Shown one piece after another: positions 1-64,000 of a DNA stretch of 64,000 bases; positions within the stretch are counted from its first letter, which is position 1; each line of letters opens with the position of its first letter. Source of the DNA: Verrucomicrobiia bacterium (GTDB lineage: Bacteria; Verrucomicrobiota; Verrucomicrobiia; Verrucomicrobiales; DEV007). The stretch covers positions 1 to 64,000 of the forward strand of contig JAUICH010000025.1 in NCBI GenBank assembly GCA_030427505.1. Reading direction: 5' to 3'. The notes under the pieces were generated by a model. That model was given only the letters and a program-made list of their open reading frames with translations, had not been told where the DNA came from and did not search any database. The translations under genes were made by a program, and so were the position numbers.

Positions 1-125
1 CCCATTTTTCGCCTGGCTTCGTTCCCGCTCACTCTATTGGGGGTAGGCCCAATGCCATTCGCGGCGCCTTGCCAGACAAAAAATGCTCTCGCGCCGCTCC
101 GCCCCCAATTTGTCCACACTGCCTA

Positions 126-337
126 GGGTGGTGATTGCGAAATAGGTGGACGAAATTCGCGAGGAATCCTTTTCTAGTTCAAGGAGCGAGGAGGAAGTTG
201 AGCAAGCTCAACGACTGATCGAGCAACGCGGAAATTAGAAAAGAAGACCGCGACTATAAAAATATCCGAGCGAAGCGAGCCAATTTCCGGCTCTAAAACT
301 TAATTGATTTCGTCTGGATATTTCGCAATCACCACAC
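126..337. mobile_element. MITE-like element, copy 1
   Basis: A 212-bp AT-rich element whose ends are inverted repeats: the left end (128-144, GTGGTGATTGCGAAATA) is the exact reverse complement of 319-335. A further short match (GACGAAAT) lies inside both ends. The element is flanked by TA on both sides. A second copy at 5126-5337 differs by only about a dozen bases. It encodes no protein and holds a small internal palindrome (GTTGAG-CAAG-CTCAAC). These are properties of a miniature inverted-repeat element, and the TA flanks suggest an IS630/mariner-type parent (inference). Its right end lies 25 bp before the cca start codon, so it may supply leader or promoter sequence for that gene. Confidence 0.75.
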
Positions 338-362
338 TAGCGCTAACGTGGAAAGGAAGGAA

Positions 363-1694
363 ATGAGGACGGAAGCAGTCAAGATTGTACGAAAGCTGAC
401 GGAGGCCGGGCATGTGGCCTTCTTTGCGGGTGGTTGTGTCCGCGACATGCTCCGGGGCCAGAAACCGAAGGACTACGACATCGCCACGGATGCCCGCCCA
501 TCGGAGGTGACGGCCCTGTTTCCTTCCAGCGGGGAAGTGGGGGCGCACTTCGGCGTCGTGCTGGTAAAAGCGGGCGGCCACCATTTCGAGATTGCCACCT
601 TCCGCAGCGACGGCGACTACCGCGATGGCCGCCGTCCGGAAAGCGTGACCTATACCACGCCGGAGGAAGACGCGAAACGCCGCGACTTCACCGTGAACGG
701 CATGTTTTTCGACCCCCTGAAGGAGGAAGTCATCGACTTTGTGGGTGGCCGGGCCGACCTGGAGGCCGGGGTGCTCCGGGCCATTGGCGACGCGGAGAAA
801 CGCTTTCAGGAAGACTACCTGCGGATGCTCAGAGCAGTGCGTTTCGCGACCGTTTTAGGCTTTGAGATCGAGGAAAAGACTTGGGAGGCTTTGCGTAATA
901 ACGCGCCCAACATCCTGAAAATCAGCCCCGAACGTATTCGGGACGAACTGAACAGGGTCTGGCTCTCGGAAAACCGCCAACGGGGGTTCGATCTGCTGGT
1001 GGACAGCGGTCTGATGACCCAGGTCTTGCCGGAAATCATGGCGCTCCAGGGCTGCGAGCAGCCGCCGCAATTCCATCCGGAGGGCGATGTCTTTGTCCAC
1101 ACCCGCCTCATGCTGGGCCTGCTGCCAGCGGAGGTATCGCTGCCCCTGGTGCTGTCCGTGCTCTTTCACGACATCGGCAAACCGGCCACCGCCACGGTGG
1201 ATGAAGACGGCCGTATCCGCTTCAATACCCACGACAAGGTCGGCGCCCGAATGACAGAAGACATCCTGCGCCGCCTGCGCTACTCCAACGAAATCATCGA
1301 GGCCACCGTGGAAGCCGTGGAAATCCACATGGTGTTCAAGGACGTGCGGAAAATGCGCACCTCCAAGCTCAAGCGCTTCATGGCGCGGCCCTATTTCGAG
1401 GATGAAATGGAGCTGCACCGCGTCGACTGCGAGAGCAGCCACGGCAGCCTGGCGAACTACGAGTTTCTTCGCGATAAAGAGGAAGAGTTCTCCAACGAAC
1501 CCCTCATCCCGCCACGCCTCCTCAGTGGCAATGACCTGATCGCCCTGGGCTGGCCCTCCGGTCCGGAGATTGGCGAAGTGCTGTCCCAAGTGGAAGACTT
1601 GCACCTGGAAGGGCGCCTGAAGAACCGCGAAGAAGCCCTGGCCTGGGTGCGCGGCAATACCCGCCCGCCCGCTGGCGCCGCCGCGGGGAACTGA
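363..1694 (+). CDS. cca: CCA tRNA nucleotidyltransferase / poly(A) polymerase family
   Basis: Adds or repairs the 3' CCA end of tRNA in the cytoplasm, or acts as a poly(A) polymerase of the same class II family. Seen: the nucleotidyltransferase signature GGCVRD (residues ~23-28), the catalytic pair in DYDI (37-40), RRDFTVNGM near 110, the RNA-binding stretch ending in LRMLRAVRFA, and an HD phosphohydrolase motif FHDIGK with HD at ~269-270. The length of 443 aa fits HD-containing members. A GTG at 348 is also in frame, but ATG 363 has a good purine-rich ribosome site (AAGGAAGG) at proper spacing and is preferred. CCA-adding and poly(A)-adding enzymes cannot be told apart from sequence alone. 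Confidence 0.92.
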   Translation: MRTEAVKIVRKLTEAGHVAFFAGGCVRDMLRGQKPKDYDIATDARPSEVTALFPSSGEVGAHFGVVLVKAGGHHFEIATFRSDGDYRDGRRPESVTYTTPEEDAKRRDFTVNGMFFDPLKEEVIDFVGGRADLEAGVLRAIGDAEKRFQEDYLRMLRAVRFATVLGFEIEEKTWEALRNNAPNILKISPERIRDELNRVWLSENRQRGFDLLVDSGLMTQVLPEIMALQGCEQPPQFHPEGDVFVHTRLMLGLLPAEVSLPLVLSVLFHDIGKPATATVDEDGRIRFNTHDKVGARMTEDILRRLRYSNEIIEATVEAVEIHMVFKDVRKMRTSKLKRFMARPYFEDEMELHRVDCESSHGSLANYEFLRDKEEEFSNEPLIPPRLLSGNDLIALGWPSGPEIGEVLSQVEDLHLEGRLKNREEALAWVRGNTRPPAGAAAGN

Positions 1695-1820
1695 GGCTGT
1701 TTCCGGCATTCTTCCCCGGTGGAAGACTGTGCGGATCTTGCCGTCATCTATCTTACGGACGGATGAGCGCCAACCCTTTCCGTTTGCCCGGGGGCGGGGG
1801 CTGTCCTAGTTTCAACCCTT

Positions 1821-1836
1821 CGGACCTCGCGGTCCG
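1821..1836. promoter_or_regulatory. Short perfect hairpin before the AhbA/B-like gene
   Basis: CGGACC-TCGC-GGTCCG is a 6-bp stem with a 4-nt loop ending 25 bp before the ATG at 1861. It would lie in the leader or the promoter of the next gene. It could be an operator or an RNA hairpin. No family is recognised. Confidence 0.25.
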
Positions 1837-1860
1837 GACGCCCCCCGAACTTTCCTCATC

Positions 1861-3009
1861 ATGAGCAGCACCCAGACCACCACTTCCGCCAGCGATACCA
1901 TCCCGGTCGAGCATACCGATCCCGTGAACGCGAAGATCCTCGCCGTCTCCGAGGACATGGTCAGCGGATTTCAGCGGCAGCCTTTCAACGCCATCGCGGA
2001 GAAATCCGGCGTGCCGCTGCCCGTGGTGCTGGAGCGCATCCGCGCCATGCTGGAAGCCGGGGTCATCCGCCGGGTGCGCCAGACCCTGCTGGCCACGAAA
2101 CTGGCCGAAGGCGCCCTGGTGGCCTGGAAGGTGGACCCGAGCAAACTGGACGCCACGTTTGAGTTCATGTTCAAGGAGGACCCCTTCAGCGGCCACGTCG
2201 TTACCCGCTCCACCGACCGGGGCATTTCCGGCAGCGACTACAAACTCTGGACCACTTTGAAAGTCCCGCAGGGCGAATCCCTGGAGGAACATGGCAAGGC
2301 ATTGATGCGTCTGACCGGCGCGGAGGAGTTTGTCCTCATGCCCGCGAAAGGCATCTTCGCCCTCGGCGTGGGTCACGTCCGCCGGAAAAGCATGGAGCCC
2401 GGCGCGCGCTCTGACGAGCCGGTCCAGATGATGACCACCACCACCGTCAGCCTGACACCTCAGGAGTGGGACGTCCTCCTCGCGCTGAAGGAAGAGCTGA
2501 CCCCGGAAGAAATCCGCGAGGATCTCTGGGCCGGCCGCGCCGCACAGGCGGGCGTGGATCTGGAAACCTTCTACCAAGTCTGCGAGGAACTGGACCGGAA
2601 GAAAGCCATCGGCCGCTTTTCCACTTTCCTGGAACACGTAAAACCTTCTCAGACCGGCGAGCGGGTGACGCGCTTCAACGCTCTCTTTCACTGGAAAGTG
2701 CCGGAAGGCCGCCAGCAGGAAGCCGGCGCGGAGGTGGGCCGCCACCACATCATGACCCACTGCTACTGGCGCGAGGGCGGGCCCCGCTTCGGCGGCGTGA
2801 ACATCATGGGCGTGGTTCACGGCACGGACCGCGAACGTGTGCTGGAGCACAAGGCCGCCATCGACGAACACCTGGCCGAAGCCGGTATTCCCCTGGAATA
2901 CACCAACGTCTTCTGGGGCGGCCGCAGCGAGATCAAGCCCTCCGAGATCTCGCCCAAGGTCTATAAAGAGTGGCACGCCAAGTGGGCGGACAAAGAAAAC
3001 GTGATCTGA
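1861..3009 (+). CDS. AsnC/Lrp-like protein with duplicated siroheme-decarboxylase (AhbA/B) type halves
   Basis: 382-aa soluble protein made of two similar halves (about 15-175 and 190-370), each a winged-helix segment followed by an AsnC/RAM-like domain. The second half carries a stretch resembling AhbA/AhbB/NirDLGH siroheme decarboxylases: FNALFHWKVP..., then MTHCYWRE, then NIMGVVHG. Proteins of this shape are usually annotated as Lrp/AsnC regulators. The AhbA/B resemblance makes a tetrapyrrole-related or heme-sensing role possible, but no other heme d1 or siroheme pathway gene is nearby. It stands alone, convergent with the SOUL heme-binding protein gene. ATG 1861 is the natural start. The exact function is unknown. 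Confidence 0.6.
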   Translation: MSSTQTTTSASDTIPVEHTDPVNAKILAVSEDMVSGFQRQPFNAIAEKSGVPLPVVLERIRAMLEAGVIRRVRQTLLATKLAEGALVAWKVDPSKLDATFEFMFKEDPFSGHVVTRSTDRGISGSDYKLWTTLKVPQGESLEEHGKALMRLTGAEEFVLMPAKGIFALGVGHVRRKSMEPGARSDEPVQMMTTTTVSLTPQEWDVLLALKEELTPEEIREDLWAGRAAQAGVDLETFYQVCEELDRKKAIGRFSTFLEHVKPSQTGERVTRFNALFHWKVPEGRQQEAGAEVGRHHIMTHCYWREGGPRFGGVNIMGVVHGTDRERVLEHKAAIDEHLAEAGIPLEYTNVFWGGRSEIKPSEISPKVYKEWHAKWADKENVI

Positions 3010-3033
3010 CGCCGGCCGCCGGGGGCAAAAGCT

Positions 3034-3678
3034 TCACTCCTCCGGCGGAGAAGCTGAATCCGTTTCGGCCACTTGCAGCATCGCTTCGTTGCGCCGGAAG
3101 GGACCGGGTATCCAGGGCGCGTCGTAATAGGCGATGATGGGTTCGCCCCGGATTTCGAGGGATTGCTCTTGGCACCACGCGCGAAGAGTTTCGATGGCCT
3201 TCCGTTCTTTCTTTTCACCGGGGCGGCCTTTAAAGCGGTAAACCGCGACGCGCTGCGCCGGGCGGGTTTCGATCCGGACCTGATCGTTTTTTGGACCGGG
3301 TGCTCCGGCTTGGGCGACTTCCCGGGGAACCACGAAGCTCATCGTCCCGGGCTCCGTCTCGCCGCGCGGCTCGTCCATGAAGACCGGCACCGTCATGGCC
3401 ACCTTTTGCTCCGCCACGTTCCCGCCAGAGATGTAATTGAAGAGTTGGCGGAACGCGCTGTCCTCGCCATCCGGTTTCATGGCGGTCACGGCCACGGTGA
3501 GAGAAGGGTAGTCGCGGATTTCAAAGTCACCTTCCTGACGGACGGTCGTGTAAGCTGCCGATTCCAGGAATTGCCGGGCGTTGGCCGTCACCCACCAGGC
3601 GCCGGCGCCCACCACGAGTATGAGGACGAGCCAGATCACTTTCTTCACCAGAACTTGAATTCGTTTCAAACGAGACAA
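3034..3678 (-). CDS. SOUL-family heme-binding protein
   Basis: 214 aa with one N-terminal membrane segment (about residues 13-30, VIWLVLILVVGAGAWWV) and a SOUL/HBP domain outside the membrane. Diagnostic stretches are FEIRDYPSLTVAVT, a conserved KVAMTVPVFM and a C-terminal YYDAPWIPGPFRRNEAML. SOUL proteins bind heme or tetrapyrroles; their bacterial roles are poorly defined. It is convergent with the AhbA/B-like gene and divergent from the methyltransferase gene, with about 60 bp between starts. The pairing with a possible tetrapyrrole-linked neighbour may be meaningful or chance. Confidence 0.88.
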   Translation of the reverse strand: MSRLKRIQVLVKKVIWLVLILVVGAGAWWVTANARQFLESAAYTTVRQEGDFEIRDYPSLTVAVTAMKPDGEDSAFRQLFNYISGGNVAEQKVAMTVPVFMDEPRGETEPGTMSFVVPREVAQAGAPGPKNDQVRIETRPAQRVAVYRFKGRPGEKKERKAIETLRAWCQEQSLEIRGEPIIAYYDAPWIPGPFRRNEAMLQVAETDSASPPEE

Positions 3679-3739
3679 AGGATGCCGGTTCCCGGTGAGG
3701 ATTGGACAGGCCCGGCTCCTTCCCGCAAAATGTCAGGAC

Positions 3740-4513
3740 ATGGAGCCCGCCACCCCCACCGAACGCTTTTCGAATCGTGTCGAAACCTACGTGAAGTACC
3801 GCCCGGGCTATCCGGACGCGGTCATCTCGCTGCTCCAGGAAACTTGCGGGCTGACGGGCCGGTCCGTCGTGGCGGACGTCGGGGCGGGCACCGGAATCTT
3901 TACCGAAGACCTCCTCAAGGTAGCGGGCACAGTATTCGCAATAGAGCCCAATGAAGCCATGCGTCAGGCCATGGTGACGCGGCTGGGCGGAGCCCAGGGA
4001 TTCCACGCCTTGGAAGGTTCCGCCGAAGCGACCGGTTTGGAGGCCGGCCAGGTGGACCTGATCGTGGCGGCGCAGGCTTTTCACTGGTTCCGCCCGGCGG
4101 AAACGCGTCGCGAGTGGCTCCGCATCGGCAAGCCCCACGCCAAGGCCGCCCTCATCTGGAACGAGCGCCTGGTCACAGAGACGCCCTTCCTCCAAGCCTA
4201 CGAAGACTTCCTCAAGACCCACGCCACGGACTACGCGAAGGTGGATCACCGGAACGTGACGGACACCGTGCTGGGCGAGTTCTTCGGCGGCGCATTTGAA
4301 AGGAAAACTTTCCCCAACGAACAGGTCTTCGACTTGGAGGGCTTGTTAGGACGAGCCTTCTCTTCTTCCTACATCCCGGGGGAAGACGATCCCGCGGCCG
4401 ATGAGGTCAGGAGTGCTCTGAAAAAAGTGTTCCACGAACACGAGACCGGCGGACACGTCTCCTTTCTTTACCGCTCCGCGGTCGTCTTCGGCCGTCTGGG
4501 GGAGGGGGAGTAA
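3740..4513 (+). CDS. Class I SAM-dependent methyltransferase
   Basis: Transfers a methyl group from S-adenosylmethionine to an unknown small-molecule acceptor. Visible are the N-terminal FSNRVETYVKYRPGYPD segment typical of the trans-aconitate-methyltransferase-like group, motif I ADVGAGTGIFTEDL (about residues 43-56), the acidic AIEPNEAM that binds the SAM ribose, and AQAFHWF. The length of 257 aa fits. A GTG at 3695 is in frame, but ATG 3740 is preceded by AGGA and begins the family-typical sequence. No neighbour indicates the substrate. Confidence 0.85.
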   Translation: MEPATPTERFSNRVETYVKYRPGYPDAVISLLQETCGLTGRSVVADVGAGTGIFTEDLLKVAGTVFAIEPNEAMRQAMVTRLGGAQGFHALEGSAEATGLEAGQVDLIVAAQAFHWFRPAETRREWLRIGKPHAKAALIWNERLVTETPFLQAYEDFLKTHATDYAKVDHRNVTDTVLGEFFGGAFERKTFPNEQVFDLEGLLGRAFSSSYIPGEDDPAADEVRSALKKVFHEHETGGHVSFLYRSAVVFGRLGEGE

Positions 4514-4558
4514 AGAAATTTCCCCCACACAGAGTCTGGATAAGATCGTTCGCGGCAA

Positions 4559-4776
4559 AAGGTGGTCCTCGACCTCCGGGCGAGGAACTCGCGAACCGGG
4601 CTGGCGAATTACAGCGGAGTCAACGACAGTCTATGTCACGCCTTCCGGCAAATTCTATTGCCTCTACTCAATGCGGCCTGCGTCGCCTTGGGGATTTCTT
4701 AACAAACAAGCAGCTCGCTTTTCCTTGCTTCCGAGAACGCGGTCCGAGCCGGACAGACAGATAGATCGCGTTCCAC
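4559..4776 (+). repeat. Dispersed repeat R1, copy a
   Basis: About 218 bp in the gap before the convergent yjdM gene. It begins AAGGTGGTCCTCGACCTCCG with GAACTCGCGAACCGG just after, and ends with TTGCTTCCGAGAACGCGGTC and GATCGCGTTCCAC. The same two end modules recur at 20454-20665 and, inverted, at 24379-24573; the first module recurs at 30071. The middle is variable. No ORF is convincing inside it. Confidence 0.7.
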
Positions 4777-4777
4777 T

Positions 4778-5110
4778 TCACTCTCCCACCTTCTTCACGA
4801 AACAGGCCTTCAGGCCGATGGCCATGCCGTTCATCTTGCAGGAAATCTCGTGATCACCGTCCACCAGGCGGATGGGCTTGGACTTGGTGCCGACCTTCAG
4901 AACCTGGGACGTGCCTTTCAGCTTCAGGTCCTTGATCATCGCCACGATGTCGCCATCCGCCAGCACGTTGCCGTAGGCGTCTTTGACCACCCGTCCGGTT
5001 TCCTCTTCGTTCTCGCGAGGCCATTCGTGACCACAGGTCATGCATTCGTAGTGTTCGGGAAAGTCCAGGACGTCGGACATCTCGCACATGGGGCAGGCGG
5101 GCTTACTCAT
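4778..5110 (-). CDS. yjdM: YjdM/PhnA-family zinc-ribbon protein
   Basis: 110 aa matching the YjdM (formerly PhnA) family: an N-terminal zinc ribbon with CPMC and CMTCGHEW (residues ~6-28), then the PhnA barrel with VVKDAYGN.LADGD, IKDLKLKG, VGTKSKPIRLVDGDHEI and the C-terminal FVKKVGE. The biochemical role is unsettled. The old assignment to phosphonoacetate hydrolysis belongs to a different protein. Its start lies 15 bp from MITE copy 2, which therefore forms its upstream region. No good ribosome site is seen. Confidence 0.85.
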   Translation of the reverse strand: MSKPACPMCEMSDVLDFPEHYECMTCGHEWPRENEEETGRVVKDAYGNVLADGDIVAMIKDLKLKGTSQVLKVGTKSKPIRLVDGDHEISCKMNGMAIGLKACFVKKVGE

Positions 5111-5125
5111 GAGGGGGAGCTATTG

Positions 5126-5337
5126 GTGTGGTGATTGCGAAATAGGTGGACGAAATTCGCGAGGAATCTTTTTCTAGTTCAAGGAGCGAGGAGGGAGTTG
5201 AGCAAGCTCAACGACTGATCGAGCAACGCGGAAATTGGAAAAGAAGACCGCGATCATAAAAAAATCCGAGCGAAGCGAGCCAATTTCCGGTTCTAATACT
5301 TGATTGATTTCGTCTAGATATTTCGCAATCGCCACAC
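5126..5337. mobile_element. MITE-like element, copy 2
   Basis: Near-identical to the element at 126-337. Ends are GTGTGGTGATTGCGAAATA on the left and TATTTCGCAATCGCCACAC on the right, a 19-bp inverted repeat with one mismatch. The right end is followed by TA; on the left a TA lies 3 bp away. It is the whole spacer upstream of yjdM. Its left end, rather than its right end as in copy 1, faces the neighbouring start codon. Confidence 0.75.
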
Positions 5338-5412
5338 TAGAGCGCCGCATTCGGGAAAGGCAAGCGTCCGCGTCCGGAGGGGGGGAAAGCGGGTATCAGG
5401 CGGAACCTTTCT

Positions 5413-6090
5413 CTACATCATGAACTGCCGCGTGGCGCCACTCTCATGGGCTTGCCAGATGATATTGTTTCCCGTGTCCAGACAGGTCAGCCAACCGGTG
5501 TCATAGACCCGGGTGTCGATGCAGATGGCCTGCTTTCCCTTCTTGGGCTTTCCGGATTTTTGGGCCGTATGACCGCACACCATGATCTTGCCCGACTGAT
5601 GTGGTGGCTGCGTCCCGAACTTCTCCCAGTAGAGCGCTTCCTCCGGTTGGTCCTCCAGGGGAAGATCGAAATGCGCATTGGCGTGAACGAAAAAATGCGT
5701 CTCCGTTTCGTGGTAGGGAAGGGTCGCCTCCAGGAATTCCCAGTGCGCGGCGGGGATGTCGTCCATGGAGGCCGCGGTGTACGATTCCAGCGCCGCGATG
5801 CCTCCGCTCATCTGCCACTCCAGCAGGGCGGACCGGGACTCCCGGGCCTCCATCATCATGATGTCGTGATTTCCCCGGATGGGAATGAGTTGTCCCGTCT
5901 GGGAAAACTCGATCAGGAAATCCAGCACCCCTTTGCTGTCCGGACCCCGGTCCACATAATCGCCCAAGGTGATCACTGTGTCCTCCGGAGTAATCTCGAC
6001 TAGAGTCGCGAGGTGTTGCAGGGCTTCCAGGCAGCCGTGAATATCGCCAATGGCCAGGGTTCGCATAAAGACGGGTTCAAGAAAGGCCAC
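5413..6090 (-). CDS. PPP-family metallophosphatase (serine/threonine phosphatase-like)
   Basis: Metal-dependent phosphatase of the bacterial PrpA/ApaH-like branch. Seen: GDIHG near residues 15-19, GDYVDRG near 44-50 and RGNHD near 74-78, then the later histidine motifs (FVHANAH, VCGHTAQ) that complete the two-metal site. The natural substrate, phosphoprotein or dinucleotide, cannot be told. At 225 aa it is a minimal catalytic domain. An internal ATG at 6066 begins MRTLAIGDIHG, a more typical N-terminus, and may be the real start. It is monocistronic between MITE copy 2 and a PEP-CTERM gene. Confidence 0.88.
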   Translation of the reverse strand: MAFLEPVFMRTLAIGDIHGCLEALQHLATLVEITPEDTVITLGDYVDRGPDSKGVLDFLIEFSQTGQLIPIRGNHDIMMMEARESRSALLEWQMSGGIAALESYTAASMDDIPAAHWEFLEATLPYHETETHFFVHANAHFDLPLEDQPEEALYWEKFGTQPPHQSGKIMVCGHTAQKSGKPKKGKQAICIDTRVYDTGWLTCLDTGNNIIWQAHESGATRQFMM

Positions 6091-6288
6091 ATTGCGCCAA
6101 GCTCAAACATGGTTCGGGGAAAACTTTGGGGGCGGCGCGTTGTATTCTGCCCGCCTGGCCGTTTCATGGGAAGTACAGTTCGTTGATTAGTCGCCGATCC
6201 CATAGACACCACAATCTTTATCAATTGCCACGATTGGAAATTGTCCCGATCTCCTTCGGGCCCGTTCGCGAGCCGGGGAAACCTGCCG

Positions 6289-7287
6289 CTACTGACGCGC
6301 CGAGCGGCGCCGTCTGGTCCAGAGCCCGGCGAACACTCCGGCGATGCCGAGCAGGCTCAGCGTGCCGGGCTCGGGAACGGTGTCCCAGCCAATGTCGTCC
6401 AGCACGGCCACGTCCAGGTCCGTGATCAGCCGCCTTTCCGCCTGACCCAGGGTGGTGGACATGAGGACTTCCTGTGAACCGGCGTTGAGAAAAACCGTGC
6501 TCATTGTGCCGTCGCCGAGGTGATCGGTTCCGGTCATCGGAACATTGCCGCCGTACTCCGCCACGGCGTTGGTTCCGGTGAATTCATTGGAGCCGTTCAC
6601 CAGGCTGTCAAAGGAATCCACCGTGCCCACTCCCAAGACGTGCACGAGTTCGTGAGTGGCGGTGGTGAAAAAGTCGAACTCTCCGATACCCGCGCCGGAG
6701 CCACTGAGGGTGTCGAAATTCCACGTCACTGAATTGTCGAACGCGACCGATCCACCCCAGGGAGCGACTTCCGTGTCGTCGCCCGAAGTGCCGGGAGTGA
6801 TTGTGCCGCCCTCGCCGCGCGTGACGACATTGTCGAGAAACGCGGACGAACCAGACGCGGAAAGGCCGCCCGGCCCGGCGAGCCCCAAGGCGCCGCCCAA
6901 GTTCCTGGCGCCCACATAGACCAGAATGGAATCCGCCGGAATGGTCAGGTCCGTCTCGCTCACGAAAGAACCCGAGGAGGGGTCGAAGAAATTGGCCGAC
7001 CAAGTATTGCTGCCGCCCGGGGTGATGGCGTTCAGGTCATCGGCGATGATCGCTTCGATGTAAGACGCCGCGCTTTCCAAGGCCGTGCGCTGGACCGACC
7101 CACTGGTGCCGAAGAAGTTGGAGGTATCGTAAGAGTAGTCGAAGACGATTTCGAACCCCTGCGAAGTAGGACTCAAACCCAAAGTGACCGTGGCGGCGAG
7201 CAGCAGCGACAGCGCAAAACGACGTCTCAGCCGCCGGGGACGAGCCCAGAGGCGGGAGGTGGATGAAGACGGAGGAAAGGCGATCAC
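6289..7287 (-). CDS. PEP-CTERM-anchored putative zinc metalloprotease
   Basis: 332-aa exported protein. An Arg-rich start and hydrophobic stretch (about 25-43) form a signal peptide. A zinc-protease motif HELVHVLGVG starts at residue ~212 (HExxHxxG type), and the C-terminus is a PEP-CTERM sorting signal: VPEPGTLSLLGIAG, a hydrophobic helix, then RRRR. PEP-CTERM proteins are processed by exosortase and linked to extracellular matrix production. The only in-frame start is GTG 7287, with no clear ribosome site. About 210 bp of AT-rich sequence upstream probably holds the promoter. Peptidase activity is inferred from the motif only. Confidence 0.8.
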   Translation of the reverse strand: MIAFPPSSSTSRLWARPRRLRRRFALSLLLAATVTLGLSPTSQGFEIVFDYSYDTSNFFGTSGSVQRTALESAASYIEAIIADDLNAITPGGSNTWSANFFDPSSGSFVSETDLTIPADSILVYVGARNLGGALGLAGPGGLSASGSSAFLDNVVTRGEGGTITPGTSGDDTEVAPWGGSVAFDNSVTWNFDTLSGSGAGIGEFDFFTTATHELVHVLGVGTVDSFDSLVNGSNEFTGTNAVAEYGGNVPMTGTDHLGDGTMSTVFLNAGSQEVLMSTTLGQAERRLITDLDVAVLDDIGWDTVPEPGTLSLLGIAGVFAGLWTRRRRSARQ

Positions 7288-7501
7288 GTACGTAGAACTG
7301 CCAATTAGCTAACTTTATCAGAAATTCAATAAAATCTAAAGTTATTTTAAATAGGGAAATTTCCGATCTCGCCAGTAATGGGACGAAGCTCAAGAAATGG
7401 AAAACAATCCACCCGCCGGGTAGAGCCGGGAAGGGGCGAATGGGCGTTCTTTTGAAAGGGCACGGGTGCGTGCCTGGGTAAGCCCACTCTGCGACCCTCG
7501 C

Positions 7502-8407
7502 CTACGGCAGCAGGACGCGCAGCTCAGCTTCCAGCTCGTTGCCGCGAAGGTCCCGGGCCGCGATCTTGCCGTCCTTACCGATCAGAAAGGTGGCGGGCAG
7601 CTTGGCGACGCCGTAGGCAATCGCGATCTGGCTGGTTTCGACCGATTTGCCGTCGAAGTGCTGGGGCCACTCGATGTCCCGGGATTCGACGAAGCGCTCC
7701 ATGGCGGCGCGGTCTTCGTCCATGTTGACGCCGATGATCTCGAAGCCCTTATCGTGGTAGGCGTCATAGGCGGCGATGAGGTTTGGCATCTCCTCCACGC
7801 AGGGCTGGCACCAGGTGGCCCAGAAGTCGATCAGCACCACTTTGCCGAGGTAGTCCCGGGTATTGATGGCCCGGCCCTCCAGGTCCACGAACTTGAAGTA
7901 CATATCCTCGCCGATGCGGGGCCGGTTCAGGTAGTCGTGCAGGAGATTGTCCAGGTACTGGCTGACGAGACCCGCCTGGGCATGACTGGAAAAGTCCTCG
8001 CGGACTTCCGCCACAAAGGCCACTCCTTCCGCGTCCTGGCCGAGTTCTATGTAGGTGAGAACCAGGGGGGTAACGACGCCGTCGAAGAGTTCCTGGAGCA
8101 GGACATTCTGGCGGTCCCGGCGGGTGTAGTAAATCTCGCGGAGGAGGGGCGGCAGCTTGGCTTGTTCGCCCAGCACGGCAAAGGTCTGGGCGAGCTGGAC
8201 GATGCCGTCGTAGCGGTCTTCCGCCTGGGGGTTGGCGGCGAGGTAGCTTTCCAGTTCCCTGGCTTCAGCGATCTGGTATTTTCGGACGATGTCGTCCACG
8301 GACGTGGTCGCGGCTGGAGATGGCTTCGACTCTTGGGCACCAAGGCGCGCCCCGGAAAAGAGGAAGAAGACGCCAAAAATCAACCAAAAGGGGGAAAAGC
8401 GCTTCAT
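7502..8407 (-). CDS. Exported TlpA/ResA-like thioredoxin-fold protein
   Basis: 301 aa with a cleavable signal peptide (MKRF...GARLGAQ). A helical N-terminal region (~30-160) precedes an AhpC/TSA-Redoxin type thioredoxin domain carrying WATWCQPC (W199, C200, C203) and the cis-proline segment KLPATFLIG. Such proteins reduce or shuffle disulfides in the periplasm, for example during cytochrome c maturation; several c-type cytochrome-like proteins are encoded further along. The gene overlaps no neighbour and is probably transcribed alone. Confidence 0.9.
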   Translation of the reverse strand: MKRFSPFWLIFGVFFLFSGARLGAQESKPSPAATTSVDDIVRKYQIAEARELESYLAANPQAEDRYDGIVQLAQTFAVLGEQAKLPPLLREIYYTRRDRQNVLLQELFDGVVTPLVLTYIELGQDAEGVAFVAEVREDFSSHAQAGLVSQYLDNLLHDYLNRPRIGEDMYFKFVDLEGRAINTRDYLGKVVLIDFWATWCQPCVEEMPNLIAAYDAYHDKGFEIIGVNMDEDRAAMERFVESRDIEWPQHFDGKSVETSQIAIAYGVAKLPATFLIGKDGKIAARDLRGNELEAELRVLLP

Positions 8408-8513
8408 GGGCTCAGAACCAAAGAAATGAAGGGGGGAGGAAAGTGAGGGGACGGAATTTCCGGCCCACTATTTTGCCGCCACACGCCGCGAGACGCAACT
8501 TCTTCCGGCCTTG

Positions 8514-8975
8514 CTAGGGAGCCGCGTAGGGATTGCTGGGGGTCAGCCCAGGGTACTGGTCAACCGAATCCGGAATTTCCAGGTGCTCTTCCTTGCCGTT
8601 CACATTCACAATGAAGACGCCGGGTTTCAGACCCGTGAGGTCCACCGGAACGCGCCGCTCGAAAGGCACCAGCATGGTCGCGCCCATCGCATTGTGGGGC
8701 ATTTGTTCCAGCAGTTCGATGTAGAGCCGGTAACCCTTTCGCCATTGCCGGGGCGGATCCACCATGCTCGCCGCCGCGTTGGAAAGATAGCCGGTGACGT
8801 CTGCATAGGCGGAATGGGTGACCTGGGCCCCGGACACCGAGGAGGTCACCTCGCTGATTTCCAGGGTTTCCACCTGAACCGCCTGGGTCAGCGGCGGGGT
8901 GGGGTGAATGGTCTGGCAAGCGGCCGCGGCCATCGCCAGACCGCTGGCAAAGAGAAGACGGAGGGGAAGATTCAT
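8514..8975 (-). CDS. Small predicted lipoprotein, function unknown
   Basis: Starting at ATG 8975, the protein is 153 aa: MNLPLRLLFASGLAMAAAAC is a lipoprotein signal peptide with the acylated cysteine at residue 20. The mature part has a YLSNAAASM segment, a GYRLYIELLEQMPHN stretch and a C-terminal beta-rich half ending SNPYAAP. No family is recognised. A longer reading frame begins 25 codons upstream but would bury the signal peptide. It lies between the TlpA-like and caspase-FGE genes on the same strand, with about 100-bp gaps. Confidence 0.65.
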   Translation of the reverse strand: MNLPLRLLFASGLAMAAAACQTIHPTPPLTQAVQVETLEISEVTSSVSGAQVTHSAYADVTGYLSNAAASMVDPPRQWRKGYRLYIELLEQMPHNAMGATMLVPFERRVPVDLTGLKPGVFIVNVNGKEEHLEIPDSVDQYPGLTPSNPYAAP

Positions 8976-9116
8976 GAGACGAAGACAAGCAGAATGGGAA
9001 CCGCCAAAGGTTACGGCTGGCCCCCGATTTCGGCCAGAGAAAACTGGCACGAGCCGCGCGGGAAGGGTTCAGGGGAGCGTATCGCTGGAGTGATTGGAAA
9101 TGGACCGGACCTTTGC

Positions 9117-10685
9117 TTAGCTCCCAGGCTTCACCTTCAGAACGCACCGGAAGCCGCTTTCGAAATCCCGGGTGCCTGGGTCTTTGTCGAAGCGAGACGA
9201 AGACAGAATGTAAACGGAATAGCCTTGGAACAACGACCCGCCCCGTAGCACGCGGTGCTCCCGTTTCGCCGGGTTGTCCCAATCCTCACACCATTCACAA
9301 GCGTTTCCTCCCAAGTCATAAAGACCCCTGTCATTGGCCGGGTAACTGCCCACCGGCGCCGTATAGGCATATCCGTCGTCAAAATGGTAGTTTCCTACCC
9401 GTTCTTCCGGTGGCCACTGCGTTCCCCACGGAAAGACTCCGTCGATTTTTCCGTCCCTGACCGCCGGCGTCGCATTCGCGTCTTCCTGCTCCCCGATGCC
9501 CACGGCGTAGCTCCATTCCAAGTCCGTGGGCAGGCGGTATTCATCCTTTGGTCCGATCTGTCCTGCCGCCCGTTCCGTTTTCGTAAGCCACTCGCAAAAG
9601 GCTTTTGCATCGTCCCAGCTCACCATTACCACCGGGTGGTCCGGCCCCTGTCCGTGGCCTTCATACTCATAGTCCTTCCACTCCATGTTGATCCCAGGGG
9701 TTTTTGCCGCGTAGGCCGCGTAGTCCTGCACCCGCGTTTCCCAGACGGAAAAGAGCACCCGGTCCCCGTTGGTGTAATTCACCACCGGCACAAACTTCAT
9801 GCCCAGGTGGTTCTCGAAGGGCCGGTCTCTCTTGGCCTCCCTGGGGAGGCGGGTACGTGCCGGATCCGGTACCGTGGCAACCGCCGGCGGGGCCATACCG
9901 CCCCCACTGGAGCCCGCTCCACTATCCGGGACAAAGGCAAACTGCCCGTAGAATTTGCTGTTAAACCAGGGTTCCTGATCTCCCCCCGTGGCATTCGACA
10001 CGTCCCGGCCGGTGGCTTTGAAGACTTCCTCGAAAGCCACGCCGGGGGTGGCCAGGTGGCGGACCAGGGCGCCGGTGTAGGGGCTGTTTTTTCCGTCGCC
10101 GTCCGCCGCCACATCGCCGGGGGAGGTGGCGAAGGCCACGAACATGCCCTTGGGCGCCTGCTTCGGCATGGCCAGGCCCGCACCCGCCGCCGAACGCCCG
10201 CCGCTCCAGGACCGGGAGAAAGGATTGTCCCGGCAGCAGTCCAGAATCAGGATGTTCAGCCCTTCGCCCGCACTTTCCAGAGCGCGCATCACGGAGTCCA
10301 TCGCCAAGGTTTCGTCCGGCACCTCGTAGTCACGCTCCACCTTGGCATCCACCGGGATGAGGTAGTTCCGCCCGTCGATCTGCAATCCGTGCCCGGCGAA
10401 ATAGACCAGCGCCACGGTTTCTTCTGAGTCATCGGCATACAGACTGTCGATGAACTCCCGCAGAGCGTCTTTCATCTCCGTCAGGCCGGCATCCGTCCGC
10501 GTGGTCACGGTGAACCCCACCTTTTCCAACGCCGCCGAGACCGCGGCGGCATCATTCCTTGGATTGTTCAGCGGCCGGGCATGCTGGTAAGCCCCGTTGC
10601 CGATGACCAACGCCACCCGTTCGGCGGCGTTCAGTCCCAGGGGTAGCATTCCCAGCGAAATAAGCAGTGTCAGTAGAAACCTCAT
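9117..10685 (-). CDS. Secreted caspase-like (C14) protease fused to an FGE/SUMF-type domain
   Basis: 522 aa. A signal peptide (1-20) leads into a caspase p20 domain: VALVIGNGAY, catalytic His in YFAGHG (H99) and catalytic Cys in LDCCRDNP (C150/C151). A Pro/Gly-rich linker (~255-290) follows, then a formylglycine-generating-enzyme-like domain (~295-518) with NHLGMKFVPV, PVVMVSWDDAKAFC, YRLPTDLEWSYAVG, GLYDLGGNACEWCEDW, VLRGGS and SGFRC. These FGE-fold domains often serve as binding or scaffold modules rather than true sulfatase activators. The domain pair is known in bacteria, but its substrate is not. The gene stands alone downstream of pfp. Confidence 0.85.
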   Translation of the reverse strand: MRFLLTLLISLGMLPLGLNAAERVALVIGNGAYQHARPLNNPRNDAAAVSAALEKVGFTVTTRTDAGLTEMKDALREFIDSLYADDSEETVALVYFAGHGLQIDGRNYLIPVDAKVERDYEVPDETLAMDSVMRALESAGEGLNILILDCCRDNPFSRSWSGGRSAAGAGLAMPKQAPKGMFVAFATSPGDVAADGDGKNSPYTGALVRHLATPGVAFEEVFKATGRDVSNATGGDQEPWFNSKFYGQFAFVPDSGAGSSGGGMAPPAVATVPDPARTRLPREAKRDRPFENHLGMKFVPVVNYTNGDRVLFSVWETRVQDYAAYAAKTPGINMEWKDYEYEGHGQGPDHPVVMVSWDDAKAFCEWLTKTERAAGQIGPKDEYRLPTDLEWSYAVGIGEQEDANATPAVRDGKIDGVFPWGTQWPPEERVGNYHFDDGYAYTAPVGSYPANDRGLYDLGGNACEWCEDWDNPAKREHRVLRGGSLFQGYSVYILSSSRFDKDPGTRDFESGFRCVLKVKPGS

Positions 10686-10973
10686 TGGCGGTCGCCTCTC
10701 ACTGTAACGGGCCTTCAGACAGGACGTCGAGTTCAGTATCGTCTCAAAGCCGTATCGAGGCGCAGCCTACTTTTTCATGCACTTGCGTTCAAGATTCAGC
10801 CCACGCATTCGCTGGAATGGCAGAAAAATGGGACGGCGATCCGTTCGAGCGCGGTGGACAGGTCTGGCGAACATGGTCCTAACCAACATCCGCCAATGCG
10901 GCCAGGCGATTCCGGAAGCTAGGGGGCCAAGAAAAGCCGCGCTTCAGCCTCAAACAGGTTGGCGGTCAGAGTG

Positions 10974-12194
10974 TTAGTGAACCTTTGCCTCCGTGCGGGC
11001 GCCCTTGGGCTGGCCGATTTCCTGGAGCAAGTCCTCGAACCAGGGCAGATCCACGTCGAAAGGCTTGCCGCCTTTGATGCGCGGGAATTCGATGATCCGC
11101 AGTTCGTTGTCGCGGTCTTCGTCTTCACCGGCCACGCCGCTGATTTTTTCCAGCGCGGCGTCGGCTGCCGCGAAGGCGCAGCGCTTGATCAGTTCCAGAT
11201 CGCGCGCGTTCGGCGCGGCGGAGCGGGCAAAGTAACCGCTTTTCTGCACCAGCACCTTATCCGCGCCCAAGCGGTGCTTGAGTCGCTTGGCGAACCACTC
11301 GCCTACGTTCATTTCATCCAGTCGCACATGGCCAAAGGCGTCCCGCGGCGGGGTTTCGCCCACGTCTTCCATTTCGGCGACAATGGCGTCCGCGCCGGCG
11401 CCTTCACTGAGGAAGATGTTCACACCGTCGTTGTCGCCCATGCGCTTGTGCAGGCGTTCGACTTCGGCGGCGAGGTCGAGTTCCATTTCCGGCAGCCACA
11501 CGGCGTCCACGTCCCAGCGTTGTTTGTGGATGAGGACTTCGGGGAGGAACTCGTACTGCTTCAGACCTTCCTGATAGTCGCGCGTCGTGGCGGCGGCCAG
11601 CCAGCCGCAGTTCCGGCCCATGACTTCGTGGATGATGAGCTTCCGGGAACTGGTGGTGTGCTCGTTGGAGATGTTCTTGAAGAACCGCGCGCCCTGCTCG
11701 GCGGCCGTCCAGGCGCCCAGGGTCTGGCGGATGGGGAAGACGTCATTGTCGATGGTCTTCGGCATGCCCACCACGGTCAGGCCGTAGCCGTTCTCTTCCA
11801 GGTACTTCGCCAGATCGGCGGCGGTAGTGTTGGTGTCGTCCCCGCCGATGGTGTGGAGCACGTCCACGCCGTCCCGCACCAGGTTTTCCGCCGCGGCGTG
11901 CAGCGGGTTTTCGCCGTCGGGGACCAGGCCGCGTTCCACGCAGTTCTTCACGTTGGTCAGCTTCACCCGGCTGTTGCCGATGGGGCTACCGCCGAACTTG
12001 TAGAGAATGGGGTATTTCTCCTTGGCCGTCTGGGTGAAAGTAATATAGCGGCGGGTCAGAAGCCCTTGATACCCATTCAGGTAGCCGATCATCTCCGTGT
12101 CCGGAGCGATTTGCAGGTATCTCTCGATCAGTCCCCCGATAGAGGCGGAGAGACAGGGCGCGATGCCCCCGGCTGTCAGGAAAGCAACTTTCAT
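10974..12194 (-). CDS. pfp: Pyrophosphate-dependent 6-phosphofructokinase
   Basis: Reversibly phosphorylates fructose 6-phosphate with PPi, linking glycolysis and gluconeogenesis. The protein starts at ATG 12194 (MKVAFLTAGG; 406 aa). Seen: the nucleotide/PPi loop AFLTAGGIAPCLS, GGDDTNTTA (117-125, with Asp at the position that is Gly in ATP-dependent enzymes), PKTIDND (145-151) with the catalytic Asp, and MGRNCGWLA. The double-Asp signature supports PPi use. An in-frame ATG 57 bp upstream is less likely because the family N-terminus begins at MKVAFL. It is divergent from the ROK kinase gene, suggesting a shared sugar-metabolism regulatory region. Confidence 0.93.
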   Translation of the reverse strand: MKVAFLTAGGIAPCLSASIGGLIERYLQIAPDTEMIGYLNGYQGLLTRRYITFTQTAKEKYPILYKFGGSPIGNSRVKLTNVKNCVERGLVPDGENPLHAAAENLVRDGVDVLHTIGGDDTNTTAADLAKYLEENGYGLTVVGMPKTIDNDVFPIRQTLGAWTAAEQGARFFKNISNEHTTSSRKLIIHEVMGRNCGWLAAATTRDYQEGLKQYEFLPEVLIHKQRWDVDAVWLPEMELDLAAEVERLHKRMGDNDGVNIFLSEGAGADAIVAEMEDVGETPPRDAFGHVRLDEMNVGEWFAKRLKHRLGADKVLVQKSGYFARSAAPNARDLELIKRCAFAAADAALEKISGVAGEDEDRDNELRIIEFPRIKGGKPFDVDLPWFEDLLQEIGQPKGARTEAKVH

Positions 12195-12582
12195 GGGAAT
12201 TGAAGCAGTTTGTGAAGAGGGATGAACCCCACCCGAAGGCGGGGAGGCCAAGGTTGGCGCTCCCCTTTGACCTTGTCAAGGGTGCTCCCAACGGGGCCGA
12301 AACCGGAAAAACCACCGCCAAAAAGACGGAACGGACGCGTTTTTTGGGCGGATTCCCGGCCAACGCCATGGGAAGACGCGCCGAACAAAAGGCCCGTCAC
12401 CACCCGTTTTGTCCCGAAAATTCGCCGGCTCAGCCCCTTACAGCGAAGCCAGGGGAACCGCAAAGCAGTTGACCAATCGCAAATCTCCTGCATATGGCTG
12501 GTTTCTCACCCGGTTCGCCGCGCCAGGAGGCACGGTTGCGGCGCCGGGCTCATTCAACTTCTCTATTGGCAGGAACAGAGTC
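12195..12582. other. Divergent intergenic region, pfp / ROK kinase
   Basis: About 390 bp between the outward-facing pfp and ROK starts. It must hold both promoters. An open frame runs through it into the ROK gene but lacks coding character. I see no strong repeat or conserved RNA. Confidence 0.5.
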
Positions 12583-13608
12583 ATGATCGAACACGGACCC
12601 TACTACGTGGGACTGGATATTGGCGGCACCACCATCAAGTCCGCGCTGATTAATACCGCGGGCGAACAGGTGGGCGCCATGGTGGAAGTGCGCAGCCTGG
12701 TCGATGAAGGCTACCGGCTGACCTTCCAGCAATTGGAAGAGGCGGCGAAAAAGCTCTGCGACCAGGCGGGCATCGGCCCGAACGATTTGGGCGGCGTGGG
12801 CCTGGACGTGCCAGCGCCTTCCTGCGATGGAGTGATCTGGGGTAAGGCCAACCTGGCCCAGGACTGGGTGGGCGTGAACATCCGGGAAGAATTTTCCAGG
12901 CACATTGGCTTGCCCGTCTTCCTGACCAATGACGGTAGCGCCGCCGCCGTGGGCGAGTACATGCTGCGCCCGGATTACCACGGCAGTCTGCTTTTCGTGG
13001 CGCCGGGAACGGGCCTGGCGGGCGGCTTGATCCTGGAAGGTGGAGCCATCTATGAAGGGGCCAATGGGCTTTCCATGGAGGCCGGACACATCTCCGTGCC
13101 CTTTATGGAGGAAGACGGGGAACTGCCCACCTGCTCCTGCGGCTGGAAGGGCTGTCTGGAAGCCTGGGTGTCCCTGGTGGCGCTGCGCCGCCGGGTGGAG
13201 ATCGAACTGGGTAAGGACCAGTGGAAAGACCACCCCCTGAACGCGGAAGACAGCTCCATCAAGGAAAAGGCTTTCAAACTCCGCACCCTGGCGGAGCAGG
13301 GGGACGAGCTGGCCATCGGCATCTTCAAGCGTCAGGGTTACATCTTCGGGTATGGGCTGGCGGACATGACGCGGCTCCTGGACCCCAGCCTCATCGTTAT
13401 TGGCGGCGGCCTGGCGGAGGCCAAGTTCCGCGACGCCTACCTGGACTGGATCCTGGAAGGCTTCAAGGCCCGCGTCTGGCCCATGTACCTGAAAAGCCCG
13501 GTAGAGCCCGCCAAGGTCACCACCTGCTTCGAATGGGCCATCGGCGGAGACGCCGCCGCCGCCATCGGCATGGCTCACAAGGCCCGCGAACGTTTCGGCG
13601 GGGATTGA
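12583..13608 (+). CDS. ROK-family glucokinase / sugar kinase
   Basis: 341 aa from ATG 12583, which has an AGGA ribosome site 9 bp upstream; longer in-frame starts exist but look non-coding. Seen: the ATP phosphate loop GLDIGGTTIK (~10-19), a central TNDGSAAAVGEY, the GTGLAGGLI adenosine-side motif, and the ROK zinc site C184-S-C-G-W-K-G-C191. A glucokinase role is likely from the family and from the divergent neighbour pfp, but other hexoses or N-acetylhexosamines are possible. Confidence 0.88.
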   Translation: MIEHGPYYVGLDIGGTTIKSALINTAGEQVGAMVEVRSLVDEGYRLTFQQLEEAAKKLCDQAGIGPNDLGGVGLDVPAPSCDGVIWGKANLAQDWVGVNIREEFSRHIGLPVFLTNDGSAAAVGEYMLRPDYHGSLLFVAPGTGLAGGLILEGGAIYEGANGLSMEAGHISVPFMEEDGELPTCSCGWKGCLEAWVSLVALRRRVEIELGKDQWKDHPLNAEDSSIKEKAFKLRTLAEQGDELAIGIFKRQGYIFGYGLADMTRLLDPSLIVIGGGLAEAKFRDAYLDWILEGFKARVWPMYLKSPVEPAKVTTCFEWAIGGDAAAAIGMAHKARERFGGD

Positions 13609-14328
13609 GAGACCTCTTTTTACTTTGAATCGTAGCCGTGCGGACCAAGTCCGGCGCGTAGCGAATCGAGTTTCTGAAATGCAAAAAGGGTGAACCACGG
13701 TCTCATCAATCCGTGGTCCAAACAGAGATCGCCACGAGACTGAGGCACAGCCTCTTTGGACTGCGGCGATCCTTCCTGATCTTTACCCATATTTCACATA
13801 ACTCATAAAGTAAGTCGGTATCTGCTGAAAATGTCCGCCGAATCCCAAATGTCTCGGGGAAACGCAGTTTCCTTGGAGTGCGCCGATCGGAATCGGCGCT
13901 TTGCGGCAGGCAGCCGGAGGCGAGGTGGGGTAAGTAGCGTCCGCTTTCTCTGAGGTGGGCTCTTTACCTCATTCGCTGGAAGGCTTGGGCCCAAAAGGGA
14001 AACCCTCCCGGCCCGGCAAGATTTTCCCGAGATGCCATTGGGTTCGAAGGAACGTATTTTGGGAACTCGTTCACCATACCTGTCCCGCCACGCCTCCGGC
14101 TCCCACCCCAAAGCGGTGATTCCGATCACCGCAGTCCAAGGACGCTACGCGTCCCCGTCAGCGTTGAGATTCAGGAAGACTTCGTGAGAAGCGAAACCAG
14201 TGCCACCGGATTTCTGAGGCTTGTGGAAAAGCTCAGGAAGGATCGCCAGTCCGAGCCGGACTGACGGATCCAAAGAAGCTCCGCTTCAGTCTAAATTTCG
14301 ATAGCGCTCCGGCTGTTCCTGGACGGCC
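13609..14328. repeat. Hairpin-rich intergenic repeat cluster R2, first site
   Basis: 720 bp without a gene. It contains two inverted copies of one module, each holding an 8-bp hairpin (13880-13899 and 14113-14132) beside a GCCTCCGGCT box. There is also a GATCCTTCCTGATCTTTACC box at 13768 and a tail (14234-14305) with a CAGTCCG-AGC-CGGACTG hairpin. The same parts recur, partly rearranged, at 33840-34230. ORFs here are chance readings. Confidence 0.7.
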
Positions 14329-17043
14329 CTATTCCTTATCCATCGCCTCGTCGATCAGGTGTACCACGTACTCCGCGTGGGCCCGGGTCAGGGTGTCGGT
14401 GGAATTGAACTGCGCGAACTGACTCTGGATGACGGTCAGGTAGTGCAGCGCCAGCGACTTTGACGGCGTGGGGTAGGAGGAATCGTTCTTCAGTCCAGAG
14501 ATCTGGATCAACTTCTCCACGAAGGCCACCTGCAGGTTCTGGCGGAAGGTGTTGATGCGGTCCACTTTTTCTCCCTGCATGATGGCATTGTAGAGGGCCT
14601 CGAACTCGTCCGCCACTGTGTAGGCGTTTCCGTAGAGTTCGGAATCAATAATGCGCTGCTGCGTGTTCTGGTGCAGCAGATGGCTCAGCACGTTTTTCTG
14701 CAAGGTCAGCACTTCTTCGTGGATTTTCGGGTCTTCCCCTTTGGACTCGTAGAAGTCCCAGCCGCGCCGTTGCAGTTGCATCTGGGCAAGCAACTCCGGC
14801 GGAAACTGCCAGGCGTCCGGTCCGAAGAGGTAGGTGTCCAGCGCTTTCATGGCGCGTTTCTGATCCTCCGCGGGCACCGGTTTGAAAGGCTGGCCGCCGC
14901 CGGGCTGGCCCACCAGGGCGCGGTCCACGTAGACGCCGCCAATGTAGCGGGAGGTGGCGTCCATCGCGTCTTCATACTGGGCCATGAGGATGGTCCAGCC
15001 GACCCGAAGGTCCTGGTGGGATTCGCCGGGTTCCAGGAGGCGCTTGCTTAGCTCTGGTAGAATGCGGCGCATCAGGCCGCAGCGTTCCTCGGCGTAGGCG
15101 ATGGCGTCGCTGGACATGTCGCCGATCATGGCGCGGGGGTCGATGGCCTTGCCGGGCGAGCGCATGTCGTCCGCGTCGTTGGCAAAGGCCAGCGCCGGTT
15201 CCGTGCTGCGGGCCAGGATGGCTTCCAGCCGTTCCTGTTCCGCCTTGGGATCGTTCAGGCCTTGGGAGTAGCCGTATTCGATGGCCCAGTCGTCATACGG
15301 ACCGGGCTGGTCGGAATAGAACTGGCCCTGGCTCTCGTGTTCCGGGCTGATGTTCACCGATGGGTAATCCATGACCGAGCCGGTCAGGCCTTTCTTCCGG
15401 GTCAGTTCCTCGTTGTGAATGTCCGCGAAGGCAGTCATCTGGCTGGCGCGGAAGTTGTGACTCAGCCCCAGGGTATGGCCCAGTTCGTGGAGCACCAGGT
15501 AGTGCAGCGAGTCCTTGAGCATTTCATCGATCTCCAGCGGGCTCGCGCCCAGGGACTTCAGCGCCAGGCTGCCGAACATATTGGACTCATGCAGGCAGGG
15601 GCCCAGGTTGCAGAGGACGTGGTCCTGGTGGCCGGCCCGCTCGGGCAGCACGGCTTTCGCCGCGTTCCGGGCGGCGGGATTCTTCAGCAACTGGCTCATC
15701 CGCACCCGGTTCGTGATGAAGAGATACTCCAGCATGATGTCCGCGCCCAGGATCTCTCCGGTGCGCGGGTTCACGAAACTGGGGCCGTAGCCGCCGAACG
15801 GCGGGTCGGGAGAGGACGTCCAGCGCAGCACGTTGTAGCGGATGTCGCCCGCGTCCCAATCCGCGTCGTCAGGCTGAATCTCCACCGTCAGGGCATTGCG
15901 GAAGCCCGCTTTCTCGAAAGACTGGTTCCAGAGCAGGGCGGCGCTCTTGATGGTATCGCGCAGTTCCATCGGCGTGGTGTTTTCAATCCACCACCTGATG
16001 GGTTCCACCGGCTCGGAGATCTCGGCGGTGGGGTCTTTCTTCTTCAGATTCCAGCGATGGATCACGTCCCGGTAGGGCGTGGTGCTGGTGGAGGTCATAT
16101 CCGTTACTTTGGTCAGGAAATAGCCCACCCGCGGATCGTCATAGCGCGGCTGGTAGGTGTTCTCCGGCATCTCGATCAGCGTGTGCTGGGTCTTGATGCT
16201 GATGTAGCGCGCGTCGGTCACGTCCGCCTCGCCCCAGGCCTGGGGGCGGGGGTTGTCGAAGACATATTCCACCACCAGGACGGTGTTTTCCGGGTAGTTG
16301 TGAATCTCGGTGAACTTCGTCTTGTCGCCGGAAAGTTCGCCCAGCTTCAGCCGGTCCTTGTTCTTGCCCTTGTCGTCCGGGTCTTCGGGCCATTTGATGA
16401 GGCGGAAGATCTCCTTCAAGAACAGGTCGTCCGCCTTGATGAGAAAGGTGCCACGCTTCGGGTGCGTGGCCACGATCTCCTGGCTGGCCAGCAGCGCGGG
16501 GCTTATGTTCGCGTCCGCCGCGCGGCTCAGGGCGTTGTCGGGATCGAAGTAAAACGACGTGTTCTCCATCGCAAACTCCAGGCGGTCGAAGTTCTTCCGG
16601 ATGGTGAAAACCCGGGCGTCCGCGTAATCGCCGCGGAAGTGACCGGTTTCCACCACGCCGTTGCGAGTCTGGGAGAAGTAAATGAATTCCCGGTCCAGTT
16701 GGTTGGGCTTCACCGCCAGGTAGACCGTGCCGTCTTTCTCGTCCTGGTAGAGATCGAAGAGACCTTCTATCCGGTCGCACTTCTTCGTGATGTCCCGGAA
16801 ACTCTTTTCGCCGTCGTCCTTCTTTTCCTTTTTCTTTTCGTCCTCTTTGGCGTCTTCCTCCTTCTTCTCACCGTCCGGCTTTCCGGTGGCGGCTTTCTCC
16901 GGCTGGGGTTCCGGTTTCGGCTTCGGTTCGTCATCCGCCGCGAAAGCACTCACCATTCCGGCGCTCAGGAATAGGACGGTCAGGAGGCAAATCAGGACCT
17001 GGCGGGCGTGAATGAGGAGATTTGTGGGGGTGTAAGGGCTCAT
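14329..17043 (-). CDS. Secreted zinc metalloprotease, DUF5117 family
   Basis: 904 aa. A signal peptide (~15-35) is followed by a low-complexity Lys/Glu/Pro stretch (~38-78). The DUF5117-like region comes next, with DGTVYLAVKPNQLDREFIY, and a central metzincin-like zinc site HELGHTLGLSHNF (H519, E520, H523, H529). Downstream DWAIEYGY and the C-terminal helical region fit the DUF5117 zinc-dependent metalloprotease family of bacteroidetes and PVC bacteria. It probably degrades extracellular protein outside the inner membrane. The Lys/Glu linker is longer than usual and may be a flexible tether. The gene is divergent from the small cytochrome gene at 17125. Confidence 0.88.
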   Translation of the reverse strand: MSPYTPTNLLIHARQVLICLLTVLFLSAGMVSAFAADDEPKPKPEPQPEKAATGKPDGEKKEEDAKEDEKKKEKKDDGEKSFRDITKKCDRIEGLFDLYQDEKDGTVYLAVKPNQLDREFIYFSQTRNGVVETGHFRGDYADARVFTIRKNFDRLEFAMENTSFYFDPDNALSRAADANISPALLASQEIVATHPKRGTFLIKADDLFLKEIFRLIKWPEDPDDKGKNKDRLKLGELSGDKTKFTEIHNYPENTVLVVEYVFDNPRPQAWGEADVTDARYISIKTQHTLIEMPENTYQPRYDDPRVGYFLTKVTDMTSTSTTPYRDVIHRWNLKKKDPTAEISEPVEPIRWWIENTTPMELRDTIKSAALLWNQSFEKAGFRNALTVEIQPDDADWDAGDIRYNVLRWTSSPDPPFGGYGPSFVNPRTGEILGADIMLEYLFITNRVRMSQLLKNPAARNAAKAVLPERAGHQDHVLCNLGPCLHESNMFGSLALKSLGASPLEIDEMLKDSLHYLVLHELGHTLGLSHNFRASQMTAFADIHNEELTRKKGLTGSVMDYPSVNISPEHESQGQFYSDQPGPYDDWAIEYGYSQGLNDPKAEQERLEAILARSTEPALAFANDADDMRSPGKAIDPRAMIGDMSSDAIAYAEERCGLMRRILPELSKRLLEPGESHQDLRVGWTILMAQYEDAMDATSRYIGGVYVDRALVGQPGGGQPFKPVPAEDQKRAMKALDTYLFGPDAWQFPPELLAQMQLQRRGWDFYESKGEDPKIHEEVLTLQKNVLSHLLHQNTQQRIIDSELYGNAYTVADEFEALYNAIMQGEKVDRINTFRQNLQVAFVEKLIQISGLKNDSSYPTPSKSLALHYLTVIQSQFAQFNSTDTLTRAHAEYVVHLIDEAMDKE

Positions 17044-17124
17044 TTCGTGAACTGAAGGTTTGATCTTGTCCGGGTGGCCACTACAATAGCGTTGATTTTA
17101 ATCATTTTGTTTAAAAATCCCGTT

Positions 17125-17565
17125 ATGCGTACCACCTACATCATCACCACTCTGACGGGAGCGGCTCTCGCTCTGGTTCTTTCCAACGGCGCCTCCGCTC
17201 AAGACGACAAGGTTAGTTTTGAGAAGGATATCTATCCTCTCGTCAAGAACAGTTGTCTGGATTGCCACAAACCGCCCTACGAAGACGAACGTGGCCGGAC
17301 TCGCAAACCCAAGGGCGACTTGGTGTTGGTCAGCAAGGAAGGCTTCGAAGCCGGTGGCGAAGACGGCGCGATCATTGAGGCCGGTAAGCCGGAAGACAGC
17401 CCGTTCTACGCCATGACCATCCTGCCGATCGAACACGACGAACACATGCCGCCGGAAGGCAAGGCGGACGAGTGGACCGACGACCAGAAGGCCCTCGTCA
17501 AGAAGTGGATCGAACAAGGCGCGGACTACGGCGACTGGGTGATCGACCCGGACTTTAAGGAATAA
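17125..17565 (+). CDS. Small exported planctomycete-type cytochrome c protein (PSCyt1)
   Basis: 146 aa from ATG 17125. A signal peptide ends near ANGASA/QDD. One heme site CLDCH (C44, C47, H48) lies in FEKDIYPLVKNSCLDCHKPP, followed by HMPPEGKADEWTDDQKALVKKWIEQGA, the distal Met-containing part of the PSCyt1 module (PF07635). An upstream in-frame ATG at 17074 would only add residues before the signal peptide. It closely resembles the N-terminal part of the cytochrome-LRR protein at 19411. A strong terminator follows. Confidence 0.85.
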   Translation: MRTTYIITTLTGAALALVLSNGASAQDDKVSFEKDIYPLVKNSCLDCHKPPYEDERGRTRKPKGDLVLVSKEGFEAGGEDGAIIEAGKPEDSPFYAMTILPIEHDEHMPPEGKADEWTDDQKALVKKWIEQGADYGDWVIDPDFKE

Positions 17566-17616
17566 GGCTGAGAGCCGTCCGGACTTTGTTTCCGGGTAAA
17601 TTTTGTTTTTCAAGCC

Positions 17617-17656
17617 AAGGCCGGAATGCGAACTCACGCGTTCCGGCCTTTTGCTT
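17617..17656 (+). terminator. Rho-independent terminator after the PSCyt1 gene
   Basis: AAGGCCGGAA pairs exactly with TTCCGGCCTT (17617-17626 with 17641-17650), extended by GCG/CGC around the loop and followed by TTGCTTTT. It lies between convergent genes; the T-rich tail serves the plus strand. Confidence 0.8.
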
Positions 17657-17668
17657 TTACGGGATCTT

Positions 17669-19246
17669 TCAGTCCGCGCCGCGCACTTCCGTCAGCAGTT
17701 TCTCCAGCCGCGCCACTACTTCGGGGCGCTTCTCCCACAGATTCACGGTCTCGGAAGGGTCCTTGGCCAGGTTGTAAAGCTGGCCGGCGGGGCCGCCTTC
17801 TTTTTCGGGGTCGATATCGCGGGGGCGGGTGAATCCGCCGGAGCCCCGGTGGGGGATCATCTTCCACGGACCCTGCCGGATGGCAAAGACGCCCCAGAGG
17901 GAGTGATGCACCGCGTAGTCGCGGACCGGTTTCTCCGCCCGCTCCGCGAGCAGGGCGGGCAGCGCGTTCCGCGAGTCCTCGCCCGCGTCCTCTGGTAGGT
18001 CCTGGCCCACGATGGCGGCGCAGGTGGCGAGAAGATCGGTTAGTTCGATCAATTCATGGCTCACCGCGCCCGCCGGTGTCTTGCCGGGCCAGCGCACAAT
18101 GAAGGGCACCCGGTGTCCGCCGTCCCAGATGTCCGCCTTGGTCCCGCGCAGATGGGCGTTGCCTTGATGGCCGAAGTCTTTCATTTCCTGACCCCGGCGG
18201 CTGGGCTGGTAGTGCTTCAGGTCGTCCGTTTCTTCCGCCTTCCACCAGTGGTAGAGGCCCCCGTTGTCGGAGGTGAAGATGACCAGCGTGTTATCCGTCA
18301 GCCCGGTCCGGTCCAGCGTTTCCAACACCGCTCCCACGAAAGCGTCCGTCTCCACCACAAAGTCGCCATACTCGCCCGCCTGGCTCAGGCCCCGGTATTC
18401 GTCATTCGGCACGACCGGCAGGTGGGGGGAGGTGAGGGGCGCGTAGAGAAAAAACGGCTCGTCCGCGTGTTCCCGCGCCTGGGTTTCGATGAACTCCACG
18501 GCCTTCCCGGTCAGCCGGGGCATCACGCCACGAATCGCGAAGTCAGGCGAACGCAGTCCTTCATCCACCGAGATGTAGTCAGTCGCGATCTTCGGCTGTT
18601 TCACCGTGGGCAGGTGCACGGGCCGGTGGTTCTCCAGGTAGCAGAAGGGGGGCATGTTCAGCGAGGCGGAGATGCCAAAGTAATAGTCAAACCCCACCGC
18701 GTTCGGCCCACCGGTGATGGGCCGGGTGAAGTCCACCTCGTAGCCGGGCCGGGGCGGCTGCTTCCGGTCCAGGGGCACGGAGGGAAGGGGTTGCCCGTCC
18801 TGGTCCGTCCACATCATGCCCAGGTGCCACTTGCCCACACAGGCGGTGTGATAGCCGTGTTTTCTGAGCAGGCTGGGTACGGTGGTTCTGTCAGGCTCGA
18901 TCAGCGGCGGGTCGAACCCGTCCAGCACCCGGTACTTCAGCCGGGTCCGCCAGCAATAGCGGCCGGTCAGGATGCCATAGCGGGTGGGCGTGCACACCGC
19001 TGACGGCGTATGCGCGTCCGTGAACCGCATGCCCTCCGCCGCCAGCCGGTCCGCGTGCGGCGTGGGGATTTTGGACTTCGGGTTGTTACAGGCCACGTCG
19101 CCATAGCCCAGGTCGTCCGCCAGGATGTAGATGATGTTAGGAAGCCGGCCGTCATCGGCGGCCCGGGCGACGGTTCCACCAGAAACCAGGGAAGCGAACA
19201 ACAGAACGGCAAACGTTAGGGACCAGCAGGGAAGGGGGTTCTTCAT
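17669..19246 (-). CDS. Secreted arylsulfatase (family S1), copy 1
   Basis: About 525 aa from ATG 19246; an ATG 12 bp upstream is equally possible. After the signal peptide comes PNIIYILADDLGYGD with the calcium-binding Asp pair. The active-site sequence VCTPTRYGILTGR follows, in which C85 would be converted to formylglycine; Thr replaces the common Ser of C-x-P-S-R, but the CxPxR core is kept. GKWHLG, TSDNGG and a C-terminal LYNLAKDPSETVNL complete the family. It probably removes sulfate from a polysaccharide in the periplasm or outside. It is convergent with the PSCyt1 gene and divergent from the cytochrome-LRR gene. Confidence 0.9.
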   Translation of the reverse strand: MKNPLPCWSLTFAVLLFASLVSGGTVARAADDGRLPNIIYILADDLGYGDVACNNPKSKIPTPHADRLAAEGMRFTDAHTPSAVCTPTRYGILTGRYCWRTRLKYRVLDGFDPPLIEPDRTTVPSLLRKHGYHTACVGKWHLGMMWTDQDGQPLPSVPLDRKQPPRPGYEVDFTRPITGGPNAVGFDYYFGISASLNMPPFCYLENHRPVHLPTVKQPKIATDYISVDEGLRSPDFAIRGVMPRLTGKAVEFIETQAREHADEPFFLYAPLTSPHLPVVPNDEYRGLSQAGEYGDFVVETDAFVGAVLETLDRTGLTDNTLVIFTSDNGGLYHWWKAEETDDLKHYQPSRRGQEMKDFGHQGNAHLRGTKADIWDGGHRVPFIVRWPGKTPAGAVSHELIELTDLLATCAAIVGQDLPEDAGEDSRNALPALLAERAEKPVRDYAVHHSLWGVFAIRQGPWKMIPHRGSGGFTRPRDIDPEKEGGPAGQLYNLAKDPSETVNLWEKRPEVVARLEKLLTEVRGAD

Positions 19247-19410
19247 CACGATGCCCATTCTCTTACACGGATGCTCCAGGAGGGGAAGGAATTCGTGAGA
19301 TTCTTCTAAAACAGGCGCCACCTGCTGGAGGGCGCCGTACGCTCCCGCTCCCGCAATCGCGGCCCACGTTCCCTATTGCGGCGGCGCGGGCCGTTTCGTA
19401 ATCTTCCGCC

Positions 19411-20394
19411 ATGACAAACCCCTCCCTGGCTTTGGCCGGCACGGTGCTGCTGGCCACCGGCTTTCTGATGGCATCGCCCGCGCTGTCACAGGATACCATT
19501 GATTTTGAAAAGCAGATCTGGCCCTTCCTGGAACGGAGCTGCGTGGAATGCCACAAGGCGCCCTACGAGGAAAACGGCAAGGTGAAGAAGCCGAAAGCCG
19601 GGCTGCGCATGGACGGCGCCTGGGCCATCAAGGTGGGCAGCGAAAACGGAAAAGTTCTGGAGCCGGGTAACGCGGAGGAAAGCGAACTCTACTACCGTGT
19701 CACTCTACCGGAGGACGATCAGGACTTCATGCCGCCCACCGGCAAAGCCGATCCCCTGACGGCGGAGGAAAAGGAACTCTTCAAAAAGTGGATCGATCAG
19801 GGCGCGAATTTCGGTGGCTGGGCTGGAAACCTGGAAGGCAAGCCCGCCCAACTTTCCAACACGGGTGAGGAGATTCCAGTTTCCGAACTACAGGAGCTCT
19901 ACACCCAGCTTTCGGAAGGCGTAACGCCGTTGAATGAGAAAGACTGGGCCAGCATTACGGAGGCAGGTGGCCGGGTGGAGCCGCTGGCGAACAACACGCC
20001 CCTGCTGGCGGTGGACTTTCGTCTGGCGGAGGCCGGCGTGACCGACGCCGAAGTCGCCACAACCGCGACGGTAAAGGATCACACCGCTCAACTAGACCTG
20101 TCCGGTTCCAAGATCACGGACGAATCCCTCAAGACCATCGGCCAGATGGAAAAGCTCGTCCGTTTGGACCTGCACAACACCCCCGTGAGCGACGCCGGTC
20201 TGGCCCATCTGAAAAAACTGGAGCACCTCCGCTACCTGAACCTCTACGGCACCCAGGTTACCGACGCCGGTCTGAAGAACCTGAACGGCATGAAAGGCCT
20301 GGAAAACCTCTACCTCTGGCAGTCTCAAGTCACCGCCGCGGGCGTGAAGCAACTTCAGAAATCGCTGCCGGATACGAAGATCAATTGGAAGTGA
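19411..20394 (+). CDS. Exported PSCyt1 cytochrome fused to leucine-rich repeats
   Basis: 327 aa. A signal peptide (1-26) precedes a PSCyt1 domain with CVECH (C44, C47, H48) and FMPPTGKADPLTAEE. A linker (~140-215) leads to about four leucine-rich repeats of the type LDLHNTPVSDAGLAHLKKL (~225-325). Fusions of one-heme cytochromes with bacterial LRRs are frequent in PVC genomes; the LRR part probably binds a protein or surface partner. The gene is divergent from sulfatase 1. Confidence 0.85.
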   Translation: MTNPSLALAGTVLLATGFLMASPALSQDTIDFEKQIWPFLERSCVECHKAPYEENGKVKKPKAGLRMDGAWAIKVGSENGKVLEPGNAEESELYYRVTLPEDDQDFMPPTGKADPLTAEEKELFKKWIDQGANFGGWAGNLEGKPAQLSNTGEEIPVSELQELYTQLSEGVTPLNEKDWASITEAGGRVEPLANNTPLLAVDFRLAEAGVTDAEVATTATVKDHTAQLDLSGSKITDESLKTIGQMEKLVRLDLHNTPVSDAGLAHLKKLEHLRYLNLYGTQVTDAGLKNLNGMKGLENLYLWQSQVTAAGVKQLQKSLPDTKINWK

Positions 20395-20922
20395 CCCGCG
20401 CCGGGCGGCGGCCAAAAGCCCAACGCCTGGTCGGTTACAAAGCGTTCGCCGCAAAGGTGGTCCTCGACCTCCGGGGTCCGGGCCGGACTTGCAGGGAACT
20501 CGCGAGCCGGGCGTGCCCCTCATCTCGGCGGGACCGTTGCGGACTACCTGAGCGAACGGCAAGGAAACTTGCCTGCCCGCGACACGAGGTCTCGGTGGAG
20601 GTCCAAGCAGGGTCAAGGCGCAGCCGTGGTTTGCTTCCGCGAACGCGCCCGGAGATCGTGTTCCAACTCAAACGCGGAATCTCCGGGGTAGCGGAACTTT
20701 CGCGGCCCTCGGAAGACAGACGGTAGCCTGAGAGCCGGTCTCTATTGTTTGGATACCCTTCGAAGTCCCCGTTTGGGGCAAGCTCCCAGGCAATACCATC
20801 CCACAATATTATCACTTGGATTCCTGTGAATTCGCCATAAGGGTGAACGCGATTTCCGAAGGGAAGGAGAGTCATGCGTATCTCTCTGCTTCCCGGACCC
20901 GGTCAGAAGCATTTCTTCAAAC
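20395..20922. repeat. Intergenic region with dispersed repeat R1, copy b
   Basis: 528 bp without a convincing gene. R1 occupies 20454-20665: it starts AAGGTGGTCCTCGACCTCCG, has GAACTCGCGAGCCGG, and ends TTGCTTCCGCGAACGCG with GATCGTGTTCCA. The remainder up to the SulP start must hold that gene's promoter; a 146-codon minus-strand ORF here crosses the repeat and is not supported. Confidence 0.65.
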
Positions 20923-22659
20923 ATGAAAGGCGGATTCTTCAAGCCGAAGCTTGTCGATTGCCTGAAGAACTATAGCCTGAAGAAATTCCTCGCCGACCTC
21001 GCGGCGGGCGTCACCGTCGGTATCGTGGCCCTGCCGCTGGCCATGGCCTTTGGCATCGCTTCCGGTGTCACCCCAGAGGCGGGTATCTACACCGCCGTCA
21101 TCGCGGGCTTTCTCATCTCCGCGCTGGGCGGGTCGCGGGTGCAGATTGGCGGCCCGACGGGAGCTTTCATCGTCATCGTGTTCGGCATCATCGCCCAATA
21201 CGGCCTGCAGAACCTCATCGTCTGCACCATCATGGCGGGCGGCATGCTCATTCTGATGGGCCTGGCGCGGATGGGCACCATCATCAAGTTCATCCCGCGC
21301 CCCGTCACCGTCGGCTTCACCAACGGCATTGCGGTCCTGATTTTCGCCACCCAGATCAAGGACTTCTTTGGCCTGAAATTGGAAGAGGTACCGGCGGAGT
21401 TCGTGGAAAAGATCAAGGCCCTGGCCCTGGCTTTTCCGTCCCTCGATCTCACCACGCTGCTGGTGGCCCTGGGTTCCGTCGCCATCATCATCTTCTGGCC
21501 GCGCAAGTGGGCCCGCTACGTCCCGGCTTCCATCCTGGCGGTGGTGGCGGGCACGGCCGTGGTGTCGCTCTTTCACCTGCCGGTGGAGACCATTGGCTCC
21601 CGCTTCGGCTCTATTCCCCAGGGACTGCCGTCTTTCCAGATGCCCTCCGTGGCCTGGCATGACATTCAGCCCCTGCTGAAGCCCGCCCTCACCATCGCCC
21701 TGCTGGCGGCCATCGAGTCGCTTCTCTCCGCCGTGGTGGCGGACGGGATGATCGACGACCGGCACGACTCGAACCAGGAACTCGTCGCCCAGGGCATCGC
21801 CAACGTGGTGGCCCCCTTCTTCGGCGGCATTCCGGCCACCGGGGCCATCGCCCGCACCGCGACGAATGTAAAGAGCGGCGCCGTCTCGCCCGTGTCGGGC
21901 ATCATTCATGCGCTTACCTTGCTGGTTATTCTGCTGGTCGCCGCGCCCCTGGCCAAGTTCATCCCGCTGGCCACCCTGAGCGCCGTGCTCATGATGGTGG
22001 CCTACAACATGGGCGACTGGGTGGAGTTCCGCCACATGGTCCGCTACCCCCGGAGCGACGCCGCCGTGCTGCTCTGCACCTTTGGCCTGACGGTCATCTT
22101 TGACCTGACTGTGGCGGTGGAAATCGGCATGGTGCTGGCCGCGATTCTCTTCATCCGCCGCATTTCCCAGACCACCCAGGTCACCCTGGTCAGCAGCGAG
22201 ACGGAGACCGAGGGCGATCACCATTCCCTGCGCGGCAAAGACGTCCCGCCCGGCGTGCTTGTCTTCCGCGTCTTTGGCGCCCTCATGTTCGGCGCGGCGG
22301 AGAAGCTGGAAAACACCATGCACCATACCCGGGGCGAGGAACCGAAGATCTACATCCTACGCGTGCGCAAAGTCCTGGCCCTGGACGCCACCGCCCTGAA
22401 CACCCTGGAAAACCTCCACCACCGCCTGGCCCGGAACGGCAAGCACCTCATCCTCAGCGGCGCCCACACCCAGCCCCTGCAACTCATGGAACGCTCCGGC
22501 TTCCTTGACAAACTGGGCCGCGAAAACGTCACCACCGACATCGACCAGGCCCTCGCGCGGGCCCGGGTGCTGCTGGCGGAAGACGAACCTACAGCCACGG
22601 CCCTGTCTTCCTCCTCTCCTCCCGAAGGCCTCGGCCAGATGCACAATGGCCACAAGTGA
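20923..22659 (+). CDS. SulP-family anion transporter with STAS domain
   Basis: 578-aa inner-membrane protein. About 12-14 membrane helices (residues ~25-415) contain SulP motifs: IVALPLAMAFGIASG, ALGGSRVQIGGPTGAFI and FFGGIPATGAIARTATN. A cytoplasmic STAS domain (~440-550) follows, with FRVFGALMFGAAEKL and LDATALNTLENL. SulP proteins move sulfate, bicarbonate or other anions. Its position between two sulfatase genes favours sulfate, but several residues resemble the BicA/bicarbonate branch too, so the substrate is open. Confidence 0.9.
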   Translation: MKGGFFKPKLVDCLKNYSLKKFLADLAAGVTVGIVALPLAMAFGIASGVTPEAGIYTAVIAGFLISALGGSRVQIGGPTGAFIVIVFGIIAQYGLQNLIVCTIMAGGMLILMGLARMGTIIKFIPRPVTVGFTNGIAVLIFATQIKDFFGLKLEEVPAEFVEKIKALALAFPSLDLTTLLVALGSVAIIIFWPRKWARYVPASILAVVAGTAVVSLFHLPVETIGSRFGSIPQGLPSFQMPSVAWHDIQPLLKPALTIALLAAIESLLSAVVADGMIDDRHDSNQELVAQGIANVVAPFFGGIPATGAIARTATNVKSGAVSPVSGIIHALTLLVILLVAAPLAKFIPLATLSAVLMMVAYNMGDWVEFRHMVRYPRSDAAVLLCTFGLTVIFDLTVAVEIGMVLAAILFIRRISQTTQVTLVSSETETEGDHHSLRGKDVPPGVLVFRVFGALMFGAAEKLENTMHHTRGEEPKIYILRVRKVLALDATALNTLENLHHRLARNGKHLILSGAHTQPLQLMERSGFLDKLGRENVTTDIDQALARARVLLAEDEPTATALSSSSPPEGLGQMHNGHK

Positions 22660-22810
22660 AGATGGGTGGCTTCGGACTACGGCGTTGCTGTCGTGAAGTC
22701 CGCCAGATACCCTTCGAGAAATTCCGTCTGAGCCCGATTCAATGGGATACCCGGTTGACCAAGGGCGGGGGATTCGACTATTCCGGGGCGAAGCGCAAAC
22801 CGCCCCCGTG

Positions 22811-24370
22811 ATGAGCACCTTCCACCAAAGTCTCCCTTTCCTCCGTTCCCTCCTGTTCATTGTTTTCCTGATCTTCGGCTCCCACCAGGCACAGACCGTC
22901 GGAGAAACCACCCCCGCCTCTTCCTCCAAAAAACCCGACGTCCTCTTCATTGCCGTGGACGATCTCCGGCCCGAGCTGAGCATCTACGGCAGCCCCGTCG
23001 TCACGCCGAACTTCGAACGTCTCGCCGCTCAGGGGACCGTTTTCGAGCGGGCCTACGTGCAGCAGGCCCTCTGTCATCCCTCCCGCGTCTCCGTCCTCTC
23101 CGGCCGCCGTCCGGATACTACTGGCATCACGGACTTTTCGGTAAACCTCCGGGAAACCCTGCCGGACGCCGTCACGCTACCGCAGATGTTCACCGCCCAC
23201 GGCTACCAGACCGCGGGCTTCGGAAAAATCTTCCATACCAGGAAAGAAGACCCGATCTCTTGGTCGCGTCCGGTGTGGCATTCACCAAAGCAGGAATACC
23301 ATACCGAGTTTGGTAAGCAGGTGCTGGAATGGATCAAGACCGACTACCGGAAGCTGACTTTTACCTGGGACCTCGGCGAAGGCATCACCAAGTCCAAGCG
23401 CATGGGCGGCCTGCCCTGGGAAGCGCCGGACGTGGCGGACGGCGAACTGGTGGACGGAGACAACACCCGCGCCGCCCTGGAGCATCTTCACGAGCTGGCT
23501 GCCGCGCGGAAAGCCGATGGCACGCCCTTCTTCCTGGCGGTGGGTTTTCACAAACCGCACCTGCCCTTCGTCGCGCCGAAGCGGTATTTCGATCTTTACG
23601 ATCCGGAACAGATCGAACTCGCGCCAAATCCCTTTCCGCCCTCGGGCACGCCGGACTTCGCGGTCTATAACTGGAACGACCTGCGTCACTACTATGGCAT
23701 CCCCAAGATCGGCCCCATGCCGGAGGACAAAGCGCGGGAGCTGAAGCACGCTTACTATGCCTGCGTCAGCTATGTGGATGCTTTGTTAGGGCGGCTCCTC
23801 GACGGCTTGGAGGCGGAAGGCGTGGCGGAAAACACCGTCATCCTCCTCTGGGGCGATCACGGCTGGCAACTGGGCGAGCATGGCATGTGGGACAAGCATT
23901 CGAACTTCGAAACTTCCACCCACTCACCCCTCATCGTCAGCGTGCCCGGTCAGAAGCCGGGTCGCACGGATGCGCTGGTGGAGTTCGTCGATATCTATCC
24001 CACCCTGGCCGATCTCTGCGGCCTGCCCCTGGACCCCGGTCTGGAAGGCGCCAGCCTCCGGCCCTTCATCGAAGATCCCACCCGTCCCTGGAAACCCGCC
24101 GCCTTCAGCCAGTACCCCCGCGTCATTCCCGGTCAGGGGCAGGGGATGGGCTACTCCATCCGCACGGACCGCTATCGTTTTACTGAGTGGATTGTCCCCG
24201 GCCGCGAAGACGAATGGCAGGCCTGGGAACTCTACGACCACGAGACCGATCCCCAGGAAAACGAAAACCTCGCCAACCTTCCCGAACACGCCGCCACGGT
24301 GACGGCGCTGCGGAAAATGCTCCACGAGGGGTGGAGGGGAGTGAGGATTCCGCAAACCAACGAGCCGTAG
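22811..24370 (+). CDS. Secreted sulfatase, iduronate-2-sulfatase-like, copy 2
   Basis: 519 aa from ATG 22811 (MSTFHQSL), with a signal peptide. Seen: DVLFIAVDDLRPEL, the formylglycine site LCHPSRVSVLSGR (C88), GKIFH, WGDHGWQLGEH, and a family-typical histidine in VGFHKPHLPF. The VDDLRPELxxYG start and GWQLGEHGMWDK are those of iduronate-2-sulfatase/choline-sulfatase-like S1 enzymes. It probably desulfates a polysaccharide outside the cytoplasm. It lies 150 bp after SulP on the same strand and may share a transcript with it. Confidence 0.9.
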   Translation: MSTFHQSLPFLRSLLFIVFLIFGSHQAQTVGETTPASSSKKPDVLFIAVDDLRPELSIYGSPVVTPNFERLAAQGTVFERAYVQQALCHPSRVSVLSGRRPDTTGITDFSVNLRETLPDAVTLPQMFTAHGYQTAGFGKIFHTRKEDPISWSRPVWHSPKQEYHTEFGKQVLEWIKTDYRKLTFTWDLGEGITKSKRMGGLPWEAPDVADGELVDGDNTRAALEHLHELAAARKADGTPFFLAVGFHKPHLPFVAPKRYFDLYDPEQIELAPNPFPPSGTPDFAVYNWNDLRHYYGIPKIGPMPEDKARELKHAYYACVSYVDALLGRLLDGLEAEGVAENTVILLWGDHGWQLGEHGMWDKHSNFETSTHSPLIVSVPGQKPGRTDALVEFVDIYPTLADLCGLPLDPGLEGASLRPFIEDPTRPWKPAAFSQYPRVIPGQGQGMGYSIRTDRYRFTEWIVPGREDEWQAWELYDHETDPQENENLANLPEHAATVTALRKMLHEGWRGVRIPQTNEP

Positions 24371-24378
24371 GCTCAAAG

Positions 24379-24573
24379 GTGGAACGCGATCTTCCCGCCT
24401 GTCCGGCTCGGACCGCGTTCACGGAAGCAGATGTGAGCTGCTTTTTCCCTCGATTAGGACAGTGGAACTGCGACGCGGATTACCTGGACACTCAACTCTT
24501 GAGCGAAGTTTCCGCCGCAATGCATTGTAGGCGCGGTTCGCGAGTTCCTCGCCCGGAGGTCGAAGACCACCTT
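24379..24573 (-). repeat. Dispersed repeat R1, copy d (inverted)
   Basis: 195 bp, read on the minus strand: AAGGTGGTCTTCGACCTCCG, GAACTCGCGAACCG, a GCGGCGGAAACTTCGCTCAA segment shared with copy c, then TTCCGTGAACGCGGTCCGAG and GATCGCGTTCCAC shared with copy a. It fills most of the 24371-24676 gap, which otherwise holds the promoter of the next gene. Confidence 0.7.
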
Positions 24574-24676
24574 CTGGCGTCAAGGCAACATTCCTTTTCA
24601 CCTCCCGCCCCTTAGCGTCATTACGTATTGGGATAACTTTGACGCTTCTCCCGCATCAACCTAATCTTTTCGCCTT

Positions 24677-25396
24677 ATGAACAAGACCCTCGTTCTCAGT
24701 GCCTTCGTGGCGCTGACCGCCATTGCCGCCACCGCTACCTTGGTGGAGGCCCGCACATGGACCCAGGCCTCCACGGGCAAGACGCTGGAAGGCGACTTCG
24801 TACGCGTCCGCAACGACAACGTGATGATCAAGATGGCGGATGGCAACATCCGCGAATTGCCCTTGGCCATGCTGACGGACGAAGACCGTTCGTTCGTCGA
24901 ATCCCAGGCCACCGCGGGCGAGCCCATGAAGGCCCCGGAGGGTGAGACCACCGTGTTGCTCAGCGGCGTGCACCTTTGCTGCGGCGGTTGCGAAAAAGGC
25001 ATCAACGCGGCCGTGGACGGCCTGGAAGACGTGGAGATCGACGTGTCTCGCAGCGATGAAACCGTGACCATCAAGGGCAAGTCGGGCGACGCGGCGCAGA
25101 AAGCCGTCACCGCCATTGCCGAAGCCGGCTACTACGGCAAGTCTGACAGCGACGCGATCAAGATCGCCGATGCGGGCGCGGACAGCTCGGAAGCCGGCTC
25201 CGTGTCCGTCTCCGGCGTGCACCTTTGCTGTGGCAGTTGCGTGAAAGCCGTGGACCGCGCCATCAAGACCCTGGGCGACGGCGTGGAACACACCGCCAAG
25301 TCCAAGGAGTCCGATTTCGAAGTCACGGGCAAGGTCAGCCCCGCCGCGGTGCTGGCGGCCCTTCAGGCTCAGGGCATCAACGGGACGGTGAAATAA
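24677..25396 (+). CDS. Exported SHD1-domain protein with two heavy-metal-associated-like repeats
   Basis: 239 aa. A signal peptide (1-25) leads into an SHD1 (SLA1 homology 1) domain: RTWTQASTGKTLEGDF... and ELPLAMLTDEDRSFV (~26-78). Two HMA-like domains follow, each opening with a near-identical motif: GVHLCCGGC (C101, C102, C105) and GVHLCCGSC (C184, C185, C188). Standard HMA domains have CxxC; here a third cysteine precedes it (C-C-x-x-C). A periplasmic metal-binding or redox role is likely. A terminator follows, so it is probably monocistronic. The repeats look like an internal duplication. Confidence 0.75.
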   Translation: MNKTLVLSAFVALTAIAATATLVEARTWTQASTGKTLEGDFVRVRNDNVMIKMADGNIRELPLAMLTDEDRSFVESQATAGEPMKAPEGETTVLLSGVHLCCGGCEKGINAAVDGLEDVEIDVSRSDETVTIKGKSGDAAQKAVTAIAEAGYYGKSDSDAIKIADAGADSSEAGSVSVSGVHLCCGSCVKAVDRAIKTLGDGVEHTAKSKESDFEVTGKVSPAAVLAALQAQGINGTVK

Positions 25397-25430
25397 GGGG
25401 TTCTAGAACTTCCATAAGATTTTTTCAGCA

Positions 25431-25469
25431 AAGGCCGCGGAATCCTGCGAACTGTGGGACCGCGGCCTT
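25431..25469 (+). terminator. Terminator-like hairpin after the SHD1-HMA gene
   Basis: AAGGCCGCGG (25431-25440) pairs perfectly with CCGCGGCCTT (25460-25469) over a 19-nt loop, followed by GCATTTTCG. The T-run is short, so efficiency is uncertain. Confidence 0.65.
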
Positions 25470-25567
25470 GCATTTTCGTGGGTTCACGCCTCAGTATGGC
25501 GCTTTCCGGGGGGGAAGATTTCTGTAGGTGACGATGTGCCACCCCGGGGCGGGAACACTGGTACACA

Positions 25568-28500
25568 ATGGCTGATTCAAGAAGCGGCATAAATAGCGGC
25601 ACGGAGCCTGACGCGGATACCGGCACTACCCCCAGCGTGGGACATACGCCCGAAGGCACAGCACCTGAAGAAGGCAGCGGCGCGGCCGGAAATCCGGCAA
25701 AACCGGCCGGGAAAAGCGAAGAAAAAGGCTCCGGAGCCGAAAAAGCCTCCGATGCGCCCGCTCCAGCCGAGAGCAAGGCGATAGAGGCCGCCGAAGAAGC
25801 GCCCGGCGTGAAGCCGGGTGGAGACCAGGAGGAGCTTGCGAAGCCCGCCGAAGACCCTGTGGAGGCTCCGGAACCCGGCGACGAGGCTGGAGAGGCCCCT
25901 TCAGTTCCCTCTCCAGACCCAAAGGAAGCCACAGACCCGGCGCCAGTGTCCGGAGACGAAGACGGGAAGGACGCCACGGCGCCTCTGACACCCCAGCCCC
26001 CTGAAGTGCCGGACAAAGCAGCTCCACGGGAAACCAAACCAGTCCCTGGCCCGGGCGGCAAAGGCGGCTCAGCTCCGGCGGCTGACGAAAAGAAAGGGCC
26101 GGAAACGTCAACTCCAACTGCGGAGACGAAAGCGGAACCGGAGTCCCCAGCCGCTTCCCCAGAGGCGGAGCCTGCCGCCGGAACCGTGGAAGAGTCCAAC
26201 TCTCAGACCGGGAAGTCGGAAGCGGAAGGCGATTCTGGCGCGGAAAAGGAACCCGTTTCGAAAGAGGAGGAGAAAGAGGCGCCGCCCGCTGAAGATCTGA
26301 AAGAAGAAACGAAGGCGTCCTCCGGCGTGGATGAGTCGGGTTCCCTGGGAAGCGAGGCTTCCGGCGCCAGCGCGACCGAGGCGGAAAGACCAACTGATTC
26401 ACCGGAAGAACCCAAAGCGGAAGCTCCCGAGCCGAAAGAGGAGACCGAAAGTAAGACGGGACCCGGGTCAGCTTCCAGACCGTCTCCGGAGCCCTCCGCC
26501 TCTGAGCCGCCCCCAGCCCCGAAAGGGGAAAGGGAAGGGGACGCCAAGGGAACCGGAGAGTCCAAACCCGGTCCGGAGCCCGTTGGCGCGGAGCCAGCCG
26601 GGGAAGAAGCAACGAAGCCCTCCCTTGGAAGTGCCACGTCAGGGGAGGCAAAGCCCTCTGGCGAGACCCTCTCGGGGCCTGAAACGGCGGCTTCTTCCGC
26701 CGGGGAGGCGCCCACGCCGGAGCCCGAGCCCACGCCAGAGGAGCCCCAGTCCGAGCCTGACGAACCTGAAGCGAAGAAAACGTCAATTTCGCCCGCTGCT
26801 CCCCAGACTCCGGCCCCTGCGACGCCCGCCCAAGCAGCTTCCTCCGCCGGAGTTCCGCGCGAGCCAAAAGCGGAGGTAGAGACGAAATCCAGGCCCGCAA
26901 GCCAGGCGGAGCCCGAAACGAAGGCCGCTGATGCCACCGCCTCTCCCGCTGGCGGCGAAGACAGCCCCAGGCCTGAGGCTCCCGCGCCTTCGGCACTGGT
27001 CAGGAAACTGATCTCGGGGAAACGTTCCGGGACCACGCCGAAGGCTCCACCGGAGGACCGTGCCAAGGCCGAGCCGGCCCAAGAAGCCCCGAAACCTTCC
27101 GCCGGTCCTCCCGCGCCCGCCGCACCGCCTGTAAAGGAGGGGGATAAGGAGGCTCCGATGGGCAAGGCCGAATCTGCTTCGGAGGCGAAGGTTTCTCCCC
27201 CCGCCGCCCCACCAGTTGGCGGGAAAGAGCTGGCGGCGGACACAAAGCCTAAATCGGAACCGGTATCCGGCGGCAAACCCGCCGAGGAAGCGGCTAAGCC
27301 GTCCTCTGGAACTTCCGAACCCAAGAAGGCGGATTCGTCCACCAAGTACGTGACCATTCCGCTGGCGAACCCGAAAAGCGCAACGGTTCCGGTTCCCGAC
27401 AAACTGCCCGACCCCGAGACCTTGAAGAAAGCCGCTGCCTTGCTGAAGGCGGAACGGCACGGGCAGGAGCCGGCTGATAAGCCCAGGGTAAAACCCGCTG
27501 CTCAGCCAGAGACGGCAGCAACCGCCACCCCCCCGCCGAAACCGGCGGAGCCGAAAGAGACCAGCGGAGGGGACTCGAAGAAGGAGGTCCCCAACAAAAC
27601 CGGCGAACCGGCGTCCGCCAAGGGAGAAACCGTCCCTATTGCGCCAGCCGTGAAAGCGGAGCCCAAAGAAGTCCCGGCCGGCCCTCTGTCGAAAACTGAA
27701 GAGACGCCCGGCAAGACTTCAGAAGAGAAGAAAGCCGCCGAACCTGAGCCCAAACCTTCCGCAGCGAAGGATAAGAACCCGGAGCCGGACAAGAAAGACG
27801 CAAAAGACGAAGCGAAAGCGGCTCCACCCGGACCGGAGCCGGTTTCCGACACCGCTCCGGAAGCGGAGGAAAAGGAACCCTCCGGAAAAGACGCCCCGGA
27901 TCTCGCCGGGAAAAAACCCGCCCCGGGCCTGGCAGCCGCTGGAGCCGTGGCGGCGGTCGCCGCCGCTTCCTCCAAGGAAGATGAGAAATCCACCAAAGAG
28001 GCTAAGACGGAGCCCGCGCCGGAGACGGTAGCGAAAGAATCGCCGGAGCCAGAGAAAGCAGAGGCGGAAGACAAGCCTGAGAAGACCTTGGCCGAACCGG
28101 CCGAAGGGAAACAGGAAGACAAGCCTTCCGGGAAAGAAGAGAAAGAACCCGCCGAAGAGAAGCAGCAGGAAGAGGCTTCCGAGGCAAAAGAGGAAGCGCC
28201 TGCCGAGGGCAAGGAGGCAAAACAAGCGCCTCCGAAGCCAGAGGCAAAGCCGAAACCGGCTCCGGCTCCGGCCGTGGCCGCCAAGGTGGTCGCTCCGGAC
28301 CCGGTGCTCTTTCCAGCAAAGGACACGAAGTTTGCCTGGCTGCTGAAGCCCTGGGGAGGGTCCCTGGCGCTCCTGGTCCTGACCCTGGTCCTAATCGTGC
28401 CCGGCACCTGGATCCTGCCCATGATGGACCGGGATGAGCCGCGCTTCGCCAATGCCACCTGGGAAATGATGGAGCGGAGCGAGTGGGCCATTCCGTATTT

Positions 28501-30040
28501 CAACAACGAGTACCGGTTCGACAAGCCGCCGCTCACCTACTGGTGGATGCGCGTGCATTACTGGATGCTGGGCAAGACCGAGCTGGCGGCCCGCCTCCAC
28601 TCCATCGAGGCCGCGTGGCTGACCGCCATCGTCATCATGTTCCTGGGGCGCTTCCTCTACGGTGCCCGCGCCGGTCTTCTGGCGGGCATCGGGTGGTTGA
28701 CCTGCGTCCAGGTGCTTATTCATGGGCGTCTGTCCGTGGCGGACATGCCCATGCTCCTGGGCGTCACCGCCGCCATGTACGCGGCGGCCCGGCTGTTGCT
28801 GGTGGATGTGGAGCCGAGGCGTTGGGGAAAATGGTTCTGGTTCTTCTCCCTGGCGCTGTCCTTCGGCTTTCTGGCCAAAGGGCCCATTGCCCTGGCGGTG
28901 CCACTGCTCAGCCTGCTGCTGGCGCGCTTCGTCTTTTACCGGAAGCGCCTGCCCTGGCGGCGGCTCCAGTTGTTTTCCACCCTTGGCGTCATTCTCGTGG
29001 TGGTGGGCGCATGGGGCATTCCCGCGTTGCTCAAGACGAAGGGGCTGTTCTGGGACGTCGGCATTGGGAAGCACGTCGTGGAACGCGGTACCGGCGCTTT
29101 CAATGGCCGGGCGTCTCTGCCGGTCGTGTATTACCTCATCACCGTCTTCATCAGCCTCTTTCCCTGGAGCGCCTTCATGCCCGCGGCCTTGAGCAAAGCG
29201 GGGGAGAAACGCCGGGACGCGCGGAACGGCCTGCTCATGGGCTGGTTTGTGGCGCCCTTCCTCATCTTCGGCCCGTACTCCACTCAGTTGCCGCACTACA
29301 TCATGCCGGGTTTCCCGGCCTTCTTCCTCCTCCTGTTCCGGTTCGGGGCCTGGCCGCAGGTGTTCGGTCTCTTCCGCCGCCGCTGGTTCCGCACCGTGGC
29401 GATCTGCTTTGCGCTCTTCGTGATCGTTCTCGGGGGCGTCTTATTCTACTTCCGGAAGAACGAGTTTGAGGACTTCCCCGTGCCGCTTTATGCCATGGGC
29501 TACGCCGCCGTGGCGCTGCTGGGGGCGGCCGCCGCGCTCCCCTGGTTCATCCGCTACCGGAAGCCGGCTTTCATGGGGGTGGCTTTCCTCATCATGGGAA
29601 CCGCTACCGCCTTTCTGTGTTACAACATCCGGGAAGCCCATCCCGTTATGGCCATGCGCCAAGTGTGGGCGGATCCGCCGCCGGAAGGCGCCGCCCCGGT
29701 CACGGAGTTCCGCGCCCGGGAATTCACCGAGCCCAGTCTCGTCTTTTACAGTCAGCCGGGCTGGGACATGAAGGGCAAGATTGAAACCGCCATCCCCTGG
29801 GTGAAGCGCAAGCCGGGACGTGTCCTCGTCATCATGCTGCGGGAATGGCAGTTGGACGACGTCATCTCCGGCTTTTCCCGAAAAGGGATTAAGGGCGTCT
29901 GGCCCTCTAACGACTACCATCACCAGATTTACGACACCCTGGAAACGGAGTCCACCGAAGGCCTGGAGATCGGCACCTACGCCGGTTTCAACGCCGCCAA
30001 GACCAGTTGGGTGGAAGTGATGGTGTTCCGGTCTTTGTAA
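25568..30040 (+). CDS. ArnT/PMT-type membrane glycosyltransferase with a ~900-residue disordered N-terminal region
   Basis: 1490 aa. Residues 1 to ~905 are almost wholly Pro, Glu, Ala, Lys, Ser and Gly, with no hydrophobic segment: an acidic/basic low-complexity tail predicted to be disordered and cytoplasmic. Membrane helices begin at ~925. The catalytic loop MDRDEPRFA (D954, D956, E957) and FDKPPLTYW are signatures of lipid-linked-sugar glycosyltransferases of the GT39/GT83 (ArnT, PMT_2) group. Further helices contain FLAKGPIALAVPLL and STQLPHYIMPGFPAF. It probably transfers a sugar from a polyprenyl carrier to a lipid or protein on the outer face. The frame is open throughout, and the single ATG 25568 is the only plausible start. 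No partner gene is adjacent. Confidence 0.85.
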   Translation: MADSRSGINSGTEPDADTGTTPSVGHTPEGTAPEEGSGAAGNPAKPAGKSEEKGSGAEKASDAPAPAESKAIEAAEEAPGVKPGGDQEELAKPAEDPVEAPEPGDEAGEAPSVPSPDPKEATDPAPVSGDEDGKDATAPLTPQPPEVPDKAAPRETKPVPGPGGKGGSAPAADEKKGPETSTPTAETKAEPESPAASPEAEPAAGTVEESNSQTGKSEAEGDSGAEKEPVSKEEEKEAPPAEDLKEETKASSGVDESGSLGSEASGASATEAERPTDSPEEPKAEAPEPKEETESKTGPGSASRPSPEPSASEPPPAPKGEREGDAKGTGESKPGPEPVGAEPAGEEATKPSLGSATSGEAKPSGETLSGPETAASSAGEAPTPEPEPTPEEPQSEPDEPEAKKTSISPAAPQTPAPATPAQAASSAGVPREPKAEVETKSRPASQAEPETKAADATASPAGGEDSPRPEAPAPSALVRKLISGKRSGTTPKAPPEDRAKAEPAQEAPKPSAGPPAPAAPPVKEGDKEAPMGKAESASEAKVSPPAAPPVGGKELAADTKPKSEPVSGGKPAEEAAKPSSGTSEPKKADSSTKYVTIPLANPKSATVPVPDKLPDPETLKKAAALLKAERHGQEPADKPRVKPAAQPETAATATPPPKPAEPKETSGGDSKKEVPNKTGEPASAKGETVPIAPAVKAEPKEVPAGPLSKTEETPGKTSEEKKAAEPEPKPSAAKDKNPEPDKKDAKDEAKAAPPGPEPVSDTAPEAEEKEPSGKDAPDLAGKKPAPGLAAAGAVAAVAAASSKEDEKSTKEAKTEPAPETVAKESPEPEKAEAEDKPEKTLAEPAEGKQEDKPSGKEEKEPAEEKQQEEASEAKEEAPAEGKEAKQAPPKPEAKPKPAPAPAVAAKVVAPDPVLFPAKDTKFAWLLKPWGGSLALLVLTLVLIVPGTWILPMMDRDEPRFANATWEMMERSEWAIPYFNNEYRFDKPPLTYWWMRVHYWMLGKTELAARLHSIEAAWLTAIVIMFLGRFLYGARAGLLAGIGWLTCVQVLIHGRLSVADMPMLLGVTAAMYAAARLLLVDVEPRRWGKWFWFFSLALSFGFLAKGPIALAVPLLSLLLARFVFYRKRLPWRRLQLFSTLGVILVVVGAWGIPALLKTKGLFWDVGIGKHVVERGTGAFNGRASLPVVYYLITVFISLFPWSAFMPAALSKAGEKRRDARNGLLMGWFVAPFLIFGPYSTQLPHYIMPGFPAFFLLLFRFGAWPQVFGLFRRRWFRTVAICFALFVIVLGGVLFYFRKNEFEDFPVPLYAMGYAAVALLGAAAALPWFIRYRKPAFMGVAFLIMGTATAFLCYNIREAHPVMAMRQVWADPPPEGAAPVTEFRAREFTEPSLVFYSQPGWDMKGKIETAIPWVKRKPGRVLVIMLREWQLDDVISGFSRKGIKGVWPSNDYHHQIYDTLETESTEGLEIGTYAGFNAAKTSWVEVMVFRSL

Positions 30041-30070
30041 AGCCTCTTCCCGGTTCGCGCTTTTTCCAGA

Positions 30071-30163
30071 AAGGTGGTCCTCGACCTCCGGGGGGGGCGA
30101 GCCGGACCGGCTGGAAACTCGCGAGCCGGGCGCTCGATTCATTGCGGCGAAAGCTTCGCTCAA
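30071..30163 (+). repeat. Dispersed repeat R1, copy c (partial)
   Basis: Begins AAGGTGGTCCTCGACCTCCG and ends GCGGCGAAAGCTTCGCTCAA, like copy d, but lacks the right-hand module. It lies between convergent genes, so it may also act in transcript ends. Confidence 0.6.
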
Positions 30164-30174
30164 CCGCTACCTGC

Positions 30175-30984
30175 CTAACCGCCCGCCGCCACCTTCGCCT
30201 TCTCCATCGCCCGTCCGCGTTTCCGCAAGCGCCGCAGGGGAATGCCGCAGGCCACGCCAAAGAAGATGCCGATGAATCCGCCCACCAGCACGTCGCTGGG
30301 GTAGTGCGCTTTTTGATACATCCGCGCCCAGCCCACGCCCCCGGCGAAGATCGTCAGCGGCACGCCGATCTGAGGGCACGCGACGAGCACCGGGGTGGCC
30401 GTGCCAAAGGCCGTGGCCGTGTGGCCGGAAGGGAAGCCTTGGTAGCCGGACGAAGGCATGGGGCCGTAAAATTTGTCGATCGCGTCCGTGCGGGGCCGGG
30501 GCCGGCCCATGGTGAAGCGGTAGGCATTGCACACCATGCCCGCCAGAGTGGCGGAGATGACCGTGGCCATGGCCAGGCGCTGGAGGTAGCGGGACTTCCG
30601 GAACTTGCCCAGCAGCCACAAGCCCACGGCGAAGGCCAGGTTGTACTGAGCGAAGTCTCCCCAGAATGCGATCTGATCCGCCAGGGTCTGGAGGGCTTCG
30701 GAACGGTTCTTCTTGATGGCCCGCAGCCATTCGTAGTCGTGCGGATGGATGATCCACCAGGCCGTGGCCAGCACCGCCAGCGTCGCGGCCAGGCTGGCCC
30801 AGCGGTGGCGGTTGATGAAGTGGGTGGCGCTCCGCCAGACGCCCCGGGCGTCTTTCTTGATCGACCCGGGAATGCGTCCGGAAATTCTTGTGACCGTTGC
30901 CGATGCCGCCGCCTTCTCCGTGACGGGGGAGTTTTCTTTGAGGTCCTCGGGCTGGGGCTGGGCGGGTTGCGCGGCGCTATCCAT
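30175..30984 (-). CDS. PAP2-family membrane phosphatase
   Basis: 269 aa from ATG 30984; an upstream in-frame start adds 18 atypical residues. A soluble Ala/Pro-rich lead is followed by about five membrane helices and the three PAP2 motifs: MGRPRPRTD, GFPSGHTATAFG with the catalytic His, and RMYQKAHYPSDV. Such enzymes remove phosphate from lipids, for example undecaprenyl pyrophosphate or phosphatidate. It is convergent with the ArnT-like gene; a polyprenyl-phosphate recycling link is possible but unproven. Confidence 0.9.
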   Translation of the reverse strand: MDSAAQPAQPQPEDLKENSPVTEKAAASATVTRISGRIPGSIKKDARGVWRSATHFINRHRWASLAATLAVLATAWWIIHPHDYEWLRAIKKNRSEALQTLADQIAFWGDFAQYNLAFAVGLWLLGKFRKSRYLQRLAMATVISATLAGMVCNAYRFTMGRPRPRTDAIDKFYGPMPSSGYQGFPSGHTATAFGTATPVLVACPQIGVPLTIFAGGVGWARMYQKAHYPSDVLVGGFIGIFFGVACGIPLRRLRKRGRAMEKAKVAAGG

Positions 30985-31146
30985 CGTGGGCACCCGTAGC
31001 CTCCCCTGGGGCTGGCGGAAAGCAGAAATTGCCACCACGCGCGGTCACGTGACGGGAGTGCCACCGGTAGGCTTCCCGATTGACGGGGAAACGTTTGTCC
31101 CGCACTGTAGGCTCGATCTCCGGCATTCCTGGACTCGTTTCCGACA

Positions 31147-32175
31147 ATGAAAACCAACCGGCCCATCCTGGCGGCGGTTCTGTGTGTTCTGGCCGCCCTC
31201 GCACCTCTGTCCGCCCCTTCTGAAGTGGAAAAAACAGGCACGGACACGACTAAGGCTTCCGTCGCCAAAGCTCCGGACAAACCGGCCTGGCTGGAAAAGG
31301 TGAACACCGGCCCGCCCGGTCCTATTCCCGAGCTGCCCGCCTGCCGGGTGGACTATACGCTCAGTTGGAATGGCGCGGTGAAAGCCGGGCAGGCCACCGC
31401 CGTGCTGGACCGGGAAAAGGAGGACAACGGTCACGAAATCATCCGGGGCTCGGCCACCGCCGCCAGCTCCGGCGTGGCCCGGCTGCTTTGGAAATACGAC
31501 TGCGAACTGGAGTCCCTCATCGACGCCGAAACGCTGCGGCCCCAGTCTTTCAAGCATAGGGAAAAGGAGAACAAAGAGACCAAGAAATACCAGGTGGCTT
31601 TCCAGGCCGGCCGGGTGAAGAGCGAGCGGTTCTCCCAGAGAGAGGGCGAGGAAGCGGAGACCAAGACCCGCACCTACAAGCTGGACGACTTGCTGGATCT
31701 CCTGTCCTGCATTCTCTACGCCCGCAGCCTTCCGTTGAACGAGGGTGAGGAGATCAACATGGTCGTGTTTCCCTTCGATGCTCCCTACCTGGTGACCTTG
31801 AAAGCGGAGGGAAAAGAGAAGTTTCCCTACAACGGAGAAGAGGTGGACTCCATTCGCACTAGCCTGGAAATCCTGAAGATTAACAAAGATCTCACGCTCA
31901 AGGAGTATAAAAAACTCAAGTCCGCCACCATGTGGGTGTCAGATGACGAGTTCCGCCTGCCTCTGGAAATTCGCACCGAAATCTTCGTCGGCTCTGTCCG
32001 CGCCACCCTGGTGGACCGAAAGTTCCTGGACGGCGCGGAGGCGGATTCGCCCGGTGAAGGCGGCGGGCTTCCGGCTCCGAAAACCGATAAGAAGTCCAAG
32101 CCTGGGAACGAGGACTCCGGGGACGACTGGCTCCAGCAAGGCCTGGACGCCATCCGGAAGCTGATCAGTGCCTGA
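31147..32175 (+). CDS. Exported DUF3108-domain protein
   Basis: 342 aa with a signal peptide (1-24). The DUF3108 beta-barrel-like domain spans about 65-310: YTLSWNGAVKAGQATAVL, a DCELESLIDAETLRPQSF segment, DLLDLLSCILYARSLPL and the closing MWVSDDEFRLPLEI. The family is periplasmic or outer-membrane associated with unknown function. The C-terminus carries a Pro/Lys/Asp-rich tail. It is divergent from the PAP2 gene with a 160-bp spacer. Confidence 0.8.
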   Translation: MKTNRPILAAVLCVLAALAPLSAPSEVEKTGTDTTKASVAKAPDKPAWLEKVNTGPPGPIPELPACRVDYTLSWNGAVKAGQATAVLDREKEDNGHEIIRGSATAASSGVARLLWKYDCELESLIDAETLRPQSFKHREKENKETKKYQVAFQAGRVKSERFSQREGEEAETKTRTYKLDDLLDLLSCILYARSLPLNEGEEINMVVFPFDAPYLVTLKAEGKEKFPYNGEEVDSIRTSLEILKINKDLTLKEYKKLKSATMWVSDDEFRLPLEIRTEIFVGSVRATLVDRKFLDGAEADSPGEGGGLPAPKTDKKSKPGNEDSGDDWLQQGLDAIRKLISA

Positions 32176-32207
32176 TTTTTTGGGGCTATCCGCTGAAATT
32201 AAGCTGA

Positions 32208-33623
32208 TTAGGGGAGGTTTTTACGCCACTCCAAGAGCTGTGTTTTCAGCTTTTCCGTCACCTCAAACTGCTCCGCGATGAGGTTTTCCGACTCCTTGGG
32301 ATCGCTCTCCAGGTCATACAGCTCCGGGCTCGTTCCGTCCGCGTTGATGAGGAATTTCCATTTCCCGTCGCGCACCGCGAGGTTGGGACTGGCGTCGTGT
32401 TTCGCGCCGGGGCGGAGGTAGGTCTTGTCCCGGCCATATTCCCAGAAGAGTGGTTTCTGGCGTTCCACCGGGCCTTGGCCCAGGAGCGCCTGGCTCATGT
32501 CCTGACCGTCAAAGTCCACGCCGTCCGGCGTCTCCACCAGGGCTAGCGCGCAGAAGGTGGGGAAGAAATCGACCGTTCCCATGATGGTCGCCTCATCCGT
32601 CTCTCCCGCCGGGACGTGTCCGGGCCAGCGGGCGATAAAGGGCATGCGGATGCCGCCTTCGTAAATGCTCCACTTCCGCCCGCGATAGCCGCCGGTGCTG
32701 CCGGGCGGTTCCACGCCTTCTTTGTAGTAGCGCGGCCAGGCGGTGGGGCCGTTGTCGCTGGTCAGGACGATCAGGGTCTTTCCGGCCAGACCCAGCTCGT
32801 CTATTTCGCCAACCAGCCGTCCGATCTGGCGATCCATCTCCGTCAGGACAGCGAAGAACTTCTGCTCGTAGGGGTTGTCCGTAATGGCGGCGAATTTCTC
32901 TGCCTCGCCCTCCTTAGGCACATGGGCGTCGTGCACGTCGTTAAACCACAGGTGCAGGTAAAAGGGCTCGTCTTTCTTCCGCCGGATGAAGTCGATGGAC
33001 CGGTCCACGTAAATGCCGCTCATTTCGTGCTTTTCGACGAAGTTGATCTCGCCGTGCCCCAGCTTAGCGCTCATGTCCTGAAGCTTGCCGGGAAAGAGAA
33101 TCCGGTCGCCGAGCCCTTCGAAAGAAACGAGGTGCTCGTCAAAACCGTAGGTGGAGGGCAGGGGCGCGTCATCCACATCCCGGCCGCCGCCCATGTGCCA
33201 CTTCCCGAAGTGCGCCGTGGCGTAGCCCGCCTTCTTGAAGGCCCGGGCAATGGCCGGCGCTTCCGGATCCAGGAAGTCCGGCATGCCTTTCTTCCGGTTC
33301 GTCTTCCGGTCGTTCAGGTAGGAGGAAAACCCGTGCCGGGCCGGGAAATGCCCCGTGGTCACGCCCACGCGGGAGGGCGAACAGATCGGAGAGACCACGT
33401 AAAAATTCGTCAGCTTCAGCCCCTCTGCCGCCAGCGCGTCCATGTTTGGGGTCTCCACCTTGGTATTGCCAAAGCAGCTCGGGTCTCCGTATCCCATGTC
33501 ATCCACAAAGATGAAGACCAGGTTGGGATGTTCCGGCGGAGCCTCCTGACACGCTCCCCATTGTGGTGCGGCAAAGAGCGTGGCGAAAACGAAGAGGAAA
33601 CCAGTAAAGAGGGAACGGCGCAT
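32208..33623 (-). CDS. Secreted sulfatase (family S1), copy 3
   Basis: 471 aa. A signal peptide (1-25) is followed by LVFIFVDDMGYGDPSC, the formylglycine site ICSPSRVGVTTGHF (C81), GKWHMG, TSDNGP and GGIRMPFIARWPGH. All of the core metal and substrate residues of the S1 family are visible. Exported sulfatases of this kind desulfate algal or animal polysaccharides. The enzyme ends 33 bp from the convergent DUF3108 gene. It resembles copy 4 (56736-58217) in overall order and the C-terminal LYDLESDPKESENL. Confidence 0.92.
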   Translation of the reverse strand: MRRSLFTGFLFVFATLFAAPQWGACQEAPPEHPNLVFIFVDDMGYGDPSCFGNTKVETPNMDALAAEGLKLTNFYVVSPICSPSRVGVTTGHFPARHGFSSYLNDRKTNRKKGMPDFLDPEAPAIARAFKKAGYATAHFGKWHMGGGRDVDDAPLPSTYGFDEHLVSFEGLGDRILFPGKLQDMSAKLGHGEINFVEKHEMSGIYVDRSIDFIRRKKDEPFYLHLWFNDVHDAHVPKEGEAEKFAAITDNPYEQKFFAVLTEMDRQIGRLVGEIDELGLAGKTLIVLTSDNGPTAWPRYYKEGVEPPGSTGGYRGRKWSIYEGGIRMPFIARWPGHVPAGETDEATIMGTVDFFPTFCALALVETPDGVDFDGQDMSQALLGQGPVERQKPLFWEYGRDKTYLRPGAKHDASPNLAVRDGKWKFLINADGTSPELYDLESDPKESENLIAEQFEVTEKLKTQLLEWRKNLP

Positions 33624-34274
33624 ATTTGGGGGGAGGGTTTGAAAGAGAAAGGGGGGATTAAATCAACAAACAGCGAAGCCCAAACCCTACGAGAAATCCG
33701 CCCCCGGAATCAAGGGACGCGATGCGGCAATTTGGCGGTGCTCTTTGTCCAGCCTGCAAACAGGAGCTTTCCGCCCGCCGCCCAAGTCATGAAGAGCTCG
33801 CCGACGCAGTGCCCAAGAGGCTTCCCGGGTCCAAAGAGAAACCGCCGAAGGTACTGAAGCGAAGCTTCCTTGGAGTGCGGCGATCCTTCCCGATCTTTAC
33901 CCACAAGTCACAATGGGTCACATACAGGGCCTTGGGAGTCTGGAATAGGCCGTGAGAAGGGGTGATGGGAACGGATTGGAGAGAAAGCGAACGGCTTTTC
34001 CCCCGCCGCGCCTCCGGCTACCCACCTCAGAGCGCCGAAAAAAGATTCGGCGCACTCTAGAGAAGCTTCGCTTCCCTGGGACATTTGGGATTCAGCGGAC
34101 AGCTTTGACTCAAAACAGCTTACTTTACAAGAAATGTGACTTTGGGCGGAGTTCAGGAAAAGGACGCCGGTCCAAGCCGGACTGGCAGTTCCAAAGAAGC
34201 TTCGCTTCAGTCATGATTTCGATAGCTGTCAGACACCCACAACATCCGCCTCCCACGCTTGCTAACCGGCAACA
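33624..34274. repeat. Hairpin-rich intergenic repeat cluster R2, second site
   Basis: 650 bp without a gene. It contains a GATCCTTCCCGATCTTTACC box (33878), a GCCTCCGGCT box followed by an 8-bp hairpin (34032-34053), the hairpins GAAGC-GAA-GCTTC and GAAGC-TTC-GCTTC, and a tail (34153-34226) nearly identical to 14234-14305. The middle part is inverted relative to the first site. The start-proximal end must also carry the sulfatase 3 promoter. Confidence 0.7.
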
Positions 34275-34754
34275 TCACCCAACCCAGACCACCTTGTCGC
34301 TCAGCATGGTCTCGTCGTCGAACTCGAACCAGGCGCGGAACTTTTCGCCGTTCAGCATGCGGGGGAGCCAGCAGCGGTCGTCGGCCCACATGCGGTGGTA
34401 GGGGACATCTTCGAAGGCGAACCACTCGGGCTTAGCTTCGTCCGTCTCCGTGGGCACGCCGGTGAAGGTCTCAGCCCGGAAGACGGTGCACTGCATCCGC
34501 ATGCCGTCGATGAAATCGAAATGCAGCACGCCCATCTCCTCCGGCGCCTGGGGGATGATGCAGAGTTCCTCCTCCACTTCGCGGATGGCGCCTTCCATGG
34601 GCGTCTCGCCGGGCTCCAGTTTTCCGCCGGGTCCATTGATCTTGCCCGCGCCAATGCCGCGCTTCTTGTGAATCAACAACACCCGGCCGTCTTGAACGAT
34701 GAAGAGCAGATTGGCCCGGAGGTTGGGCTCCCAGCTTTCCCAGTCAATGGCCAT
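34275..34754 (-). CDS. NUDIX hydrolase, 8-oxo-dGTP diphosphatase-like
   Basis: 159 aa. The Nudix box lies at about residues 42-64: GPGGKLEPGETPMEGAI followed by REVEEEL, with all conserved Gly, Glu and Arg positions. The lead ANLLFIVQDGRVLLIHKKRG and the trailing WFAFEDVPYHRMWADDRCWLP are close to the MutT/MTH1-like group that cleans oxidised nucleotides from the pool. A single ORF between R2 and gcvP. Confidence 0.9.
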   Translation of the reverse strand: MAIDWESWEPNLRANLLFIVQDGRVLLIHKKRGIGAGKINGPGGKLEPGETPMEGAIREVEEELCIIPQAPEEMGVLHFDFIDGMRMQCTVFRAETFTGVPTETDEAKPEWFAFEDVPYHRMWADDRCWLPRMLNGEKFRAWFEFDDETMLSDKVVWVG

Positions 34755-34840
34755 GAATCAACGAGCAGAAGCGAGGGGGTGATGAGAGAACGGTGGCTTA
34801 CTCCAGAGCTAACCCTTAAAAGTGCCGCCAACCGGTTCGG

Positions 34841-37810
<2,970 letters not shown>

Positions 37811-38146
37811 AAAACCAGCCCGCGCCGTAGGGATCGGTATTGATAACGGCGGGATCTTCCTGGAGGGCGCTGTTCACCGCCACGATTTCGCCCGCCACCG
37901 GGGCGTAGATGTCGCTGGCCGCCTTCACGGATTCCACCACCGCCACGGGATCTCCCGCGCTGACGGTCTTGCCCACTTCGGGCAGTTCCACATAGACCAC
38001 GTCCGTCAGCACTTCCTGGGCGTGATCCGAAATGCCCACCTTGGCCTCCGTCCCGCCCGGCTCTATCCATTCGTGGGATTCCAGATAGCGGAGGTGGTCA
38101 GGAATGTTCATAAGCGCCGAAGGGTAGAGAAGGGTAGGATGAGGAA

Positions 38147-39280
38147 TTAGATAAAAGGTTTCTTCGAGACCACGGCGGGAAAGAGACGGCCCCGGATGTC
38201 GAGACAGACTTCCGTGCCGGGTGCTGACTTCTCCAAAGGCAGGTAAGCAAGCCCAATGCCGGTCCCCAGGCTGGGAGACAGCGAACCGCTGGAAAGTTCG
38301 CCGATGGGTTCCTTCGTTTCGGGATCGACCACCGCGTAGCCGGTACGCGGCGGCGGCGCTTTGCCCGTCACGCAGATGGCGGACAGCTTGCTGGGCAGGC
38401 CCTTGGTGAGCTGGACTTTCAGGGCGTCGTGGCCCAGGAACTCGTCCTTTCCCATTTTGACAAAGGGCTTCAGCCCCGCTTCCAGCGGGGTGTGGTAGCC
38501 GTCCAGGTCGGAACCGTTCAGCGGGTAGCACTTCTCCAGCCGCAGGGTGTCCCGCGCGCCGAGTCCACAGGGCACCGCGCCGGCTTCCAAGAAAGCGTCA
38601 AACCACGCGGGGGTCTGCGCGGCGGGGCAGAAAAATTCGAATCCGTCCTCTCCCGTGTAGCCCGTCCGGCAGATGCGGATGGGCGTGGGATTGTCTTCGT
38701 CTCCTTCCGCCACCACCTTGATGATGCCGTTGCGGGGCGGCAGGGCGGGGGAGCCCGGCAGGCGTTTGGCGACTTTCTCGTAGATGGCCTGGCTTTTTGG
38801 GCCCTGCACGGCCAGGGCGCCGTAGCCCGCCGAGTGATCTTCGATCCGCACGGTGTAGTAAGAGTCCGCCTCCTGCTCCAGCCAGATGAGGTCTTCCGAA
38901 AGTTTGGAAGCATTTACGACCAGGAAGAAGCCGTCGGTCCGCGTCCGGTAAAGGATCAAGTCATCGATCACGCCGCCGCGTTCGTTCAGCATCAGAGTGT
39001 ATTGGCCCTGGCCCGGTTTCAGCACGCTGGCGTCGTTCGTGAGGAGGTGATTGAGATATGCCGCGGCCGCCTTGGTGCCTTCGGTGGAGCGGACGGTGAT
39101 CTCCCCCATGTGCGAAATGTCGAACACCCCGCAGCTTTCCCGCACCGCGCGGTGCTCCCGCAGGATGCCTTCGTACTGCACCGGCATCTCCCAGCCGGCA
39201 AAGGGTACGAGCCGCGCGCCCAGGGCCACATGGCGGTCATGCAGGGGCGAACGTTTCAGGTCTTCCGTGTTTTCGGACAT
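38147..39280 (-). CDS. gcvT: Aminomethyltransferase, T protein of the glycine cleavage system
   Basis: 377 aa from ATG 39280 ([17 protein letters not shown]); a longer frame upstream is non-coding. It transfers the methylene group to tetrahydrofolate and releases ammonia. Seen: [33 protein letters not shown], a folate-binding [11 protein letters not shown] and [22 protein letters not shown]. First gene of gcvT-gcvH-gcvP. I looked for a glycine riboswitch in the 275 bp upstream and did not find its conserved cores. Confidence 0.95.
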
Positions 39281-39433
39281 GCGGGCGCGCCAGGGCGCGA
39301 AATCGGGTGGAGTGCTGCAATGCAGACTTATGGTGGTGAAGGCGTTTGTCAACGCCGTGGCCGCTCCGTGGGGAAGAGAATTTCTCCGGATTCTCCAGGC
39401 CCGCTTTAAGAATCCTGGCGGCGAAGCGTCTTT

Positions 39434-39463
39434 CCCGGGAGGAAAGCGCCTTTCGCTCCCGGG
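39434..39463. promoter_or_regulatory. Long hairpin in the gcvT / rhomboid-like divergent region
   Basis: CCCGGGAG (39434-39441) pairs perfectly with CTCCCGGG (39456-39463), and inside it AAAG pairs with CTTT around CGC. The hairpin lies upstream of both genes, so it is not a plain terminator. It could be an operator or leader structure. Confidence 0.35.
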
Positions 39464-39557
39464 ATGCCGTGCTATCATCGGAACAGCGGCCCGGGTTCGT
39501 ACGGGTTGGGCTTTCGAAGCCTTCCTTTTCAGTTACCTATTTCCCCTCACTGTTTTC

Positions 39558-40388
39558 ATGCCTGACAATCGCGGCCCCCGGAACTTCTTCGACCGGCTGG
39601 AACACAAGCTCTCACACCTGGCCATTCCCCACGTCTTGCGCTGGGTGGGCATCTTTCAGGTGGTGGTGTTCGTCCTGATGGCGATGGACTCCCAATATTG
39701 GGAGTGGATCGCTTTTAACCGGGACGCCATCTTTGAGGGGCAAGTCTGGCGGCTGTTCAGCTTCATTTTCATGCCCCGCAGCAGCAGCCCTTTGTTCCTG
39801 CTGGTTTCGGTGGTCTTCCTCTGGTTCCTCAGCGACGGGCTGGAGCATGCCTGGGGCAGCTTCCGGGTGAACCTGTACTTTTTTTCCACGATGTTTTGTC
39901 TGGCCCTGGCCGGCCTGCTGGTCCCCTTGACGAACATCCTGAGCCTGGTGACCTACGCGAGCATCTTTCTCGCGTTCGCGTGCCTGTATCCGAACCAGGT
40001 CATCAACCTCATGTTCGTCATCCCCATCAAGATCAAGTATCTGGCCTGGATCATCGGAGGGGTATTGATGCTCATGATTCTCGAAAATTACTACACGGCC
40101 GCGGTCGTGGGTCTGGGTCTTTTGCCTTTCTTCGGGGTCTTTGGTCCCGGCTTTATCCGCGACCTCAAGCAGCAGAACAAGGCGGCCAGCCGCCGGGCCG
40201 ACTACCAGGCTAAAGTGCGCGAGGGCAAGAAAGAGACGGCGGCCTTTCACACCTGCGCGGAGTGCGGCATTACGGATGGAGAGGCGCCGGAAATGGAGTT
40301 CCGCGTCTCGGACGACGGCGAGGAGTACTGCCTGACCTGTCTGGAGTCCCGCAAACAGGCGGAAGAAAAATCCGCCTCCGCCTCCTGA
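39558..40388 (+). CDS. Rhomboid-like membrane protein with C-terminal zinc-ribbon-like tail
   Basis: 276 aa from ATG 39558. About five to six membrane helices (residues ~25-205) begin with a rhomboid-type segment (FEGQVWRLFSFIFMP). I see neither the catalytic GxSG serine loop nor a matching later His, so it resembles an inactive, derlin-like rhomboid. The hydrophilic tail (~210-276) contains CAEC and CLTC about 30 residues apart, suggesting a zinc-binding knuckle. Function unknown. It is divergent from gcvT. Confidence 0.6.
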   Translation: MPDNRGPRNFFDRLEHKLSHLAIPHVLRWVGIFQVVVFVLMAMDSQYWEWIAFNRDAIFEGQVWRLFSFIFMPRSSSPLFLLVSVVFLWFLSDGLEHAWGSFRVNLYFFSTMFCLALAGLLVPLTNILSLVTYASIFLAFACLYPNQVINLMFVIPIKIKYLAWIIGGVLMLMILENYYTAAVVGLGLLPFFGVFGPGFIRDLKQQNKAASRRADYQAKVREGKKETAAFHTCAECGITDGEAPEMEFRVSDDGEEYCLTCLESRKQAEEKSASAS

Positions 40389-40447
40389 AACTGGCCGGCC
40401 CGTATTTGGCTTGGTCCGAGAAAGGGCGCGAGTGGCCGCGCGCGCCT

Positions 40448-42430
40448 CTACCGGAACCGGAACGGCATGGGCAGACGGACCCGGAAGGGCAGGGACTCTC
40501 CATTCCGGTAAAAGCGCCACCACCACAGGACAAAGGCGATGGCGGCCACGGTCAACAACACGCGGACGGTGGTCCAGGCGTAGCTTCCCCAGGGGATGGG
40601 CGCCTTGGTGGTGATGCCCACGGCTGGGGAGGGGAAGGAGTAGCGCCCGTTGCCGGAGGTGGTGAAGACCCGGAATTCATAGATACTGCCGGGGTTCAGG
40701 CCGCGGATGGTGGCGGTCATGTTCTTCAGTTCGCGATGGAATGAAACATCGTGGTAGGGCACCCAGACGCTCTTGAGCTGGTAGCTTTCCGGGTCGTAGC
40801 TCATCTGCCGCATTTCGACTTCAAATTCCTGGTAGCCCTCCCGGGGGATCTGCCAGCCCAGCGAAATGGTGGAGCGGCCCGTGTCCACGTAGTTGAAGGA
40901 TTGGATGCTGGGGACTTCGATGTCGATCTTGCGATCGAAGGCCGGGACGGTGGGGAACCCCGTGGGGGAAGGGTCGCCTTCATCCAGGTCCGAGGTGGAG
41001 CCGATCTGTCCGTTCGCGGTGTGGGTCTTCGGGCCGGACCCCGAGGCAGCGGGCGTGATGGTGATGCGGGGTTCGTAGGTGTTGGCGGGCTCCGGGGTGG
41101 CGCCGCCCGCCACCATTGCCTGCACCGGAATACTGAACTGCGCGTTCTGGGAGGCGATTTCGATGGTGTCCTTCAGCGGGCCGCGTTTGTCCTCCGGCGC
41201 CACAAACTCGACCAGCAAGTCCCGTTGCGAAAGGGGCGGCACCTGGATGGTGCGGGGAACGTCCACCAGCTTGAACGGCTGAAGAATCCCGATGCCCACC
41301 GTGGCGGGTTTGCCGCCCGAGTTCCTCAAGATCAGCTTCCGGTAGGAGACTTCGCCGGGCTGGACTTCGTCAAAGTCCAGCAGGCCCAGGGGCTCGTCCG
41401 CGAAACCGATTTCCAGGCGCGGCGGGGCCGCTTCCGCGTTGATGGGGAAGCGCTTCGTGAAGTTGCCGCCCCGCACAGTGATGAAGCCGGAGTAGGAGTT
41501 CACGTCCTTCTCGGGCAGCACCAGGTCGATACTGGCGCGGTTCTTTCCGTTCAGCCGGAGCACGGGAGCCTGCGGCGACTTCAGCCGGGCGCCAGTGTCC
41601 AGGATCAGGGTGTCGATGGCGGGCTCGAAACTGATAATCTCCAGAGAGCCGGTCCGGCGGCGGGTATCCGGGTTCCAGGCCAGTTCCACCATGGGGTTGT
41701 CGGAGCCGATGGGCTCGAAGGCATCGCCCTTCAGTCTGGCGATGCCTTGTTCGTCTTCGTGGAAGCGGAGTTCGAAGACTTTGGTTCCCGGCTCCGTGGG
41801 AATGTAGGCCACGGTCAGAGTGGTGGAGTCTCCCGCCGCCAGGTCGAAGGCGCCGTCCGCCGGGGAAACCCAGTACCAGGGCGGGGTCAGGGGCATCTCC
41901 TTCTGGAAACTCGCGTCCCCGCTGTTGGTAATGGTGATGGATTGGACCTCCTTGCCGCCGATCGCCACCCGGCCAAAGTCGAACCCGCCGGAAACCTCGA
42001 TGTGCGGGGTCGATTCGATGAGTTCGATGTCCACCCGGGCGGCTGGGGAGAAGTATCCGCCGACGTAGCGCACCGCGTAGGTAAACGAATCCATCGACGC
42101 CTGGCTGTCCGCCGCCGGCAGGTAGAGAATCTTGGCCTGGGTGGGATGCCCGCTCACGACCCGGATGTTCCGGATGAGCCGGCCCTGGGTGGGAAAGTCC
42201 CGGATCAGAAATTCCACCCGCGAACTGGGGGTGCGCGCGTCGGCGCTCAGGTCGATCTCGATCGGGACGCCTTTGGTGGCCTTGACCTTTGACTCCAGCG
42301 GCACGGGAATGCCCAGCTCAGGGTCGGGCTGTTGCTGGGCCTTTGCTGGTAGTGTCCATAGCCCCAGCATCGCCGTCAGGGTCACGCCCAGGTTCCGTAT
42401 GCTCCTGGGCTCCCGCCATGATGCCGCCAT
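40448..42430 (-). CDS. Large exported Ig-like/FN3 protein with C-terminal membrane anchor
   Basis: About 660 aa if started at ATG 42430; longer starts exist but give an atypical N-terminus. A signal peptide ends near PAKAQQQ. Several beta-sandwich segments of choice-of-anchor/ASH type follow (VAIGGKEVQSITITNSGDASF; QPGEVSYRKLILRNSGGKPA), then a Ser/Thr/Gly/Pro linker and a fibronectin type III domain (~535-620, ending GSIYEFRVFTTSGNGRYSFPS). A single membrane helix (YAWTTVRVLLTVAAIAFVLW) precedes a short basic tail. It would display its domains outside the inner membrane. Function unknown; the next upstream gene encodes a glycosyltransferase-like protein. Confidence 0.7.
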   Translation of the reverse strand: MAASWREPRSIRNLGVTLTAMLGLWTLPAKAQQQPDPELGIPVPLESKVKATKGVPIEIDLSADARTPSSRVEFLIRDFPTQGRLIRNIRVVSGHPTQAKILYLPAADSQASMDSFTYAVRYVGGYFSPAARVDIELIESTPHIEVSGGFDFGRVAIGGKEVQSITITNSGDASFQKEMPLTPPWYWVSPADGAFDLAAGDSTTLTVAYIPTEPGTKVFELRFHEDEQGIARLKGDAFEPIGSDNPMVELAWNPDTRRRTGSLEIISFEPAIDTLILDTGARLKSPQAPVLRLNGKNRASIDLVLPEKDVNSYSGFITVRGGNFTKRFPINAEAAPPRLEIGFADEPLGLLDFDEVQPGEVSYRKLILRNSGGKPATVGIGILQPFKLVDVPRTIQVPPLSQRDLLVEFVAPEDKRGPLKDTIEIASQNAQFSIPVQAMVAGGATPEPANTYEPRITITPAASGSGPKTHTANGQIGSTSDLDEGDPSPTGFPTVPAFDRKIDIEVPSIQSFNYVDTGRSTISLGWQIPREGYQEFEVEMRQMSYDPESYQLKSVWVPYHDVSFHRELKNMTATIRGLNPGSIYEFRVFTTSGNGRYSFPSPAVGITTKAPIPWGSYAWTTVRVLLTVAAIAFVLWWWRFYRNGESLPFRVRLPMPFRFR

Positions 42431-42723
42431 GTTTTGCCCGCTGGGCTTAGCCCTGAAGTCCAATGTGTTCACCAATGAGGTCTGGGCTCGGTAACTGAAA
42501 CGCCTCTGACGCCAAGCTCTTCCCAAAGCTTGAATGTTAAGTCTCCGCGAATCGCTTGTCAAAAGAGCTTGGAGCCCCCTTTTCACCGGTCTTTCCAAGG
42601 GGTACGGACAAATTTCCAAACCGCCCGGAAGAGACGAATCACCAGAATCAGAGTCGCAAACGGCGAATCATCAGGAAACGCGGCCCATAGTCCGCCAGTT
42701 TTTCCAAACCCCCAAGGGCTGGT

Positions 42724-44874
42724 TCAATAAATAAACCGGGAAAGCGGGGCGGGGGGCAGGTGGGGGAGGCCGGCGTCGTAGATGACCGCCCACAAGTTCA
42801 GCCCGGCCACGATCAGGAACAGCGCGGCAAAGGCCGCGAAGGTGTAGCGCCCCATCCGTTCCAGGCTGAGCGCCGTCAGGAGGACCGCCGCCGGCAGCAC
42901 CGGCAGGAACAGACGGTGCAGAAAGGGGGCCTTCGCGACCACCAGGACCGCCAGGTAGAACACGGCCCACAGCGCCAGGATGCCGGTGACGGGCCACTTC
43001 TCCTTTGCCTTAAAGAGAAAGACCCAGGAAAGCACCATCGCCTGCGCCAGCATGGCCACGTCGATCAGGAAGGAGTCCAGGCGGGCGTAGTCGTGAAACT
43101 CCTTCGACTTGGCGATGGCCAGCGCCATGTTGTGACTCCAGTCAAAGCCCAGGTACAGCGCGCCGAGAACCACCAGGGGCGGCAGGCCGATCTTCATGCC
43201 TTCCACCAGGTGATAGACGGGCTGGAACTTCCGGTCCCGGATCCAGTCGCAAAGCAGGGCCACGCTCCCGATGTAGGCGATGTAGGTCAGCCCCGGCGGT
43301 CTGGCCAGGGCGCTCAGGATGATCAGGGCGCTCAGGATGAAGCTATTGGAGCTGGTTTTATGCTGAAACCGGGAAATCAAAGCGCCCAGGGTGAGGACCA
43401 CCAGGAACAGGCCCACCGCGTCCGTGCTGGGCCGGGCGTAGGCTTTCAGCAGCGAAAGGTGCACCGCCGCCAGGACCAGAGTCACCACCGTGACTGCGGA
43501 GGAAAGGCGCAACAGGCGCCGGCAGATGAAGTGGAGCGCCGCCAGCGTCCCAAAGCTGGCCAGGGCCGCCACCAGGATGTAGGCCAGCTCCGTGGGCAGA
43601 CCCAGCATGATGGGGACGGCCACCAGGAGAGGCGTCAGCGGCAGGTGGGTGTGGGGGTAGGAGTGAAAGAAGTCCTTCAGCGCCTGCTGGTCCTCCCCGC
43701 CGGTGAACCAGGCGGCCAGGGACTGGGCATACAGCCCGTAGCGGTCCGGGTCGTAGTGCAGGTAGAGGTGGCTGTAGGCCTGCTGCCAGGCCAGAACGCT
43801 GGTGACCAGGCCGCAGAGGCCCAGCAGCACCAGGAGCCAGGGCTCGAACCGGGGCCGCCGGAGGGTCCAGAATACGCCCGCGCCCACCGGCAGCCACAGC
43901 CACAGCAGCCAGAACGTGGGCCAGTCGTAGCCCAACTGAAAGAGGGGCTCGAAGTCCTCCTGCGCGCCGCCCGCCGTCACGGACAGGGAAAAGCGCGAAC
44001 GCTCCTGGGGATGGATGCACTGCAGGACGGGCGGGGGCGTTGCCAGCCAGGTCAGCCGGATGAGCATGGGGTCTCCCGCCGCGTTTTGGCCTTCGAAGTG
44101 CCGCTGATACTCGTCGCCGTCCCGGGCCACGGATTTCTTCACCAGCACGCCCGTCGCTTCGTTGATGACTTCTACCCGGACGTGGTTTTTCACGTCCGTC
44201 AAAAGCCGGGGAATCCAGACGTAGTCCAGGTCCGCCTCCGGCGCGGCGAAGCGGATCTCCAGCGGGTGCTCCGCGTCCAGCGCCACGGCCCGGTCGGCGG
44301 GCACGGGCTCCAGGGTGGAGAAGAACGCCAGCTCCTCCACGGGCTCCGGGGTCTTGGGCACTTTCTTACCCAGGTAGAAACGGGGCACGAAGTCCAGCGC
44401 CTGTCCGTTCTGGCTGACGGAGACCGGCACGCGGGGCGGTTCCGTGGCCGCGTGCACGGCGGGGGGCTCTTCCCGCAGCCATTGCAGCGTCAGCCGCATG
44501 CGGTCTCCCGCCGCGTTCCCGCTCGGAAACCGCGTGATGGGGAAGCGCTCCTCGCCCCGGCACGTCACCTGGGAGGTGACGGTTTCCCCGGTGGTCAGGT
44601 TCTCCAGCGTCACCCGCACCTCCTGGATGGAGATGGGCAGGAGGTTTGCCCAGTAGATGCGGTTAATGCCCTTGCCCGGGGAGTCAAATTCCACACTGAC
44701 CGGTTCGCCTTCCTCGAAGGCCTCCAGCTTCCGCTCCGGGACCGGCTCCAGTTGGCGGTAAATGGGTTCCGGCCGGAGGTCGAGATAGAGCAGCACGGAC
44801 ACCACGGCCATGGCGACTGCGTAAACGGCAAAGGCCTTAAGGTAGCCTTTCTTTACCTCCCCCCAAAGAGACAT
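42724..44874 (-). CDS. Membrane glycosyltransferase-like protein with large periplasmic N-terminal domain
   Basis: 716 aa. One N-terminal helix (~13-31) is followed by ~280 residues of soluble beta-rich sequence containing two similar units (GNAAGDRMRLTLQWL and QNAAGDPMLIRLTWL), so this part is an internal duplication. About ten membrane helices (~325-705) follow, resembling GT39/PMT_2-type polytopic enzymes, but I do not see a clear catalytic DD/DE loop; HYDPDRYGLYAQSL in the first periplasmic loop is the best candidate. It may be a glycosyltransferase or a related integral membrane protein. It is followed on the same strand by the Ig-like/FN3 gene. Confidence 0.6.
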   Translation of the reverse strand: MSLWGEVKKGYLKAFAVYAVAMAVVSVLLYLDLRPEPIYRQLEPVPERKLEAFEEGEPVSVEFDSPGKGINRIYWANLLPISIQEVRVTLENLTTGETVTSQVTCRGEERFPITRFPSGNAAGDRMRLTLQWLREEPPAVHAATEPPRVPVSVSQNGQALDFVPRFYLGKKVPKTPEPVEELAFFSTLEPVPADRAVALDAEHPLEIRFAAPEADLDYVWIPRLLTDVKNHVRVEVINEATGVLVKKSVARDGDEYQRHFEGQNAAGDPMLIRLTWLATPPPVLQCIHPQERSRFSLSVTAGGAQEDFEPLFQLGYDWPTFWLLWLWLPVGAGVFWTLRRPRFEPWLLVLLGLCGLVTSVLAWQQAYSHLYLHYDPDRYGLYAQSLAAWFTGGEDQQALKDFFHSYPHTHLPLTPLLVAVPIMLGLPTELAYILVAALASFGTLAALHFICRRLLRLSSAVTVVTLVLAAVHLSLLKAYARPSTDAVGLFLVVLTLGALISRFQHKTSSNSFILSALIILSALARPPGLTYIAYIGSVALLCDWIRDRKFQPVYHLVEGMKIGLPPLVVLGALYLGFDWSHNMALAIAKSKEFHDYARLDSFLIDVAMLAQAMVLSWVFLFKAKEKWPVTGILALWAVFYLAVLVVAKAPFLHRLFLPVLPAAVLLTALSLERMGRYTFAAFAALFLIVAGLNLWAVIYDAGLPHLPPAPLSRFIY

Positions 44875-45033
44875 TGGCCGAAGTAAGACAAAAAATGCGC
44901 CAAACGCAAGGGCGGGTCAGACAGCAGGAGGGTTTCCACCCGAAAGGGGAGGTCAAAATACTTCCCTTTCGGCCCCATCGCCCTCACCCTGGTGGTTGGA
45001 GCCTGGCTGCCTGGTGGCGCCTGTCCCACGACT

Positions 45034-45930
45034 ATGAGAATCCCCCGCATTTTACCCATGGCGCCGGTCTGGCGGACCGCCGCCGCGCTGCCCTTTCTCC
45101 TCCTGCTGGCCCCGCCGCTCTGGGCGGGCCCCCTGCCAGACATCAGCACCGTGGAGCCGGACCTCGTCTCGCCGCCCATGGTGGAAGGCCCGCCCGCGCC
45201 CGGCAAACGGGTCCGCGTGACGCCGCCCGAGTACGCCGGGACGGAAGTGCACCACTCCCTCTACCTGCCCGTGGATTGGGAGGCGGGAAAGACCTACCCA
45301 GTCATCGCGGAATACGCCGGGAACGGACCCTACGCGAACGGCTTTGGCGATACCTGCACCGGCAAAGTGGAAGACTGCAACCTGGGCTACGGACTCAGCG
45401 GCGGAGCGGGCTACCTTTGGATCTGCCTGCCCTACATCAGCGAAGACCACCAGCATAACCAACTGACGTGGTGGGGCGACGTGGAGGCCACCGCCGCCTA
45501 CGCCAAGACCGCCATTCCCCGCCTGTGCCGCGACTACGGCGGAGATCCGGACAAAGTCATCCTCGCCGGGTTCTCCCGCGGCTCCATCGCCTGCAACTAC
45601 ATTGGCCTGCACGATGACGAGATCTCCGCGCTCTGGCGGGGCTTCCTTTGCCACAGCCACTACGACGGGGTGAAGACCTGGGACTACCCGGAAAGCGGCC
45701 GCGCCTCCGCCTTGAAACGCCTGCGCCGCCTGGGCGACCGGCCCCAATTCATCAGCGACGCCGGGCTGGCCAGCACCCGCGCCTACCTGGACGAGGCGCG
45801 CCCCGGCGGTCCCTTCACCTTCCAGGAAATCCCGTTCCGCAATCACACCGATACCTGGGTCCTGCGCGACCTCCCGGAACGGCGGATCGCCCGCGAGTGG
45901 TTGCGGAAAGTGCTCCGCGAAGCGCCCTGA
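45034..45930 (+). CDS. Exported alpha/beta-hydrolase, esterase-like
   Basis: 298 aa from ATG 45034, with a signal peptide ending near PLWAG. An esterase-type fold is visible: a first strand segment HHSLYLPVDWEAGKTYPVIAEYAG, the nucleophile elbow GFSRGS, a possible oxyanion segment and a late histidine in FRNHTDTWV. It resembles PHB-depolymerase or acyl-esterase-like hydrolases of PVC bacteria, but the substrate is unknown. Paired cysteines (DTCTGKVEDC) suggest a disulfide. Divergent from the membrane glycosyltransferase-like gene. Confidence 0.7.
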   Translation: MRIPRILPMAPVWRTAAALPFLLLLAPPLWAGPLPDISTVEPDLVSPPMVEGPPAPGKRVRVTPPEYAGTEVHHSLYLPVDWEAGKTYPVIAEYAGNGPYANGFGDTCTGKVEDCNLGYGLSGGAGYLWICLPYISEDHQHNQLTWWGDVEATAAYAKTAIPRLCRDYGGDPDKVILAGFSRGSIACNYIGLHDDEISALWRGFLCHSHYDGVKTWDYPESGRASALKRLRRLGDRPQFISDAGLASTRAYLDEARPGGPFTFQEIPFRNHTDTWVLRDLPERRIAREWLRKVLREAP

Positions 45931-46516
45931 GAGATCCCGTCAACGAACGACGCCACGCCACGCCACGCCCTCCCAACCACCCTCCCTGGGTCTGGAAGCA
46001 CCACCAGCGTTTCCTCCAGGTTTTTGCCAGAGCCAAGTCCCCCCAAACCGGGTCCCAGGACCGTCCGTGGAAATACGGGCAGCGGGCGCTTCGACACTCC
46101 CGCCAGCCGCTGCCAGCTCCGCCTCCGATTCGCATCCTGGATCTTGCATCCCGTATCCTGCATCAAGGCCGCAGGGCCGCCCATCCCGCATCAGCGCCGC
46201 GGGTCCCCGAATCCCGAACGCCAACGGCGTGACCGTCGATAGCCCGGGGTGAAACCCCGGGGATCCGCCCCCAAAATGTTTCCGCCCTGAAAGGGCGGGC
46301 GTGACGTTCCTCCACATCCCACAACCGCCCGTCCGGCCTCGGACTCCGCCCGTCCGGCACCGGACTCCGAATTCTCAATTATTTAAGGAATTTATACTTT
46401 TAAGAATCATAAAATACCCTAGAATGACTCAGGCGTGCCACCCTTACGCCCGCGTCCGCGCCCGGGCGCACACCCACACGTCTTACGCACACCTCATCCG
46501 TCCTATTTCACCACCC
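45931..46516. repeat. Intergenic region rich in short repeats and hairpins
   Basis: 586 bp. Three near-tandem units beginning GCATCCTGG, GCATCCCGT and GCATCAAGG lie near 46131-46170. Two strong hairpins follow: CCCGGGG-TGAAA-CCCCGGG (46243-46261) and CCGCCC-TGAAA-GGGCGG (46282-46298), sharing one loop sequence. A 21-bp direct repeat (46325-46345 and 46346-46366) comes next. The last ~130 bp are AT-rich and probably carry the promoter of the epimerase gene. The paired TGAAA hairpins look like a REP-type element seen in PVC genomes (from memory). Confidence 0.6.
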
Positions 46517-47545
46517 ATGTTCTCCAACCAAAAAGTCCTCGTCACCGGCGCAGGTGGCTTCATTGGCGGTCACCTCGTCCGCTACCTGAAAAACGCCGGA
46601 GCCGCCTCCATCCGCGCCGCGGACTGCAAGCCCCTGAGCCACTGGCACCAGGTCCACCCAGAGGTCGTGAACCTCGTCGTCGATCTCCGGGAAAAGAGCG
46701 CCTGCTTCCACGCCTGCCGGGAGGTCGACGTGGTCTTCAACCTCGCCGCCGACATGGGCGGCATGGGCTTTATCGAAAACAACAAAGCCGCCTGCATGCT
46801 GAACGTGCTCATCAACACGCACCTCCTCCAGGCCGCTGACTTCTGGGGCGCGTCCCGCTTCTTCTACGCCTCCTCCGCCTGCGTCTATCCCGACTACCTC
46901 CAGAAAAACGGCGACTGCGAGGGCCTGAAAGAAGACGACGCCTACCCCGCCATGCCGGAGGACGGCTACGGCTGGGAGAAACTCTTCAGCGAGCGCATGT
47001 GCCGCCACTACCAGGAAGACTTCGGCATCGAAACCCGCGTCGCCCGTTACCACAACGTTTACGGCCCCCACGGCGCCTGGACCGGAGGGCGCGAGAAAGC
47101 CCCCGCCGCCATCTGCCGGAAAGTCGCCGAGGCCAAGATTCGCGGCACCCACGCCATCGACATCTGGGGCGACGGCGAGCAGGTCCGCTCCTTCACCTAC
47201 ATCGACGACTGCCTGAAAGGCAGCGTGCTCCTGACCCAGAGCGAGCACTCCGCCCCCCTGAACATCGGCAGCGCCTACCGCGTCACCATCAACGAGCTGG
47301 TGGACATCGTCGAAGGCATCGCCGGCCTCAAGCTCCAGCGGAACTACCAGCCCCACGCCCCCAAAGGCGTCCGCTCCCGCAACAGCGACAACACCCAGAT
47401 CAAAGACCTCTTCAACTGGGAACCCGGCACCGCCCTGGAAGACGGCCTCGCCGCCACCTACGCCTGGATCTACGACCAAGTCCTCGCCGAAGACTCCGGC
47501 AAAGCCCGCGTCTCCACCGTGGACAGCGTCGCGCTGGCGGGGTGA
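46517..47545 (+). CDS. NAD-dependent epimerase, GDP-mannose 3,5-epimerase-like
   Basis: 342 aa from ATG 46517. Extended short-chain dehydrogenase fold: NAD loop VTGAGGFIGGHLV (~9-21), FNLAADMGGMGFIENNKA, catalytic SSACVYPDYLQ with the Tyr/Lys pair continued in YGWEKLFSERMC, and VARYHNVYGPHGAWTGGREKAPAA. This order is close to GDP-mannose 3,5-epimerase, which makes GDP-L-galactose and GDP-gulose, but other sugar-nucleotide epimerases are possible. It is convergent with hsdM and otherwise isolated from polysaccharide genes. Confidence 0.85.
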   Translation: MFSNQKVLVTGAGGFIGGHLVRYLKNAGAASIRAADCKPLSHWHQVHPEVVNLVVDLREKSACFHACREVDVVFNLAADMGGMGFIENNKAACMLNVLINTHLLQAADFWGASRFFYASSACVYPDYLQKNGDCEGLKEDDAYPAMPEDGYGWEKLFSERMCRHYQEDFGIETRVARYHNVYGPHGAWTGGREKAPAAICRKVAEAKIRGTHAIDIWGDGEQVRSFTYIDDCLKGSVLLTQSEHSAPLNIGSAYRVTINELVDIVEGIAGLKLQRNYQPHAPKGVRSRNSDNTQIKDLFNWEPGTALEDGLAATYAWIYDQVLAEDSGKARVSTVDSVALAG

Positions 47546-47589
47546 GGAGAGCGTCTCGTTCGCAATGAGAAGGTCAGCCGCAGCTGGGC

Positions 47590-49056
47590 TCAGTCTTCGG
47601 GCTGGGCGAGGGCGGCTTCCACTCCGCGGAATTCTTCGAGGGCGGCTTCCAGGCTCTCGATGATCTCCGCCGCCAACTCCGCTGGCGGGGGGAGGTTTTC
47701 GGAGTCTTCCAGGGATTCGTCCTTCAGCCAGAAAATGTCCAGGTTGGCCTTGTCGCGGGCGGCGATCTCTTCGTAGGTGAATTTCTTGAAGCGGTCCGTT
47801 TCCTTCCGTTTGGCGAACTTGCCGGGCTGGTAGCACGCCTTGAAGTCCTCCAGGTCCGCGTCCTTCAGGGTGTTGGTCTTGAGCGTAAAATGCTGATTCG
47901 TCCGCAGGTCGTAGATCCAGAGATCCTTCGTCCAGGGCTTCTCGCTGGCCTCGCGCTTTTCGAAGAAGAGGACGTTCGCCTTCACCCCCTGGGCGTAGAA
48001 GATGCCGGTGGGCAGGCGGAGCAGGGTGTGGACGTTGCAGCGCTTCAGCAGTTCCCGCCGGATCGTCTCGCCCGCGCCGCCTTCAAAGAGGACGTTGTCC
48101 GGTAGCACCACCGCCGCCGTGCCACCGATCTTCAGTTCGCTGACAATGTGCTGGAGAAAGTTGAGCTGCTTGTTGCTCGTGGTCGCCCAGAATTCCTCGC
48201 GCTCGTATTCCTGCTTCTCCGTGGTGATTTTCCCATCCTCGCCCACGATGGTGTAGCCGCCCTTCTTGCCAAAGGGCGGATTGGCGAGAATCATGTCGAA
48301 CTTCTTCCCACTGGACTGCGCCAGGGCATCCGCGCGGTCCACTGGCGGGTCGTCGTTCGCCGAGCCGATGCCGTGCAGGTAGAGGTTCATCGCACAAAGG
48401 CTGACCACGCCGGGCACGATGTCGGTGCCCCGCAGGGCTCTTGTCTTGAGGTGTTTCCGGGCGGCTCGGTCCAGCTCGTAGTGGTGAGAAATGTATTCAT
48501 AGGCGGCCAGGAGGAAGCCGCCCGTGCCGCAGGCGGGGTCGCCGATCAATTGACCCGGCGCCGGCTCCATCACTTCCACCATGGCGCGAATGAGCGGCCG
48601 GGGCGTGAAGTACTGCCCGGCGCCTTTCTCCGAAGAACTGGCCGTCTTTTCCAGGAGCCCCTCGTAGATGGCCCCCTTGATATCCACGTCCATCCCCGAC
48701 CAGTTCTCCTCGTCGATCAGTTTGACCAGCCGCTGGAGATCGGAGGGATTGGAAATCTTGTTCTGAGCCCGCCGATAGATGATGCCGACCAAGCCGGGCC
48801 CCTTGCCGAGATTCTCGAGGGTGTGACGGTAATGATTTTCGAGATCGTCTCCGCTCTTGCTGCTCAGCTCAGGCCACTGGTATTCGGGGGGAATCGGGTT
48901 GTCGAAGCCTAGCTCGGTCATCTCGTCGGCGAGCTTCAGGAACAGTAAGTAGGTGATTTGTTCAACGTAGTCGCTGTAACCGACGCCCGCGTTCTTTAGA
49001 ACGTGGGCGTAGTTCCAGGCTTTGGAGAGAATAGAACTTGGCGAGTCGCCAGACAT
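47590..49056 (-). CDS. hsdM: Type I restriction-modification DNA methyltransferase subunit
   Basis: 488 aa. N6-adenine methylase that works with HsdS. Seen: the N-terminal helical domain (SKAWNYAHVLKNAGVGYSDYVEQITYLLFLKLADEM), QYFTPRPLIRAMV, SAM motif I DPACGTGGFL (173-182) and catalytic NPPF (259-262), plus a C-terminal helical tail. Full length. The start lies 3 bp after the reverse transcriptase stop, so it is the last gene of the hsdR-to-hsdM operon. Its base composition is GC-rich like the chromosome and unlike the RT gene just before it. Confidence 0.95.
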   Translation of the reverse strand: MSGDSPSSILSKAWNYAHVLKNAGVGYSDYVEQITYLLFLKLADEMTELGFDNPIPPEYQWPELSSKSGDDLENHYRHTLENLGKGPGLVGIIYRRAQNKISNPSDLQRLVKLIDEENWSGMDVDIKGAIYEGLLEKTASSSEKGAGQYFTPRPLIRAMVEVMEPAPGQLIGDPACGTGGFLLAAYEYISHHYELDRAARKHLKTRALRGTDIVPGVVSLCAMNLYLHGIGSANDDPPVDRADALAQSSGKKFDMILANPPFGKKGGYTIVGEDGKITTEKQEYEREEFWATTSNKQLNFLQHIVSELKIGGTAAVVLPDNVLFEGGAGETIRRELLKRCNVHTLLRLPTGIFYAQGVKANVLFFEKREASEKPWTKDLWIYDLRTNQHFTLKTNTLKDADLEDFKACYQPGKFAKRKETDRFKKFTYEEIAARDKANLDIFWLKDESLEDSENLPPPAELAAEIIESLEAALEEFRGVEAALAQPED

Positions 49057-49059
49057 AGT

Positions 49060-50181
49060 TTAGCTGAAAAGTGGAAATTGAGATAGATTACCCCACTCGA
49101 TAGAATCGAAGCGGGTGCGGCATTCAGCGCCATACGACGGTGTAACATGCTCAGCGTAAGTGATAAGGCCGTGTAGATAGGCTCTGAAGCCGAAAAGTGA
49201 ACGAAATTTTCGGTGCTTACAATGCTCAAGCACGCCAATTTTTTGAGAATAAAATAGATGAAGCTCAAGGCTACTACGAAACTGACGAGATAGTCGGGGT
49301 TCGGGCCGGTCCACGAGTAATCCAGTCACAATTTTTCGAGCTCCTGGGGGACATACTTGCGTCTTCTGACGGTTTCGCCTGAAACCCATAGAGCCCAACA
49401 GCTTCGATGCTTCATGAATGAGCGTGCCAGCTCGCTCTTTCGTAAACTCATTCGTGGAAAAAACAATGTCATCGGCGTAACGGGAATAAACACACGAATA
49501 CTGTTTCGACAATTCGAATAGCGAGGCATCGAGTCCGGTGCAAACTAGATTGGCCAGCATAGGACTGGTGGGTGCGCCTTGTGGCAGATGTCCAACTCGA
49601 TTACCTTTCTGTCTCCACCTCGGATTCAAGTATTTTAGCGAATCTTTAGACAGTCGCGTGCAGAGTTTAGTCAATTGAAACGAAAGCAGCGGCGGAAATG
49701 CACATGATTCGAAGACTTTGTAAACTTGCCGTTCTGATATAGCCTCAAAAAAATCGGTTATATCCATCTTTACAAGCCACCTTGCGCCTGCGTGAATCCT
49801 AGCGTTCCTCAACGGGTCACAACCTTTCGCATACGCTGTTGATGAAGCATGCGTATTTTGAGTGCTTAGAATATTCTTATGAATCCACCTTTGCAGTTTC
49901 AATAACGGAGGAGAGGGGATTGAAATCTGTCGGTAGGTTTTCCCAAAGCCCTTCTTCGTAAGATTGAATGTCACATAAGGATCATGGCTTCTTTTTATGA
50001 CACTTTCAATGAAACCATGCGGTGTATCAGACAGCAACGTGAGATGCCTCAAAGTAAAGACGACCGGGACACGTTGTGCGCGCATGCGTTCGCCCGCCAC
50101 AACCAACTGTTCAACGAAATCCTCCGAGCACCCTTTAGCTATTGCTCGATCGCGAAATGAATGTGGTGTCCAATTACTCAT
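49060..50181 (-). CDS. Retron reverse transcriptase
   Basis: 373 aa. Copies part of the adjacent msr/msd RNA into branched msDNA. Family marks: the retron-specific NAxxH (N126-A-R-I-H130), LVKMDITDFFEAIS (first catalytic Asp), PQGAPTSPMLANLVC (~200-214), the catalytic YADD box (235-238) and the retron VTG motif (285-287). Codons 3-7 are also the a2 arm of the msr/msd inverted repeat. AT-rich compared with hsdM and hsdR. The next in-frame Met is residue 33, so ATG 50181 is the likely start even though it places the a2 arm inside the gene. Confidence 0.93.
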   Translation of the reverse strand: MSNWTPHSFRDRAIAKGCSEDFVEQLVVAGERMRAQRVPVVFTLRHLTLLSDTPHGFIESVIKRSHDPYVTFNLTKKGFGKTYRQISIPSPPLLKLQRWIHKNILSTQNTHASSTAYAKGCDPLRNARIHAGARWLVKMDITDFFEAISERQVYKVFESCAFPPLLSFQLTKLCTRLSKDSLKYLNPRWRQKGNRVGHLPQGAPTSPMLANLVCTGLDASLFELSKQYSCVYSRYADDIVFSTNEFTKERAGTLIHEASKLLGSMGFRRNRQKTQVCPPGARKIVTGLLVDRPEPRLSRQFRSSLELHLFYSQKIGVLEHCKHRKFRSLFGFRAYLHGLITYAEHVTPSYGAECRTRFDSIEWGNLSQFPLFS

Positions 50182-50366
50182 CTACTTATGCCTCGCAGCG
50201 CGAGGCCCATGCCTCCGCACGAGGTAGACAGCTTGTGCCGCCCCTCACGGGAGGAGGCATGGGCGTTGGGACTATGCCCGGGCTATTCCTAGCGGAGTAC
50301 GAAATACGCGCTCCATATGCCCCCAGCCAAGGCTGGTTCATTGCTAGACTTTCATTGGACACCACA
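50162..50366 (-). ncRNA. Retron msr-msd RNA
   Basis: Read on the minus strand. Arm a1 (TGTGGTGTCCAAT, 50366-50354) and arm a2 (ATTGGACACCACA, 50174-50162) are perfect 13-nt complements. After a1 comes UAGC (50346-50343), with the G at 50344 in the position of the branching guanosine. The msr part has hairpin CCAGCC/GGCTGG (50323-50336) and a second hairpin at 50294-50314. The msd part has a 12-bp perfect stem, GCCCATGCCTCC with GGAGGCATGGGC (arms 50253-50264 and 50205-50216), continued by a shorter inner stem. A 6-bp hairpin (50191-50205) follows. Arm a1 is inside the 3' end of the PRTase gene and a2 inside the RT gene. Confidence 0.9.
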
Positions 50367-51515
50367 AAATTCTCCAGAAAAATATTTAGGCACATAAAAA
50401 ATGGCGTTCGGATCTGATTCGACCGCAGGCGCATTACTCGAGAGGTATTTCCCTCGAGCGCGGGCTAGAAGATCGTACCCAAATGGTGTGACCTCATTTC
50501 TACTATCGAGGAGCCCAAGATTTTGGCACGACTCAAGTCGATCTGAGATGGTATGGGCTGATAATGTCATTACTGATATGAGCTTTCTTGATGACAAGCC
50601 TTTTGCAAGGAGACCAAGTATTCCAAGGATCTCGGACTGGAAGGTGTTCCTTTCGTCCGAGAGAACTTCAAGTGTTTGAAGAGCCAAGGTCGGCTGGCCT
50701 GAATTCCATAGTAGCTCAGAGGTGCGGTATCTATCAGTATATCCGTCGAAGCATGGATATAGAGGAGTTGGAATACTTCTGTTGGGAAACAGCGGTAGGA
50801 ACCCCGGTCCAGAGCGGCAAAACACAGCTGGAGCGTTGTCGGGGCAGCCGTGCTGAAAGACAATGGGACCCTGAATCCCTCCGAAGTTTGCGGTGAAGGG
50901 CCGATGATAGGTACGAATTGCATTCCGCTCAAGAAACTCAATCAGTGATGGCGGCCAAAAGTTCCGATCATGTTCAAGTATTACATCAAATACGATTCGA
51001 TCTTCTTCGAGACCGAAAATCTCTAAGGCAGCTGCTCTCCCTTTTCGGTGAATTGCGTAGCCTGTAAGCCACAGTTTGCAATAACCGAAAGAAATCCAAC
51101 TCTTTAGCCTCTTTGGATTCCATGCATGCCAGAAATCCAATATTCTAGATCCTGAAGCCACAAAGTCATCCACCAAGATCACGTTACTTACTTTCTCTAC
51201 AGCCATCTGATCGTCGGTAGGCTTGATAAGAAGGCGATCTGGAAAAACTCGAGTGAGCCCAGTGAGGGTATGACCCAAGCGATCTTCGCTTCCGGGTTTA
51301 CTGGAAGAGTCAATGATTTTTTTGTCGATTGTAAAGACTGCAATCTTGCCCTTAAGGTCCTCAACTATACTGCCGACAGTTCGTATTATGGATGCTTCAA
51401 ATTGAGAGAAAGAAACCAGCTTGAGAGAATCCAAAGCAAAACGGGCCGCATGGACATCCGTTTGATCAAACTGCCGAAGCCACTCTACACTGAGTGGATG
51501 TTCAGAGAGTCTCAT
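50352..51515 (-). CDS. Retron-associated phosphoribosyltransferase-like effector with C-terminal winged helix
   Basis: 387 aa. A PRTase-fold domain carries the PRPP-binding signature VILVDDFVASGS (112-123). A middle region (~170-290) follows, then a winged-helix-like C-terminus (~300-370: ILGLLAKGLSSRKLISVM... and NLGLLDSRNEVTPFGYDLLARA). PRTase-type effectors mark one retron class (type III in the published classification, from memory). Its start overlaps the hsdS end by 14 bp, and its last codons form the a1 arm of the retron RNA. It is probably the toxic or signalling part held in check by msDNA and RT (inference). AT-rich. Confidence 0.8.
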   Translation of the reverse strand: MRLSEHPLSVEWLRQFDQTDVHAARFALDSLKLVSFSQFEASIIRTVGSIVEDLKGKIAVFTIDKKIIDSSSKPGSEDRLGHTLTGLTRVFPDRLLIKPTDDQMAVEKVSNVILVDDFVASGSRILDFWHAWNPKRLKSWISFGYCKLWLTGYAIHRKGRAAALEIFGLEEDRIVFDVILEHDRNFWPPSLIEFLERNAIRTYHRPFTANFGGIQGPIVFQHGCPDNAPAVFCRSGPGFLPLFPNRSIPTPLYPCFDGYTDRYRTSELLWNSGQPTLALQTLEVLSDERNTFQSEILGILGLLAKGLSSRKLISVMTLSAHTISDRLESCQNLGLLDSRNEVTPFGYDLLARARGKYLSSNAPAVESDPNAIFYVPKYFSGEFCGVQ

Positions 51516-52875
51516 TGAGCAAGGTTAAATTGCCGCTGAAGGCCGAACGTAATGTTGATCGACAAAGCCGTTCGGAACGGCTGAATTGCCGGTCGAGTTC
51601 TGCCTCGAGGTGATCTATAGCAGATGTTCGGGAATCGACTTCAGCAGCAATCTGGTGTTGTTCGGCGAGGGGAGGGAGAGGGAGCGGAATCGCTCGCAGG
51701 CTCGCCTGAGCGATATTCCGCATGGATAGTTGGTTGCCGGTGGCGCGAGATTCAATCTCTCTCCTACCAAGTATTGATCGAAGCCAAAAAAGAACAAATT
51801 TCTCAACGCGTTCGACGAATCTAAATCTGAGGACTTTGTCGCTCAACATTAGGTATCGAGTAATCTGCTCGACGATGACAGGAGCCCCAACGAGTTCTAG
51901 AGTGTTCGCCCGGCTGAGAAGGAAGTCTCCTGGTTGAATGAGGTATTCGGGCCGAATTTGGTCACCTCTTGTGACCGTCTTGCTTTCGAGTTCGTCAAAC
52001 TTACCCCAAGTGACGGCGCTAATTTTGACGAGCCCAGTTTCGCCCGCGGTTGGCGGGCGTTCATCGCATTTGAAGTTCTTTCCGGCCTCAATACCATATA
52101 TCACCGAATCAATATTGGTGGTTGTCCAGGTTGACGGGAGGTCGAGATTTAGGGAGTCTTTGGCGACGGGCTCCTTGTAGCTACTTCTCCCGTTCCACTT
52201 TCTCTTTCGTTGTTCAAGAATCCGCTTCAGCAAATCCTCTGCCGGTTCAGTATCGGGGTTTTCTTCCCGCCAGGCTTGGGTGAGTTGGCCGGTGACGGCG
52301 GCGGTGAGGACGGATTGGCGGTAGCATTGGAGTTGGGCTTTGGCGTGGCGCAAGGCGGCGACGCCGGCGTCGAGCCGCGAAAAGAGTTCCTCAATCCGCG
52401 CCACGATGCGGCATTGTTCGGGGAGGGGTGGGACGGGGATTGTTGAGCCTTCGAATTTACCCTTCGTAATGTGGGCAAGCCCAGCTCCGCCATGTGCTTG
52501 GCGAATGTATTCGTCAAGATTTCGGTTTATTGCGAGGACGAGGTAGCGCTTCTCAACCTGGGTTGAATCAAATTCAACTTTGTAGATGTGTTGGTTCAAC
52601 CATGCATCGCTGCCTTTCCATTCATGTGTTCCGAATGACGTTCCAGGCGTTCCTGACCACGCGAAAAGCAAGTCACCGGACTTCACGAGGTGCTGTTCTC
52701 TAACATCGTTACCAGCATAGTAGTTGAACGGTTTCTCCGAATCGTTGAGGTTCTGAATCCTAATGATTGGCAATCCTTTGTCCGACCACTGGGACTTCTT
52801 GAACGAAAAACCGTTTGTCAGCTTGACGATATCTCCCAGTCGCTTGTCCGGCCAATTTTTCTCCGCAGAGCTCAT
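51502..52875 (-). CDS. hsdS: Type I restriction-modification specificity subunit
   Basis: 457 aa with two target-recognition domains: the first begins WPDKRLGDIVKLTNGFSF (about 8-155), the second begins LPSTWTTTNIDSVIYGIEAG (about 245-400). Each is followed by a conserved helical spacer opening with PLPEQCRIVARIEELFSRLDA and PLAEQHQIAAEVDSRTSAI. It chooses the two halves of the bipartite DNA target for HsdM and HsdR. The start forms an ATGA overlap with the HEPN-like gene and the end overlaps the PRTase gene. The recognition domains are AT-rich and the first spacer region GC-rich, as expected for exchanged TRDs. Confidence 0.95.
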   Translation of the reverse strand: MSSAEKNWPDKRLGDIVKLTNGFSFKKSQWSDKGLPIIRIQNLNDSEKPFNYYAGNDVREQHLVKSGDLLFAWSGTPGTSFGTHEWKGSDAWLNQHIYKVEFDSTQVEKRYLVLAINRNLDEYIRQAHGGAGLAHITKGKFEGSTIPVPPLPEQCRIVARIEELFSRLDAGVAALRHAKAQLQCYRQSVLTAAVTGQLTQAWREENPDTEPAEDLLKRILEQRKRKWNGRSSYKEPVAKDSLNLDLPSTWTTTNIDSVIYGIEAGKNFKCDERPPTAGETGLVKISAVTWGKFDELESKTVTRGDQIRPEYLIQPGDFLLSRANTLELVGAPVIVEQITRYLMLSDKVLRFRFVERVEKFVLFWLRSILGRREIESRATGNQLSMRNIAQASLRAIPLPLPPLAEQHQIAAEVDSRTSAIDHLEAELDRQFSRSERLCRSTLRSAFSGNLTLLNETL

Positions 52876-53813
52876 TTTAGAAGATGTTTTCCGTAGAATT
52901 CTGAAAAAGTTTCTATGTTGGCAATTGTGTTGTTTGCGAGATCCTGGATTGACACACTATTTGGAAGGCGCTTCGAGACAGCAAACAAAAACAAAAGGTG
53001 TGCCCACAGGAAACAGTAATGTGTATGGGCATAGGTTTGGAGAGTGCCAAGGCTACTTTTGAACGGAGGTTGCATGTTTCCATGAAATCGATCATTACGA
53101 AACGTATATAGCAATGCATTGATTAAGAAACTCACACGTTGTTTCTGGGGTATTGAGGTTCTGGTTCCTTGGACTTCCACCTCGAGTCCGCCAAGCGCTA
53201 AGCGGAGAAGCATTGCCGCTTTTCGACTTGAATCTGGCGTGAGTGAAGGGGCTCCATATTTCTTGGCGATCAAGTGAAGAAGATTGGTGACGTCGTCATG
53301 GTTACCGATTGGGTTAGTGAGGCGACTCCAAATGAGTTTATAGTCCGTCTTATTGCTGCCGACTTTTTCAACTTCCCAATGTAACATGATCCGTTGGACT
53401 ATGTATTTGCAACTCTGAATCGGTATAAACTCTAAAAGTTGGGCTAGGACGGGCTGAAGCTTGGTTTCAGAATCAATCTGTTTGGCTATTTCAGGTGCTT
53501 CTTGATGAAGTTTAAAATCTCTTGGAGCGATTACATGCCTTGCATAGAAGGATTCGAATGCCTTCCAAACTGCGTCGAAAGACAAATCAAGCTTTTCTGG
53601 CATCAATTCTACAGCTTCGACTAAAAAGGCTAAGTGGTAGTTATATGATTTGTCGTCAGTGAAAGGAAACTGAAACGGGTGAAAGAACTGTGTCGAGGAG
53701 TCCCGCAAACGCTCAAAGAGCGCGGATTCGGCCGGGAATACCGAATAATTAGGGGTTTTCGGTAGAGTCCACTTCTTGTAGGAGTTGTGTCTCTTGATAC
53801 GAATCTTACTCAC
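52872..53813 (-). CDS. HEPN-like putative RNase embedded in the RM operon
   Basis: 313 aa, all-helical in appearance. The segment INALLYTFRNDRFHGNMQPP contains R239-N-D-R-F-H244, the Rx4H signature of HEPN ribonucleases, in the usual setting of a hydrophobic helix followed by HG. The rest is not recognised. It starts with GTG in a 4-bp overlap with hsdR and ends in a 4-bp overlap with hsdS, so it is made together with the RM subunits. AT-rich. Likely a defence nuclease or toxin; a purely structural role is possible. Confidence 0.6.
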   Translation of the reverse strand: MSKIRIKRHNSYKKWTLPKTPNYSVFPAESALFERLRDSSTQFFHPFQFPFTDDKSYNYHLAFLVEAVELMPEKLDLSFDAVWKAFESFYARHVIAPRDFKLHQEAPEIAKQIDSETKLQPVLAQLLEFIPIQSCKYIVQRIMLHWEVEKVGSNKTDYKLIWSRLTNPIGNHDDVTNLLHLIAKKYGAPSLTPDSSRKAAMLLRLALGGLEVEVQGTRTSIPQKQRVSFLINALLYTFRNDRFHGNMQPPFKSSLGTLQTYAHTHYCFLWAHLLFLFAVSKRLPNSVSIQDLANNTIANIETFSEFYGKHLLK

Positions 53814-56647
53814 GCAACCAACACCTCGTTAAGTTCCTCAATGATCCCCTTCGGGTCCTCACCAAACACTCGCTTCGCGACCGCGAGCGGCACGCCTTCG
53901 TCTGAATCGACGCTTTCCCAGGATTCGAGATAGGCGGCTTGATTCTCCGTCGCGAAGGCGCCATTGAGCGCCATGTAGTTTTTGATGACTTCCAGCCAGT
54001 GGCGCTGGGCATCGGTGAAGCGTTCGCCCTGCTGCGCGAGCCAGGTCTGGAAGCGCTGCTCCACCAGCTCCGGGAAGGGAGCGAGGGGGCTGTGCTCGGG
54101 ATCGATGGTGTGGCGGACGAGGGTGATGAGATTGGTCAGGACGCGGGCGGGGTCTGGCTGACCGGGGCCGCGGGTGAGGCCTTCCAGGCGTTCGTAGGCT
54201 TTCCAGACTTCGGCGGGGGCCAAGTGGTAGGGCGGGCGGCCAATGGCTTCGGAGAGGGCGCGGATTTCCTCGTAGGTGAGGTGGCGGCGGGCGTGGGGCC
54301 GGTTGTAGAGGATCTGGAGGGCGGTGATTTCGTCCTGGTTATCGTCCAGGAACCGGCGCCAGGAAGTGACGATCTGGCGGGCGCGTTCCTCGTCGTAGCC
54401 GGTGGCGAGGACTTCGTCGCCGCTGTGGTGGTCGATGGTGACCTCGGTATTCCGCCGTTTCTTTTCCAGTAGTTGGCGGAAGGCGGGGTTCGTGGCGATG
54501 GGGGCGGTGGCTTCGTTGGCGAGGCTGAGGGCGGTCTGCTTCAGATCCTCGGCGGCGGGCTCCGCGTCCTCCGGCGCGCCGGGCGGGAGGGACTGTTCGC
54601 GGATGAGATCGGGATCGGTGGCGCGGAGGAGATCGGAGGCGAGCCTGGCCAGGGAGATGCCGCCGGTGGCGTGGAGTTCGGCCCTGTCCTCCTCGCTCAG
54701 GGAGCGGTCCAGGCGGGCGAGCCGGTTCGCCAGGCTGGTGAGAGTGTCCGCGTCCCGGTCGCCCATGGCGACCTGGAGGAGCAGTTTATCGAAGGGGATG
54801 GTGGGCTTTCGCTCCAGGGGGCGGGAGTCGGTCTTGTCCGACTCGGTGACGCCGACGGCATCGACGATGACGAAGCGGGCTTTGTTCCCCGCGTCGGGCG
54901 TGACGGTGGCGAGGGTATTCGGATCGATGGTCCGGGTGCCGCGGCCTTTCATCTGCTCGAAATACACCTGGCTGCGGACGTCGCGGAGGAAGAGGAGGCA
55001 CTCCAGGGGCTTGATATCGGTGCCGGTGGCAATCATATCGACGGTGACGGCGATGCGGAACTCTGGGGCGGTGCGGAAGGCTTTGATGATCTCTTCGGGT
55101 TTGGACCCGGCTTTATAGGTCACCTTCTTGCAGAAGTCATTTCCTTTGCCGAATTCCTCCCGGACGATGTGGACAATGTCCTCCGCGTGGCTGTCATCCT
55201 TCGCGAAGATGAGGGTCTTTGGCACCCAGGGGTGAGGCTGGCCGGCGGCCTCGGCGCGGGCGGGCCGGTCGGGGAAGAGATCGGTAAAGAGCTTGTCCCG
55301 GAAGGTCTTGATGACGGTGCGGATCTGATCCGGGACGACCACGGAGCGGTCGAGCTGAGCGGGGGCGACGGTTTCGTCCTGGTCCTGGACGGCCCAGCGT
55401 TTCTCCCGGGTCAGGCGGTCGCGCTTCTGGTAGTCGAACCCGGCCCCCAACTCAGTGCCGCCCTCTGTGATGCGGGTTTTGATCCGGTAGATGTCGTAGC
55501 CGACGTTCACGCCATCCGCCACGGCCTGGACGTGGGGATATTCGGTAACGAGATTGCGATTGAAGAAACCGAGGGTGGCCTTGCTGGGCGTGGCGGTGAG
55601 GCCGATGAGGAAGGCATCGAAATACTCCAGGACCTGGCGCCAGAGATTGTAGATGGAGCGGTGGCACTCATCCACGATGATGAAGTCGAAGGTCTCGATG
55701 GGCAGCTTTTCATTGTAGCGGACGGGAAGCGCCTCTCTACGCCCGCCGCCGGTGCCGTCCAGTTCATAACCGGAGTGTTCGTCGGCTTCCTCGTCCAGGT
55801 CATTGTTCATGAGCTGGGAGTAGAGCCGCTGGATGGTGGAGACGGTGACGCTGCACACGGGATCGACACCGGACGGGCCGAGCATCTGGACGTTGTAGAG
55901 GTCGGTGAACTTCCGGCCGTCATCCGGGGTAGTGAACTGCTGAAATTCGGTGATGGTCTGGCGTCCCAGGTTGCCCCGGTCCACGAGGAAGAGGATGCGC
56001 CGGGCTCCAGCGTATTTGATCAGGCGGTAGGACTGGGTAACGGCGGTGAAGGTTTTCCCGGACCCGGTGGCCATCTGGAGGAGGGAGCGGGGCCGGTTTT
56101 CGGCGAGGGACGTTTCGAGATTCCGGATGGCGTGGACCTGGCACTCGCGGAGCGGTTCGGTGACGAGGGGGTGCCCGGTGGGCAGGTCGCGAAGGCGGGC
56201 GCGCAAAGTAGCCCGAGCCGGGCTGGCGGAGTCTTGTTGCACCAATTCCCGAAGGTGCTCCGGCCGGTGGAAGGCGAAGAGGGGCCGGGAGCGGGAATCG
56301 GGATCGCGCTGGTCGCGGAAGTGGGTCTCGACACCGTTGGACTCGTAGGTGAAGGGCAGCGGATCCGCCCAGCGCTGGGGAATCCAACGGCGGGTGGCGG
56401 TGTAGCGGGCGGATTGCTCGGCGACACCGGAGAGGGTGGTGCCGCCTCTCTTTGCCTCCAGGACCCCGAGGGCCTTTCCATCGACAAACAGGACGTAGTC
56501 GGCGAAGCCGCCCTGGGTGTGGACTTCGCACACGGCGACGCCGGGCCCGGCGGAGAGGTTCAGGGACGCGAGGTCCTGAACCCGCCACCCGGCGGCGACG
56601 AGCTGGGCGTCGATCTTTTCACGGGCTTCGGCTTCGGGCGTGGGCAA
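53810..56647 (-). CDS. hsdR: Type I restriction endonuclease, translocase subunit
   Basis: 945 aa, EcoEI-like. The N-terminal nuclease has D50 and E64-A-K66 in GKALGVLEAKRGG. The helicase follows, with MATGSGKTF (~192-200), the DECH box DECHRS, GLTATP, VTVDMIATGTDIKP and EQMKGRGTR. The C-terminal helical domain contains WLEVIKNYMALNGAF. It cuts and translocates unmodified DNA with HsdS and HsdM. The start is TTG 56647; no ATG fits and the ribosome site is weak. First gene of the operon. GC-rich like the chromosome. Confidence 0.93.
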   Translation of the reverse strand: MPTPEAEAREKIDAQLVAAGWRVQDLASLNLSAGPGVAVCEVHTQGGFADYVLFVDGKALGVLEAKRGGTTLSGVAEQSARYTATRRWIPQRWADPLPFTYESNGVETHFRDQRDPDSRSRPLFAFHRPEHLRELVQQDSASPARATLRARLRDLPTGHPLVTEPLRECQVHAIRNLETSLAENRPRSLLQMATGSGKTFTAVTQSYRLIKYAGARRILFLVDRGNLGRQTITEFQQFTTPDDGRKFTDLYNVQMLGPSGVDPVCSVTVSTIQRLYSQLMNNDLDEEADEHSGYELDGTGGGRREALPVRYNEKLPIETFDFIIVDECHRSIYNLWRQVLEYFDAFLIGLTATPSKATLGFFNRNLVTEYPHVQAVADGVNVGYDIYRIKTRITEGGTELGAGFDYQKRDRLTREKRWAVQDQDETVAPAQLDRSVVVPDQIRTVIKTFRDKLFTDLFPDRPARAEAAGQPHPWVPKTLIFAKDDSHAEDIVHIVREEFGKGNDFCKKVTYKAGSKPEEIIKAFRTAPEFRIAVTVDMIATGTDIKPLECLLFLRDVRSQVYFEQMKGRGTRTIDPNTLATVTPDAGNKARFVIVDAVGVTESDKTDSRPLERKPTIPFDKLLLQVAMGDRDADTLTSLANRLARLDRSLSEEDRAELHATGGISLARLASDLLRATDPDLIREQSLPPGAPEDAEPAAEDLKQTALSLANEATAPIATNPAFRQLLEKKRRNTEVTIDHHSGDEVLATGYDEERARQIVTSWRRFLDDNQDEITALQILYNRPHARRHLTYEEIRALSEAIGRPPYHLAPAEVWKAYERLEGLTRGPGQPDPARVLTNLITLVRHTIDPEHSPLAPFPELVEQRFQTWLAQQGERFTDAQRHWLEVIKNYMALNGAFATENQAAYLESWESVDSDEGVPLAVAKRVFGEDPKGIIEELNEVLVA

Positions 56648-56680
56648 GGGTGCGTAGGGGACAATGGGTTGGGCCGAAGA

Positions 56681-56710
56681 ATAATGTCAGGTTTTTGACG
56701 AGGGATTCAA
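56681..56710 (-). promoter_or_regulatory. Candidate promoter of the hsdR-hsdM/retron operon
   Basis: On the minus strand TTGAAT (56710-56705), 18 bp, then CATTAT (56686-56681), each 4 of 6 matches to the sigma70 boxes. It would start RNA about 27 nt before the TTG of hsdR. Best candidate only; all genes down to hsdM are packed too tightly for other obvious promoters, apart from a possible one for the retron RNA. Confidence 0.35.
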
Positions 56711-56735
56711 GCTCAGTTTGTTGGGGAGAATGCCA

Positions 56736-58217
56736 TCAATTTTCTCCCGGCCAGTCCCACTGCACCTTTCCGGCGGTGGCGTCGATGGGCGCTTCGGGGA
56801 GCGTGGCGTACCAGTCCAGGAGTTGCTTGGTTAGGGTGGCGGTGACTTTGGGTTCCTGGGTGGCGAGGTTCTGGAGCTCCATGGGGTCGGCTTCGACGCG
56901 GTAGAGCTCGGGCCGGGTGCCGTCGGGGTTGATGAGGAATTTCCAGGGGCCGTCGCGCATGGCGAGGATGGGGCTCTGGTTCAGGGGATGGCCGGGGATG
57001 CGGTAGCGCCATTCCCAGAAGAGCGGTTTCGCGCGGGGCACGTCCTTCCCGCCCAGGAGAGCGGCGGAGCGGTCTTCGCCGTTCAGGGTGATGTCCTTGG
57101 GTAGGCTCACGCCGGCCAGGTGGCAGAGGGTGGGCAGCAGGTCCACGCCGCCGATGACGGAGGCATTTACCTCCCCGGCGGGAATGTGCCCCGGCCAGCG
57201 GGCCAGCAGCGGGGTGCGGATGCCGCCTTCATACAGGCTGCGCTTCCGCCCCCGGAAGGGGCCGGGATGCCCCACGCCAGAGTGGCTGGCGTTGCGGATG
57301 GCGATGTCTTCCGGGCCGTTGTCGCTGGAAAAGAGGATCAGGGTGTCCTCCGCCAGGCCCTCATCGTCCAGCCAGGCGAGCAGCTTGCCCACGGCCACGT
57401 CCAGGTTCCGCAGGCTGGCCAGGTAAATGGCGGTGGCGCCGGGGTAGGGGGTGCCCACGGGCATGCGGCTGCGGAAAGCCTCCAGTTCCTCCGGGGTGGG
57501 GTTCAGCGTGGCGTGGGTCAGGAGAAACCACAGGTTCAGGAAGCAGGGCTCGTCCCGGTGGTGATTGAGAAAGCGGATGGCCTCGTGCACGATGAGGTCC
57601 GAGGACTTGGCGCGGAAGTATTCGCCGTTGTCCTTCTCCTCCTCCCAGGTGTTTCCCCGGCCAGTGGAGACGCGATGCTCGTCGATGCCGTAGGCCTCCG
57701 GCAGCGGGGCGCGGACGCCCTGGGTGGTGCCCAGGTGCCATTTCCCAAAGTGCGCGGTGTGGTAGCCCGCGCCCTCCTTCAGCAGGCGGGGCAGCATGGG
57801 CAGCGCGGGGTCCAGGAAGTCGGGAATCTTCAGGTCCGCGTTCCGCCTGACGCCGGAGATCACCGAGTGAAAGCCCAGCTCGCCGGGAAAGCGCCCGCTC
57901 ATCACGCCCACGCGGCTGGGCGAGCAGACGGAGGCCGGCACGTAGAACTGGGTAAAGGTGGTGCCTTCCCGCGCCAGCCGGTCGATCTGGAAGGTCACCC
58001 CGTAGTCCGAGCCATTGGACTTCAGGTCTCCCCAGCCCAGGTCGTCCGCATAGAGAAAAAGAATGCGCTTCGGCGCGCCGGGAGCGGGGGACTTCGCTTT
58101 GGCCTTGGCGTCGGCGTCACCGTCCGCGCCCCGGGCCGGAGCGCCGCCAAGCAGGACGAAGAGGAGCAGCAGCAGAAGGTGGGAGGAGAAAGGGCAGGGG
58201 GCGGCGCGGTATCGCAT
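56736..58217 (-). CDS. Secreted sulfatase (family S1), copy 4
   Basis: 493 aa from ATG 58217, the third of three consecutive ATG codons and the one best spaced from GGGGG. A signal peptide with a poly-Leu core is followed by RILFLYADDLGWGDLKSNG, the formylglycine site VCSPSRVGVMSGRFP (C98), HFGKWHLG, SSDNGPEDI and GGIRTPLLARWPGH. All S1-family metal and active-site positions seem present. It probably desulfates polysaccharides. It lies 88 bp beyond the hsdR start, on the same strand. Confidence 0.92.
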   Translation of the reverse strand: MRYRAAPCPFSSHLLLLLLFVLLGGAPARGADGDADAKAKAKSPAPGAPKRILFLYADDLGWGDLKSNGSDYGVTFQIDRLAREGTTFTQFYVPASVCSPSRVGVMSGRFPGELGFHSVISGVRRNADLKIPDFLDPALPMLPRLLKEGAGYHTAHFGKWHLGTTQGVRAPLPEAYGIDEHRVSTGRGNTWEEEKDNGEYFRAKSSDLIVHEAIRFLNHHRDEPCFLNLWFLLTHATLNPTPEELEAFRSRMPVGTPYPGATAIYLASLRNLDVAVGKLLAWLDDEGLAEDTLILFSSDNGPEDIAIRNASHSGVGHPGPFRGRKRSLYEGGIRTPLLARWPGHIPAGEVNASVIGGVDLLPTLCHLAGVSLPKDITLNGEDRSAALLGGKDVPRAKPLFWEWRYRIPGHPLNQSPILAMRDGPWKFLINPDGTRPELYRVEADPMELQNLATQEPKVTATLTKQLLDWYATLPEAPIDATAGKVQWDWPGEN

Positions 58218-58517
58218 CATCATCCCCCGAGTAAAAGAAACCGCCCGCCGGACTGGCAAGGGAAAACCCGGGAGGGGTGGGGAGATGGGGTGGGGGAAGT
58301 AGCAACCAGCTTATCAAATAGGTTACCTTTCCTGGAGAGAGATCTTGAGGTGCGGAGGAAAGGAAGGAACCGAACGGATCGTCAGTGTGGTGCCTGGAAC
58401 GCCACCGGTATGGAAGCGAGGCTTCCTCGGACCCACCCGTCCGGCTCGGCCCCCGGGAGGCCGGAGGCCGGGGACTGCCTTTTTGGGTTAGCCGTTTGCT
58501 TTCGGCGATGGACCTTC
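58218..58517. other. Intergenic region between DUF1501 and sulfatase 4 genes
   Basis: 300 bp. It holds a GGAAGC-GAG-GCTTCC hairpin (near 58415) beside GCCACCGGTA, a short text also found near 31060 and similar to the GAAGC hairpins of R2, and a GC-rich stretch with GGCCGGAGGCCGGG. It must include the sulfatase 4 promoter. No ORF is supported. Confidence 0.4.
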
Positions 58518-59975
<1,458 letters not shown>

Positions 59976-59998
59976 GAGAGTCGTCTCCTCTAGAGTTA

Positions 59999-62900
59999 TC
60001 AGTTCTTATTGATGGCCTCGTCCAGGTTCATGAGCTGGTTCGCGACCATGATCCAGGACGCGAACTCGCCGGGGGCGGGATGGGTTTCTTTCTGAGGCGT
60101 CAGCATGTCATCGACGAGCCGGGCGGCTTCCGCGTGGTCGGAGTCGTACTCCGACTTGAACGCAGTCAGGGAACGCATGACGACGTCCACCTCGTCCGCT
60201 TCGAAGGGACGGCCCAGGAGCAGCAGACCCATCTCGTGGATGCGCGCTTCGTCGCTGTCCGCTTCGTTCATGACCTGGAGCGCCAGGCTGCGGGCGGCGC
60301 GGACGAACTGCGGGTCGTTCATCAACACCAGGGCCTGGAGGGGCGTATTCGTCCGCTCGCGGCGCACGGTGCAGCTTTCGCGGTTCGGCGCGTCAAAGAT
60401 GACCATGTCCGGCGGCGGAGCGGTGCGTTTCCAGAAGGTGTAAACGCTGCGGCGCACCTCGTCTTCGCCATGGTCCTGGAAGAAGGTCTGGGTGTTACTG
60501 TTCGTGTAGCCCACGGCTTCCCAGATGCCGGAGGGCTGGTAGGGACGGACGCTTTCGCCGCCCACGGTGCGCACCAGCAGGCCGCTGGCGGCCAGGGCCT
60601 GGTCCCGCAGCATCTCCGCGTCCAGGCGGTAGCGGGGGCCGCGGGCGAGGAGCCGGTTCTCCGCGTTCAGGCCTTTCAGTTCGGGCCGGAACTGGGAACT
60701 CTGCCGGTAGGTGGAGGACAGGACCATCATCCGGTACATGGCCTTCATGTCCCAGCCGGAATCGATGAAGCGCAGCGCCAGCCAGTCGAGCAGCTCGGGG
60801 TGCGAGGGCGGCTCGCCCTGGGTGCCGAAGTCTTCCGCCGTCTTCACGAGGCCGACGCCGAAGAGCTCCTGCCACATGCGGTTCACCGTGACGCGCGCGA
60901 CGAGCGGGTTCTTCGTGTCCACCAGCCAGTTGGCCAGGCCCAGGCGGTTCTGCGGCTGCCCATCCTGTTGCGGTGGCAGGAAGTCCGGCGTGCCGGGGCT
61001 GACTTCCTCGCCTGGCTTATCATATTCGCCACGCTCCAGCACGAAGGCGCGCGCTTCCTGGTCGGGATTGTCCTGCATGACCAGGGTCGTGGGTGCGGCG
61101 CGGTGAATGGCGTCCAGTTCGCGGGCCACCTGGATTTTCTCCGCGAGCAGGCCCTGATAGTCCGGCTGCGTTTTCTGGAAATAGAACTCTTTCAGCAGCT
61201 CCAGCTCTTTTCCGTCCAGCTTTCCGGCATCTTTCTGTTTCGGGTCCGCTTTGTCCTTAGCCTTCTTCGCGGCTTCCAGCTTGGCCGCCTTGGCGAGGAG
61301 GCCGGGAATCTTCCCAGACTCTTGAAGGGATCCGACTTCTTCGGGCAGCAGATCGCGATGGTAGATCTCGATTTCCTGGAGAGAGATCCGGCCCGACTCG
61401 TCCTTCGCGGCCGTGTTGACTTTCAGGGTGGCCTGGGTCTTGAAATCCCCGTTCAGTAGGCCCATGCGCTCCAGCGGATACCGGCTGGCGAGCAGTTCTC
61501 CGTTCAGGAAAATGTTCAGCCCTTCCTCAGTGCCGGAGCCGTCATAGGTAAAGGCCAGGTGATAGATGCCGCCGGGCTTGATGCGCCGGATGGTCATGAT
61601 GCGCATGACCTTGCTGGGCCAGGCTTCGACCATTTCCAGCGCAATGCCGTCCATGTCGTTGAAGACCACACGATAGCCGCGTTGCTGGGGCGAGCCGTCC
61701 GTGGCTGAAAAGAGCTCAAGGCGCTCGGGCATCTTCTCTGGGGCCCGGAACCGCAGCACGATGGAAAAGGGCTCGTCCTTCGACAGCGCGGGAACCGGTT
61801 CCTCCGGGACGTCTGCCTGCTCCCGTCCGATGCTGGTGGAGTAGGTCAGGTCCGGGTGGGACAGGGTCTTCACCGTTTTCTGGGAGTCCGGGTCGGCCAG
61901 CCAGGCCTCGAAGCCGGCCTGGTGCTCTTTCTTCAAGGCCGCCAACTGGCCGTCCAGGGCCTTCACCTTGGCGCTCAGCTCTTTCTCCCGCTGCTCCGTT
62001 TCCGGTTTCGGATAGACGCGGATGACCGGCGGGGTGTCCGGGATGTTTTGGTCCATCGCCCGCTGCGTGGTGTTATTGAAATAGGCATACAGCCGGTAGA
62101 AATCCTTCATCGTGAGCGGGTCGAATTTGTGGTTGTGGCAGGACGCGCAACCGGCGGTCAGGCCCAGCCAGACGGTGGCGGTGGTCTCCACTCGGTCCAC
62201 GGCGTAGCGGGCGAGGAATTCTTCATCGATGGCGCCGCCTTCGCTGGTGGTGACGTTGCAGCGGTTGAAGCCGGTGGCGACGAGCTGGGCCTGGGTGGGG
62301 TCCGGCATCAGGTCGCCCGCGATCTGCTCCCGGGTAAAGCGGTCGAAGGGCACGTTGTCGTTGTAGGCCTGGATGACCCAGTCGCGATACGGCCACATGA
62401 CGCGGCGGTTGTCCAGGTGCAGGCCGTGGGTGTCGCCATAGCGGGCGGCGTCCAGCCAGAAGCGGGCGCGGTGCTCGCCATAGGCCTCGGACTTCAGCAG
62501 GCGGTCGACCACCTTTTCATAGGCCTGGAAAGACGGATCGGCGGCGAAGGCCTCGATCTCTTCCACCGTGGGCGGCAGGCCGGTGAGGTCCAGGGTCACG
62601 CGGCGCAGCAGGGTGTAGGGGTCCGCCTGGGTGGCGGGCTGGATGCCTTCCTGAGCGAGGCGGGCCAGGACGAACTGGTCGATCTCGTTATACGGCCACT
62701 CCGAGGCGGCGGCGGGAATCTCCGGATACTCCGGGGCGATGAAGGCCCAGTGCGCCTCCCACTCCGCGCCTTCCGCGATCCACTGGCGCAGCAGGGCGAT
62801 CTGCTCTGGCGTGATGGTCTTATGCGAGTCCAGCGGGGGCATGCGCTCGTCCGGGTCTTCGTGGACGATGCGCTGGAAGAGGGCGCTTTCTTCTGGTTTA

Positions 62901-63874
62901 CCCCGGATGACCACGGCGGGTTCGCCATCTCGCGGGGTGAAGACCGCTTCCTCCACGTCCAGACGCAGACCAGCCTCCCGGTGACCGGAGTCCGGGCCGT
63001 GGCAGTAGAAACAGTTGTCCGAAAGGATGGGGCGAATGTCGCGGTTGAACTGCACTTTCCCGTCCGAGCCGAGAGCGACGAACTTCGTGGGCGGACGGTT
63101 CTGGGAACCGCTGGGCACGTCGGCCAACAGCATGCGCTGGTACTCCTGCTCCGGGGTCTCTTCCAGGGAAACCAGGGTGGGAGACGGCTGAGCCGGGCTG
63201 GGTTCTGGATTTTCCGCCAGAGCCGTGGAATCTGGAGTTGCCTCTTCGTGCTGAGGGCTCTCAGGCGCCGGAGTAGTGCTGACCTCTTCCACCTCGGCCA
63301 CCTGCTGGGGGACTTCCAGGGCTTCGGGGACTGGCGTCCTCTCTTCTTTCCCGGATTTCTCCTCCTCCGGTGCCTTGGCGGGCGCTCCGGCGGCCAGGTT
63401 CCCGCCCGGGGAATCCTCCTCTCCCTCCACACCTGAGCTGGAGCCTCCTCTGCCCATCAGCGTGAACAGGACCAGGGCGGCAAAGGTGGCGATCGCGGCC
63501 CAGGCCAGCCACCTGGCCTTGAGGCGGGCCGGGTTTTTCTCCGCATCCGCTGCTTCTTCCGTCTCGGTTTCCGGGGCGGTGTCCTTTTTCAGCGAAGCCC
63601 CTGCCGCCACCGTGGCCGTGGCCGTGGCTGCCGAGACACCGGGCATGGTGACGACATTGGACGGAGTCTCCAGGCCGGCCAGGAGGGCGTGGATCTGCTC
63701 GTCCCCGTCCAGGAGGGCGTGGATTTCGTTCTGGAGACGCCAGGCACGGCGGGCCTCGGGGCTTTCAAGCAGCCGCGTTTCCAACTGGTGATGCTCCGCA
63801 TCCGTCAGTTCGCCGCTGTGCAGCCGGGCCAGGAGCCGGTCAAGCGTCTGTTCTTCCTTGTTTCCGCTCGTCAT
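59999..63874 (-). CDS. PSD1-type (DUF1549/DUF1553) cytochrome protein with N-terminal anti-sigma-like region
   Basis: 1291 aa. Residues 1-50 ([33 protein letters not shown]) resemble the cytoplasmic part of FecR/anti-sigma proteins. One membrane helix (~121-140) and a Pro/Glu linker follow, then a PSCyt1 heme module ([10 protein letters not shown] ~290; [23 protein letters not shown]), DUF1549 (~385-610), a LamG-like domain (~690-830) and DUF1553 (~935-1230) with [20 protein letters not shown]. One protein could thus sense outside and control a sigma factor inside. It overlaps the upstream sigma-like gene by 35 bp and is followed by DUF1501. Confidence 0.85.
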
Positions 63875-64000
63875 GGTGATGATTGAAAGGTTCGGTTGGT
63901 CCGCCGTTCTCGTTCTGTGGGTCCCCTTTACCGTCCGCGGTTCCGCTTCCGTTCAGGCCCAGTTTCCGTTCCACGCAGCGGGCCAGGTTCTGCTTCGCCC
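63840..64000 (-). CDS. C-terminal end of a probable ECF sigma factor (partial)
   Basis: The open frame enters from the right edge and stops with TGA at 63842-63840. It begins AKQNLARCVERKLG, typical of the end of region 4 in PVC ECF sigma factors (RA+..L..CVER+L), then a low-complexity Gly/Asn/His/Lys tail. Its position directly before an anti-sigma-like protein supports the call. Only about 53 residues are visible, so this rests partly on context. Confidence 0.45.
   Translation of the reverse strand, partial: AKQNLARCVERKLGLNGSGTADGKGDPQNENGGPTEPFNHHHDERKQGRTDA

Follow-up and report, generated by a model that had tools for sequence, protein, structure and literature searches.

Among the closest known systems, two have been described in the literature. 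The first is ArnT of Cupriavidus metallidurans (5ezm, 5f15), a 578-residue membrane transferase for which PMC7801869 names D158 and K203 as ligand contacts (we infer an offset of 3 between the numbering of that paper and that of the chain). The second is formed by SpmX and PopZ of Caulobacter, whose disordered regions are described in PMC8849385 as proline- and acid-rich, SpmX being in addition a membrane protein. The window analysed here (the whole stretch of 64,000 nucleotides) contains a gene that can be compared with both: an open reading frame on the forward strand, with an ATG at 25568 and a stop codon ending at 30040, encodes 1490 residues, exactly as originally predicted, and would specify an ArnT-like GT-C/PMT-clan transferase preceded by a leader of about 905 residues rich in P, E, A, K, S and G. 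Judged from its sequence, the enzyme is of a known type and the novelty is a giant, lineage-specific disordered leader that is extreme in length. No report of a disordered leader on an ArnT-like enzyme was found in the titles and abstract openings listed from an open-licence literature library.

The transferase part and its neighbours

By sequence and model, the enzyme core is intact and ordinary, and its assignment to the GT-C/PMT clan is supported by several lines of evidence: (i), residues 906-1490 (28283..30037, +) match Pfam PF13231 (PMT_2; 41.2 bits, cut-off 26.1, E 2.5e-10) and PF02366 (PMT; 36.1 bits, cut-off 22.7, E 6.5e-9). (ii), 5ezm is the only solved relative recovered by sequence (E 1.7e-11). 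(iii), an AlphaFold model built from five sequences (pTM 0.69, mean pLDDT 68) adopts a GT-C fold, with many membrane helices followed by a periplasmic C-terminal domain, and its best two Foldseek matches in the PDB, 5f15 (E 4.1e-13, TMt 0.68) and 5ezm, are both ArnT. (iv), the motifs DRDEPRF, ADMPM and AKGPIA are invariant in the five aligned sequences. The membrane part had been placed from about residue 925 onwards, and this agrees with a first transmembrane helix predicted near residues 930-948 (28355..28411, +), where hydropathy and both structure models concur, and with the putative catalytic motif DRDEPRF at residues 954-960 (28427..28447, +), which aligns with DEGRY of 5ezm. The same alignment pairs DE..R, the K of KPP, the D of DM and the K of KG, besides an H and a Y, all of them site-lining positions; the acidic residue expected in periplasmic loop 1 is present, as is the conserved D...K pair. 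The two proteins share the fold of the catalytic part and its acidic, lysine, histidine and tyrosine site positions, but they are only about 20% identical and the C. metallidurans chain carries no such leader. Since the score against the NCBIfam ArnT equivalog PRK13279 misses the cut-off (127.3 vs 567 bits), we consider the protein ArnT-like and not ArnT. This genome has 14 PMT_2 matches, 13 of them over the cut-off, and the present one lies in the longest frame by far (1502 residues as a whole open frame from stop to stop, 1490 from the ATG; next 824).

The convergent neighbour is a PAP2-family phosphatase gene (30175..31038, -; PF01569, E 1.5e-22), and among the contexts of 13 relatives seven have a PAP2 relative adjoining the transferase, five convergently as here and two in line, which hints that the two enzymes may share a pathway involving a lipid carrier or lipid A. 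On either side of the region lies a sulfatase-like gene, one at 22742-24370 (PF00884 match) and one at 32208-33623 (recognised by eye from the translation). Between the first of these and the transferase, 24677-25396 encodes a secreted-looking protein in which an SHD1-like stretch (under the cut-off) lies beside what are probably two heavy-metal-associated segments, an unusual pairing. Near the end of the window, a 1317-residue frame (60002-63952, -) with a likely membrane helix and disordered linker resembles, by eye, a planctomycete-type cytochrome/surface-protein arrangement.

Coding status and physical character of the leader

The leader (residues 1-905; 25568..28282, +) is an open frame of frame-specific make-up, with residue counts of A163, P155, E143, K100, S81, G74, T56, D40 and V31 and few others; hydrophobic residues are scarce, there is a single Tyr, and Phe, Trp and Cys are absent. 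Its description as almost only P, E, A, K, S and G holds broadly, but T and D are also common, and two less simple islands and an Ala-rich stretch (residues 787-802; 27926..27973, +) depart from it. The first island is basic and was read from the translation (about residues 476-488; 26993..27031, +); the second (residues 589-632; 27332..27463, +) contains a predicted short helix at 616-629. The leader matches nothing in Pfam at E<=5 or in NCBIfam at E<=0.01. Tandem Repeats Finder returned four rows between 25000 and 30500, the sole long one being a two-copy 51-base repeat at 28094-28196. Recent tandem expansion was considered as the origin of the leader and rejected, self-comparison by BLAST at the DNA and protein levels giving the trivial match only.

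By every sequence test made, the leader is coding. The absence of any stop across the first 900 codons, to which the original prediction had drawn attention, is far from expectation: the leader contains no in-frame stop against means of 13.0 and 13.5 in sequences simulated from the same DNA with first- and second-order Markov models, none of the 1000 simulations with either model was stop-free, and the other two forward frames hold 14 and 27 stops. An effect of composition alone is indeed hard to square with the intact frame, the frame signal being whole along its length: when the three forward frames were scored by their likeness in composition to other disordered regions of this genome, all 20 blocks of 45 codons scored best in this frame, and the leader thus has no off-phase stretch. 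The amino-acid make-up in this frame correlates with the pool of those regions at r=0.96; the other forward frames give 0.30 and 0.32, and the three frames of the opposite strand -0.04, 0.57 and 0.39. The enzyme part shows the stronger codon bias (third-position A 0.05, vs 0.23 in the leader). Among 15 other ORFs with disordered regions, all but L078, L119 and L169 likewise have third-position A raised in the region by at least 0.04 over the flanks, and because disordered regions of this genome generally relax their third positions we do not count the weak bias as a non-coding sign. Translation of the leader, if any, would run into the enzyme, as no stop lies between them.

The leader is also predicted to be disordered, as had been proposed: it falls on the disordered side of a charge-hydropathy analysis and its make-up is that of the genome's other disordered regions. 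A single-sequence AlphaFold model of residues 450-953, built with no alignment and weak evidence when taken alone, gives pLDDT <50 for 395 of 504 residues; residues 450-925 are low-confidence coil apart from the short helix 616-629, the lone helix in the modelled part of the leader, around which block pLDDT rises to about 65. With 183 acidic and 113 basic residues, the charged fraction is 0.33, the net charge -0.08 per residue and the proline fraction 0.17. Charge patterning lies about 4 SD below shuffled order, that is, the charges are better mixed than in shuffles. Two points caution against reading a special meaning into this: elsewhere in the genome a region in L165 reaches z -3.8, with the other 12 regions tested ranging from -2.5 to 1.9, and the even mixing could be a plain consequence of KE- and EP-like wording. 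Taken together, the charged fraction, low net charge, proline content and well-mixed charges favour a swollen coil, whose radius of gyration would be close to 11 nm under a generic scaling law. By analogy with ArnT, whose fold the enzyme part appears to share, the N-terminus would face the cytoplasm, in line with the inner-face location first suggested. An extra membrane crossing is unlikely because the best 19-residue hydropathy of the leader, in the Ala-rich stretch, peaks at 1.29, below usual membrane-helix thresholds.

Relatives and other disordered regions of the genome

Usual relatives had been said to lack such a leader, and the survey bears this out. The enzyme part is matched in 133 of 386 genomes of the order at E<=0.001 and in 156 of 387 genomes of the phylum at E<=1e-10, two sets that overlap; counts of close relatives refer to the matches listed. 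Among the 91 relatives listed at E<=1e-60 (63 from the order and 28 further ones from the phylum), no frame exceeds 878 residues, compared with 1502 for the present one. Of the longer frames, nine were opened (G078, 878; G404, 877; G453, 804; G504, 709; G512, 706; G062, 682; G693, 681; G251, 675; G099, 646) and rejected as leader carriers, their upstream frame being without a disordered leader. A distant transferase relative, in G009 (L024, G009:C310; frame 855), carries by eye an apparent N-terminal GT2-type domain fusion, which, if so, would possibly place donor synthesis and transfer within one chain.

The position of the starts tells the same story. The catalytic motif can be read in 30 of 32 orthologue loci (two at contig ends lack it). 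In 29 of these 30, only 30-102 residues separate it from the first possible in-frame start (ATG, GTG or TTG), against 950 here; the exception, L015, has a start 300 residues upstream and was judged to have no leader. The median distance from first ATG to motif is 43 (range 25-85) in 26 of the 30; those left out are L015, the pair L008 and L050, in which the first ATG falls inside the domain, and L041, which lacks an ATG in that stretch. The orthologues thus resemble our protein in their enzyme parts (about 37-62% identity where aligned) and often in their PAP2 neighbour, but differ in starting close to the motif. No separate disordered ORF was found in 13 relatives' contexts (183 kb) by the rule used for the genome census, and descent of the leader from a once-separate upstream gene was rejected on these 13 contexts. 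Nor does a second genome carry the leader among the order and phylum relatives listed, a comparison set in which the genus is represented by this genome alone. Since the relatives examined lack both the long frame and the early start, the leader is probably an addition in this lineage. When 65 residues around island 589-632 were searched against 74 family genomes, matches at E<=1 appeared in 38 of them (this genome included), nearly all weak; the best foreign one (G033, E 3.2e-4) lies in a non-coding-looking frame, and the seven loci opened, which were SbcC-like, kinase-like, efflux-like and other proteins or non-coding-looking frames, showed no conservation.

Within its own genome, the leader is less isolated than the window suggests, similar regions being frequent. 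A census of 2.45 of 6.41 Mb (38%) yielded, by one rule, 27 ORFs with a long charged stretch of low hydrophobicity; the count is of stop-to-stop frames, some of which may be shadow frames. By this rule the leader spans 944 positions (12 before the ATG and some past residue 905) and the next longest region 458. Other carriers include a VWA/TPR protein, FtsZ, TatC, a 4-alpha-glucanotransferase and a Rho-like protein. Among the family genomes with matches, and with the reservation that contig ends cut some relatives, the FtsZ frame (916 residues) is the second longest (63 of 74 genomes) and the TatC frame (739 residues) the longest (66 of 74). From the census abundance and these lengths we infer a lineage prone to disordered regions, of which the leader would be the extreme among those scanned. 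The regions of FtsZ, TatC and the VWA/TPR protein share the amino-acid make-up of the leader and its relaxed codon bias, but they do not exceed 458 residues in the scanned part. When helices are counted by crude hydropathy, the leader is alone among the census regions in preceding a many-helix membrane protein: in L154 a region of 105 residues stands ahead of just one helix, while the regions of TatC and L194 sit between helices.

Two of these carriers were viewed individually. FtsZ (L157, 17275-19998; G000:C50) has nearly 590 residues past its conserved domains, partly of leader-like make-up. TatC (L111, 978-3194, -; G000:C6) has a disordered insert of about 150 residues between two membrane helices, in what we take to be a periplasmic loop; its acidic tail is long and ends in helix-hairpin-helix motifs. 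The matches to TatC in many family genomes are interrupted at about the same place, profile position 130.

Possible function and origin of the leader

On balance, we lean towards a standard ArnT-like enzyme bearing a swollen polyampholyte tail that is cytoplasmic and lineage-specific and serves probably as a spacer or tether. A membrane transferase using a lipid-linked sugar would have gained, in this lineage, an N-terminal disordered tail of about 905 residues that is translated in one piece with the enzyme. Extending from an N-terminus placed in the cytoplasm by the ArnT fold, this tail would form a swollen, solvated coil and take no part in catalysis. As a flexible spacer or tether, it may keep bulky neighbours off the enzyme, or use its few islands of less simple sequence to link the enzyme to partners in the cytoplasm, 589-632, with helix 616-629, being the candidate binding island. 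The tail would have arisen in a lineage prone to such growth, and part of its length may escape selection. It is tempting to speculate further that each copy of the enzyme carries its own cytoplasmic polymer brush of about 900 residues, covering a patch some 20 nm wide, which would space the enzymes, exclude neighbours or, by crowding one face of the membrane, favour infoldings. Membrane infoldings are reported for this bacterial superphylum. We hold the brush reading as a whole to be improbable.

The chief rival, which we regard as unlikely though the least so of those considered, is neutral or near-neutral growth, in which a lineage that accumulates long disordered regions extended the tolerant N-terminus of an enzyme by a translated, functionless leader. 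The absence of the leader from the relatives examined, the abundance of disordered regions in the genome, and FtsZ and TatC at or near the top of their family lengths are all consistent with it. Against it speak the 905 codons kept in frame with zero off-phase blocks, the lack of internal repeats that would mark recent expansion, charges spread more evenly than in shuffles, and a length about twice that of the next region; all four are still compatible with drift under selection for an open frame alone.

Two products from one frame, the shorter enzyme initiated internally around residues 903-913 (GTG) or at 531 (ATG) and the full-length protein as the minor form, seem improbable. While the GTG at 913 would give an N-terminus of orthologue-like length and AAGGAGG stands five bases upstream of ATG 531, the wording of the leader by itself produces 43 copies of GGAG, and Shine-Dalgarno-like motifs are hardly enriched in this genome (565 ORFs, first-ATG starts assumed; GGAGG 1.2% vs 1.1% shuffled, AGGAG 1.4% vs 0.35%). 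Nor was a sigma-70-like site found within 25200-30300 (0.3 expected).

The original prediction had offered a scaffold, a brush-like spacer or a condensate-forming tail, and of these the spacer or brush fits better, as a candidate, and the condensate is disfavoured. A condensate-forming or client-recruiting tail comparable to the proline- and acid-rich region of SpmX is, in our estimate, decidedly improbable. By proline content and net charge the leader does qualify as SpmX-like in composition, its 17% Pro and acidic excess recalling the SpmX and PopZ regions as described in PMC8849385, and FtsZ of the same genome has a region of like make-up. Unlike those regions, the leader is well mixed in charge and nearly without aromatics (one in 905 residues). 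SpmX, which is not a glycosyltransferase and has a region shorter than the leader, acts as a scaffold for a kinase, whereas here the tail is on the enzyme itself. The well-mixed charges and near-absence of aromatic stickers lead us to favour a spacer or tether. Finally, an assembly artefact joining a leader gene to an enzyme gene is highly improbable: the genome is in 56 contigs, but frame and make-up run continuously into the enzyme and the 13 relatives' contexts hold no separate disordered ORF.

If the tail of our preferred reading, a spacer or tether on an ordinary transferase, is functional, the protein would be an extreme natural test of a long disordered tail on a bacterial membrane enzyme, with the leaderless orthologues as ready controls. 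If the tail is neutral, it would illustrate the length that such regions can reach on an enzyme when the lineage tolerates them, a point of relevance to annotation and to models of disorder evolution.
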